Shown here in pieces: positions 1 to 41,032 of a stretch of DNA of 41,032 nt. Position numbers and translations under genes: made by a program. Numbering within the stretch: position 1 is the first letter of the stretch; each line of letters begins with the position of its first letter. The notes beneath the pieces were generated by a model. It was not told the origin of the DNA. It did not search any database and saw only the letters and a program-made list of their open reading frames with translations. This stretch comes from a virus, in the IMG/VR virus record IMGVR_UViG_3300043399_000031, positions 1 through 41,032 of that record, one strand, 5' to 3'.

Positions 1-6
1 GTCATA

Positions 7-23
7 GTTGTCAAAAAGACAAC
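7..23. repeat. Inverted repeat, 6-bp arms
   Basis: GTTGTC and GACAAC flank AAAAA. This small hairpin directly abuts the larger palindrome at 22-49. Read on the minus strand, the larger palindrome is followed by TGTCTTTTTG, so the pair could act as a leftward terminator. It could also be an operator. Its role is not known. Confidence 0.5.
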
Positions 24-49
24 AGCTACGATAGGCCTATCGTAGCTGT
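22..49. repeat. Perfect 28-bp palindrome
   Basis: The two 14-base halves, beginning ACAGCTACG and ending CGTAGCTGT, are exact reverse complements with no loop. The palindrome lies 14 bases upstream of a TATAAT box at 64-69, overlapping where a -35 element would sit. An operator controlling the promoter of the downstream endonuclease gene would fit. A cruciform or a leftward terminator are alternatives. Confidence 0.6.
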
Positions 50-63
50 ATATAGTGAGCCCA

Positions 64-69
64 TATAAT
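64..69 (+). promoter_or_regulatory. Perfect -10 box (TATAAT), no clear -35
   Basis: TATAAT lies 67 bases upstream of the start of the HNH endonuclease gene at 136. No TTGACA-like element is found 16-18 bases upstream; that position is covered by the palindrome at 22-49. The promoter may need an activator, or this may be chance. Confidence 0.35.
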
Positions 70-79
70 GAACGCACCG

Positions 80-101
80 CCACTAGGTTGCCGCCTAGTG
101 G
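80..101 (+). repeat. Hairpin in the leader of the HNH gene
   Basis: CCACTAGG and CCTAGTGG flank TTGCCG, giving an 8-bp perfect stem between the TATAAT box and the ribosome binding site. No T-run follows, so it is more likely a structured leader than a terminator. Confidence 0.5.
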
Positions 102-135
102 GGTACTTCCCAACAGTCGTTTAGAAGGAACGAAA

Positions 136-648
136 ATGAGCGAGTTAGATCATAACACCCTGCGCGAACTGCTCGACTACAACCCCGACACGGGGGAGTT
201 CACATGGCGCATTCGCGCCGCATACTGGTTAGGCGTTGGCTCCCGTGCGGGCAGTGTAAACGGCAAGGGGTACCGCATCATCGGTATGCGAGGTAGGTAC
301 TATTCCGAGCATAGGCTAGCGTGGTTCTATACCCACGGGGTGTGGCCGACTCATGAGGTGGACCATATAAACCGCGTACGTACGGATAACCGACTGGCTA
401 ACCTACGCGACGTGCCCTCGCATGTGAACTATGTCAACCGCACACCTAGAAAGCTGAAGCCGCGCCCCGCTAGGCTCCCTAGCCCATACGTAGGCGTGCA
501 GCACACGGGGTATAAATGGCGCGCGGACGTGTGGCATGAGGGGCGTAATGTCTATATAGGTGCATTCAACACGCCAGAGGAAGCCCGCGATGCATACTTA
601 GAAGCGAAACGAAAGCTACAGACGCAAAAAAGCCCCGCTAGGGGCTAA
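136..648 (+). CDS. HNH homing endonuclease with AP2-type DNA-binding domain
   Basis: The ATG at 136 follows AGAAGGAA and gives 170 residues. An in-frame GTG at 55 would run through the TATAAT box and hairpin and is rejected. The first part carries an HNH_3-type nuclease core (EVDHIN near residues 74-79, then DNRLANLRDV). The C-terminal part has the AP2-like fold signature (YVGV, KWRADV, YIGAF, then TPEEARDAYLEAKR). Such free-standing genes cut recipient DNA and spread by repair-driven copying. It is clearly related to the gene at 16194-16682 on the other strand. Its stop codon lies in the loop of the terminator at 625-660. Confidence 0.85.
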   Translation: MSELDHNTLRELLDYNPDTGEFTWRIRAAYWLGVGSRAGSVNGKGYRIIGMRGRYYSEHRLAWFYTHGVWPTHEVDHINRVRTDNRLANLRDVPSHVNYVNRTPRKLKPRPARLPSPYVGVQHTGYKWRADVWHEGRNVYIGAFNTPEEARDAYLEAKRKLQTQKSPARG

Positions 649-660
649 CCTAGCGGGGCT
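625..660 (-). terminator. Leftward rho-independent terminator
   Basis: A perfect 12-bp GC-rich stem (631-642 with 649-660) has a 6-base loop. Read on the minus strand it is followed by six T residues. It lies just after the stop of the 47-aa gene at 674-817 and closes the short leftward unit. Read rightward it has no T-run, but the hairpin could still shield the end of the HNH message. Confidence 0.8.
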
Positions 661-673
661 GGAGGGTTAGGGG

Positions 674-817
674 TTATCGGTCCGGACCGAGCGCCGCGTA
701 AGCGGCCAGCAGGGCGGCGACGCCGCTTGCCAGAAGGGGCGCCCAGCCGACGGGCAGGGCGACGGGCACAAGGCCCACGGGAACGGCCAGTAGGCCGGCG
801 AGGATGCGTGCTTTCAT
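674..817 (-). CDS. 47-aa membrane microprotein, function unknown
   Basis: The reading frame starts at ATG 817-815, five bases after GGAG, and stops at 676-674. The product starts MKARILAGLLAV and is almost entirely hydrophobic, with two likely membrane stretches (about residues 4-20 and 24-42) separated by a proline/glycine turn, and ends in LGPDR. It follows the alanine-rich gene at 861-1514 and precedes the leftward terminator. A holin-like or host-membrane-modifying role is possible but unsupported. The clear ribosome site and terminator favour a real gene. Confidence 0.6.
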   Translation of the reverse strand: MKARILAGLLAVPVGLVPVALPVGWAPLLASGVAALLAAYAALGPDR

Positions 818-832
818 TGTGTGCTCCAAAAG

Positions 833-852
833 GCCGGGCCTTGCGGCCCGGC
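833..852 (-). terminator. Intercistronic hairpin, possible attenuator (leftward)
   Basis: An 8-bp perfect GC stem with a 4-base loop lies 9 bases past the stop of the gene at 861-1514. On the minus strand it is followed by TTTT, then directly by the GGAG of the microprotein gene. A partial terminator or processing hairpin would let the first gene be expressed more than the second. Confidence 0.5.
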
Positions 853-860
853 AGGTTTAC

Positions 861-1514
861 TTACTCTTTCGGCTCGGTGAAGTCAGGCTTGATGCTGTGG
901 ATGACGTCGAGGATGTCAGCGGCCAGTTCGCCGCGTCCGATAGTCCGACTGTCGGCCAACGCTTTTGCAAGCGCTTTCACGACGGTGTCGAGACTCGCGA
1001 CGTGGGTCTTCGAGTTTTTGGCTTCCCGGGCGGCGGCCTGCTTCTCGGCGAGCTTTTCGGCTGCAGCCTGCAGCGCCTTTGGGATTGCCTTGCCGGCGGC
1101 CTGCAGCGCTTCGACTTTCGCCTCGGTGCCGTGCAGGGTAGACGTCCATGGGACATGTCGCTCAACCGCAAAGGCCAGACCATTGCGGTATGCCTTGCCG
1201 GTCGACTCGGTCAAGTCGCCAGCTGCGACGGCCTTGTCGATGATGTCGGCCAGCAAGTCTTTCATCTCGCCGGCGTCGAGCCCGGCGGCCCGGGCCGCGT
1301 CGATGGCCATGTTGAAGGCGGTAGCCCGAAGGCCATCCGCTTTCTTTTCGCCGGCCCGCTGCACTTCGGCAGCCTCGTGGATCCGCGCCAAAGTGTCGGC
1401 GCTAATGCGCTCGGCCGCTGTAGCTTCGGCTTTCGCCACGGTCGCGGCGGCTTTCGCAGTCGCGGTGGCGACCATGCTTGCGACGGCGGCGGAAGTGTTT
1501 TTACGTGTTGCCAT
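861..1514 (-). CDS. Alanine-rich conserved phage protein, unknown function
   Basis: 217 residues from ATG 1514, with AGGA about nine bases upstream. The product is rich in Ala, Lys and Glu. The first 45 residues are a low-complexity Ala/Thr helix, and residues about 140-175 look like a second long helix with heptad character (EALQAAGKAIPKALQAAAEK). No catalytic motif is evident. It is the first gene of the short leftward unit, preceded by the boxA/hairpin leader at 1554-1599. Its position next to the putative origin would suit an early host-interaction or replication role, but this is only inference. Confidence 0.7.
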   Translation of the reverse strand: MATRKNTSAAVASMVATATAKAAATVAKAEATAAERISADTLARIHEAAEVQRAGEKKADGLRATAFNMAIDAARAAGLDAGEMKDLLADIIDKAVAAGDLTESTGKAYRNGLAFAVERHVPWTSTLHGTEAKVEALQAAGKAIPKALQAAAEKLAEKQAAAREAKNSKTHVASLDTVVKALAKALADSRTIGRGELAADILDVIHSIKPDFTEPKE

Positions 1515-1548
1515 GATGAATTTTCCTTTCGTGGATGAATGATGGAAT

Positions 1549-1589
1549 CAATCCATACGCATTGCGTATGTGGTGTAGCGCATGGATTG
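1549..1589 (-). promoter_or_regulatory. Nested inverted repeats, boxB-like hairpin
   Basis: The outer arms CAATCCAT/ATGGATTG (1549-1556, 1582-1589) enclose an inner perfect repeat CATACGC-att-GCGTATG (1554-1570). In the leftward transcript the inner hairpin forms downstream of boxA, the same order as boxA-boxB in lambda nut sites. The repeats could instead be an operator. Confidence 0.5.
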
Positions 1590-1599
1590 TTAAAGAGCG
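1588..1599 (-). promoter_or_regulatory. boxA antitermination motif (CGCTCTTTAACA)
   Basis: The minus strand reads CGCTCTTTAACA, identical to the bacterial boxA consensus bound by NusB/NusE. It sits in the leader of the gene at 861-1514, about 75 bases before its start. With the downstream hairpin it makes a nut-like site. Confidence 0.6.
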
Positions 1600-1607
1600 T
1601 TTTGTGT

Positions 1608-1625
1608 ATCGAAGCGATATTCGAT
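1608..1625. repeat. Inverted repeat ATCGAA-N6-TTCGAT
   Basis: Six-base arms are separated by GCGATA, just upstream (in the leftward sense) of boxA. It is operator-like in size and position, but no binding protein is identified. Confidence 0.4.
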
Positions 1626-1715
1626 GAGTGAACTTTACCACAATGGCTTAACGACCAGTTAGCGCTTAACAATGCACGACGCCATGCAATGCGCAGCGCT
1701 ACGCGCGCGTGAGGA

Positions 1716-1853
1716 TGTGGATAACTTATGTGGATAACCATGTAGACCAGTGTGGATAACCCAACCAAATGTGGACAACCCTGTGGATAAGCTGTGGATT
1801 TCCTGTGGACAACTCGACCCGACGCCGGATTCCTGTGGATATCCTGTGGACAA
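1716..1853. other. Putative replication origin: nine DnaA-box-like 9-mers
   Basis: Nine copies of TGTGGAnnn lie in 138 bases, all in the same orientation. Four are exact TGTGGATAA (1716, 1729, 1751, 1782), the complement of the DnaA consensus TTATCCACA. Three are TGTGGACAA (1770, 1804, 1845), and one each is TGTGGATTT (1793) and TGTGGATAT (1834). They lie between divergent operons. This arrangement is typical of DnaA-dependent origins; use by the phage is inferred. The short open frames across this stretch are by-products of the repeats. Confidence 0.65.
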
Positions 1854-1943
1854 CCCCACCCTACCCCGACCCCCCGATTCTGGCTTTGGAGTCCCAGCTA
1901 CTTTTGTACTGAGCGCAACTCCCACGACCACAAAAACCTGAGA

Positions 1944-1956
1944 TAACTTGACATAT
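1944..1956 (+). promoter_or_regulatory. TAACTTGACATAT repeat, copy 1
   Basis: A 13-base direct repeat containing a perfect -35 hexamer TTGACA, present three times upstream of the terminase genes. No good -10 lies 16-18 bases downstream of this copy. Confidence 0.5.
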
Positions 1957-1984
1957 ATAGACTTCATCTAGGGAACCCACCCCC

Positions 1985-1997
1985 TAACTTGACATAT
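1985..1997 (+). promoter_or_regulatory. TAACTTGACATAT repeat, copy 2
   Basis: Identical 13-mer, 41 bases after copy 1 and preceded by CCCC like copy 3. Eighteen bases after TTGACA is TACGGC, a poor -10. A late promoter using a modified or phage factor would fit. Confidence 0.5.
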
Positions 1998-2034
1998 AGG
2001 CCCTAGAAAAAATACGGCACACCAACCCAACCCC

Positions 2035-2047
2035 TAACTTGACATAT
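2035..2047 (+). promoter_or_regulatory. TAACTTGACATAT repeat, copy 3
   Basis: Identical 13-mer, 50 bases after copy 2 and 73 bases upstream of the TerS start. An in-frame TTG inside this repeat (2039) could extend TerS but would place the promoter-like repeat in the coding region, so it is rejected as a start. Confidence 0.5.
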
Positions 2048-2119
2048 CCACCCCCTTACGAAAAAACACGCCTACCCAAAAAAATATGGCACACTACGGT
2101 CTACGCATTAAGGCAGCGC

Positions 2120-2659
2120 ATGTACACGCCTCAGATTGATACCGACATACCCCTTGCGGACTTTCCGCCTACCTTTGCTGACCTCACAGCACGGGTGAAT
2201 GCTGCGTTCGCGGCTTTGACTGCCCTGCAGGCAGATGTCGTGGTATCAGATGAGGATCAGGAAGCAGCTCGTGCCGTCATGACCGGCGATCGAAAACCTA
2301 CCGACACACTACTGTCGTCCCCCGGCGCCATTGTGCAGATCAAGGCGATCCTGTCGGAGTACGACAAGGCGGTAGTTGAGTCCGCTGCGCAGATCCGGAC
2401 GTTCGTGACGAACAAGCTCCTGCTGGAATCCGACTCTCCAGACCCGCGTATCCGTATCAAGGCTCTCGAACTGCTGGGCAAGATCAGTGACGTCGGTCTG
2501 TTCACGGAGAAAACCGAGATCACCATGCGCCATAGGCCCACCGAAGAGCTCGAACAGATGCTCCGGGAGCGCCTCACCCGCACTCTGGACGCCGAGGAGG
2601 TGCAGATTCAGCCCTACTCACGCCCCCTGCCCGACGTAACCCACGCCGATGCGCAGTAA
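2120..2659 (+). CDS. terS: Terminase small subunit
   Basis: 179 residues from ATG 2120, preceded by AAGG. TerS proteins bind the packaging site and regulate the large subunit. The central part is helical with the segment IRIKALELLGKISDVGLFTEK (about residues 113-133), which I recognise from phage TerS proteins of this kind. The C-terminal tail is acidic, then proline-rich. The gene overlaps the start of the large terminase gene by 11 bases, the usual pairing. There is no sign of truncation. Confidence 0.75.
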   Translation: MYTPQIDTDIPLADFPPTFADLTARVNAAFAALTALQADVVVSDEDQEAARAVMTGDRKPTDTLLSSPGAIVQIKAILSEYDKAVVESAAQIRTFVTNKLLLESDSPDPRIRIKALELLGKISDVGLFTEKTEITMRHRPTEELEQMLRERLTRTLDAEEVQIQPYSRPLPDVTHADAQ

Positions 2660-5165
2660 ATCCGAGATCGACGCCCTGCTGCGCGGCCTCTCCCCTGCCG
2701 AGATGGCCGATATGCTCGTCTTGCTGGACGAATTGGACGAGCGCAAGCGCGTCACGATGGCCCAGAACGACTTTTTGGCCTTCATAGGTGCCGTGGATGC
2801 CAACTACAAGTTCGGAGCGCACCTGAAGCGCCTCGGGAGCCTCCTGATGGGGGTCGAAATCGGCTCCCACGACCGTATTGCGGTGTCCATGGCCCCTCGA
2901 TTCGGCAAGTCGCAGATGATTTCCATCTACTACCCCGCGTGGTACCTTGGAAAACACCCGGATCACAAGGTGATTGTGGCTTCGCACACTGCCGATCTTG
3001 CTGTGGACATGGCGCGTAAGGTGCGTAACCTCATGCAGACCGATGAGTACCGTCGGATCTTCCCAGATGTGGCTATTGCAGCCGATGCTAAAGCCGCAGG
3101 TAAGTGGAACACGAACAAGGGTGGTGAATACTATGCTACTGGCGTTGGCGGGGCTCTTGCTGGTCGCGGCGGCCACCTTATCATCGTGGATGACCCTCTG
3201 TCCGAGCAGGACATCAAATCGGGAAATACGGATAGCCTTGACACTACTTACGAGTGGTTTCGTGCTGGCTTGCGTACACGTCTGATGCCGGAAGGCCGCA
3301 TCTGCATCCTACATACACGCTGGCATCAGCGGGATCTCATCGGTCGCCTGACCAAAGACGGCGCCATGAATGAGGACGGCGACCAGTACGAGATCTTCGA
3401 GTTCCCGGCGATCCTGAACGAGGGTACTGAGACCGAGAAGTCTCTCTGGCCTGAGCAGTGGCCGCTCGATGCGCTGCTACGGACCAAGGCGTCCATGCCG
3501 GCGTGGCAGTGGAACGCCCAGTACCAGCAGAACCCAACCGCCCAAGAGTCTGCCATCATCAAGAAGGACTGGATTCAGTGGTGGCCGAAAGAAGACCCGC
3601 CACCATGCGACTTCCTCGTGCAGTCGTTCGACACGGCGCTCACCACCAAGGAGCGGTCGGACTACAGCGTGTGCCAGACATGGGGCGTGTTCAAGAACGA
3701 CGACGGCATCGACAACGCCATCCTGCTCAACTGCGTAAAGGGCAAGTGGGAGTTCCCCGAGCTCAAAGCCATGGCCCTTGAACAGTACCAAGACTGGCAG
3801 CCCGACAGCGTGATCGTGGAAGCCAAGGCATCCGGCCAGCCGCTGATCGACGAGATGCGACGCTCGGGCCTGTTCGTGCAGGACTTCAGCCCGGGCAAGG
3901 GTCAGGACAAGATCGCCCGGGTTAACGCCGTGAGTGACATGTTCGCCTCGGGGCAGGTGTGGTTCCCTGAGACGCGATGGGCGACTGAGGTAGTCGAGGA
4001 GATACTGGCCTTTCCGGCGGGAGAGCACGACGATCAATGCTTTGTGGCGGGTACGCAGATATACATGGCCAGTGGCATAACGAAGCGTATTGATGACGTG
4101 CGTGTTGGTGATTTGGTGGCGACGCCGTACGGCCCTAAGCAAGTGACCGCAGTAGCCTGTACTGGAGTGAAGCCCGTTGTTGAGGCCGCAGGGCTTACAG
4201 GGACTCCTAACCACCCGGTAGCAACCCTGCAAGGGTGGGTTCCGCTCGGTGAGATTACACGAGATAGCGCTATAATCCATGTGTCTAACTTCACGGAGGC
4301 ACTATGGCTTTTCCAGCAAAACCCGGAACCCGCGTCGAGTCTATCATCTTCGATGGGTACAAGTACAACCGATACCCCGACGCCCCCAGCAGGACGCACC
4401 GCGTCTATTACACCCGCAGCGGGGGAAAGTCTTTGCATCGGGCGATTTGGGAGTTCCACAATGGGGCCATCCCAAAAGGATGGCACGTCCACCACAAGGA
4501 TGGAGACCCAAACAACAACAGCCTTGACAACCTCGAATGCCTGCCGCAGAAAGCCCATGCGGCTGAACACCGAGACGAAATGTCCGTGCGAAGCAGCTCC
4601 CCGGAGCACCTTGCAAAGCTGGATTCAATACGCTCAAAAGCTGCTGAGTGGCATCGCTCAGAAGAGGGGCGTGCTTGGCATAGAGAGCACGCTCAGAAGA
4701 CTCTCAGCAAAGTTTGGGGCAAGCCGAAACCTGTGTACGAGTACCAATGCACCTGCACGCAGTGCGGAGCCTCGTTTGTTTCAAACTCCAAGAAAGCAAC
4801 CTACTGCGGGAAAGATTGCTGGAATGCCCACCAGCGAGAAGTCAAGCGTGCTAGAAGCCTTGCAGCGAGAACCGGGTACGTTTGCCAACGGTGTGGGAGT
4901 GGGTTTACCGCTGCCACTACACGACAAAAATTCTGCAGCGAGAAGTGTAAGTACGACCACCACAACGCCAAGAAGCGCGGCGGTGTACAACCTAAGTGTG
5001 GCTGACGCAGAGTGCTACTTTGCAAACGGCGTCCTAGTGCACAACTGTGACGCCATGACGTTGGCCCTTGCGCGGGTCCGCAAAGGTGGCATCTTGCGCC
5101 TCAACAACGACTACGACGACAATCCGATGTACAACTTGCCGAGTGGCAAGAGGAGTTACTACTGA
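2649..5165 (+). CDS. terL: Terminase large subunit precursor containing an intein
   Basis: 838 residues as translated; 502 after removal of an intein (residues 464-799). It is the ATPase-nuclease motor that packages DNA into the prohead. Visible motifs are Walker A-like APRFGKS (82-88), Walker B HLIIVDD (176-182), and the RNase H-fold nuclease acids D328 (SFDTAL), E391 (VIVEAKASG) and the HDD of the third motif (460-462). The third motif HDDQ/CDA is split exactly by the intein, so the unspliced protein should lack a complete nuclease site. The start overlaps TerS by 11 bases, and the stop overlaps the portal ATG by one. Confidence 0.95.
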   Translation: MRSKSEIDALLRGLSPAEMADMLVLLDELDERKRVTMAQNDFLAFIGAVDANYKFGAHLKRLGSLLMGVEIGSHDRIAVSMAPRFGKSQMISIYYPAWYLGKHPDHKVIVASHTADLAVDMARKVRNLMQTDEYRRIFPDVAIAADAKAAGKWNTNKGGEYYATGVGGALAGRGGHLIIVDDPLSEQDIKSGNTDSLDTTYEWFRAGLRTRLMPEGRICILHTRWHQRDLIGRLTKDGAMNEDGDQYEIFEFPAILNEGTETEKSLWPEQWPLDALLRTKASMPAWQWNAQYQQNPTAQESAIIKKDWIQWWPKEDPPPCDFLVQSFDTALTTKERSDYSVCQTWGVFKNDDGIDNAILLNCVKGKWEFPELKAMALEQYQDWQPDSVIVEAKASGQPLIDEMRRSGLFVQDFSPGKGQDKIARVNAVSDMFASGQVWFPETRWATEVVEEILAFPAGEHDDQCFVAGTQIYMASGITKRIDDVRVGDLVATPYGPKQVTAVACTGVKPVVEAAGLTGTPNHPVATLQGWVPLGEITRDSAIIHVSNFTEALWLFQQNPEPASSLSSSMGTSTTDTPTPPAGRTASITPAAGESLCIGRFGSSTMGPSQKDGTSTTRMETQTTTALTTSNACRRKPMRLNTETKCPCEAAPRSTLQSWIQYAQKLLSGIAQKRGVLGIESTLRRLSAKFGASRNLCTSTNAPARSAEPRLFQTPRKQPTAGKIAGMPTSEKSSVLEALQREPGTFANGVGVGLPLPLHDKNSAARSVSTTTTTPRSAAVYNLSVADAECYFANGVLVHNCDAMTLALARVRKGGILRLNNDYDDNPMYNLPSGKRSYY
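4038..5045 (+). other. Intein inserted in TerL nuclease motif III
   Basis: 336 residues. The splicing motifs are all visible: Cys1 in CFVAGTQIYM (block A), TPNH at intein residues 56-59 (block B, with the conserved T and H), and a C-terminal block ending VLVHN (penultimate His, terminal Asn) followed by Cys+1 of the extein. This is the pattern of a class 1 intein with Cys at both junctions. Only about the first 89 and last 21 residues look like a splicing domain. The roughly 225 residues between are Ser/Thr/Pro/Arg-rich and resemble no endonuclease, because the endonuclease lies in another frame (4304-5005). Confidence 0.9.
4304..5005 (+). CDS. HNH homing endonuclease nested out of frame in the intein
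   Basis: 233 residues, starting at ATG 4304 after a strong ribosome site (GGAGG, five bases away). It is read in a different frame from TerL and lies wholly inside the intein. The N-terminal half is an HNH_3-type nuclease (HVHHKDGDPNNNSLDNLE, about residues 61-78). The C-terminal half has two zinc-ribbon-like units, C151/C154...C168/C172 and C194/C197...C211/C215, probably DNA-binding. The stop falls about seven codons into the last intein block. It is presumably made as a separate protein that mobilises the intein. Amino-acid composition and motifs show that this frame, not the TerL frame, is the conserved one here. Confidence 0.88.
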   Translation: MAFPAKPGTRVESIIFDGYKYNRYPDAPSRTHRVYYTRSGGKSLHRAIWEFHNGAIPKGWHVHHKDGDPNNNSLDNLECLPQKAHAAEHRDEMSVRSSSPEHLAKLDSIRSKAAEWHRSEEGRAWHREHAQKTLSKVWGKPKPVYEYQCTCTQCGASFVSNSKKATYCGKDCWNAHQREVKRARSLAARTGYVCQRCGSGFTAATTRQKFCSEKCKYDHHNAKKRGGVQPKCG

Positions 5166-7678
5166 TGGCTACCAACATGGATCGCGGGCTGTATGCAGCC
5201 CCCCAAGGGCTCGAAGACCTTGCCCAAGAAACCCCGGAGATCGAAATTGAGATCGTGCCAGATGGCATGGAGCTAGAGGTTGAGGTGGAGACCATTGACC
5301 CGGAGTTCTACGCCAACCTCGCCGAGGAGGTCACATCCAATGCCTTGGCTACTCTGGCCAGCCAGCTTGAGAGCGACATCGACAACGATCGCATGAGCCG
5401 CAAGGACTGGGAGCAGGCGTACATCGACGGCTTGAAGTTGCTGGGCCTCAAGTACGAAGAGCGCAACGAGCCGTGGACTGGCGCCTGCGGGGTGTTCCAC
5501 CCGATGATTACCGAGGCCGTTGTAAGGTTCCAGTCAGAGACTATCACGGAGACGTTCCCGGCGTCGGGCCCCGTGCGCACCAAGATCATCGGCAAGGAGA
5601 CCCCGGAGAAGAAGGCCGCCGCCGATCGCGTGCAGGCTGACATGAACTATCAGCTCACCGAGCGCATGGTGGAGTTCCGTCCGGAGCACGAGCGCCTGCT
5701 GTGGAACCTGCCCGCTGCCGGCAGTGCGTTCAAGAAGGTCTACTTCGACCCGAGCCTCAACCGTCAGGCCTCGCTGTTCATCCCGGCGGAGGACATCCTC
5801 CTGCCGTACGGCGTCTCGGACGCCCGGTCGAGTCACCGTATCACCCACGTGATGCGCAAGACCAAGAACGACATCATCAAGCTGCAGCAGGCGGGCTTCT
5901 ACATCGACTGTGATCTGGGCGAGCCGGACCGCACCCGCGACGACATCTCCAAGGCTAAGGACGAAGAGACGGGCTTCAGCGATGTGAATGACGATCGCTT
6001 CGTGTTGTATGAATGCCACGTCGACCTGGACCTGCCCGGCTTCGAGGATGTGGACGCTGATGGCGAGCCCACCGGCATCATGCTGCCGTATGTGGTCACG
6101 CTGGTGCGCGGTACAGGCACTATCCTGTCCATCCGCCGCAACTGGAAAGAGTCCGACCCTCTGTGCCTGAAGCGTCAGCACTTCGTCCAGTACAACTACA
6201 TCCCCGGGTTCGGCCCGTACGGCTTCGGTCTGTTCCACCTGATCGGCGGCTTTGCCAAGAGCGCCACGAGCATCATGCGCCAGTTGGTGGACGCTGGCAC
6301 GCTGGCCAACCTGCCCGGGGGTCTGAAGTCTCGCGGCCTGCGCATCAAGGGCGACGACACGCCGATTTCCCCCGGCGAGTTCCGTGACGTCGATCTGGCC
6401 AGCGGCAACATCCGCGACAACATCCTGCCGCTCCCATACAAGGAGCCGAGCCAGACCCTGTTCACCCTGCTGGGTAGCATCGTGGAGGAAGGCCGTCGAT
6501 TTGCCGCCACGGCGGACATGAAGGTCAGCGACATGTCGGCGCAGGCCCCGGTGGGCACCACGCTCGCTCTGCTGGAGCGTCAGCTCAAGGTCATGACGGC
6601 AGTGCAGGCTCGCGTGCACTATGCGCTCAAGCAGGAGCTCAACCTGATCAAGGGCGTGATCAGCGACTTCGCTGAGAACGACTACGACTACCAGCCCGAC
6701 ACAGGCACCAAGTACGATCGCAACGCGGACTTCGAGATGGTCGAGGTGATCCCGGTCAGCGACCCCAACGCCTCGACGCTGAGCCAGCGAGTCGTCCAGT
6801 ACCAAGCGGTGATCCAGCTTGCGCAGTCGGCCCCGCAGATCTACAACCTGCCGCAGCTCCACCGGGGCATGCTCGAAGTGCTGGGCATCAAGCATGCCGA
6901 CAAGCTCGTGCCAATGCCCGAGGACATGAAGCCTCTCAACCCGGTCACGGAGAACATGAACATCCTCAAGGGCAAGCCGGTCAAGGCGTTCGTGTACCAA
7001 GACCACGCGGCGCACTTGGCGGTGCACCAAGCTGCGATGCAGGACCCGTCGCTGATGCAGGTGATCGGCCAGAACCCGCAGGCACAAGCCATCATGGCGG
7101 CAGCGCAGGCGCACCTCGCCGAGCACGCAGCGTTCCAGTACCTCCAGAAGATGGAGGGTGCGCTTGGCCTGCCCCTGCCGGCGGATGACGAGGACCCCCT
7201 GCCGCCCGACCACGAGAAGATGCTCTCGGGCATGTTGGCCCAAGCCAGCCAGCAGGTGCTCCAGATGAGCCAGCAGCAGGCAGCGCAGCAGGCCGCCCAG
7301 CAGCAGGCGCAGGACCCGGTGATTCAGCTCCAGCAGCGCGAGATGGCCCTCAAGGAGCGCCAGATGTCCCTGCAAGAGCAACAGCTCAAGATCGAGGCAG
7401 CCGACAAGGCCGACAAGCAGGCGCTGGCCGAGAAGAAGGTCCAGATCGACGCCGCCGACCGCGCCGACAAGCAGGCGCTGGCCGAGCGCAAGCAGATGGC
7501 CACCGAGGAGCTCAACGAGCAGAACATTCAGGTCAAGACCATGCAGACCGGTGCGCTCAGCCGTGCACAGGACAGCAACATCGCCATGCAGGACCGCGAG
7601 ATGGCCCTCAAGGAGCTGGAGCTGCTGCAGAACCTGCACGCGCAGAACCAACTGGGCGCGTCCGGAGGTGAACAATGA
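5165..7678 (+). CDS. Portal protein
   Basis: 837 residues. The portal is the dodecameric ring at the capsid vertex through which DNA enters and leaves. Position directly after terL, size, and sequence features (MSRKDWEQAYIDGLKLLGLKYEERNEPW near residue 80, then PMITEAVVRFQSETITETFP) match the long P22-type portals of podoviruses. The C-terminal 200 residues are a Gln/Ala-rich coiled coil with repeats (QQREMALKERQMSLQEQQLK and related), comparable to the barrel/crown of P22 portals. ATG overlaps the terL stop (ATGA-type), with GAGGAG upstream. Confidence 0.85.
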   Translation: MATNMDRGLYAAPQGLEDLAQETPEIEIEIVPDGMELEVEVETIDPEFYANLAEEVTSNALATLASQLESDIDNDRMSRKDWEQAYIDGLKLLGLKYEERNEPWTGACGVFHPMITEAVVRFQSETITETFPASGPVRTKIIGKETPEKKAAADRVQADMNYQLTERMVEFRPEHERLLWNLPAAGSAFKKVYFDPSLNRQASLFIPAEDILLPYGVSDARSSHRITHVMRKTKNDIIKLQQAGFYIDCDLGEPDRTRDDISKAKDEETGFSDVNDDRFVLYECHVDLDLPGFEDVDADGEPTGIMLPYVVTLVRGTGTILSIRRNWKESDPLCLKRQHFVQYNYIPGFGPYGFGLFHLIGGFAKSATSIMRQLVDAGTLANLPGGLKSRGLRIKGDDTPISPGEFRDVDLASGNIRDNILPLPYKEPSQTLFTLLGSIVEEGRRFAATADMKVSDMSAQAPVGTTLALLERQLKVMTAVQARVHYALKQELNLIKGVISDFAENDYDYQPDTGTKYDRNADFEMVEVIPVSDPNASTLSQRVVQYQAVIQLAQSAPQIYNLPQLHRGMLEVLGIKHADKLVPMPEDMKPLNPVTENMNILKGKPVKAFVYQDHAAHLAVHQAAMQDPSLMQVIGQNPQAQAIMAAAQAHLAEHAAFQYLQKMEGALGLPLPADDEDPLPPDHEKMLSGMLAQASQQVLQMSQQQAAQQAAQQQAQDPVIQLQQREMALKERQMSLQEQQLKIEAADKADKQALAEKKVQIDAADRADKQALAERKQMATEELNEQNIQVKTMQTGALSRAQDSNIAMQDREMALKELELLQNLHAQNQLGASGGEQ

Positions 7679-7869
7679 TCAATCAGTTTTCCCGCGCACT
7701 GCGGGACGAGATCCGCAAGGACATGAACAACCTTGCGGATGATCTGGCGGGCGGCGCATGCCGCTCCTACGATGAGTACCAAAAACTCTGCGGGGTGATT
7801 CAAGGCCTAGCCCGCGCAGAGGCTTACCTAGTGGCTTTGCTTGAGAAAGTTGAGAACGACGATGAGTAA
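7675..7869 (+). CDS. Small conserved protein after portal, unknown function
   Basis: 64 residues, with an ATGA overlap with the portal stop. Mostly helical and acidic at the end (EKVENDDE). The central YDEYQKLCGVIQGLARAEAYL suggests a single amphipathic helix pair. No known domain recognised. Probably translated by coupling with portal. Confidence 0.7.
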   Translation: MINQFSRALRDEIRKDMNNLADDLAGGACRSYDEYQKLCGVIQGLARAEAYLVALLEKVENDDE

Positions 7870-8296
7870 GATCATCCTGCCCCCGGGCATCACCATGCCC
7901 ACTCCGATCCAGCAGGCGGAGGTCCCAACCGAAGACACGCCGGCAGAGCAGAAGGCGACCCAGTTGCCGGACCCCACGGGCTGGAAACTGCTGTGCGTTG
8001 TCCCCGATGTGGACACCAAGATCGCCGGTACCTCGCTGGACCTCGTGCGCGATACGCAGTCTATGCGTCAGGAAGAGCACGCCACCACCGTGCTGTTCGT
8101 TCTCAAGGTCGGCCCCGATGCCTACAAGGACGCGACCAAGTTCCCGTCTGGCCCGTGGTGCAAGGCCGGCGACTTCGTGCTGGTGCGTACCTACTCGGGC
8201 ACGCGCTTCAAGATCCACGGCAAGGAGTTCCGACTCCTAAACGATGATCAAATTGACGCAGTTGTGATGGACCCGCGCGGCCTGACGCGCGCTTGA
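7862..8296 (+). CDS. GroES-like co-chaperonin
   Basis: 144 residues from ATG 7862. After a Pro-rich N-terminal arm of about 45 residues, the segment from KLLCVVPDV to AVVMDPRG resembles the GroES/Cpn10 barrel. It has a mobile-loop-like part (KIAGTSLDLVRDTQSM), FVLKVGPDAYKD, and GDFVLVRTYSGTRFKIHGKEFRLLNDDQI. Its place between portal and scaffold fits help with capsid protein folding by the host GroEL, as T4 gp31 does. The family assignment is from motif recognition, not a search. Confidence 0.6.
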   Translation: MSKIILPPGITMPTPIQQAEVPTEDTPAEQKATQLPDPTGWKLLCVVPDVDTKIAGTSLDLVRDTQSMRQEEHATTVLFVLKVGPDAYKDATKFPSGPWCKAGDFVLVRTYSGTRFKIHGKEFRLLNDDQIDAVVMDPRGLTRA

Positions 8297-8307
8297 GGAG
8301 CTGGCAG

Positions 8308-9246
8308 ATGACTATCGAAAACAACGAAGAGAACTTTGAGATCGAGAACCCGGCGGATAACTCCGCCGACGACGAGATCGAGATCGTCGATGACACCCCC
8401 GAGAAGGACAAGGGCCGCAAGCCTCTGGACCGGGAGGTCAACGATCCGACTGACGACGAACTGACGAACTACTCCGAAGGCGTCCAGAAGCGCATCAAGG
8501 AGCTGACCCACGCCCGCCACGACGAGCGTCGTGCCAAGGAGGCCCTGCTGCGTGAGAAGCAGGAGCTGGAGCGTGTCGCCCGCACGCTGATTGAAGAGCA
8601 CAAGAAGCTACGAGCTCAGTACGAGGCCGGCGCCCAGCAGTTCGTCGAGACCGAGGCCAGCGCCGCAGATATGGCGATGGATCAGGCCAAGCGTCGCTAC
8701 AAAGATGCGTACGAGTCTGGCGACGCCGATGCTATCGTGGCCGCCCAAGAAGCACTGACCGAAGCCAAGCTGCGTGCCAACAGTGCTAAAAATCTACGTG
8801 TCGCCCCTGTTCAAGACGTCGAAACTCTGGTACAACTGCCATCTAGTGAACCCGAGCGTCCTCAGATCGACGACAAAACACTGCGCTGGCAGGCTCGCAA
8901 CCAGTGGTTTGGGGCACCGGGACACGAAGACATGACCAGCTTCTCACTGGGGCTGCACCAAAAACTAGTGAATTCGGGCATCGACCCGCGCTCTGATGAG
9001 TACTTCGAGAAGATTGATTCTCGCATGAAGGAAGTGTTCTCCGACTATTTTGGAGGCGCTGACGACAAGCCTAAGACCGGCGATGGCTCAAAGAAGCCTG
9101 CGACGGTAGTGGCTCCGGGGGCTCGTTCTACTGGAGCGAAGAAGATCCAATTGACCGCTACGCAAGTTGCGCTGGCAAAACGATTCGGACTGACCCCGCA
9201 GCAATATGCTGCCGAACTGGCTAAACTGGAGAAATCGAATGGCTGA
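8308..9246 (+). CDS. Head scaffolding protein (putative)
   Basis: 312 residues from ATG 8308, with GAGGAG upstream; the in-frame TTG at 8293 is not needed. The N-terminus is very acidic (residues 4-50), followed by a long charged coiled coil (about 55-165). The C-terminal end has a small helical region (TATQVALAKRFGLTPQQYAAELAKLEK). Composition and the position just before the capsid genes match assembly scaffolds. The short C-terminal helix-turn unit probably binds coat protein, as in other scaffolds (inference). Confidence 0.6.
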   Translation: MTIENNEENFEIENPADNSADDEIEIVDDTPEKDKGRKPLDREVNDPTDDELTNYSEGVQKRIKELTHARHDERRAKEALLREKQELERVARTLIEEHKKLRAQYEAGAQQFVETEASAADMAMDQAKRRYKDAYESGDADAIVAAQEALTEAKLRANSAKNLRVAPVQDVETLVQLPSSEPERPQIDDKTLRWQARNQWFGAPGHEDMTSFSLGLHQKLVNSGIDPRSDEYFEKIDSRMKEVFSDYFGGADDKPKTGDGSKKPATVVAPGARSTGAKKIQLTATQVALAKRFGLTPQQYAAELAKLEKSNG

Positions 9247-9679
9247 AACTATGAACCGGACCCCTCGTGACATCGTGTCACGCGAAAAGACTACTCGTTA
9301 CGTTTATCAACCGGCCAGTGTCCTGCCGGACCCGACTCCCGAACCGGGCTATGCTTTCCGCTGGGTTGCGACTCACATTCTCGGACAAGCAGACCCGACC
9401 AACGTGTCCAAGAAGATGCGTGAAGGCTGGGAGCCCGTCAAGGCGGCTGACCACCCTGAACTGCAAATGCTGGGCAACAAGGACGGCAATGTGGAGATCG
9501 GCGGTCTGATGCTGTGCAAGACGTCTGTTGAGATGGTCCGCGCTCGTGATGCGTATTTCGCAGAGCAGGCCCAAGCTCAGATGCACTCGGTGGATAACAA
9601 CTACATGCGCGATAACGACCCGCGTATGCCGCTCTTCAACGAGCGCCGTACCAAGGTCAGCTTCGGCAAAGGCAACTAA
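9239..9679 (+). CDS. Conserved phage protein upstream of the capsid genes
   Basis: 146 residues from ATG 9239, with GGAG nearby, overlapping the scaffold stop. Conserved-looking segments are TPRDIVSREKTTRYVYQPAS, a Trp-rich GYAFRWVATHILGQAD, EGWEPVKAADHPEL, and a C-terminal NNYMRDNDPRMPLFNERRTK. I recognise this type from other tailed phages next to head genes but know no function. A DNA- or capsid-associated role is inferred from its place only. Confidence 0.65.
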   Translation: MAETMNRTPRDIVSREKTTRYVYQPASVLPDPTPEPGYAFRWVATHILGQADPTNVSKKMREGWEPVKAADHPELQMLGNKDGNVEIGGLMLCKTSVEMVRARDAYFAEQAQAQMHSVDNNYMRDNDPRMPLFNERRTKVSFGKGN

Positions 9680-9695
9680 CTTCTAGGAGTTTTCA

Positions 9696-10355
9696 ATGGC
9701 AACTGCAAACGCACCGTATGGTCTGAAGCCGGTCAATCTGATCGGCGGTCAGGCTTTCAATGGTGGTACTGCTCGTGAATTCAAAGTCTCGGCAGACACC
9801 ACCGCCTTCTACTTTGGCGACATCGTCGCTCTGTCGAGCGCGGGTCTTCCGGCTCGTGTGACCACCACCCCGGTCGCAGTCAAGATTCCGGCCACCTCGG
9901 CAGACGCTACCGCTGGTATCGTTGGCGTGTGTGTCGGCGTCCGTTACGTCAACCCGGCTACCAAGCAGCAACTGTTCGGTCAGTATCTGCCGGCCAACGC
10001 TGTGACCGCTGGTTACACCGACATCTGGGTGCTCGTCAACGACGACTACGACCAACTCTATCGTATCCAAGGCACCGCTGCTCTGGGCACCTTCAACAGT
10101 GGTACCGCTGGCTCTGGCTGGCCGGGCGCTGTCGGCAAGAACGCTTCCGTCACTTGGGGCACCCCGAACGCCACCACTGGCCTGTCGGACGCTACCCTGA
10201 CTGTTGGCTCGAACGGCGGCTCGCTGGCTGCTACCAGCACTCTTGCCCTGCGTATCGTCGATGTGGTTCGCGGCACCGAGAGCGAGGCTTACCCCGAGTT
10301 CATCGTGAAGTTCAACGTCGGTGTCCACAGCTACACCAACTCGCTCGGCATCTGA
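9696..10355 (+). CDS. Putative capsid decoration or accessory head protein
   Basis: 219 residues, preceded by TAGGAG. Starts MATANAPYGLKPVNLIGGQ, and is rich in Gly, Thr, Ala and Val with predicted beta structure throughout. It uses strongly biased, highly expressed-type codons like the coat gene that follows 15 bases later, so it is probably an abundant virion protein. Decoration or cement protein is the best guess; it could be another abundant head protein. Confidence 0.55.
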   Translation: MATANAPYGLKPVNLIGGQAFNGGTAREFKVSADTTAFYFGDIVALSSAGLPARVTTTPVAVKIPATSADATAGIVGVCVGVRYVNPATKQQLFGQYLPANAVTAGYTDIWVLVNDDYDQLYRIQGTAALGTFNSGTAGSGWPGAVGKNASVTWGTPNATTGLSDATLTVGSNGGSLAATSTLALRIVDVVRGTESEAYPEFIVKFNVGVHSYTNSLGI

Positions 10356-10370
10356 TAAGGAGTCTGAATA

Positions 10371-11282
10371 ATGGCTATCTCTCGTTCCCAGCTCCTTAAA
10401 GAGCTTCTGCCCGGCCTGAATGCACTGTTCGGTCTGGAGTACAAACGCTACGGCGAAGAGCACAAGGAAATCTACGAAGTCGAGACTTCTGAGCGTTCCT
10501 TTGAGGAGGAAACCAAGCTGTCGGGCTTCGGTGCTGCTCCGGTCAAGTCTGAAGGCGCTGCCATCCAGTATGACAACGCGCAAGAAGCATGGACCGCTCG
10601 CTACACCCACGAGACCATCGCTATGGGTTTCTCGATCACCGAAGAGGCGGTCGAGGACAACCTGTACGACTCGCTGTCGGCTCGTTACACCAAGGCTCTG
10701 GCCCGTGCAATGGCCTACACCAAGCAGGTCAAGGCAGCTTCGATCCTGAACAACGGCTTCAGCGCCTCGTTCACCGGTGGCGACGGCAAGAGCCTGTTCG
10801 CAACTGACCACCCGCTGGTCGGCGGCGGCACCAACAGCAACACCTTCACCACCCAGTCTGACCTGAATGAAACCTCGCTGGAAGCAGCCATCATTCAGAT
10901 CGCCGGCTGGAAGGATGAGCGTGGTCTGCTGATCGCTGCCAAGCCCCGCAAGCTGGTTGTCCCGCCGGCCCTGCAGTTCGTGGCTACCCGCCTGCTGCAG
11001 ACCGAACTGCGTGTCGGCACCACCGACAACGACATCAACGCGCTGAAGAACAACGGCTCGATCCCGGAAGGCTACACCGTCAACCACTGGCTGACCGACC
11101 CGAACGCTTTCTTCCTTTTGACGGACGTGCCAAACGGTTTGAAACATTTCGTTCGTAGCCCCCTGAGCACCAATATGGATGGTGATTTTGACACGGGCAA
11201 CGCAAGATATCGTTCGAGGGAGCGGTACAGTTTCGGCTGGAGCGATCCGCTCGGTGCTTTTGCGAGTTCCGGTTCCAACTGA
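10371..11282 (+). CDS. Major capsid protein, HK97 fold (Mu gpT-like)
   Basis: 303 residues, with AAGGAG upstream. ETSERSFEEETKLSGFG, AIQYDNAQEAWTARYTHETIAMGFSITEEAVEDNLY, then ATDHPLVGGG and KLVVPPALQFVATRLLQTE match coat proteins of the Mu gpT-like group. Codon use is strongly biased up to about codon 248 (Arg only CGT/CGC, Leu mainly CTG, no TTG). From 11115 to the end, TTG, AGA, AGG, CGG, CAT and AGT appear. This change lies next to a homing-endonuclease island and may be a co-conversion scar. Followed by a terminator. Confidence 0.85.
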   Translation: MAISRSQLLKELLPGLNALFGLEYKRYGEEHKEIYEVETSERSFEEETKLSGFGAAPVKSEGAAIQYDNAQEAWTARYTHETIAMGFSITEEAVEDNLYDSLSARYTKALARAMAYTKQVKAASILNNGFSASFTGGDGKSLFATDHPLVGGGTNSNTFTTQSDLNETSLEAAIIQIAGWKDERGLLIAAKPRKLVVPPALQFVATRLLQTELRVGTTDNDINALKNNGSIPEGYTVNHWLTDPNAFFLLTDVPNGLKHFVRSPLSTNMDGDFDTGNARYRSRERYSFGWSDPLGAFASSGSN

Positions 11283-11292
11283 TCCAGCAAAA

Positions 11293-11309
11293 TCAAGCAC
11301 TTAGCTTGA
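11293..11309 (+). repeat. Hairpin preceding the capsid terminator
   Basis: TCAAGC and GCTTGA flank ACTTA. This small stem-loop lies 10 bases after the capsid stop and just before the terminator. It may protect the 3' end of the capsid message. Confidence 0.4.
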
Positions 11310-11311
11310 AC

Positions 11312-11336
11312 AAAGCCCGCTTCGGCGGGTTTTTTG
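11312..11336 (+). terminator. Rho-independent terminator after the capsid gene
   Basis: AAAGCCCGC-TTCG-GCGGGTTTTTT forms a stable UUCG tetraloop hairpin followed by six T residues. It should end much of the late head transcript and separates the capsid gene from the endonuclease island. Confidence 0.85.
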
Positions 11337-11368
11337 TTGCCCGTCTACTCTATGATGCGTGGTTCGTG

Positions 11369-11374
11369 TATAAT
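11369..11374 (+). promoter_or_regulatory. -10 box (TATAAT) for the endonuclease island
   Basis: A perfect TATAAT lies 32 bases upstream of the GTG start at 11407 and just after the capsid terminator. The -35 position is weak (TACTCT). It suggests the endonuclease has its own promoter, separate from the late operon. Confidence 0.45.
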
Positions 11375-11406
11375 GACGTTAACCTTAAACCACGCAAGGA
11401 GCAGGA

Positions 11407-12945
11407 GTGCAAGTCAACAAACGGAATAGCCCGGCATTTTATGTGAGCAAAGCAAAATGGGGCGACTTTGTAAAAAGCTACGACGGCCCGTATGACTTTA
11501 GTGAGTCTATATATGCTGGCATGAACCACGATGTTTACTTCAAGTGCCCCAAGCATGGGGAGATGAAGATGGCTGCCAAGTATGCAATGCAAGGCAAGCA
11601 GTGTGTGAAGTGCAGCTACGAGGCTAGACGTGGCAGGAATCGGTTTGACACGGCAAGTGCTGTTGCTCGTTTTACATATGTTCACGGGAGCACATATGAC
11701 TACAGCAAGGTCACTTACAACGGCCAACAAAAGCACGTAACCATCATCTGTAAAAAACATGGAGAGTTTCAACAGAAACCAGAGTTTCACTGGACTGGAT
11801 CTGGGTGTCCTCAGTGCTTCCACGAAGATCGCAGAGGTTCATCTCAACGCGACACTCTGGAAACGTTTACGGAGAAAACAAGAAATATCTTTGGAGACCT
11901 GTTTGAACTGTCAGATGTAGTCTACAAAAACAGTCAATCCGATATTGATGTTCTTTGCACAAAGCATCAGTCTGTGTGCAAAACAAAACCAAACTGGTTG
12001 CTCAATGGTTGCAATCCGTGTCCTCAGTGCAACCACATGAAGTCATCCGGAGAGGATACTGTCTTCAGCCTCATGTCAACATACACTGAGGCGGAACAAC
12101 GCAACCGCACTATTCTGAAGCCAAAAGAGCTAGATATCTATTTGCCAAAACACAAGTTGGCAATCGAATACTGCGGTATGTTTTGGCACAGCTACGGTTC
12201 GGAAGATGAGGCTCGCTCCAAAAAGAACGACCACTACAACAAGTACAAAGCCTGCAAAGATCAAGGCATTCGACTGATCACGCTGTACGAGTCCGAGTGG
12301 CTGGAGCATAACTATGCCGTTCGCCGCCTGCTGCGCAACGCTGTCGGTAAGTCCAAGGGCAAGCTGATGGCGCGTAAGTGCGAACTACGTCGAGTTAGCA
12401 ACGCCGAAGCCAGAGGGTTCTACGACCGCTACCACCCGCAAGGAGGCGCTGGGAATGGCGAGCACTATGCACTGTTCTGGAAGGGCAAGATGGTGGCCTG
12501 CATGCGGTTTGTGCTGGGGGCCAACGACCGTGGGGCAGGAGCTGCTAATCGGGTTTGGACGCTTGGGCGGTACGCTACCCGCATTACCATTGCCGGCGCC
12601 GCCTCTCGCTTGTTCAAGGCGTTCCTGACTGACTTCAAGCCAACTGAGGTCAAGTCGTTCTCGGACAACCGGTTCTTTGATGGCGGCATGTACGAGCAGC
12701 TTGGGTTCGTTCTGGAAGAAGAGGTGGCTCCGGACTACCAAGTATGGAGTCCCAAGATTGGGCTGCGACCGAAAAGCCATTACCAGCGCCGACTGCTGCC
12801 CAAGAGGCTGGAAGAGCATGGATTTGACCCGGCAAAGTTTGATCCAGAGACGGACACCCGCACCGAGGCTGAGATGACGTACCTGATGAAAGCTCGTAGA
12901 CTCTATGACTGCGGAAAGAAGCGATGGGTGTGGACAGCACAATAG
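11407..12945 (+). CDS. Homing endonuclease: zinc repeats, EDxHD/Vsr-like nuclease, GNAT-like tail
   Basis: 512 residues from GTG 11407, after AAGGAGCAGGA. Residues about 30-215 hold three DUF723-like units, each with a C-x2/3-H pair and a later C-x2-C (FKCPKHGEM...CVKC; IICKKHGEF...CPQC; LCTKHQSV...CPQC). Residues about 217-300 match EDxHD/Vsr-type homing nucleases (KELDIYLPKHKLAIEYCGMFWHS, then GIRLITLYESEW). The C-terminal half (HYALFWKGKMVACMRF...WTLGRYATR...FSDNRFFDGGMYEQLGF) resembles the Mom/GNAT-like domain often attached to such enzymes. Codon use differs from the capsid gene, which supports acquisition. It probably targets the neighbouring capsid region. Confidence 0.8.
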   Translation: MQVNKRNSPAFYVSKAKWGDFVKSYDGPYDFSESIYAGMNHDVYFKCPKHGEMKMAAKYAMQGKQCVKCSYEARRGRNRFDTASAVARFTYVHGSTYDYSKVTYNGQQKHVTIICKKHGEFQQKPEFHWTGSGCPQCFHEDRRGSSQRDTLETFTEKTRNIFGDLFELSDVVYKNSQSDIDVLCTKHQSVCKTKPNWLLNGCNPCPQCNHMKSSGEDTVFSLMSTYTEAEQRNRTILKPKELDIYLPKHKLAIEYCGMFWHSYGSEDEARSKKNDHYNKYKACKDQGIRLITLYESEWLEHNYAVRRLLRNAVGKSKGKLMARKCELRRVSNAEARGFYDRYHPQGGAGNGEHYALFWKGKMVACMRFVLGANDRGAGAANRVWTLGRYATRITIAGAASRLFKAFLTDFKPTEVKSFSDNRFFDGGMYEQLGFVLEEEVAPDYQVWSPKIGLRPKSHYQRRLLPKRLEEHGFDPAKFDPETDTRTEAEMTYLMKARRLYDCGKKRWVWTAQ

Positions 12946-13023
12946 TCAAATGACATAATGCCCTAACCGAAACTTCAACCTGCTCACTGACCGGTTCGGC
13001 GGACTTCCCTCAAGACAGTGAGT

Positions 13024-13048
13024 GCCCTTTACAGGGCTTATTTTTTGT
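13024..13048 (+). terminator. Terminator after the EDxHD endonuclease
   Basis: GCCCT-TTAC-AGGGC is followed by a T-rich tract (TTATTTTTTG). A short 5-bp stem but a good T-run; it ends the preceding endonuclease message. Confidence 0.65.
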
Positions 13049-13055
13049 TTACAAT
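13028..13055 (+). promoter_or_regulatory. Promoter candidate TTTACA-16-TACAAT
   Basis: TTTACA (13028-13033) and TACAAT (13050-13055) are 16 bases apart, 28 bases before the GIY-YIG start. The -35 lies inside the terminator hairpin. Transcription from here could also supply the structural gene at 13674, which the insertion and its terminators would otherwise cut off. Confidence 0.45.
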
Positions 13056-13083
13056 GTAACCCTCATTACCCTAAAGGACCACC

Positions 13084-13674
13084 ATGCCCTACAAGCAAGT
13101 ACTATGTGGCATCTACAGAATCACCAACTTGGCAACACAGGAATGCTATGTTGGTCAGTCTCGGAACCTGAAGAAACGTATAGCCGATCACTTCCGGCTG
13201 CTTCGCTTAAACAAGCATCCAAACTCCCGACTGCAAAGCGCATACAACACCTATGGGCTTGAGAACTTTGTTGGAGAGATTGAGATAGAGTGCGAAACAC
13301 CGGAAGATCTGGACATGCTGGAAGAGCTTTTCCTGTCTGGTGAAGCGACGTTCGAGGCTGCTTCCGCCTACAATATATCTAGTACCGCACATGCTCCTAT
13401 GGCCGGGCGCAAACACTCCGATGAAGTACGCGAGCGCATACGAATGGGGCGCAGAGCCGCTACGTATGATTACAAATCTGACGAGTATAGAGCGAAGCAG
13501 TCTGCGGCGCAGATTAACCGCTATCGGTCGGACCCGAAAGCACTTGAGAGGCTAAAATTTATCGTAAATAATCCAGACATGTCGTATGCAGAGCGTGGCA
13601 GACGGATGGGGATTACGACAGTTTCTGCCCGCAAGCTAGCGCTCAAATATCAACACTTGAAAGGAACTTTGTAA
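13084..13674 (+). CDS. GIY-YIG homing endonuclease with NUMOD3 motif
   Basis: 196 residues, with AAAGGA upstream. The catalytic module is at the N-terminus: GIY (residues 9-11), then ECYVGQS with the YVG half-motif, Arg in LKKRIADHF, and an acidic residue near EELFLSGE. MAGRKHSDEVRERIRMGRR (about 110-128) is a NUMOD3 DNA-binding element. The end (YAERGRRMGITTVSARKLALKY) looks like a helix-turn-helix. Its stop overlaps the start of the next structural gene (TAATG), and the ribosome site of that gene lies within its last codons. Confidence 0.88.
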   Translation: MPYKQVLCGIYRITNLATQECYVGQSRNLKKRIADHFRLLRLNKHPNSRLQSAYNTYGLENFVGEIEIECETPEDLDMLEELFLSGEATFEAASAYNISSTAHAPMAGRKHSDEVRERIRMGRRAATYDYKSDEYRAKQSAAQINRYRSDPKALERLKFIVNNPDMSYAERGRRMGITTVSARKLALKYQHLKGTL

Positions 13675-14186
13675 TGTCTTTCGCACACTTTTCTGGGCCG
13701 GTTCGCGTCGGTACCGTTCGTGAAAACGCTGGCCGCAACACTGGCCTTGTCACCCTGTCGCAGACCGCCTACGTCAACGTGAGTGGCGTGGCTCTGACCT
13801 CTGGCGCTGCTGCCCAGACCCTGTTCACCCTGCCGGCTGGCTCGAAGATTCTGAACTTCATTCCTGAAGTGCTGGTCACTGTTGCCGGTAACTCGGTGAG
13901 CCAAGTCGGCGTGACCATCGGCAAGACCGGTACCGCTGACGCCTTTGCGGCGTCTTTCAACACGGGCACCGCTGTGGCGCGTGTGACTCAGGCCACTGTT
14001 GACACCGCCATCTCTGGCAAGGTCGCAGCGCTGGACAACATCGGCACCTCGGATGTGCCGGTTCTGGCGACGTTTACAGCCTCCACGGGTAACCCCACCT
14101 CGGGTCAGATTGCGATCACGGTCGTGTACCAGCAGCGCTTCGTCACCAACGAAGGCACTGTCCTGCAGAACCCGACTAGCGTCTGA
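13674..14186 (+). CDS. Beta-rich structural protein, unknown role
   Basis: 170 residues; ATG overlaps the GIY-YIG stop, and AAAGGAA lies in the upstream gene. Gly/Ala/Thr/Val-rich with alternating hydrophobic pattern (SKILNFIPEVLVTVAG...QVGVTIGKTG...GQIAITVVYQQRF), suggesting a beta-sandwich. Codon bias is like the capsid and decoration genes, so it is likely an abundant virion component. Before the endonuclease insertion it probably followed the capsid gene directly. Confidence 0.6.
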   Translation: MSFAHFSGPVRVGTVRENAGRNTGLVTLSQTAYVNVSGVALTSGAAAQTLFTLPAGSKILNFIPEVLVTVAGNSVSQVGVTIGKTGTADAFAASFNTGTAVARVTQATVDTAISGKVAALDNIGTSDVPVLATFTASTGNPTSGQIAITVVYQQRFVTNEGTVLQNPTSV

Positions 14187-14192
14187 TGAACT

Positions 14193-14212
14193 GGGGGCTT
14201 CGGCCCCCTTTT
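14193..14212 (+). terminator. Hairpin with short T-run
   Basis: GGGGGC-TTCG-GCCCCC is followed by TTTT. A stable UUCG hairpin, 7 bases after the stop at 14186; probably a partial terminator or a message-stabilising element within the late operon. Confidence 0.65.
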
Positions 14213-14223
14213 GAGGAGTAAGC

Positions 14224-14475
14224 ATGGCCAAGACCAATCCGAGTCCGACGTTCCCGATGTATCCGGGTGACGCTGCCGAAGTCACCAAAAGCGATTCGAC
14301 GGTGTTCAGCCCTTCTGTCATCTATGTTGGCGGCACTGGCAACGTCAAAGTCACAACCTCTCAAGGCACTGTGGTGACGTTCAGCGGTGTTCCTGCCGGC
14401 GCTGTGCTGCCGGTTCAAGCGATCAAGGTGTGGTCTACGGACACTACCGCTACGCTGATGGTTCGTATTTTCTAA
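14224..14475 (+). CDS. Small beta-rich structural protein
   Basis: 83 residues, after GAGGAG. PSPTFPMYPGDAAEVTKSDSTVFSPSVIYVGGTGNVKV and VTFSGVPAGAVLPVQAIKVWSTDTTAT form a compact all-beta pattern, which I recognise as a small protein common beside phage head or tail genes. The exact location in the virion is unknown. It is followed ten bases later by the fibre-like gene. Confidence 0.6.
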   Translation: MAKTNPSPTFPMYPGDAAEVTKSDSTVFSPSVIYVGGTGNVKVTTSQGTVVTFSGVPAGAVLPVQAIKVWSTDTTATLMVRIF

Positions 14476-14484
14476 GGAGTCCAT

Positions 14485-16191
14485 ATGTCCTTCGGGTTTG
14501 GCTTCGGGTTCCCGAAGAACTACGTCGCCGCGATCTTCGGCTTTGACCCGAGGTCGCTGTTCTCCAACGGCGAACAAGGTGCATGGTACGACCCAAGTGA
14601 CCTGACGACCCTGTTCCAAGACTCCGCAGGAAAAACCCCCGTCACGGCTGTTGAGCAGCCTGTGGGCCTGATGCTGGATAAGTCTAAGGGGTTGGTGCTG
14701 GGGCCGGAGTTGGCGGTGAATGGGGATTTCACTACAGATACGGCATGGTCCAAAGGCCAAGGCTGGTCAATCTCCGGCGGAAAACTTGTTTTGACAAGTG
14801 CTGCGGACGGCACCATTACCTATCAAGGTTCATTGGTAGGGTATTACGAGTTAAGCATAAACATCATCTCTATTTCAGCAGGCGGCATACAACTATTTTT
14901 AAACAATGCCGGCACCGCCTCTGTTGTGTTTACAACGCCTGGAATAAAAACGGTGAGATTAAATTCACTGCTGGGCTCGCAGCTTTTTGGCATGAGAGCC
15001 ATCGGCACTACAACAGCCGAAATCGAAAGCGTTTCGCGCAGAGAACTCCCCGGCAACCACGCGTTTCAGTCCACCAGCGCCAGCCGTCCTGTGCTGAGTG
15101 CGCGGGTGAATCTGCTGACGAAGACTGAGGATTTTAGTGATGCGGTTTGGAATAACACATCCAACGTCACAAAATCTGTAACTGGATTTGTTGAGACCGA
15201 ATCTACCGGATACCACTACACTGGTTTCAGTAGCACGACACATGCGCTGGCAGTTGGGCAGCAACATAAACTTACTGTGCAGGCGAAGCCAAACGGGCGT
15301 CAATATTTTGTAATTTCTATTTACACAAGTGCCGGTTTTTACGCAAATGCTGTGTTTGATATTAATACTGGAGTGTATGTTTCTTCAAACGCTTCTGGCG
15401 CTGGCTATGCGGTAATTGGGATACCTACGATAAGTTCGGTTGATTCCGATGGACACTTTACTTGCACGTTTGTGTTTACTTGTGCAGCAAATGCAAATGT
15501 GGCACTTGCTGCAAGCACGACTGGCGTCACAGATGTTTGGGGGCTTACTTCGTATGCTGGAGATGTCACTAAGGGTTTGAGCTTGCGTAAACTCGACCTC
15601 CGAGTAGCCAACGATGGCGTAGGCATCCCTAGCTACCAGCGGGTCAACACCTCAACGGACTATGATGTTGTCGGGTTTCCAGTCGGCGACAAGTTTGATG
15701 GGATTGATGATTCCCAGATCACCAGTACTGGCGGCGGTGGAACTACGTCGTTCTTCTTCTGCGCTGCCGTCCGCGTTGGCAAAGTCGGTGCTGTTCAGAC
15801 CATCTTCAGTGACACCGGCACCAACACCGGCTACCGCGTACGCATCAATGCCAGCAACCAGCTTGAGTTCAGCGCAGGCAACGGCACCGCGTACACAACC
15901 GCCACGACCACGGAAACGCTGTCCTTGGCGCAACGCGCTGTCATCACTTGCTGGCACGATGGCGTCAATCTGAACGCACAGATCAACAACGGCACTACAG
16001 CTCAATCCGCGTTTGCAACCGCAACGGCGGGCACTGCTCAGATCACGCTCGGAAAGGACAACAATGCCGCCAGCAGTTTCTTTGCCGGCAGCATCTACGA
16101 GTCTGTCTACGTCAAAGATGATGTTCAGACTGCTGCGCAGATTTCATCTACGAAGCAATATTGCGCCACTGTCGGAAAGGTGACGCTGTGA
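14485..16191 (+). CDS. Fibre-like protein with lectin/LamG-type C-terminal domain
   Basis: 568 residues, with AAGGAG upstream. The N-terminal 60 residues (GEQGAWYDPSDLTTLFQDSAGKTPV) are a connector I associate with phage adhesin-like proteins. Residues about 75-185 and 215-365 look like two carbohydrate-binding beta-sandwiches (NGDFTTDTAWSKGQGWSISGG; NLLTKTEDFSDAVWNN). Residues about 405-560 resemble a concanavalin/LamG fold (DKFDGIDDSQITST...FAGSIYESVYVKD). DNA from about 14760 to 15560 is visibly more AT-rich than its ends, a sign of modular exchange in a host-recognition protein. Confidence 0.6.
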   Translation: MSFGFGFGFPKNYVAAIFGFDPRSLFSNGEQGAWYDPSDLTTLFQDSAGKTPVTAVEQPVGLMLDKSKGLVLGPELAVNGDFTTDTAWSKGQGWSISGGKLVLTSAADGTITYQGSLVGYYELSINIISISAGGIQLFLNNAGTASVVFTTPGIKTVRLNSLLGSQLFGMRAIGTTTAEIESVSRRELPGNHAFQSTSASRPVLSARVNLLTKTEDFSDAVWNNTSNVTKSVTGFVETESTGYHYTGFSSTTHALAVGQQHKLTVQAKPNGRQYFVISIYTSAGFYANAVFDINTGVYVSSNASGAGYAVIGIPTISSVDSDGHFTCTFVFTCAANANVALAASTTGVTDVWGLTSYAGDVTKGLSLRKLDLRVANDGVGIPSYQRVNTSTDYDVVGFPVGDKFDGIDDSQITSTGGGGTTSFFFCAAVRVGKVGAVQTIFSDTGTNTGYRVRINASNQLEFSAGNGTAYTTATTTETLSLAQRAVITCWHDGVNLNAQINNGTTAQSAFATATAGTAQITLGKDNNAASSFFAGSIYESVYVKDDVQTAAQISSTKQYCATVGKVTL

Positions 16192-16193
16192 TC

Positions 16194-16682
16194 CTATATC
16201 GTGCAAGTCGAGTGAAGCCTACGTTTTGCCTCAAGGTAGGCCGCGTACGCTTCTTCCGGCGTGTCGTAGGTGCCAAGGCAAATTTGCTGCCTGTTGACTG
16301 TGATCTTGGCAAGCCACCTGCTTTTGTTTGGCGCAACTCCAAGATAGCCACTTTTATTTCCCGCTTTTGGCTTGCGCAGATTGTGCTTGTTTTGTTGATC
16401 GGTTACGTCGCGCAAGTTTGCTATGCGGTTGTCCAACGGATCTCCGTTGATGTGGTCAATCTGATCCTTAGGCATTTCGCCGTACACGTACAGCCAAGCA
16501 GCCCTGTGTGCAGCCATTCTGCAATGGTCAACCGTCAAATAAACTCTGCCTTGTTGCTTCCATCCGGCGGTGCTACCGGCTGGCTGTCTACCAGATTGCA
16601 CTTTCCAAGTGAAAATGCCGGTTTCGGCGTTGTAGTCAAGCAGTTCGCGCAGGCGTTCTGCGCTAAGATTGGTCTTAGCCAT
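16194..16682 (-). CDS. HNH homing endonuclease with AP2-type domain (minus strand)
   Basis: 162 residues from ATG 16682, preceded by AAGGAA; the longer frame to 16700 starts at a TTG and is not preferred. HNH core QIDHINGDPLDNRIANLRDV, then C-terminal GYLGVAPNKSRWLAKI, LGTYDTPEEAYAAYLEAKRRL (AP2-like). It is a paralogue of the gene at 136-648 (shared LRELLDYN-x3-TG-x-FTW, DHIN, ANLRDV, TPEEA-x2-AYLEAKR). It is the only minus-strand gene inside the late operon and begins two bases after the fibre gene stop, so it is a recent-looking insertion. Read from the late promoter it is antisense. Confidence 0.85.
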   Translation of the reverse strand: MAKTNLSAERLRELLDYNAETGIFTWKVQSGRQPAGSTAGWKQQGRVYLTVDHCRMAAHRAAWLYVYGEMPKDQIDHINGDPLDNRIANLRDVTDQQNKHNLRKPKAGNKSGYLGVAPNKSRWLAKITVNRQQICLGTYDTPEEAYAAYLEAKRRLHSTCTI

Positions 16683-16714
16683 GCTGTCGTTCCTTTTCAA
16701 CGATGGTTTGGTGA

Positions 16715-16749
16715 GAGGCCTGAAGGTGTTAGCGCACCGCTCGGGCCTC
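16715..16749 (+). terminator. Hairpin, weak terminator
   Basis: GAGGCC and GGCCTC pair around a loop containing GGTG/CACC, followed by GTTATTTT. It lies between the inserted endonuclease and the next late gene and may be the original terminator after the fibre gene. Confidence 0.45.
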
Positions 16750-16785
16750 GTTATTTTAGCGCTTTCAAGCGTTTAGGAGTGTGAA

Positions 16786-17067
16786 ATGAGTTCAACTTTC
16801 GCCACAGTCATCATCCAAGCAGCAGACCAAGCAGCAGCGCAGGAAGACTTCCCCGGATCGTTCACGGCTGGGTACACCAACAATCCTGACGAGCCGACCA
16901 TCGCCACGAACTACGTCAGCAGCGGCTACTTCTTTGACGAGGAGCTGGACAAGATCGTGAACGACGTCACATGGCCGCGTGTGGTGCGGTTTGGTGATGC
17001 GCAGCAGGCGCTGATCGCAATGGGGCTGGTGCCGGTGGAGACTACCGATGGCAACCAAGAAGCCTAA
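16786..17067 (+). CDS. Small hypothetical protein before the lysis genes
   Basis: 93 residues, with TAGGAG upstream. The middle is Asp/Asn-rich (GYTNNPDEPTIATNYVSSGYFFDEELDKIV), with a helical end. No domain recognised. It overlaps the next gene by 20 bases. Confidence 0.65.
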   Translation: MSSTFATVIIQAADQAAAQEDFPGSFTAGYTNNPDEPTIATNYVSSGYFFDEELDKIVNDVTWPRVVRFGDAQQALIAMGLVPVETTDGNQEA

Positions 17068-17320
17068 GACCCCCGCTTGGACTCGTGCTGCCGGGAAAAA
17101 CCCAGAAGGCGGTTTGAATGCCAAGGGGCGTGCGTCCTACAATAAGGCCAATCCGGGGAAACCCGGCCTGAAGCCTCCGGCACCGAACCCCAAGACCGAG
17201 AAGGACGCGGCACGACGCAAGTCATTTTGCGCAAGAATGAGTGGGATGCCCGGACCTATGAAAGACGAGAAGGGTAAGCCGACTCGGAAGGCACTCAGCC
17301 TTAAAGCGTGGAACTGCTGA
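17048..17320 (+). CDS. DUF6321-like basic protein
   Basis: 90 residues. AWTRAAGKNPEGGLNAKGRASYNK, GKPGLKPPAPNPKTEKDAARRKSFCARMSGM and the end KALSLKAWNC are characteristic of a small, highly conserved family in phages (I believe DUF6321). Strongly basic. Function unknown; two Cys near residue 61 and the end are retained. Sits just ahead of the lysis genes and overlaps the previous gene. Confidence 0.7.
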   Translation: MATKKPKTPAWTRAAGKNPEGGLNAKGRASYNKANPGKPGLKPPAPNPKTEKDAARRKSFCARMSGMPGPMKDEKGKPTRKALSLKAWNC

Positions 17321-17321
17321 C

Positions 17322-17576
17322 ATGGAAATGACGCTCTGGAACATCTTGCTATCGGCTATCGTGGCCATCATGGGCTTCCTGCTCAAGGGCAAGTTCGAGG
17401 AGATTCAGCGCCTTGGCATCCTGATCAACAGGACGCGGGAGGAGGTTGCTCGGGACCACATCACCCGTGCGGAGTTCAGAGCGGACATGCAGCAGTTGAT
17501 GGACAGGTTTGACCGGCTGGAGAGGAAGCTCGATTCCATGATCCGCCACTCACCGAGTTCTTGCGATGATCGCTGA
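17322..17576 (+). CDS. Membrane-anchored coiled-coil protein, spanin- or holin-like
   Basis: 84 residues. One membrane segment at residues 4-22 (TLWNILLSAIVAIMGFLLK) is followed by a long coiled coil (about 24-75). The shape is that of an inner-membrane spanin subunit or an XhlA-type lysis accessory protein. No nested lipoprotein frame (outer spanin) was seen. It overlaps the lysozyme gene by 11 bases, which ties it to lysis. It could alternatively be an ejection or membrane-association factor. Confidence 0.55.
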   Translation: MEMTLWNILLSAIVAIMGFLLKGKFEEIQRLGILINRTREEVARDHITRAEFRADMQQLMDRFDRLERKLDSMIRHSPSSCDDR

Positions 17577-18000
17577 CATCACCCGCCAACTGCGTGAAGA
17601 CGAAGGGGTTCGCCCCACTGTCTACCGGGATCACCTCGGGTATTTCACCATTGGCGTGGGGCGTCTGGTGGACCCGTCCAAGCCCGGAGCGGGGCTGCGG
17701 CAAAGCGAGATCGACGTTCTGCTTCGTAACGACATCACCGACCGTGTGCAGGAGCTATCCAAGGCCCTGCCGTGGTACGCGGAGTTGGACGATGCCCGTC
17801 AGGGGGTGCTGGTCAACATGGCCTTCCAGTTAGGTGTACAGGGGCTGCTTGGATTCAAGACGACGCTGGACCTGATTGGTAAGGGTCGGTATGCGGACGC
17901 GGCTGCGCAGATGCTGAAGTCCAAATGGGCGACTCAGACGCCCGCCCGAGCTGCGCGGTTGTCGCAGCAGATGAAGACTGGAAAGTGGGTATTCCAATGA
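17566..18000 (+). CDS. Endolysin, T4-type lysozyme (glycoside hydrolase 24)
   Basis: 144 residues. The catalytic triad of T4 lysozyme is visible as E13, D22 and T28 in REDEGVRPTVYRDHLGYFTIGVGR (T4 numbers 11, 20, 26). It cuts the glycan backbone of peptidoglycan. The rest (ARQGVLVNMAFQLGVQGLLGFKTTL...MLKSKWATQTPARAARLSQQM) matches the helical lobe. No signal or anchor sequence, so release should need the holin encoded next to it. Slightly shorter than T4 lysozyme but complete. Confidence 0.9.
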   Translation: MIADITRQLREDEGVRPTVYRDHLGYFTIGVGRLVDPSKPGAGLRQSEIDVLLRNDITDRVQELSKALPWYAELDDARQGVLVNMAFQLGVQGLLGFKTTLDLIGKGRYADAAAQMLKSKWATQTPARAARLSQQMKTGKWVFQ

Positions 18001-18173
18001 ATGCAACCATGATCGCCGCCATCGTGCGGCATATCCTCACTGCGATCGGCGGCGGCTTGGCGGTCAAGTACGGCGTGGATGGTGAGACGGTAGACGCGAT
18101 TGCTGGCGGTGCTGCTGCGGCTGCTGGCATTGCTTGGTCGATCTACGACAAGAGGAAGCAAAGTGCCGTCTAA
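17997..18173 (+). CDS. Holin, Pam3 gp28-like
   Basis: 58 residues from ATG 17997, ATGA overlap with the lysozyme stop. Two membrane segments, MIAAIVRHILTAIGGGLAV (about 5-23) and AIAGGAAAAAGIAWSIYDK (about 34-52), with a charged tail KRKQSAV. This two-span, roughly 60-aa pattern (IVRHxLTAxGG ... GxAWSIYxKR) matches small phage holins of the Pam3 gp28 type. It times lysis by opening the inner membrane. A longer upstream frame is only the lysozyme region read out of frame. Confidence 0.75.
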   Translation: MNATMIAAIVRHILTAIGGGLAVKYGVDGETVDAIAGGAAAAAGIAWSIYDKRKQSAV

Positions 18174-18561
18174 AAGTCCGCAACAGGCGAGGCTTATGCA
18201 AGCGGTCGCCCACAATCCAGCGTTTGCCAAAAAAGTGGGCATAGCGCAAAATGTAGGTCAGGAATTTGTCAAGGCCGATAAGGGCCGCAACTTTGAAAGA
18301 GGTGGTGAGATGAAAGAGTCCAAGGCCATGATGAAGAAGGAAGTCGGTTTCATGAAGAAAGCCGGCGCTCCTAAGTCCATGATCAAACATGAAGAGGCGG
18401 AAGCCAAGGGCATGAAGAAGGGTGGCGGCATCTCGTCCTCCCTGAAGGCCCATGCTGCTGCCCCCGCTTCCAAGGCCCATGCCATGAAGTCGGGTGGCAA
18501 GGTGTACGCCAAGGGTGGCGGTATTGAGTCCAAGGGCAAGACCCGTGGCAAGATGTGCTAA
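18163..18561 (+). CDS. Basic Gly/Lys-rich phage protein
   Basis: 132 residues from GTG 18163, with GAGGAAG upstream, overlapping the holin end by 11 bases. The N-terminus PSKSPQQARLMQAVAHNPAFAKKVGIAQNVGQEF is a recognisable phage motif. The remainder is Lys-, Met- and Gly-rich with repeated GG units (RGGEM, KKGGGI, SGGKVYAKGGGI). Likely nucleic-acid- or virion-associated; function unknown. First of a run of small basic proteins. Confidence 0.65.
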   Translation: MPSKSPQQARLMQAVAHNPAFAKKVGIAQNVGQEFVKADKGRNFERGGEMKESKAMMKKEVGFMKKAGAPKSMIKHEEAEAKGMKKGGGISSSLKAHAAAPASKAHAMKSGGKVYAKGGGIESKGKTRGKMC

Positions 18562-18566
18562 GGTGA

Positions 18567-19256
18567 ATGATGGCAACTTCTGGACGACAATTTGGTGGTA
18601 GCAAGGGCATGAACAGCCCGGTCCCGTCTATGTCTGATGACGTGATGGAGGCTTCCCGCCGCGATATCGGCAAGGCGGGTCGTGGCATGTTTAGCGAGGC
18701 TTCGGGTGCTACCCGTGCCGCACAACAGCAAGCGGGCGGTAAGGCGCTGATGCGGCTGGCAGGTCGTGCTGGTGCGGCAGGTGCTGCTCTGCAGGGCGGC
18801 TACGACCTCGGCAGCCTGATCGAGGAAAAGACCGGCATCGGCAAGAAGATGATCGACAAGGCCCGTACTGCTATCGACGAGGCTCGTGGTCGTGGCGGCG
18901 TGAAGCTCTCGGCGGAATCCGAGCGCCGGCTGGCGGATGAACGCATCAAAAAGGTGGGGGAGTCTAAGGTCGAGGACACCGTGAAGTCGGAAGCCTCCGC
19001 CAAGAAGACCGCCACCGCCGCCCCTGCCAAGAAGGCAGCCCCCCGTGCTGAGACCGCCCCCACGTCGTCGGTCCGCGAAGGGCGCAACGAGGGTATCGAC
19101 GAGGGCGTCCGCGCCCGAGCCATGCGCGCGGTGGAGTCCGAGGACGAAGGCATGCGCCGTGGCGGCAAGGTCAAGAAGATGGCCTCCGGCGGTAGCGTCT
19201 CCACGCCCCGTGGTGTGGGTATTGCTAAGCGCGGCTTCGGTCGTGCCATGAGGTAA
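18567..19256 (+). CDS. Basic low-complexity protein, unknown function
   Basis: 229 residues (ATG 18567 or 18570). Gly/Ala/Arg-rich start, a helical centre (KALMRLAGRAGAAGAALQGGYDLGSLIEEKTGIGKKMIDKARTA) that could associate with membranes, then a Lys/Ala/Thr linker and a basic end RRGGKVKKMASGGSVST...GVGIAKRGFGRAMR. The end part shares the GGKV/ASGGSV motif with neighbours. Possibly a minor virion protein. Confidence 0.6.
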   Translation: MMATSGRQFGGSKGMNSPVPSMSDDVMEASRRDIGKAGRGMFSEASGATRAAQQQAGGKALMRLAGRAGAAGAALQGGYDLGSLIEEKTGIGKKMIDKARTAIDEARGRGGVKLSAESERRLADERIKKVGESKVEDTVKSEASAKKTATAAPAKKAAPRAETAPTSSVREGRNEGIDEGVRARAMRAVESEDEGMRRGGKVKKMASGGSVSTPRGVGIAKRGFGRAMR

Positions 19257-19261
19257 GCACC

Positions 19262-19528
19262 GTGATGCCGTCACGCGGGATGGGGGCCATCTCCCCCAGC
19301 AAGATGCCAAAGGCTGACCGTACCCCGTGTGGCTGCTACGCTGACGGTGGCAAGGTGTCGTCTGTCAACGAAGCTGGCAACTACACCAAGCCAGGTATGC
19401 GCAAGAAGCTCTTTGAGAAGATCAAGGGGCAGGCAGTGCAGGGCACCAAGGCTGGTGGCTGGAGCGCCCGTAAAGCACAGCTTCTGGCCAAGCAATACAA
19501 GGCGGCGGGTGGGGGCTATCGTGACTAA
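19262..19528 (+). CDS. Small conserved phage protein (GAISPSKMPK / YADGGKV type)
   Basis: 88 residues from GTG 19262 (or ATG 19265). Contains GAISPSKMPKADR, CYADGGKVSSVNEAGNYTKPGMRKKLF and AGGWSARKAQLLAKQYKAAGGGY, a pattern I recognise across many phages. Strongly basic, Gly-rich, no catalytic motif. Probably a virion or DNA-associated component. Confidence 0.65.
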   Translation: MMPSRGMGAISPSKMPKADRTPCGCYADGGKVSSVNEAGNYTKPGMRKKLFEKIKGQAVQGTKAGGWSARKAQLLAKQYKAAGGGYRD

Positions 19529-19757
19529 GGCACCGCAGCAATCGCTCAAGGATTGGACTGCTCAGAAGTGGACCACTCGCAGCGGGAAACCGTCGAGCAA
19601 GACCGGCGAGCGATACCTGCCTGAAGCCGCGATCAAGGCCCTCACCCCTGCGGAGTACGCTGCCACTACGAAGGCCAAACGCGAAGGCAAGGCCAAGGGC
19701 AAGCAGTTCGTGGCGCAACCCAAGGCGATAGCCAAGAAAACAGCGGGGTACCGATAA
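19521..19757 (+). CDS. Small basic protein, unknown function
   Basis: 78 residues from GTG 19521, overlapping the previous gene by 8 bases. QSLKDWTAQKWTTRSGKPSSKTGERYLPEAAIKALTPAEYAATTKAKREGKAKGKQF contains a short W..QKW.T.SGKPS..TGERYLP motif. Very Lys-rich. Its stop overlaps the next ATG. Confidence 0.65.
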   Translation: MTKAPQQSLKDWTAQKWTTRSGKPSSKTGERYLPEAAIKALTPAEYAATTKAKREGKAKGKQFVAQPKAIAKKTAGYR

Positions 19758-19933
19758 TGGCAACCAAGAAATGGATCAGCGAAGCGGTGCAGAAGCCCGG
19801 CGCCTTGCGCAAGTCGCTTGGCGTCAAGAAGGGCGAGACTATCCCTGCTGGCAAGCTGGCTGCTGCTGCGAAGAAGCCCGGTAAAATGGGCCAACGCGCA
19901 CGTTTGGCACAGACGTTGAAGGGTATGAAGTGA
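19757..19933 (+). CDS. 58-aa basic protein (KKPGALRKSLGVKKGE type)
   Basis: 58 residues, TAATG overlap with the previous stop. The segments KPGALRKSLGVKKGETIPAG, KKPGKMGQRARLAQTL and the end KGMK recur in many phages near structural genes. Very basic; likely binds DNA or another virion part, but the role is unknown. Its TGA overlaps the GTG of the next gene. Confidence 0.65.
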   Translation: MATKKWISEAVQKPGALRKSLGVKKGETIPAGKLAAAAKKPGKMGQRARLAQTLKGMK

Positions 19934-20610
19934 CTACATCCGGCACGGCCACTTGGACTCCCGACCTCACTGAGATCATCGAGGAGGCGTATGAACGGTG
20001 CGGATATGAGGCTCGTTCGGGCTATGACTTCCGTACGGCTAGGCGCTCCCTGAATGCCCTGCTGTCGGAATGGGCGAACAGGGGCGTGAATCTCTGGACC
20101 ATCGAGCAAGGTGTTCAAGTCATGGCTCCTGGTACGGCTACCTACGACCTGCCGGCGGACACTGTTGATCTGCTGGAGCATGTGACTCGTACGGGTACGG
20201 GTTCGAGCCAGCAGGACATCAACCTGACCCGCATCAGTGTCTCGACCTACAGCACGATTCCGAACAAGACTGCGACCGGTCGCCCCCTGCAGGTCTGGAT
20301 CGAGCGCCTCAATACTCCACGTTTCACGGTCTGGCCGGTACCTGATGCAAGCACTACCTACACAGTGGTTTATTGGCGCATGCGTCGTATTCAGGATGCT
20401 GGCAACGGACCTAACACGATGGACATGCCATTTCGCATGGTTCCCGCTCTCATTGCGGGTCTCGCCTACCATCTTGCGTTGAAGATACCCGGCGGTTTGG
20501 AAAGGCTACCGATCCTCAAGGCGCAGTACGACGAGAGCTGGGATTTGGCGTCAAGTGAAGATCGAGACCGATCAGCGGTTCGCTTCGTGCCGCGTAGCTT
20601 TACGGTGTAA
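19930..20610 (+). CDS. Head-to-tail connector (P22 gp4-like), putative
   Basis: 226 residues from GTG 19930 (GTGA overlap). The N-terminal helices (LTEIIEEAYERCGYEARSGYDFRTARRSLNALLSEWANRGVNLW) followed by a beta part (YDLPADTVDLLEHV...GRPLQVWIERLNTPRFTVWPVPDAS-TYTVVYW) and a helical end (PFRMVPALIAGLAYHLALKI) match the layout of gp4-like adaptors that close the portal after packaging. Assignment rests on layout and context, not on a search. Confidence 0.55.
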   Translation: MTTSGTATWTPDLTEIIEEAYERCGYEARSGYDFRTARRSLNALLSEWANRGVNLWTIEQGVQVMAPGTATYDLPADTVDLLEHVTRTGTGSSQQDINLTRISVSTYSTIPNKTATGRPLQVWIERLNTPRFTVWPVPDASTTYTVVYWRMRRIQDAGNGPNTMDMPFRMVPALIAGLAYHLALKIPGGLERLPILKAQYDESWDLASSEDRDRSAVRFVPRSFTV

Positions 20611-20612
20611 CC

Positions 20613-20900
20613 ATGCCAAACCGTTTTGCTCAAGGTAAGAAGGCCTTTGGGTTCTGCTCCATCTGTAACGCTCGTGCCCCACTGGCCAAGCTGAAACCGC
20701 AGATCGTCAAGCAGAAGGTAACGAACTCACTGCGCTGCGCGGAATGCCTTGACGTCGATCACCCGCAGCTCATGCTGGGCACGTTCCCGATTGATGACCC
20801 GCAGGCTTTGCGGAATCCAAGGCCCGATCCGTCCCTTGCCGCATCACGAGTAATCCCGGACAATGGGATGTCGATTTCTGATCTATTCACCCCTCCATAG
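20613..20900 (+). CDS. Small protein with a four-Cys putative zinc site
   Basis: 95 residues. FCSICNARAPLAKLKPQIVKQKVTNSLRCAECLDVDHPQ gives C-x2-C...C-x2-C about 26 residues apart, a zinc-ribbon spacing. The C-terminal half LGTFPIDDPQALRNPRPDPS is proline-rich. I recognise the family from other phages near the connector genes; no function known. Confidence 0.65.
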   Translation: MPNRFAQGKKAFGFCSICNARAPLAKLKPQIVKQKVTNSLRCAECLDVDHPQLMLGTFPIDDPQALRNPRPDPSLAASRVIPDNGMSISDLFTPP

Positions 20901-20909
20901 GAGTAGCAC

Positions 20910-21035
20910 ATGGCACAAGATACGAAGCAGCCGATCCAGAAGGGTCCGCAAGGTAAGAGCGTTGGTAAAACCAATGCCGACATGAAGAAACTTGGCCGTG
21001 GTCTGGCCAAGGTTGCAGCACAGAAGCGAGGCTGA
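20910..21035 (+). CDS. 41-aa basic microprotein
   Basis: ATG 20910 follows TAGGAG at a good distance; stop at 21033. The product MAQDTKQPIQKGPQ... continues KSVGKTNADMKKLGRGLAKVAAQKRG, one basic amphipathic helix after a flexible Gly/Gln start. The clear ribosome site and placement argue for a real gene. Unknown function. Confidence 0.6.
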   Translation: MAQDTKQPIQKGPQGKSVGKTNADMKKLGRGLAKVAAQKRG

Positions 21036-21036
21036 T

Positions 21037-21213
21037 ATGAAACCCGTCAAAGTCCCCGCTAGCACCAAGTCCAACGGCAGCGATCTGAACACCTACGCTC
21101 CAAGCGTTGGCAACATCAGCAAGACCAAGGGTGAGCCAAAGACCTCCGGCATCAAGATGCGCGGCGCTGGCGCTGCCACGAAGGGCGTGGTGTCTCGCGG
21201 CCCAATGGCGTAA
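21037..21213 (+). CDS. 58-aa microprotein (KPVKVPASTKSNGSD type)
   Basis: ATG 21037, one base after the previous stop. KSNGSDLNTYAPSVGNISKT and SGIKMRGAGAATKGVVSRGPMA are recurrent in phages with similar gene order. Basic, no clear secondary structure, and probably an extended virion peptide. The ribosome site is inside the previous gene (GAGG). Confidence 0.6.
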   Translation: MKPVKVPASTKSNGSDLNTYAPSVGNISKTKGEPKTSGIKMRGAGAATKGVVSRGPMA

Positions 21214-21223
21214 GGAGTAGCCC

Positions 21224-21886
21224 TTGGATTACAGCAGCCTCTCTGCCGCCATTCAATCGTTCACCGAGAACCAGTTTCCGTCTACGACGCTGGCAGATGG
21301 CTCGTCCGTGTCCAGCAAAACGCAGATTGACACCCTGATCAAGCAAGCCGAGCAGCGCATCTACAACGCGGTCGAGAGCATCGTGATGCGTAAGTCAACG
21401 TCTTGGACGGATACGCTGGGTACGGGGCTGTTCACGCTGCCTGCAGAGGTGCTGTACATGTACTCCGTGGTTCCTGCCACCGGCTCCGCGCTGTTGGCCA
21501 AGGAGCCTAGCTATTTGCGAGAGGCGTTCGGCCCCTCCCCTGCGGCGGGTGCTTCTACGCACTACGCCTTGACCGGGGTGTCTGGTGGGGCGTTGACCTT
21601 GGAAGTTGTGCCCAAGCAAGCAGGTAACGCCTACACGGTCTTTTATGCGGCATACCCCGAGTCGATTGTGACTGCCGGTACGACATGGCTTGGTGAGCAT
21701 TACGATGCGGCACTGCTGTATGGCAGCTTGCTGGAGGCTGCGGTCTTCATGAAGGGCGAGGCTGATATGGTCGCCCTGTACGATACCAAGTTCAAGGAAG
21801 CCTTGCTGCAGTTCAAGCTGTTGAGCGATGGCAAGCAGCGCGGCGACATCTACCGCAGTGGTCAGACCAAGGTTCCGGTCGTCTAA
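21224..21886 (+). CDS. Tail adaptor protein, putative
   Basis: 220 residues from TTG 21224, chosen because AAGGAG lies six bases upstream and no ATG fits. LIKQAEQRIYNAVESIVMRKSTSWTDTLGTGLFTLPAEVLYMYSV, then LTLEVVPKQAGNAYTVFYAAYPESI and a helical end (HYDAALLYGSLLEAAVFMKGEADMVALYDTKFKEAL) follow the pattern of podovirus adaptors (T7 gp11 / SU10 adaptor type). Would join the connector to the nozzle. Sits directly upstream of fibre and nozzle genes. Confidence 0.55.
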   Translation: MDYSSLSAAIQSFTENQFPSTTLADGSSVSSKTQIDTLIKQAEQRIYNAVESIVMRKSTSWTDTLGTGLFTLPAEVLYMYSVVPATGSALLAKEPSYLREAFGPSPAAGASTHYALTGVSGGALTLEVVPKQAGNAYTVFYAAYPESIVTAGTTWLGEHYDAALLYGSLLEAAVFMKGEADMVALYDTKFKEALLQFKLLSDGKQRGDIYRSGQTKVPVV

Positions 21887-21898
21887 TAAGGAATTTCA

Positions 21899-23140
21899 AT
21901 GAGCACTCCTTCCTCGATACTCCGACTTGAACTGATCGGCAACGGCGAGCAGCCGGGCACTTGGGGTTCTTCAACAAACGTCAACCTCGGCACTCTGATC
22001 GAAGGTGCGATTGCCGGCTACGCCACAGTGTCGGTAACGTCGGCTAACCAAGCTCTGACGGCCAACAACTACGCGGCGGACCAAGCTCGACTAGCAATGT
22101 TGCGCCTGACCACTACGACCACGGCGAACTTCGCGGTCTACGCCCCTCCGGTCTCCAAGCAGTACACGATCTACAACAACACTTCCTACGTTGCGACGAT
22201 CTACAACTCTACCGTGCTGGGTAACACCACCGCTGCCGGCGCTGGGGTTGCTATCCCTGCCGGCAAGACCATGACGGTCTGGAGTGACGGCACCAACTTC
22301 TCGGTCCAGAACTCTCACTTGATCGGCACTGTGACGGGTAACGTGACGGGTAACGTGACGGGTAACGTGACGGGTAACGTGACGGGTAACGTTTCCGGTA
22401 ATGCTGGCACCGTCACGAACGGCGTCTACACCACTGGCGACCAGACTATTGCCGGCACCAAGACGTTTTCAGGGGGTATCATTCTTGGGACGGATCTGGC
22501 GATCGCTAGCGGCGGCACGGGCGCATCCACGGCACTGGCCGCGTTTGATGCGCTCAAGCAGGACGCGACCACCACCTACGTCGGTGCTGTCGAGTTGGCG
22601 ACCAACGCCGAGGCACAGGCTGGCACTGACACCACTCGTGCGTTGACTCCTGCCACCCTTGTAGCCGCGAAGATCATTCCGGGCACAGCACAGGCATCTA
22701 CCAGCGGCACATCGATTGACTTCACTGGCGTCATTCCGAGTTGGGCGAATCGAGTTACGGTTCTGTTTAACTCTGTGTCTACTAACGGAACAAGTCCACT
22801 TCTTGTGCAACTTGGAACGTCTAGTTCGCTTGAAACGACTAACTATAAATACAACGTGTCTGAAGGTAGTGGTCGTGCAGCCAGTGCAGCTGCTGCGGGG
22901 TTTGTTGTGACTTACTCCAACGCCATCGCAAACGACTGGTGCGGTCAAGTTGTACTTTGCCAACTTGGTTCAAATATCTGGTGTGAGTCAGGAGTCTTGG
23001 GTTTACCTAGCGGAGCCGCACAAGTCAACATTTCCGGTGGTGTCAAGACACTTTCTGGTGACCTGAATCGCATCCGTGTGACCACCGTCGGTGGCACCGA
23101 CACCTTCGATGCTGGCTCCATCAATATCCTCTACGAGTAA
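21899..23140 (+). CDS. Tail fibre protein with TGNV repeat shaft
   Basis: 413 residues, with AAGGAA upstream. N-terminal LRLELIGNGEQPGTWGSSTN-NLGTLIEGAIAGY is the start common to phage fibre/collar proteins and probably binds the tail. Residues about 143-170 are five perfect TGNV units plus variants, a collagen- or beta-helix-like shaft. It is followed by GTKTFSGGIILG and GGTGAST-AAFDAL-QDAT (fibre spacer motifs) and a beta-rich C-terminal head (about 260-413) that probably contacts the host. The repeat is encoded by 12-base direct repeats that can change number without shifting the frame. Confidence 0.7.
   Translation: MSTPSSILRLELIGNGEQPGTWGSSTNVNLGTLIEGAIAGYATVSVTSANQALTANNYAADQARLAMLRLTTTTTANFAVYAPPVSKQYTIYNNTSYVATIYNSTVLGNTTAAGAGVAIPAGKTMTVWSDGTNFSVQNSHLIGTVTGNVTGNVTGNVTGNVTGNVSGNAGTVTNGVYTTGDQTIAGTKTFSGGIILGTDLAIASGGTGASTALAAFDALKQDATTTYVGAVELATNAEAQAGTDTTRALTPATLVAAKIIPGTAQASTSGTSIDFTGVIPSWANRVTVLFNSVSTNGTSPLLVQLGTSSSLETTNYKYNVSEGSGRAASAAAAGFVVTYSNAIANDWCGQVVLCQLGSNIWCESGVLGLPSGAAQVNISGGVKTLSGDLNRIRVTTVGGTDTFDAGSINILYE
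22331..22390 (+). repeat. Five perfect tandem copies of a 12-base repeat
   Basis: GTGACGGGTAAC is repeated five times without mismatch, followed by a diverged sixth unit GTTTCCGGTAAT. It encodes VTGN units in the fibre shaft. Perfect DNA identity suggests recent expansion by slippage or recombination. Confidence 0.9.
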
Positions 23141-23143
23141 CCC

Positions 23144-25387
23144 ATGCCGCTCAAGAAGCTCACCTTAAAACCCGGCGTGAGTCGTGAGTCCACGGCCTAC
23201 GCTAACGAGGGCACATGGTTCGAGTCGGATAAGGTGCGCTTCCGCTCCGGGCAGCCAGAGAAGATCGGCGGCTGGGTGCTGGACTCCGGCACCACGGACT
23301 CTGCTCTCAAGCCTGCATCGGGCGCGTACTGGGGCATTTGCCGCTCTCTGGTCAACTGGCTCAATAGCGCGGGTAGCAACCTGCTGGGTATCGGCACGCA
23401 CCTGAAGTATTACATCCAAGCGGGTGTGAATGGCGCTTTGTACGACGTCACCCCATTGAGAGAGACCACTGCCGCTGGGGGCGCTACCTTTGCCGCGACC
23501 AACGGTTCGCGCACGATCACCGTCACGGACACCGCTCATGGGGCGCAGGCCGGCGACTTCGTGACCTTTTCTGGTGCCGTGAGTCTGGGCGGCAACATCA
23601 CCGCAGCGATCCTGAACGCCGAGCATCGTGTCGTCACCGTCATCAGCTCCAGCCAGTACACCATCACGGTCAGCGCTACGGCCAACGGCGGCGACTCGGG
23701 TAACGGCGGGGCATCGGTGGTGGCGGCGTATCAGGTCACTACAGGACTTGAGACCTACTCCGTCAGTACGGGTTGGGGCGCTGGCGGTTGGGGCGGCGTG
23801 ACGACGGGATTCTCTAGCACAGGTTGGGGAGTGGCGACATCTGCCAGCCTCGGCATCGGTACGCAGATGCGGCTGTGGAGTGAGGCCCCCTACGGCGAGA
23901 ACCTGTTCATCAACCCGCGTGGTGGGGCGATCTACTACTGGGTGAACCCCAACTCGCTGAGTTCTCTGCCCCGCGCTCAGAAGTTGGTTAGCACCAACAC
24001 GAACACCCAGCTCACCACGAACGGGGTCAGCGCTGCGTGGTGGCAGTCAGACACCTATGCACCCTCGGTGAGCAACTTCATCATGGTGTCGGATTCGTCT
24101 CGGTTCCTGATCTCGTTTGGGTGTAACGATCCGTTGGCCGCTACGCCTACGGCGCTGGACCCCCTGCTGGTCCGCTGGTCGGATCAGGAGAACTATCTGA
24201 CGTGGCAACCGCAGATCACGAACCAAGCCGGCAGCTACCGGTTGAGCCACGGTTCCGTCATTGTCACGGCGGTGCAGACGCGGCAGGAGATTCTGGTCCT
24301 CACAGACGCAGCGCTGTATTCCATGCAGTACCTCGGCCCCCCGTACGTCTGGGGGTTCAACATGCTGGCGGACAACATCTCCATCATGGGGCCGAACGCT
24401 ATCGCTGCCGCGAACAACGTCACTTACTGGATGGGGACGGACAAGTTCTACATGTACAACGGGCGTGTGGCGACGTTGCCTTGCACCCTGTGGCAATACG
24501 TGTTTGGGGACATCAACAAGCAGCAGGGGTATCAGGTCACGTGCAGCACCAACGAGAGCTACAACGAAATCTGGTGGTTCTACTGCTCGGCGAACTCGAC
24601 CCGTGTTGACCGGTACGTGATCTACAACTATGCGGAGAACGCATGGGCATATGGCACGCTGGCCCGCACCGCTTGGCTGGACAGCCCCCTGCGGAGTACG
24701 CCCGTTGCGGCTCGGTACACCACCTCCAGTTTCACGGCATCTCGCTCCGGGAATGTCCTGACGGTCACGGCGGTCGCCGCAGGCACGCTGCCCAACGGGA
24801 CGCAGATCATCGGGGTTGGACCTCAGTCCGGCACGACCATCCTGTCGCAGTCCAGCGGCACCACGGGCGGCGCAGGCACCTATATCACCAGTACATCGGG
24901 GGACTTCCCATCAGCCCAGCTTGTCGGGTACACCGGCGATCCGTCAGGCATTCTGGTCTACCACGAGGTCGGAACCGATGACGGCACCGTGAACCCGCCC
25001 GTGCAGATCACGGCCTACATTCAGTCCGGTGACATGGATATCGACGACGGGCATAACTACGGGTTCGTGTGGCGCATCATCCCCGACATCACGTTTGATG
25101 GGTCGAACGTGAACAACCCCACGGCATCCTTCACGATCAAGCCGCGCAGGTTCCCCGGTTCTGCGTACGGCGTCGAGGAAACTCCGTCTGTCACTAGCGC
25201 CCAGAACTACGCAGGGCAACGGACCTATGCCGTTCAGCAATTCACCGAGCAGGTCTACGTCCGACTGCGAGGCCGGCAGATGTCGTTCCGGGTCTCCTCT
25301 GGCGACGTGAACGGCGCAAGCGGTCTAGGTGTGGCGTGGCAGCTCGGCATGCCGCGAATTGACCTCAAACCTGACGGACGCAAATGA
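23144..25387 (+). CDS. Tail nozzle/stabilisation protein (P22 gp10 / T7 gp12 role), putative
   Basis: 747 residues. N-terminus LKKLTLKPGVSRESTAYANEGTWFESDKVRFRSGQPEKIGGW is typical of podovirus tail-tube closing proteins. The middle (about 270-490) has propeller-like beta repeats (VRWSDQENYLTWQPQ, QEILVLTDAALYSMQYLGPPYVWGF, YWMGTDKFYMYNG). Two inserted small beta domains are seen: about 110-200 (SRTITVTDTAHGAQAGDFVTFSGA) and about 528-580 (TASRSGNVLTVTAVAAGTLPNGT...GTGGAGTYIT-like). The second is a widely distributed phage insertion domain. The C-terminus (QFTEQVYVRLRGRQMSFRVSS) is conserved-looking. It forms the distal tail through which DNA exits. Confidence 0.65.
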   Translation: MPLKKLTLKPGVSRESTAYANEGTWFESDKVRFRSGQPEKIGGWVLDSGTTDSALKPASGAYWGICRSLVNWLNSAGSNLLGIGTHLKYYIQAGVNGALYDVTPLRETTAAGGATFAATNGSRTITVTDTAHGAQAGDFVTFSGAVSLGGNITAAILNAEHRVVTVISSSQYTITVSATANGGDSGNGGASVVAAYQVTTGLETYSVSTGWGAGGWGGVTTGFSSTGWGVATSASLGIGTQMRLWSEAPYGENLFINPRGGAIYYWVNPNSLSSLPRAQKLVSTNTNTQLTTNGVSAAWWQSDTYAPSVSNFIMVSDSSRFLISFGCNDPLAATPTALDPLLVRWSDQENYLTWQPQITNQAGSYRLSHGSVIVTAVQTRQEILVLTDAALYSMQYLGPPYVWGFNMLADNISIMGPNAIAAANNVTYWMGTDKFYMYNGRVATLPCTLWQYVFGDINKQQGYQVTCSTNESYNEIWWFYCSANSTRVDRYVIYNYAENAWAYGTLARTAWLDSPLRSTPVAARYTTSSFTASRSGNVLTVTAVAAGTLPNGTQIIGVGPQSGTTILSQSSGTTGGAGTYITSTSGDFPSAQLVGYTGDPSGILVYHEVGTDDGTVNPPVQITAYIQSGDMDIDDGHNYGFVWRIIPDITFDGSNVNNPTASFTIKPRRFPGSAYGVEETPSVTSAQNYAGQRTYAVQQFTEQVYVRLRGRQMSFRVSSGDVNGASGLGVAWQLGMPRIDLKPDGRK

Positions 25388-26061
25388 CCGCTACACAGCC
25401 TATCAGCGAACGACTACTGCCGGCTTCTGCGCCGCGACTGCCTACTGCGCAGCCCGAGTACCGCATGGAGGACTTGGAGCAGATACTCCGAATCCTCCGG
25501 CTGTACTTCAAGCAGTTGGACAACAACGTACTGTCGTTGTTCAGTCCGAACGGTGGCAGGTTCTTGAGTTCTCCGTACGGGGCGTTTTCGTCTACGCAGA
25601 CTCAGGTGCCTGCGGCAATCAATACGCCGCAGCGGGTCACCATTAACACCACCGACTACGCTAACGACACCTACTTCGTTGCTGGGGATGGTATCCACGT
25701 AACTCGATCTGGAATCTACAACGTCCAGTTCAGTGTTCAGGCTACGAATGCTGACGTGCAGGATCACGACTTTGCGATATGGCTTCGCAGGGGCACTGGC
25801 TCTGGTGTTGCTACGGACATTCCATATTCCTCCAGCGTAGCTACGGTTCCTAGTCTTCACGGAGGTAACCCAGGCTACCTAGTGGTGGCGGCGAACTTCT
25901 TTGTTGATCTCGTCGCTAATGACTACATTGAGTTCTGGTGGTCGGCCAATAGTGTGCAGGTGTCGCTCAATACTCTACCTCCGATTACAACGCCGTTTGT
26001 AAACCCTGGAGCGCCGTCTGTTGTGGTCACGTTGTCGTTTGTGTCTGCACTTCCTACCTGA
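25384..26061 (+). CDS. Jelly-roll (C1q/TNF-like) virion protein
   Basis: 225 residues, ATGA overlap with the nozzle gene. Residues 28-55 form a coiled coil (MEDLEQILRILRLYFKQLDNNVL) suited to trimer formation. The C-terminal 150 residues look like a TNF/C1q jelly-roll (GIHVTRSGIYNVQFSVQATNAD, FAIWLRRGT, YLVVAANFFVDLVANDYIEFWWS). A trimeric fibre tip or tail knob is likely; receptor binding is inferred. Confidence 0.6.
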   Translation: MTATQPISERLLPASAPRLPTAQPEYRMEDLEQILRILRLYFKQLDNNVLSLFSPNGGRFLSSPYGAFSSTQTQVPAAINTPQRVTINTTDYANDTYFVAGDGIHVTRSGIYNVQFSVQATNADVQDHDFAIWLRRGTGSGVATDIPYSSSVATVPSLHGGNPGYLVVAANFFVDLVANDYIEFWWSANSVQVSLNTLPPITTPFVNPGAPSVVVTLSFVSALPT

Positions 26062-26090
26062 TAAACTTCAAACAATACTGAGAGGCACCC

Positions 26091-27527
26091 ATGAGCCTGA
26101 AAAAAGCCGCTGAACACCTAGCTTCCAAGGGCCGTGGGCCTGATTCCATGCTGGTCCATATGGCTCCGTCCGAAGTGGCGGGGCTGCAGTCTCTTGCCAA
26201 AGCCGCTGGTGGCTCCCTGACGATCCACCCTGAGACTGGACTGCCGGAGGCGGGGTTCCTGCAAAGCATCCTTCCGACCATCATCGGTGCCGGTCTCGCG
26301 GCTACGGGCGTCGGTCTCCCTCTGGCGATGGCGGGTGGCGCTCTGGCCGGCGCAGCGACCAACAAAGAAAACCCCATGATGGGGGCGATTTCTGGCGGCC
26401 TTGGTGCTTACGGCGGCGCGGGTCTGGCGCAAGGGCTTGGCGCGCTGGGTACGCAGGCTGCTGGTACCGCCGCAGGTACGGCAGCTACCCAAGCTGCAGG
26501 CTCCGCTGCTACCGGGTCTACCGGCACGCTGGCGACTACTGCCGCTGAAGAGGCCGCGCGGCAGCAGGCCATGGAGCAGTCCCTGTCCGCCGCAGCTAAG
26601 GGCGCCGCTGCGCCACCCCCCACCACGTGGGCTGGCGTGAAGGAAGGCGCAGCGCAGTTGGCCAATGCTGAGCCCGGCGCGTGGGGCAAGTTCGTCGGAC
26701 AGGCTGCGACCAAGGACGCGGCGGCGACGGGCATGGGGGGTCTTGGAGGGCTGGCTCAGACGGGCATGGCGGCTGCGGCTCCCGTGCTGATGGCCACGCC
26801 TGAAGGCCCCGAGGCGCCTGACTACGGACCCATGCCTGAGTACGAGTTCGACTGGAACAGTGTCTACGCGCCGGGCGGCGGGTTCACGCGCAAAATGGCC
26901 GCGGGCGGCGAGACTGCTCCGAAGATGAGCGGCGCCAGTGCGCAGGCGATGGACTACCTGATGGGTCGAGCCTCGGTGTCTCCGCAGGCGCTCGCCGTTC
27001 AACAGCGTGTGGCTGCCGCGCCTAAAGTCGTACCGACCACTACCAAGGCAACCCTCCCCGCATCGAAGGGGGATGCCCCGGCGTACACGTTCGATCCGAT
27101 GACCAAGCAGTTCACTGCAGCACCAGTGGTAGCTACGCCATCCCCCTTCGCGGCATCCGAACCGCAAGAGTATGACTATCGCTTCGCGCAGGGCGGCCAG
27201 CTCCAAGCAGGCGGGTTCGTCGTGCCAGCGGATGTGGTCAGCGCACTGGGCAACGGCAGCTCGTCGGCTGGGCTTGAGACCTTGGCTCGTAAGTTTGGCG
27301 CAAGGCCGATCAAGGGTCCGGGCGACGGCATGAGTGACTCGATCCCCACGTCTATCGACGGCAGGCAGAAAGCTCGTGTGGCCCGGGACGAGGCCTACGT
27401 GCCGCCGGACCGAGTGCAGGCTGCCGGGGGAGCCAAGAAACTGTACGCCATGATGGATCGAATCCGGTCTCAGGCGCACGGCAAGACATCGCAGCAGCGC
27501 AAGATCAACCCGGATAGGCTGGTCTGA
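26091..27527 (+). CDS. Ejection (internal virion) protein with glycine-zipper segment
   Basis: 478 residues. N-terminal HLASKGRGPDSMLVHMAPSEVAGLQSLAKAAGGSLTIHPETGLPEAGFL is a motif of this family. Residues about 57-120 are Gly/Ala-rich with GxxxG spacing and could insert in membranes. The C-terminal part (GGFVVPADVVSALGNGSSSAGLETL...GPGDGMSDSIPTSIDG...RVARDEAYVPPDRV) is conserved-looking. AAGGE and FAQGGQL copies of the GG motif are present. It is first of a run of ejection proteins, comparable by place to P22 gp7/gp20. Confidence 0.6.
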   Translation: MSLKKAAEHLASKGRGPDSMLVHMAPSEVAGLQSLAKAAGGSLTIHPETGLPEAGFLQSILPTIIGAGLAATGVGLPLAMAGGALAGAATNKENPMMGAISGGLGAYGGAGLAQGLGALGTQAAGTAAGTAATQAAGSAATGSTGTLATTAAEEAARQQAMEQSLSAAAKGAAAPPPTTWAGVKEGAAQLANAEPGAWGKFVGQAATKDAAATGMGGLGGLAQTGMAAAAPVLMATPEGPEAPDYGPMPEYEFDWNSVYAPGGGFTRKMAAGGETAPKMSGASAQAMDYLMGRASVSPQALAVQQRVAAAPKVVPTTTKATLPASKGDAPAYTFDPMTKQFTAAPVVATPSPFAASEPQEYDYRFAQGGQLQAGGFVVPADVVSALGNGSSSAGLETLARKFGARPIKGPGDGMSDSIPTSIDGRQKARVARDEAYVPPDRVQAAGGAKKLYAMMDRIRSQAHGKTSQQRKINPDRLV

Positions 27528-27931
27528 TGGGGCTGCAGCAAGTACCCGTCGAGTGGGCACCGAAAGTGTGGGGGCAAGTCTCCCACTTTTTTGCATCTGC
27601 GGTCGAATACGCACAGGGCGAGTTGACCGTAGAGCAGATTCAAGCCATGCTCAATATTGGTCAATGGGGGCTGCTGATTGCGACTGACGGTGTGAATATC
27701 AGCGGCGCTGCGGCCTTTTCGGTATTCAATCGACCCTCTGGTCGGATAGCATTCATACATGCCCTCGGTGGAGAGGGCGTAGTGTCCGCCGACACTTTGG
27801 ATGAACTCAAGAACATCATGGGTTCACTCGGCGCTACTGAAATCGAATGCGCTGCGCGGGAGTCCGCTGCACGCTTGTACCGCATGTGCGGGATGCATGA
27901 GAAATACAGAATCGTCGGGGTGAAACTATGA
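27527..27931 (+). CDS. GNAT-like protein, T7 gp13-like by position
   Basis: 134 residues. VEWAPKVWGQVSHFFASAVEYAQGELTVEQIQAMLNIGQWGLLIA, then GAAAFSVFNRPSGRIAFIHALGG and ATEIECAARESAARLYRMCGM follow the strand-helix order of an acetyltransferase-fold protein. In T7-like phages a similar protein (gp13, DUF2833) precedes the internal core proteins, the same place as here. The acetyl-CoA loop is not clear, so enzymatic activity is doubtful. Its stop overlaps the next ATG. Confidence 0.5.
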   Translation: MGLQQVPVEWAPKVWGQVSHFFASAVEYAQGELTVEQIQAMLNIGQWGLLIATDGVNISGAAAFSVFNRPSGRIAFIHALGGEGVVSADTLDELKNIMGSLGATEIECAARESAARLYRMCGMHEKYRIVGVKL

Positions 27932-30345
27932 TCGTCAAGAGTAAGCACAACGGGTTCACCCGAGATGGCGTGCGCCGTGTCTACATGGGCGGCGGTGGTG
28001 GCGGGCAGACCAGTACGTCGTACCAGACCAACATCCCTGAGTACGCACAGAAGCCGTACATGGACTTGGTGGGTCGTGCGTCGGCCCTCTATGACGCTCC
28101 GTACCAGCCGTACACCGGTGAGCGCCAAGCGCAGTTCACCCCACTGCAGCAGCAGGCCTTTGAGGGTGCTGGCAACTTGGGGCCAGCGCAGCAGATCGGC
28201 ATGGGTACGCAGATGGCAGGCATGGGCGCGGGTCGTTCTTTCGGTCAGCCGGGCACGTCTCAGCAGTTCATGTCTCCGTACATGCAGAACGTGGTGGATA
28301 TCCAGCAGCGAGAGGCCGTCCGCCAGAACCAGATCGCCAATCAAAGTCAGGCTGCTCAAGCGGTGGGCCGTGGCGCATTTGGTGGCTCGCGCGATGCGCT
28401 GCTGCAAGCCGAGTCGGCTCGCAACCTTGGCACCCAACTGGGCGATATCCAAGCCAAGGGTCTGCAGTCTGCGTACGATCAGGCGCAGCAGCAGTTCAAC
28501 GCAGAGCAGAACCGGCTGCTCCAAGGAGCCGGCATCATGGGCAACCTCGGGGCGCAGCAGTTCGGGCAACAGGCGCAAGCCTTGGGGCTGCAGGGCCAAT
28601 TCGGCGGCCAGCAGCAGCAGGCCATCCAGTCGATGCTGGACCGTGGCTACGCCGATTACGCCGCTGCACAGAACTACCCGTATCAGCAGCTCGGCTTTAT
28701 GTCCGACATTCTGCGAGGCACTCAGGGTACGACGCGATCCATGTATGAACCTGCAGCGTCCCCGATGCAGACTCTGGCGGGTATCGGTACGGCGGCCTAT
28801 GGACTGAGTGGTGGTCGAGGCTTTGCCAAGGGCGGCGCGGTGTCGGAAGGGCAGGGTATCGAGGCGCTGGCCAACCAAATGCGATACCTGCCGGCCAGCA
28901 CGCTGGAGCAGAAAGCCCGTGCAGCACAGAATAACGATCTGAAGGGGTTCCTCGCCGCCAAGATCGCCGAGCAGGAGCAGCAGCAGATCCGTGCCGGCGC
29001 CATGAACCAGCAGGCTCTCAACGCCCCGCCCCCGCAAGGCACCGTGGTGCAGGCAGACCTCGCCAACTCGGGTATTGCTGCGGCGGCTCCTGAGTCGGTC
29101 GGCCAGTTCGCTGATGGCGGCATCGTGTCGTTCGCTGACGGCGGCGGTCTGGCGCAGTACGAGCAGCCCTATGCGACGCTTTCTGACGCAGAAGCCGCCG
29201 AGGTTCAGCGCCGCGCCCGAGAAGAGATGCTGAGCTGGCCGGGTCGAGCCATGGGCGTGATTGGGCGTGGGTGGGACAAACTCACTGAAGGGACGGCTAT
29301 CGCGGATCAGCGCGCCAAGGAGGCGGCAGCCAAGGCTCCGGTCGGTTTGCAGGCGGCGCTTCGACGCCAAGATCCAGTCGCTCCGGTTACAACGCCGAAT
29401 CCGTTTGCGGAGCGTGTGGGCACCGCGCCGCCTACCCCCGATGCAGGCGCCAAGGCACCCCCGGCTCCGACTCGCGCTCCTGCCGCTCCGGGTATCACTG
29501 CGCTACCGGGTGTGGACGTGGATAAGGCCTATGCCCCCGCTGAGCAGGCTGTGCGCGAGTGGGGCAAGGCCAAGGAAGCGGGCTACGACACGAAGCTCAG
29601 CGACTACGAGAAGATGATGTCGGAGTTTGGCTTGGCCGGCGCCGATAAGGAAACCCGCATCAAGGAGCGCCAAAAGGAGCTGGAGGGCCGAGGTGACAAG
29701 GCCAAGAGCAATGCTTTCGTGCAGGCGGGGCTGGCCATCCTCGCGGCTGATCCGAAGAAGGGCCTCGCCGCTGCTATCGGTACGGGCGGACAGGCCGGCA
29801 TGGCTGCCTACGAGAAGCAGGCTGAGAAGCTGCAGGCTGAGAAGGACAAGCTCAACGACTCGCTGGACAACCTGATGGACCTGCGTCGGCAGGAGGCCAT
29901 GGCCACCGGCAAGGATAAGTTGGCGTACAAGAACGCCAAGGCGGATGTTGCTGCCGACGTCAACCAGCAGCTCGCAGCGCTCACCGGCAAGAAGGCCGAG
30001 ACAGGTATCGAAGCTGCGCTCAAACTGGCCGAGATGCGGCAGCGCATGGAGATTGCCAAGATGCAGCAGGCAGGCGAACTGGAGCGCACCAAGATGCTGG
30101 CGTCCGCGCGGGGCGCTACTGGCCAAGGAGCGCTGTACGACAAGGCGGTCGACAACGCTCAGAAGCGTATCGACGCGCTGGTAAAAAACAACCCCGCGCT
30201 GGCCTACGACCTTGCGAAGGTGGAAGCCCTGCGTACCCGGTACGTGCAGGAAGAGATGGCGAATTTGGGCGCTAAGACCCCGACTAGCGCGGCAGGGGAT
30301 GCACTCCTTGCGGAGGCCGATAAAATCATCGCTGGGGGTAAATAA
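27928..30345 (+). CDS. Ejection (internal virion) protein, 805 aa
   Basis: 805 residues, ATGA overlap. After a glycine run (MGGGGGGQ), residues about 30-280 are Gln/Ala-rich (QQQAFEGAGNLG, QSQAAQAVGRGAFGGSRDALLQAES, AYDQAQQQFNAEQNRLLQGA), a pattern of helical core proteins. FAKGGAVSEG near residue 300 and FADGGIVSFADGGGL near 394-408 carry the recurring GG motif. A Pro/Ala linker (about 470-530) leads to a long charged coiled coil (about 580-760). No enzymatic domain seen. Stop overlaps the ATG of the giant gene. Confidence 0.6.
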   Translation: MIVKSKHNGFTRDGVRRVYMGGGGGGQTSTSYQTNIPEYAQKPYMDLVGRASALYDAPYQPYTGERQAQFTPLQQQAFEGAGNLGPAQQIGMGTQMAGMGAGRSFGQPGTSQQFMSPYMQNVVDIQQREAVRQNQIANQSQAAQAVGRGAFGGSRDALLQAESARNLGTQLGDIQAKGLQSAYDQAQQQFNAEQNRLLQGAGIMGNLGAQQFGQQAQALGLQGQFGGQQQQAIQSMLDRGYADYAAAQNYPYQQLGFMSDILRGTQGTTRSMYEPAASPMQTLAGIGTAAYGLSGGRGFAKGGAVSEGQGIEALANQMRYLPASTLEQKARAAQNNDLKGFLAAKIAEQEQQQIRAGAMNQQALNAPPPQGTVVQADLANSGIAAAAPESVGQFADGGIVSFADGGGLAQYEQPYATLSDAEAAEVQRRAREEMLSWPGRAMGVIGRGWDKLTEGTAIADQRAKEAAAKAPVGLQAALRRQDPVAPVTTPNPFAERVGTAPPTPDAGAKAPPAPTRAPAAPGITALPGVDVDKAYAPAEQAVREWGKAKEAGYDTKLSDYEKMMSEFGLAGADKETRIKERQKELEGRGDKAKSNAFVQAGLAILAADPKKGLAAAIGTGGQAGMAAYEKQAEKLQAEKDKLNDSLDNLMDLRRQEAMATGKDKLAYKNAKADVAADVNQQLAALTGKKAETGIEAALKLAEMRQRMEIAKMQQAGELERTKMLASARGATGQGALYDKAVDNAQKRIDALVKNNPALAYDLAKVEALRTRYVQEEMANLGAKTPTSAAGDALLAEADKIIAGGK

Positions 30346-33300
30346 TGGCTGACATTCAGGCGTACGCTCAGTGGTTAGTTGCTAACCAAGACAAGCGCGG
30401 CACGAAAGAGTTTGATACTGTTTCGTCTGCCTACAAAGCCCTGCGGGCGGCGCCTGATGTCGCCCCCGCCGCGACCAAGAAACCCGAGGACACCAGCGGG
30501 TTCGTCCCTGCCGCCAAGGCGGGGCTGGAGCGCCTTAAGGGGGAGGCGGCGCTTGTTGCTGGCAAGACCGGCCTGATGTCCCTGCCGGCAGCAGAAGCGT
30601 ACAAGAAGGAGCGCGAAGCAGAAGCGGCCCGCGTCTTCACGCCAACTCAAGAAGGTTGGACGGAGGCTCCATGGACGAAGTTCAAGGAGACACTGGGCGG
30701 TTCCCTGCCGTACATGGCAGCTCCGCTGGCTGCTGGCGCAGCTGCCGCTGCTCTTCCGCTCACGGGTACCGCTGCCACGGTAGCGGGGCTTGGTGCTGCG
30801 GGTCTGGCTTCGGGCGCACAGTTCACCGGATCGAACATCGCTCGGCAGATGGAGACCGGCAAGACGCTTGAGGAAGCCAGCCTAGGCAAGGCCGCGCTCG
30901 CCGCTGTGCCGCAAGCCGCGCTCGACACGCTGTCGATGCGTATGCTGCCGGGTATTGGCAAGATCTTCGGCGCCGCTGGGGCACCGATCGCCGCCGAGAC
31001 TGCCGAGCAAGTGGCCAAGCAGAGCCTTGCCAAGATCGCTGCGGACTACGCCAAGGCCACCGGCAAGGCCATGACCACAGAAGGCCTGACCGAGGCCGGC
31101 CAGCAGGTGCTGGAGCGTATGCAGGCAGGGCTGCAGATCAACGACCCTGAAGCACGCAAGGAATACTTCGAGAGCTTCCTCGGGGGCGCTATCCTCGGCG
31201 GCACTTTGGCGCCGGCTGGACGGTACATCGAGCGGGGCAGCGAGCAACGCGCCCGCGAAGAGGCCGCGACCAAGGCCGAGCGCGAACGCATGGTGGCGGC
31301 TGACAAGGCCCGCAAGGAGCAGGAGGCCAAGGACAAGGTTGCTGCCGAAGCCACTGCAGCTCAGGAGACCGCTGCCTACGAAGCCGCGCTAGAGGCTATC
31401 CCGACCATGTCGTACGAAGACATGGTGACGGCCCGTGAGCGCTGGAAGCAGAAGCCCAAGTCCACCCAAAAGACTGGCATCCTGAAGGCCCTCGATGCTC
31501 AGATCAAGAAGTCGAACGTGTCGTTCGCCGAGCAGCAGGCCAAGGATCGGGCGATGTCTGCCGAAAGCGCGTTCGCGCAGCCTGATGCACAGGTCATGTC
31601 CCGCGAAGAGGTGCTGCGCCAGCAGGCTGGGGCTGAGACGAAGCCCACTGGCCCCCTCCCGGAAGGTGCGCTGACCGAGGAGGATATAGCCGGGCTTGGC
31701 GCCGGGCAGAGCAAGCTGGTGAACAACTGGCTACGCAAGAACGTCCTGGGTAAATCGCCTGACGACCTCCGCGCGCTACTGGACGACGAGAACGTGACCG
31801 GCGTGCGCCGCAAGCTGGTCGAGGAAGCCCTGACCCCGCAGGGTACACCCTACCAAGAGCCTGCGACCGAGCCCGTCACCGAGGAGACTGCGCCTGCGGC
31901 AGAGTTCGAGCTGCCTCCGATGGAGACGATGGAGGAACGCATGGCGGCTGTTGCAGAAATGCAACGCCTGCGCGATGAGGCTGCGGGCAAGCTGGCTGCC
32001 GCTGGTAAGCCGCCCCGGGCCAATGCCGGCGCCAAGAAGCTGGCTGCGTGGGAGTCCGGCGGCAAACAGCAGTACGAAGCCCTGCAGGCCGAGGCCGTCG
32101 AGCTCAATCGGCGCGCATCACTCATCAGCGAAGCCCTCACGCCATCGAAAGAAGAGACGGATGTCGAAGTACCAGCAGAAGAGAGTGCCACCCCCGGAGC
32201 CGAAGGAGGACTTCCCCCTACCGGAGCTGCCGGCGAATCCGTGGAAGCCGCTGGGGTAGTAGAGGAAGAAGCTCCGGCAGCAGCGCCTGATCTGACCGAG
32301 GCCCAGAGCGCTTGGGACTACGAGTGGGATGAAGGCTACCCGACATGGGATGAGCTGTCGCCAAAGCTGCAGCGTGAGTGGGCCGAGGGTAGCCAGAGCG
32401 GCGCTGAGCAGGAGCGCATCGTTGCCGAGCACCGAGGCGAGCCGTATACGGCTGAAGCCGACGAGGCATCCGACGCTGTGCAAGCACACATCGCGGACGG
32501 CGACCTCGCCCGGGCGCTGATGGAGGTCGCCAACACTTCCGAGGGGCTTGAGAAGGCGCTCGCTACCCGCCTTGAGCAGGTGCTGCGCCGCGCCGATGTC
32601 GAGCTCAGCGTGGGCGATGCCGAGTTCAACGGAAAGAAGGTCGCCGGTGTCACCGGCAGGGATGGCGACTGGATCACGCTAGACCCCGAGCACGGCGCCA
32701 AGTCGAAGAAGGTGCTGCTGCACGAAGCCCTGCATGCTGCCACCGTCAAGGCCATGCGAGATCCGGCGAACGCCGAGATCGTCGGAGAGATCAAACGCAT
32801 CCAAGGCATCGCTCAGAAGGCGCTCAAGGGTAAGGGGTTCGACGAGGCATTCACTTCGCCCGAGGAGTTCGTAGCCCACGCGCTGACCGATCGCTCCCTG
32901 CAGACCCGCTTGAGTGAGATCGCCTACACGCCAGAGAAGTCGCTGTGGGACAAGCTCAAGACCACCCTGCTGGAGATGGTCACGGGCAAGAAGATCCCCG
33001 ATAACCTGCTCGACGCGGTGCTGGCTACGTCCGACAGCATCTTCAAGGCACCGGTAGTAGGGGAGAAGCCCTCCAAGCCGGGCTTCGCAGCACAGATGAA
33101 CCCTGCGCTGGAGCAGCGTGCCGCTGGTCTGGAATACAAGGAGAAGTCCCCCCGGGAGGCTATTGCCTCTGCAGTCACTACCGCCAAGGATAACTACGAC
33201 AAGCGCGGTGAGCTCGTCACCAAGATCCGTACGCAGGTGGTGGACAAGTTCGCCACGGTTGAGCGCCGTCTCGCCGAGAAGGTGGACGGTGTGCGCAAGA

Positions 33301-35795
33301 CGGGGTCGCTCCGGTCCGCTGCCATCGTGATCGCACGCCAAGCCGAAGACATCGCCAAGCTGCTGCCGGACTTCTTCCGTCGTGGGGGGCTGGTCGTTGA
33401 CCCGACCACCGGCAAGCTGATTGTCACTGACAAGGCCAACAACCCCGAGCAGATGTTTGGCGTCATCAAGACGCTGGCTACCAAGTACGGCAAGTCGTTC
33501 GAGCAGACCTTTGCCTACGCCAGCACCGTCATGGAAGGTCGTCGCCTGCAGTCACTGATCGAGAAGAACAAGAACTTGACCGAGGGCGAGCGCGAGGTGC
33601 TGATCCACTGGCGCAAGCCAGACGGCAAGGTCGACTACGCCAGCATCAAGCAGGCCGCCATGGAGTATGACGCCCATGACGAGTACAAGGCGCTGGCTGA
33701 GATCATGGACGAGCCCCGCAAGGGCGTCATGAACGAGCTCATCAAATCTGGGTGGGTCGACCAAAAGACGGGTGAGACTCTGCGCGACGTCGAATACTAC
33801 GTGCCGTTCGACCGTATCAGCCCCGAGGGCGTCGAGAAGATGTTCCGCGAGATCAAGAAGACCGGTGCCCGAGGGCTGGCGTCGGCCAGCAAGATGCCGG
33901 AGCTCAAGGGTGCGTTCGACATGCCGGTTGGCAACGTCTTCGAGAGCTACTTCAAGACCATGTCGTGGCTGGTCACCGAGCTGGCCAAGCAGAACGCCAA
34001 CACGCACATGATCACCGACATGGCGGACCTCGGGTATGCCACGCGCCTCGGCCAGTCCAAGCAGCGCGCCAAGACCGACTACACGGTGGCCCTGCGCGAG
34101 AAGGGCGAGACGGTCTACTACGAGCTGCCGAGCAAGTACGACATGGTGGCGTTCTTGGATAAGTCGGCGCCCAAGCGCTGGTATGTCACGGCGCTGTCGC
34201 AACTGGCCGGGTTCACTCGCGGCATGATCACTGCCAACCCTGTGTTCGCAATGCGTCAGGTGGCAATGGACATCCAAGGTGCCCTGCTGCTGGCCGATGT
34301 GCGCAATCCGGCTACCTTCGCCCGGGACGCACTGGGCAACTTTGCCTCGCTGTCTTGGCACGAGGCCAAGAACATCTGGAAGAACATCAAGGGCGAACCG
34401 ACCGAGCGCCACGCGATCGAGAAGTTCATGGAGTCTCGTGGTCTGGCCGGCGAGATCGACTACATCACCCGCGATCCGGCGCTGGACATCCTGTTCGAGC
34501 AAGGCATACGCAAGCGCACGGCCTTGGGCTCTCCTGCCCTTGGTGCCATCATCCATGGGCTCAAGCAGATCACCCACGCATCGGATTTGGCGGTTCGCGC
34601 CGCGCTGCACAAGGACAGTATGCGTGCCCGCAACGACATGATGCTGGCGGACACCAAGGCACGTGAACTGATCAACTTCCGCCGCCGTGGAGCGAACACC
34701 CTCATACAGGACTTCACTGCCATGGTGCCGTTCCTGAACGCTCACCTACAGTCGATGGACGTGCTGCTGCGAGAGGCTACGGGTGTGGGTCCGTCGATCA
34801 CCGGCTTGCAGCGCAAGGAGGCCAAGGCCAAGTTCATCAAGATGATGGGGCTGTATGCAGGTCTGGCCACCGCCTACGCGCTGGCACGGCACGGCGACGA
34901 AGACTACGACAACATGGATGAGCGCACCAAGAACGGCAACTGGCTGTTCCCGGGTGAAGGCGGCGGCATCCGCATCCCGATCCGAAGCGACATCGGCTTG
35001 GTCAAGGTGGCCATCGAGAACGCCGTGGACTACAAGATGCGCGAAGGCACCATGGAGGAGCGCCGCGCTACGCAAGCGGTGGCTGCCGTGCTGACCTACG
35101 GATGGGAAGCCTACGGCGGCTCGATCGTACCCCTGCCGCCGGGCATCCGGCAGATGTTTGAGAACCTCACTAACCACTCGTTCCTAACCGGGCGCCAACT
35201 GGTCGGTAACTACCAGCGCACGCTGCTGCCGCACATGCAGCAGACCTCGGCAACATCCGAGACGGCCAAGAGCATGGCGAAGTTCCTGAGCGAGAACGTG
35301 GGCGTCGAGATGTCGCCTATCCTGCTGGACAACGCCCTGCGGGGTATCTTCGGCACGGTGGGCGCGACGGTTGCAGGCATGACGGACTCCATGCTGAACC
35401 CCGATGCGACCGACCGCCCGGTGCACAAGCTCATCGGCGTGGGAGCGTTCGCTTGGGACAAGGCCCAGCTCACTGGGCCGAAGGATGAGCTGTACGACCT
35501 GATGAACGACGTGATGCCACTGCGGGCCACGTTCAATGAGCTCAAGCGGGCTGACCCCGAGCGTGCGCAGGAGTTCTACACCAAGCATGCCATGGAGATC
35601 GGCGTGGCGAACAGCCTGCCGGGGGTGCAGCAGTCGATGGGTAAGATCCGTGAGGCCCTCAAGTACTACGACTCGCCGATGGCCAAGGAGCGCTTGACCG
35701 TCGAGGAGCGTACGCAGCTCAAGCAGCAAGCCAACGAGCAGTACAACATGCTGGCGGGGTTCGTGCGGGAGCTCAGAGCCCGCACGGGGGTCTAA
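30345..35795 (+). CDS. Giant polyvalent ejection protein with HExxH protease motif
   Basis: 1816 residues, the largest gene here. Residues 1-35 (DIQAYAQWLVANQDKRGTKEFDTVSSAYKAL) are a recurring N-terminal motif. About 124-290 is Gly/Ala-rich and may cross membranes. About 290-760 is helical and acidic. HEALH at 793-797, with EE at 840-841 (SPEEFVAHAL) 43 residues later, is a zinc-protease pattern like the metallopeptidase of MuF-type polyvalent proteins. The C-terminal half (around 1290-1400, ANPVFAMRQVAMDIQGALLL...) resembles large polyvalent-associated domains such as LPD38. Probably injected with DNA, acting in the envelope or cytoplasm. Confidence 0.65.
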   Translation: MADIQAYAQWLVANQDKRGTKEFDTVSSAYKALRAAPDVAPAATKKPEDTSGFVPAAKAGLERLKGEAALVAGKTGLMSLPAAEAYKKEREAEAARVFTPTQEGWTEAPWTKFKETLGGSLPYMAAPLAAGAAAAALPLTGTAATVAGLGAAGLASGAQFTGSNIARQMETGKTLEEASLGKAALAAVPQAALDTLSMRMLPGIGKIFGAAGAPIAAETAEQVAKQSLAKIAADYAKATGKAMTTEGLTEAGQQVLERMQAGLQINDPEARKEYFESFLGGAILGGTLAPAGRYIERGSEQRAREEAATKAERERMVAADKARKEQEAKDKVAAEATAAQETAAYEAALEAIPTMSYEDMVTARERWKQKPKSTQKTGILKALDAQIKKSNVSFAEQQAKDRAMSAESAFAQPDAQVMSREEVLRQQAGAETKPTGPLPEGALTEEDIAGLGAGQSKLVNNWLRKNVLGKSPDDLRALLDDENVTGVRRKLVEEALTPQGTPYQEPATEPVTEETAPAAEFELPPMETMEERMAAVAEMQRLRDEAAGKLAAAGKPPRANAGAKKLAAWESGGKQQYEALQAEAVELNRRASLISEALTPSKEETDVEVPAEESATPGAEGGLPPTGAAGESVEAAGVVEEEAPAAAPDLTEAQSAWDYEWDEGYPTWDELSPKLQREWAEGSQSGAEQERIVAEHRGEPYTAEADEASDAVQAHIADGDLARALMEVANTSEGLEKALATRLEQVLRRADVELSVGDAEFNGKKVAGVTGRDGDWITLDPEHGAKSKKVLLHEALHAATVKAMRDPANAEIVGEIKRIQGIAQKALKGKGFDEAFTSPEEFVAHALTDRSLQTRLSEIAYTPEKSLWDKLKTTLLEMVTGKKIPDNLLDAVLATSDSIFKAPVVGEKPSKPGFAAQMNPALEQRAAGLEYKEKSPREAIASAVTTAKDNYDKRGELVTKIRTQVVDKFATVERRLAEKVDGVRKTGSLRSAAIVIARQAEDIAKLLPDFFRRGGLVVDPTTGKLIVTDKANNPEQMFGVIKTLATKYGKSFEQTFAYASTVMEGRRLQSLIEKNKNLTEGEREVLIHWRKPDGKVDYASIKQAAMEYDAHDEYKALAEIMDEPRKGVMNELIKSGWVDQKTGETLRDVEYYVPFDRISPEGVEKMFREIKKTGARGLASASKMPELKGAFDMPVGNVFESYFKTMSWLVTELAKQNANTHMITDMADLGYATRLGQSKQRAKTDYTVALREKGETVYYELPSKYDMVAFLDKSAPKRWYVTALSQLAGFTRGMITANPVFAMRQVAMDIQGALLLADVRNPATFARDALGNFASLSWHEAKNIWKNIKGEPTERHAIEKFMESRGLAGEIDYITRDPALDILFEQGIRKRTALGSPALGAIIHGLKQITHASDLAVRAALHKDSMRARNDMMLADTKARELINFRRRGANTLIQDFTAMVPFLNAHLQSMDVLLREATGVGPSITGLQRKEAKAKFIKMMGLYAGLATAYALARHGDEDYDNMDERTKNGNWLFPGEGGGIRIPIRSDIGLVKVAIENAVDYKMREGTMEERRATQAVAAVLTYGWEAYGGSIVPLPPGIRQMFENLTNHSFLTGRQLVGNYQRTLLPHMQQTSATSETAKSMAKFLSENVGVEMSPILLDNALRGIFGTVGATVAGMTDSMLNPDATDRPVHKLIGVGAFAWDKAQLTGPKDELYDLMNDVMPLRATFNELKRADPERAQEFYTKHAMEIGVANSLPGVQQSMGKIREALKYYDSPMAKERLTVEERTQLKQQANEQYNMLAGFVRELRARTGV

Positions 35796-36028
35796 CGAAG
35801 GCGCCAGACCCGGGCGCCGTAGATGCCGAACTCGCAACGAGCACGCACTTCGAGCTCCATGTCGAGGTGCTGCTCTGCGGGTATCAGGGCGGTGTAAACC
35901 TGCTTGGGCGTAGCCGTGGTAGGGATGAAGAAGCTGCCGCCCCTCGGCAGCTCTTCCCATGGGATGTAGTACTCAGCGCCGAAGACGTTGAGTACCCTGA
36001 TCTCACTCGGTAGCGGGTCCGCCTTCAT
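35792..36028 (-). CDS. Small conserved protein ending the early operon
   Basis: 78 residues from ATG 36028, overlapping the primase end by 26 bases. IRVLNVFGAEYYIPWEELPRGGSFFIPTTATPKQVYTAL, then HLDMELEVRARCEFGIYGARVWR. I recognise the pattern from other phages but know no function; the end resembles small DNA- or RNA-contacting proteins (inference). Its stop TAG (35792-35794) overlaps the TAA of the convergent giant gene. Confidence 0.65.
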   Translation of the reverse strand: MKADPLPSEIRVLNVFGAEYYIPWEELPRGGSFFIPTTATPKQVYTALIPAEQHLDMELEVRARCEFGIYGARVWRLR

Positions 36029-38906
36029 CGTAGAGGTCCGGGTTTGGCATGTCGAGGCCGAGGGCTTCGCCCTTGAAGACGTAGCAGCGTGTTGCCGGCG
36101 CACTCATCGAGCCCACTGCGCCTGCTGCAATGCGTCGGACCAGCGTCAGCTCCTTGGCGCCCGGCAGGTGGATCAGCGCACCGGACTCGGCGAACGTCTG
36201 CATGCTGGCCTTGAAGTCGACACGTCGCTCGACGAAGTACGCCCGCAGGTCCGATGCGATGATGGTGAGCTCGTCTGTGTTGGGCTCATAGCGCATCTTG
36301 AGGGCCCCTTTAGGACTCATAGTCGGCGCTGTCGGCAGGCCATCGCCGCGCTTGGCGTTGATGACCATGGCGTTGCCGATGTTGTCGCTGATGTACTTGG
36401 CCAGCGTCTCCAATGCCAGCGTCTCGGTCGAACCCACGGTCTCGCGGTTGGACTCCTTGACCGTCGAGATGGCCTTGAGGGCGTACTCATAGATACGATC
36501 TTCGTCCAGCGACCACAGGCGCATCACGTTGCCGATCCGGGCTACGGACATCGCCACGGCCAGCACCGCAGAGTAGAAGCGATCGCTGCGCTCCAGCTTG
36601 GCTTCCCGGTCGATCCTGATCTGGTTCTCCTGCAGGAGCTCGGCCACGGATTCCCGGTGGGTCACGAGATACTGCGCCAGCACGGGACCTGCCACACCGT
36701 AGTGCTTGGCCAGCGAGCCGAACAGGGCATCGGTCTCTTCCTTGGAGATGTCGTCACCCGGGGCCTTGATGTGCAGGTCGATCACACGCTTGAGCTCCCC
36801 CTCCACCGCCGAGCGGTGAGAGGCCAGCGCGTCTGCCATGACCGCGTTGGACGATGTGACCGTGAACGAGCACCACGTGGTGTTGTTATTGCGCAACTTG
36901 TTGCTCTGTGCCTCCATGCGGTGCGGAGCGCGACCCGACGTGCTGCCATACACCAGAGCCGATAGCTGTTCGCCCGTGGCGTTGGTGAGCTCGTCGACCG
37001 TCATGCAGATGCTGTTGAGCGTGCCCAGACGGTGAAAGCGAGCGGCGGCGGTGTCCTTGGCCTCCATGAGCAACTCGGTCGGGTGCCCGAAGATCGAGTT
37101 GATCGCCATCTGCACGGTGGTCTTGCCGGTGCCTGACTTGTTGCTGACAAGGTTGAGCACAGCGCCGCGCACTTGGGTGCTGTTGAGGAGCTGCAGGAGA
37201 GGGGAGCCGGCACCGACCAGAAACGCGAAGGCATGCGCCTCCATGCCCGGGCGGTTGTAGAAGTTGATGATGCTCGTCCACTCGTCGAGCGAACCCTTGG
37301 CGTGAAACAGGGGGGCCATCTGGCGGGTGCCTGAGGCGGCAGGGGCGAGCTTGATGCCGTGTGGCGTGTACTCCAGTTCCCCCACCACGAAGGTGCCTTC
37401 GGAGGTCCAACCCATCTGGCTGCGAGTGCGGCTAGAAGCGGAAGCCGACTGCAGCTTCTTAACAGAAGCAGCGAGGTATCCCATGATGTGATCCAGTTGT
37501 TTTCCGTATGCGATCACACCGTGCTTGACGAGCGTGTCGCGGAGTTTGTCTTTGGCAAAGAGCGCAACGGATGTTGCGTGGAAACGACGGACGCCGTCGT
37601 GCGGCAGGTGCAGGTTGATACCCACCAGTTCGCCGTCACCGTCGTTCTCGTCCGAGTCGTAGAAGCGCGACGTGACATAGAGGTCTTGGTCGTAGATGCA
37701 CAGGGGCGGCAGTTCGTTGCCGTCCTCGTCCTTGACCTTGGCGTAGACCCCACCAGTCTTGCCCCTGAAGTAGGGGAACGGGTACTGCGGGATCGTGATC
37801 TGGGCTGTGGTCGCCACCTCTTCGTCGTCAGGGGTGATCACCGCCTCGACTTGGTAGCTGCCGTCCTCCGCCACGGGGGCCTCCTCGACGAAGGCACCGA
37901 GCTGGATCGGGCTGGTGATCTTGAGCTTGCAGCTTTGGCACAGGGCGGGGCTGTTGTCGCGGTACCACGCGCACTTGTAGGGCTTACCGTCAAGGCGCTG
38001 CGCCTTCTCGACCGTGTTGTCGAACGTGTACTCTGGGTGCGGCTTGGATAGCTTGTGGATGGCAGTCTCACCGTCCACGCAGTTCCATGCGATCGACAGG
38101 GCTGCACGCCAAAGGGGCTCCTCCAGCTCAGCGGCGTCGACGACTGCATGCTTGATCTGGGCGCAACCCTTGTCGGCCACGCTGAGCTTGACGAGCTTGA
38201 CGAACTTGGCCTTGGGCAGGTCGGCCTTGGCCATCGCCTTGGTGGCCTCGTCGACACCGAACGCTTTGGCGGCACTGAGGTCGACCGGAGCTGCAGGGGT
38301 GGATACCGACGCGGGTAGCAGCGATCGGAACCGCGAGAACGCCATGGGGCCGGAGCCCAGCGTAGCGATCTGCACGGGGCGCGGAGCCTCTTGCTTGTAG
38401 TTGTGAGTGCCGGGCACGCGCAAGATGCGGGCGGCGTCTGCCGTGACGGTCAGGTCGATGCCCAGCTTGTGCTGCACGCACAGGGCCTTGAATGCCTTGG
38501 CGGCAGGTAGCCAATCGGCTACGGGTACGTCGTCAATGAATGGCCAGTAAGCATGAATGCCGCCGCCAGAGTTGACGACGATGGGGTCCGGGAATCCGGT
38601 AGCGCCAATGAAGGCACGCAGCGCTTGCGCAGCGTCGAATATCTCGGGGTAGGGTTTGCCGGGTCCGCAGTCGATGTCGATGAAGACAGCACGAAGCGCC
38701 TCGGCACAGTCGGTCTTTCGAGAGTTGGAGGAGAACGAGGCCAGAGCGAAGTAGGCATCACTGCCACCATCGTCTGCGTCCTGCGCAATCTTCTCAACTT
38801 CCTCAATCGACTCAGCGAATGTTTGCTTGACCTTGCCACCTCTGATGGACACCGCACAGTAGGTGCCTGTCGAGGGGAGGACAGACTCAAGGAAGAGAGA
38901 ACTCAC
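36003..38906 (-). CDS. PrimPol-DUF927 primase-helicase
   Basis: 967 residues from GTG 38906 (the adjacent ATG is followed at once by TGA). The N-terminal part resembles an archaeo-eukaryotic-type primase: FIDIDCG (D77, D79), SGGGIHAYW with H118, and RVPGTHNYK (near 165). A Cys cluster CAWYRDNSPALCQSC follows near 330. The C-terminal half is DUF927-like, an ATPase with Walker A SNKSGTGKTT near residue 590 and Walker B-like ICMTVDEL near 637. It would prime and unwind DNA in replication. The only recognisable replication enzyme in the window; the polymerase is not seen. Confidence 0.75.
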   Translation of the reverse strand: MSSLFLESVLPSTGTYCAVSIRGGKVKQTFAESIEEVEKIAQDADDGGSDAYFALASFSSNSRKTDCAEALRAVFIDIDCGPGKPYPEIFDAAQALRAFIGATGFPDPIVVNSGGGIHAYWPFIDDVPVADWLPAAKAFKALCVQHKLGIDLTVTADAARILRVPGTHNYKQEAPRPVQIATLGSGPMAFSRFRSLLPASVSTPAAPVDLSAAKAFGVDEATKAMAKADLPKAKFVKLVKLSVADKGCAQIKHAVVDAAELEEPLWRAALSIAWNCVDGETAIHKLSKPHPEYTFDNTVEKAQRLDGKPYKCAWYRDNSPALCQSCKLKITSPIQLGAFVEEAPVAEDGSYQVEAVITPDDEEVATTAQITIPQYPFPYFRGKTGGVYAKVKDEDGNELPPLCIYDQDLYVTSRFYDSDENDGDGELVGINLHLPHDGVRRFHATSVALFAKDKLRDTLVKHGVIAYGKQLDHIMGYLAASVKKLQSASASSRTRSQMGWTSEGTFVVGELEYTPHGIKLAPAASGTRQMAPLFHAKGSLDEWTSIINFYNRPGMEAHAFAFLVGAGSPLLQLLNSTQVRGAVLNLVSNKSGTGKTTVQMAINSIFGHPTELLMEAKDTAAARFHRLGTLNSICMTVDELTNATGEQLSALVYGSTSGRAPHRMEAQSNKLRNNNTTWCSFTVTSSNAVMADALASHRSAVEGELKRVIDLHIKAPGDDISKEETDALFGSLAKHYGVAGPVLAQYLVTHRESVAELLQENQIRIDREAKLERSDRFYSAVLAVAMSVARIGNVMRLWSLDEDRIYEYALKAISTVKESNRETVGSTETLALETLAKYISDNIGNAMVINAKRGDGLPTAPTMSPKGALKMRYEPNTDELTIIASDLRAYFVERRVDFKASMQTFAESGALIHLPGAKELTLVRRIAAGAVGSMSAPATRCYVFKGEALGLDMPNPDLYDEGGPATE

Positions 38907-39012
38907 ATGTACCCCACGGGGTTGAGGGTTGACGGGTAAAGGAACCGGGGCAGCAGCCCGTGAACTGCCCTGTCGCTAGGTGATCAGCCCAGCCGAGCCC
39001 CGGAACTAGACA
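38907..39012 (-). other. Leader of the primase gene, no gene
   Basis: 106 bases. ACCCC-AC-GGGGT (38911-38922) is a small inverted repeat just upstream of the GTG start and covers its ribosome site, so it could repress translation. No clear promoter or terminator otherwise. Confidence 0.35.
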
Positions 39013-39273
39013 TTATGCGCGCAGCTCCTCCGGTGAAGCAAGGAGGTTGCGCATCTTCTCCTCGTGCCTCGGGCGAGGGCGCGATGCCCCCACGAACCAC
39101 GAGTAGACGGTCTGTCTACTGACACAAAAAAGGTCCGCCACCTTCTGCACTGAGACATCCGTCTCGATGCAAACCTTGGCGAACCTCGAAGCGAGGGAGG
39201 AGTCCTCCCTGCTCAGAACTGCCGACCGGAGATCGACAGAGTACCCGTGGCGCTTATCAAGCCTCGTCGTCAT
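39013..39273 (-). CDS. Helix-turn-helix DNA-binding protein
   Basis: 86 residues from ATG 39273 (an in-frame ATG at 39285 is possible). DVSVQKVADLFCVSRQTVYSWFVGASRPRPRHEEKM (about 39-74) is a clear helix-turn-helix of the XRE/transposase type, with recognition helix SRQTVYSWF. The start overlaps the end of the upstream SSB-like gene. Likely an early regulator, perhaps binding the control region at 1515-2119, or a replication accessory. Confidence 0.75.
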   Translation of the reverse strand: MTTRLDKRHGYSVDLRSAVLSREDSSLASRFAKVCIETDVSVQKVADLFCVSRQTVYSWFVGASRPRPRHEEKMRNLLASPEELRA

Positions 39274-40186
39274 CGCTCCACGCATCCAGAACAGCGCTCA
39301 CATCCTTGGGGGCTACCACGGCTGCGGGCTTCTTGGCTTGGCGCTTGACCGGCTCCTCGATCGCCTCATCGCTGGCGGCAGGTGCCACCTCGCGAGCTGC
39401 AACGGCAGCGCCGTCGAACAGCGGCTTGGCCGGCGTGGCAGGTTTGGCTGCGGGCGCCGAACCGTCCTTGGACTTGACGACCATCTTGAACTCGACCGCA
39501 CGCAGAGCGTCTTCCGACTGGGCAACGCTCTTGGACATCTCCCACTCCTCGCGGGTCAGCGGGCGGACAGCGCGGAACTTCAGCACCGGCACAGCCTCGC
39601 TGGTGTCGAAGCGAGCCTCGGTCACCACACCACCCATCGGGACGCCGTGGCCGGCGAGGAACTTGGCGTAGGCTTGCAGGGGCATCTTGTCGCCTTCGGG
39701 CTTGCCGAAGATCGACTTGGCCGGGAGCTGCAGGCGGTACACGTTGCCCTCGATGTCGTTCTCCAGCGCGACGGCCAGACGGCGGCTGTAGCGGCAAGCA
39801 CGGCTGGTGCCCTCACCCGAACCCGCGATGTTCTGCGGGCACTGTGCACAGGTGCTGCACTGGCGCTGGTCGGCAGGCACTTCGTCATTGGGCTTCACGC
39901 CATCCTCAGACCAGCAGGTCGGTTGGATGTCCTTACCTTCTTCGTACTTCTGCGCGAAGAACGTGCGGTTGGTGTGCGGGTTAGCTGCAATCACGATGAA
40001 GTTCATAGCACGATCTTCGTTACGTGCTACTTCTTCGCCCCCGACAATCATGCGCCACACTCCACCTTTAATGGAGATTTGTTTCCCAGAGGTACCGCCA
40101 GCCAGACTTTTGGTCAGATCGTCGGCCTCGCGCAGATAGTCGGGGAGTGCTACGTTGCCTTGCTTGAACAGAGAGATATTGGACAT
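39257..40186 (-). CDS. Putative single-stranded DNA-binding protein
   Basis: 309 residues. N-terminal 60-170 beta-rich region (ISIKGGVWRMIVGGEEVARN...MNFIVIAANPHTNRTFFAQKY), a Cys cluster (CWSEDG, QCSTCAQC, then C) likely binding zinc, then RLQLPAKSIFG, an Ala/Pro/Lys linker (about 235-290) and a very acidic end AWSDDDEA. The flexible linker plus acidic tail is typical of phage and bacterial SSB proteins. In the replication operon, directly upstream of the HTH and primase genes. The assignment is by layout. Confidence 0.5.
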   Translation of the reverse strand: MSNISLFKQGNVALPDYLREADDLTKSLAGGTSGKQISIKGGVWRMIVGGEEVARNEDRAMNFIVIAANPHTNRTFFAQKYEEGKDIQPTCWSEDGVKPNDEVPADQRQCSTCAQCPQNIAGSGEGTSRACRYSRRLAVALENDIEGNVYRLQLPAKSIFGKPEGDKMPLQAYAKFLAGHGVPMGGVVTEARFDTSEAVPVLKFRAVRPLTREEWEMSKSVAQSEDALRAVEFKMVVKSKDGSAPAAKPATPAKPLFDGAAVAAREVAPAASDEAIEEPVKRQAKKPAAVVAPKDVSAVLDAWSDDDEA

Positions 40187-40239
40187 GATGAACTTCTTAC
40201 AACAGATTGAACTAGATCGAACAAAAGGTAGGCTACGTG

Positions 40240-40479
40240 TTACTCGGCACGCCAGACACGGACGCTGTTACCTTCAGTAGCGAGGACGAACTTGCGGGTC
40301 AGACGACGACCGGCAGCGCCCATGGCAGTGCGAATGCGCTTGGCAAGCACGTCGAGGGTTTCTCCCTCGACCAGAGCGACAGCGAAGCTGTCACCGACTT
40401 CCATCGAGTGGAAGGGGTATTTGGTACGACCGTCATGCGAACGGGCGGGCATGGGGATGTGCTTCTCAACAACGATCAT
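40240..40479 (-). CDS. Small conserved protein, DUF7303-like
   Basis: 79 residues, with GGAGAG upstream and an ATGA overlap with the gene before it. PFHSMEVGDSFAVAL, LAKRIRTAMGAAGRRLTRKFVLATEGNSVRVWRAE gives a short helix followed by a basic strand pair, typical of small phage DNA-associated proteins. I believe this is the DUF7303 type. Function unknown. Confidence 0.6.
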   Translation of the reverse strand: MIVVEKHIPMPARSHDGRTKYPFHSMEVGDSFAVALVEGETLDVLAKRIRTAMGAAGRRLTRKFVLATEGNSVRVWRAE

Positions 40480-40862
40480 TTGGCTCTCCTAACAGTGATG
40501 GAGTATTTGGAGTCGACGTTCGTGCCGGCTGGCAGTTTGTCGGGGTTGTCCTCAAGGAATGCCTTGAAGTTGCCTTGGTGGATACGCTTTTCCAGAAGTT
40601 CTGGAGCATCGTTCTCCCGAATGAACTGGTACATGCTGTCCCAGTCGTTCGTCCAGTAGCGGGTTTTGATTGTACGCGAAAAACTACCGAATGGTGTCTT
40701 GCCACCATCTTGTCCGGTTTCTTTGCAGATGGTGAGGATTTCTTGCTCGATCAGATCAAGCTGATCCTGCAGCGTCTTGAGCTGCTCTTCATGAGCGCGT
40801 ACGAGTGTGTCGCGGGCGTCGCGAATCTTGACGTAGGTCTGCACGAGTTTGGCGGCATCCAT
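40476..40862 (-). CDS. Coiled-coil protein, Gp157-like
   Basis: 128 residues from ATG 40862, with AAGGAA upstream; the longer frame to 40997 lacks a ribosome site. Residues 1-48 form a coiled coil (RDARDTLVRAHEEQLKTLQDQLDLIEQEIL). Then TPFGSFSRTIKTRYWTNDWDSMYQFI, a motif common in phage early proteins related to Gp157 or Gam-type nuclease inhibitors. Protecting replicating phage DNA is possible. First gene of the leftward operon within the window. Confidence 0.6.
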   Translation of the reverse strand: MDAAKLVQTYVKIRDARDTLVRAHEEQLKTLQDQLDLIEQEILTICKETGQDGGKTPFGSFSRTIKTRYWTNDWDSMYQFIRENDAPELLEKRIHQGNFKAFLEDNPDKLPAGTNVDSKYSITVRRAK

Positions 40863-41032
40863 GATGATTCCTTGAGAATAGAAAGAAACAAGCGGGTTGG
40901 TAGTGCGCAGCTTGGATGAAGCACCATTGCCTTGCTCTGAAAGATCACGACTACGTGGTTCCGGTAGGCGGCTAAGACCTACCCTGCACACTACCACGGC
41001 TGAACACTGGCACCGGGTATTAACCAGCGAAC
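40863..41032 (-). other. Upstream region of the early operon at the window end
   Basis: 170 bases. Contains an inverted repeat GGTAGG/CCTACC near 40960-40985. No convincing -35/-10 pair for leftward transcription, so the operon may begin outside the window. Confidence 0.35.

Follow-up and report, generated by a model that had tools for sequence, protein, structure and literature searches.

Nine same-direction DnaA-type boxes lie between divergent operons

Why should a phage carry a dense run of sites for the initiator of its host? This question is raised by a 41,032-nucleotide stretch of viral DNA (IMG/VR record IMGVR_UViG_3300043399_000031; hereafter, the window), in which the initial annotation had pointed to nine same-direction DnaA-type boxes within 138 bases. 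Our analysis confirmed that number and direction, with four of the boxes being exact copies of TTATCCACA, four having one mismatch, and one having two. The boxes are located in the intergenic region 1515-2119, between a minus-strand gene on the left and the plus-strand terS on the right, i.e., between divergent operons as had been stated. The features of this part of the window are as follows.

861..1514, minus strand: alanine-rich protein of 217 aa without a known family, encoded by the first gene of the leftward operon; 50-73% identity in both array-bearing relatives
1716..1853, minus strand: array of nine same-direction DnaA-type boxes (TTATCCACA on the minus strand; spacings of 13, 22, 19, 12, 11, 11, 30, and 11 bp)
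1716..1724, minus strand: box 1, exact TTATCCACA
1729..1737, minus strand: box 2, exact TTATCCACA
1751..1759, minus strand: box 3, exact TTATCCACA
1770..1778, minus strand: box 4, TTGTCCACA, one mismatch
1782..1790, minus strand: box 5, exact TTATCCACA
1793..1801, minus strand: box 6, AAATCCACA, two mismatches
1804..1812, minus strand: box 7, TTGTCCACA, one mismatch
1834..1842, minus strand: box 8, ATATCCACA, one mismatch
1845..1853, minus strand: box 9, TTGTCCACA, one mismatch
2120..2659, plus strand: small terminase gene terS, first gene of the rightward operon; called by position and synteny, with no family match
2649..5165, plus strand: large terminase TerL, with an intein-like Hint insert after residue 463

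The TGTGGA cores start, on the plus strand, at 1716, 1729, 1751, 1770, 1782, 1793, 1804, 1834, and 1845. Eight same-strand boxes with at most one mismatch fall within 138 bp, compared with a maximum of two in 5,000 dinucleotide shuffles of 1515-2119 and a maximum of one per 138 bp in 60 shuffles of the whole window. As in oriC-type regions, the DnaA boxes thus cluster far beyond chance, and they do so in the main control region of a lytic-type aquatic phage.

Boxes and spacing are conserved in the closest relatives

A search with the small terminase yielded 45 loci, among which L001 (contig G001, 64 kb) and L002 (contig G002, 47 kb) contain all nine boxes in the same order and at the same place, with spacings that differ from those of the window by no more than 1 bp. 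Selection acts on the boxes and their geometry, i.e., on the array as an ordered unit, because the box cores are 98-100% identical (54/54, 53/54, and 53/54 in the three genome pairs) while the spacers within the array are 35-58% identical; the flanks reach 36-51% in the same genomes. The initial annotation would have taken scattered, unconserved boxes in relatives as evidence against its reading; in these closest two the boxes are neither scattered nor unconserved.

Given the identity of the boxes, their agreement with DnaA specificity, and the selection acting on them, host DnaA very probably binds the array. A different protein recognizing TGTGGA, such as a phage repressor or initiator, might bind the repeats in its place, and this 6-mer is indeed the best-kept part of the boxes, with the last three positions varying. 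We nevertheless regard such a protein as very unlikely: the mix of exact TTATCCACA and TTGTCCACA boxes fits DnaA specificity, and the same box recurs in unrelated phages among which we found no common protein.

The DnaA domain (Pfam PF00308) was not found in the window or in G001, G002, G007, G015, and G017, and therefore, any DnaA at the array would be that of the host, with the phage family bringing its own polymerase and primase-helicase. It had been remarked that the window has a PrimPol-DUF927 primase but no other initiator. The remark is correct but of little weight, given that the window covers only part of the genome: as judged by mapping against G001, ~23 kb are missing between its two ends. 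In that 64-kb relative, the additional ~23 kb encode a family A DNA polymerase, which seems to contain an intein insert, as well as an SNF2-type helicase, a PD-(D/E)XK nuclease, and ThyX. The same stretch has genes for an AAA ATPase and a DUF2201 metallopeptidase/VWA product (G001, 35.4-39.5 kb; L168), a MoxR/VWA-like pair in the phage early region. The window itself carries the primase and a conserved protein beside it.

36003..38906, minus strand: phage-encoded PrimPol/DUF927 primase-helicase
39257..40186, minus strand: 309-aa protein next to the primase, possibly ssDNA binding; 85-86% identity in the genome of L001 and 68% in that of L007

The array is an accessory of some lineages

With the aim of following the array through the phage family, we searched with a TerL profile and took 80 viral loci out of at least 600 matching stretches, along with 59 from genome bins. 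Among the matches listed, 122 loci had enough upstream sequence for a box census (1.03 Mb). Clusters of at least three boxes were present in six of them (L001, L002, L160, L382, L385, and L379), each time upstream of terS or terL, and in L137, on the 66-kb contig G053, three exact boxes directly adjoin the terminase genes. Box direction is uniform in the window, L001, and L002 and mixed in L382 and L385, where the boxes lie in the gap upstream of terS. All five of these place the boxes in the divergent gap, whereas those of L160 lie behind the left gene.

Parsimony on the TerL tree (125 rows) requires six changes of the array trait. The next TerL relatives (L014, L016, L006, and L007) have no boxes, and the near-complete relatives G007, G015, and G017 have no array. 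As far as these genomes can tell, the array is an accessory of some lineages that has been repeatedly gained or lost, because it is absent from G007, G015, and G017 although G007 shares the primase (58-59%), the polymerase (65%), and neighbouring proteins. Indeed, wherever whole genomes could be read, array-less relatives also share the replication genes. An obligatory role of the array as the replication start of the family is ruled out, since most relatives with the same terminases lack it. A search for the host via genome collections returned almost only metagenome bins of mixed taxa and no credible host.

Similar arrays occur beyond the family

Triple exact same-direction boxes, a short distance apart, are present in at least 120 IMG/VR stretches, compared with 9 for the reversed motif. 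This pattern replaced a first one (CTGTGGA three times, with gaps of 3-5) that was weak evidence, given that its reversed control gave 84 stretches. Contamination by host oriC was also considered and rejected. Of 46 records tested (the family genomes and the array-bearing contigs from the first pattern scan), 45 have no DnaA domain and one, of 97 kb, has a weak match; thus, the arrays of these records are not simply misplaced chromosomal origins.

At the nucleotide level, the similarity of 1515-2119 to known phages was limited to a 47-bp microvirus segment, which is likewise a box array. The T7-like Berlinviruses P483, nasanit, and VB_Ship_A7 (E. coli, Shigella) have 6-9 boxes with spacings of mostly 11-12, 22-23, 26, and 34 bp, and phiEap-1 (Eapunavirus) has 5 exact boxes spaced by 21, 22, 30, and 22 bp, ~70 bp from the start of its record. 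Together, these T7-like arrays share with that of the window 5-9 same-direction boxes at spacings of mostly 11-12, 21-23, and 26-34 bp, whereas they differ in their enterobacterial hosts and gene sets and in their placement, which is either at the genome end or in the interval separating the terminase from the early genes. The Arthrobacter phage Tiff81 has 3 exact boxes ~50 bp from its right genome end, followed by a C/G-rich end. Comparable same-direction arrays phased at 11/22 bp are found in Arthrobacter phages and in T7-like phages of E. coli, while T5-like phages have smaller clusters of boxes. Lactococcus phage WRP3 and microviruses also carry box arrays. T7-like phages start replication at their own promoters without DnaA. 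The capture of DnaA is therefore favoured as the common denominator, because phages with DnaA-free origins bear phased arrays too.

The T5 injection stop signal has been described with DnaA boxes (PMC13250531). BF23, DT57C, and many other T5-like phages have boxes in the left terminal repeat and so share with the window DnaA boxes in the control region of a lytic phage; BF23, an unrelated phage, differs in having just one cluster, of 82 bp with 3 exact boxes, which lies within a large terminal repeat. Similar arrays have arisen several times among phages related and unrelated to that of the window, so that phages seem to capture the host initiator repeatedly.

The array as a possible origin, switch, or genome-end element

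Just right of the boxes, the intergenic region contains three further features.

1854..1920, strand not assigned: C-rich conserved element (CCCCACCCTACCCCGACCCCCC ... GGAGTCCC ... TACTGAGCGC), abutting the array and retained in box-less relatives
1926..1975, strand not assigned: 50-mer with the lowest stability in the intergenic region and almost the lowest in the window as a whole; may be a promoter or an unwinding element
1944..2048, plus strand: three TAACTTGACATAT copies, starting at 1944, 1985, and 2035

The array could serve as a DnaA-assisted origin, in which a DnaA filament would open a nearby weak duplex, the PrimPol/DUF927 primase-helicase and the polymerase would load, and forks would proceed outward along both operons. 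Consistent with this are the location of the array where two transcription arms diverge, the fixed box spacing, the least stable 50-mer only 72 bp past the last box, and a change in the sign of the AT skew at the array in the window, G001, and G002. The weak duplex, however, is strong in the window and weaker and elsewhere in G001 and G002, and promoters look alike. The AT skew tracks gene direction, and the GC skew, proposed as a check for synthesis starting at the array, shows no switch there. DnaA-trio runs adjacent to the array or common to the window, G001, and G002 were not found, a single isolated 9-base run being present in the window and another in G001. Given that the array is missing from relatives whose replication genes are the same, and that the origins of array-bearing T7-like phages are known to be independent of DnaA, we consider an origin possible but rather unlikely. 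Compared with a bacterial oriC-type cluster, the phage array has in common the many clustered boxes, ordered spacing, non-coding location, and possibly a weak duplex nearby; it differs in having neither dnaA/dnaN neighbours nor a conserved DnaA-trio or GC-skew switch, and in its absence from close relatives with the same replication genes.

A second alternative is a transcription switch, whereby bound DnaA would activate or repress the early leftward and terminase promoters and so tie phage expression to the host DnaA level. It would suit the position between divergent operons and the ordered spacing, and the boxes of BF23 likewise lie between predicted divergent pre-early promoters. We nonetheless judge it unlikely, as the boxes of L160 are behind the left gene rather than between promoters, and no sigma-70-like promoter was found in 1400-2200.

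The C-rich element bears on a third possibility, namely that the array abuts a packaging or cut site and that bound DnaA acts on entering or packaged genome ends, as proposed for the T5 injection stop signal (PMC13250531). The boxes adjoin terS and this family-wide element, and the 64.8-kb contig G015 ends inside the C-rich element and starts ~210 bp upstream of its terS. A T5-type signal would comprise DnaA boxes with repeats and palindromes near a genome end, in first-step-transfer DNA; boxes and repeats are present here, and one contig ends in the adjacent element. The boxes of Tiff81 by its C/G-rich end and the arrays of phiEap-1 and VB_Ship_A7 at record ends point the same way. Conversely, no sharp peak of contig ends was seen upstream of TerL, and in most family members the C-rich element occurs without boxes, leaving an entry role improbable.

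The C-rich element itself is a candidate cos/pac or control site. It is clearly kept in L014, L016, and L006 and persists even at 38% TerS identity. As a non-coding element of the form ACCCCACCC..CCCCCC..GGAGTCCC..TACTGAGCGC, it was observed upstream of terS in L006, L008, L009, L014, L016, L018, and L030. Just to its left, the box-less L006, L008, L009, L014, and L016 have, by eye, a TCTAA..TTAGA-type inverted repeat (e.g., TCTAACGATTAGA in L014), perhaps an operator.

Proposed capture of host DnaA in an ordered complex

We propose that the 138-bp array would be a docking site for host DnaA, on which the nine same-direction boxes, 11-13 or 19-30 bp apart (~1-3 helical turns), would be bound by DnaA as one ordered complex. 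This complex would sit at the divergence point of the early, leftward operon and the rightward operon of terminase and structural genes, and the array would be an accessory of some lineages rather than the core replication origin of the family. In a subsequent decoy step, about nine DnaA molecules would be held per phage genome, such that, as phage copies accumulate, the host would run short of DnaA and would start no new chromosome rounds. Taken as a whole, ordered host-DnaA capture with the decoy as its likeliest next step is a tentative reading, to which we would give somewhat less than an even chance. The initial annotation had offered recruitment or titration of the host initiator; of this, DnaA capture is the best-supported part (the boxes are conserved, the spacing is fixed, and no phage DnaA gene was found), whereas the array-less relatives speak against an obligatory origin of the family.

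As to what capture achieves, we lean weakly, and with low confidence, toward a decoy rather than help in replication or transcription. A decoy is slightly favoured because clustered boxes in non-coding DNA are the sole property common to all of the places and phages, because the array comes and goes without a change of replication genes, and because T7-like phages, with their DnaA-independent origins, carry arrays too. In E. coli, multicopy DNA with extra DnaA boxes titrates DnaA and delays initiation, and there are ~200 DnaA molecules per origin (PMC5835720); a decoy effect would therefore be expected only after phage replication, because one infecting genome offers nine sites. The array resembles the datA/mioC-type titration sites of E. 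coli in being a box cluster expected to hold many DnaA molecules, but differs in being phage-borne, with nine regularly phased boxes and no conserved IHF-like site. Against a decoy, the conserved spacing and place are more than a pure decoy needs, although the location could merely reflect scarce non-coding space. Fixed spacing and a control-region position favour a locally acting ordered complex, as in an origin or promoter switch. Titration and help in starting replication both remain close rivals to accessory, ordered DnaA capture, and more than one of the decoy, origin, switch, and entry roles could apply at once.

Some phage proteins are known to block the factors that initiate host replication, whereas descriptions of DNA arrays that would act likewise are scarce beyond the T5 injection-stop region. 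Our search of a literature with few subscription papers found no survey of phage DnaA-box arrays. We raise, as a doubtful but possible generalization, that host-DnaA capture by ordered, helically phased arrays is a widespread and repeatedly evolved phage strategy, in which DNA decoys rather than proteins act on the initiator; it would hold for microviruses, for phages of Arthrobacter, and for E. coli phages of the T5-like and T7-like kinds as well as for the aquatic family described here. Since the same kind of array is present in E. coli T7-like phages, DnaA binding and decoy, origin, and entry effects are directly testable in a standard host.

Other elements of the locus

Scans for consensus promoters and terminators, Rfam families, and tRNAs gave nothing. 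IHF-like sites were limited to one-mismatch matches at non-homologous places, and GATC (SeqA/Dam) features were not conserved. A viral-contig search for relatives of the 217-aa protein confirmed none.

Many family members have 2-4 lineage-specific, iteron-like direct repeats between the C-rich element and terS (window, 1944-2048; L001, 4762-4881; L007, 4749-4869; L009, 1872-1969; L011, 722-815). TerL inserts, apparent inteins or other, also recur: the TerL proteins of L005 and L008 are 841 and 843 aa long, and those of L010 and L011 are interrupted near residue 222. Low-complexity proteins with long alternating "AARDAAWDAAR"-type repeats were seen in both array-bearing and array-less relatives (L007, 778-1185, minus strand; G001, 25786-26205, minus strand, on the reversed contig).

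The leader of the leftward operon contains one more element.

1587..1598, minus strand: rrn-type boxA-like element GCTCTTTAACAA

This element is exact in G002 and has one base changed in G001, both of which bear the array, and it was not found in the array-less relatives scanned; it suggests Nus-dependent antitermination of the early leftward operon. The early leaders of the Berlinviruses P483 and nasanit also carry a boxA-like element, GCTCTTTAACAAT.
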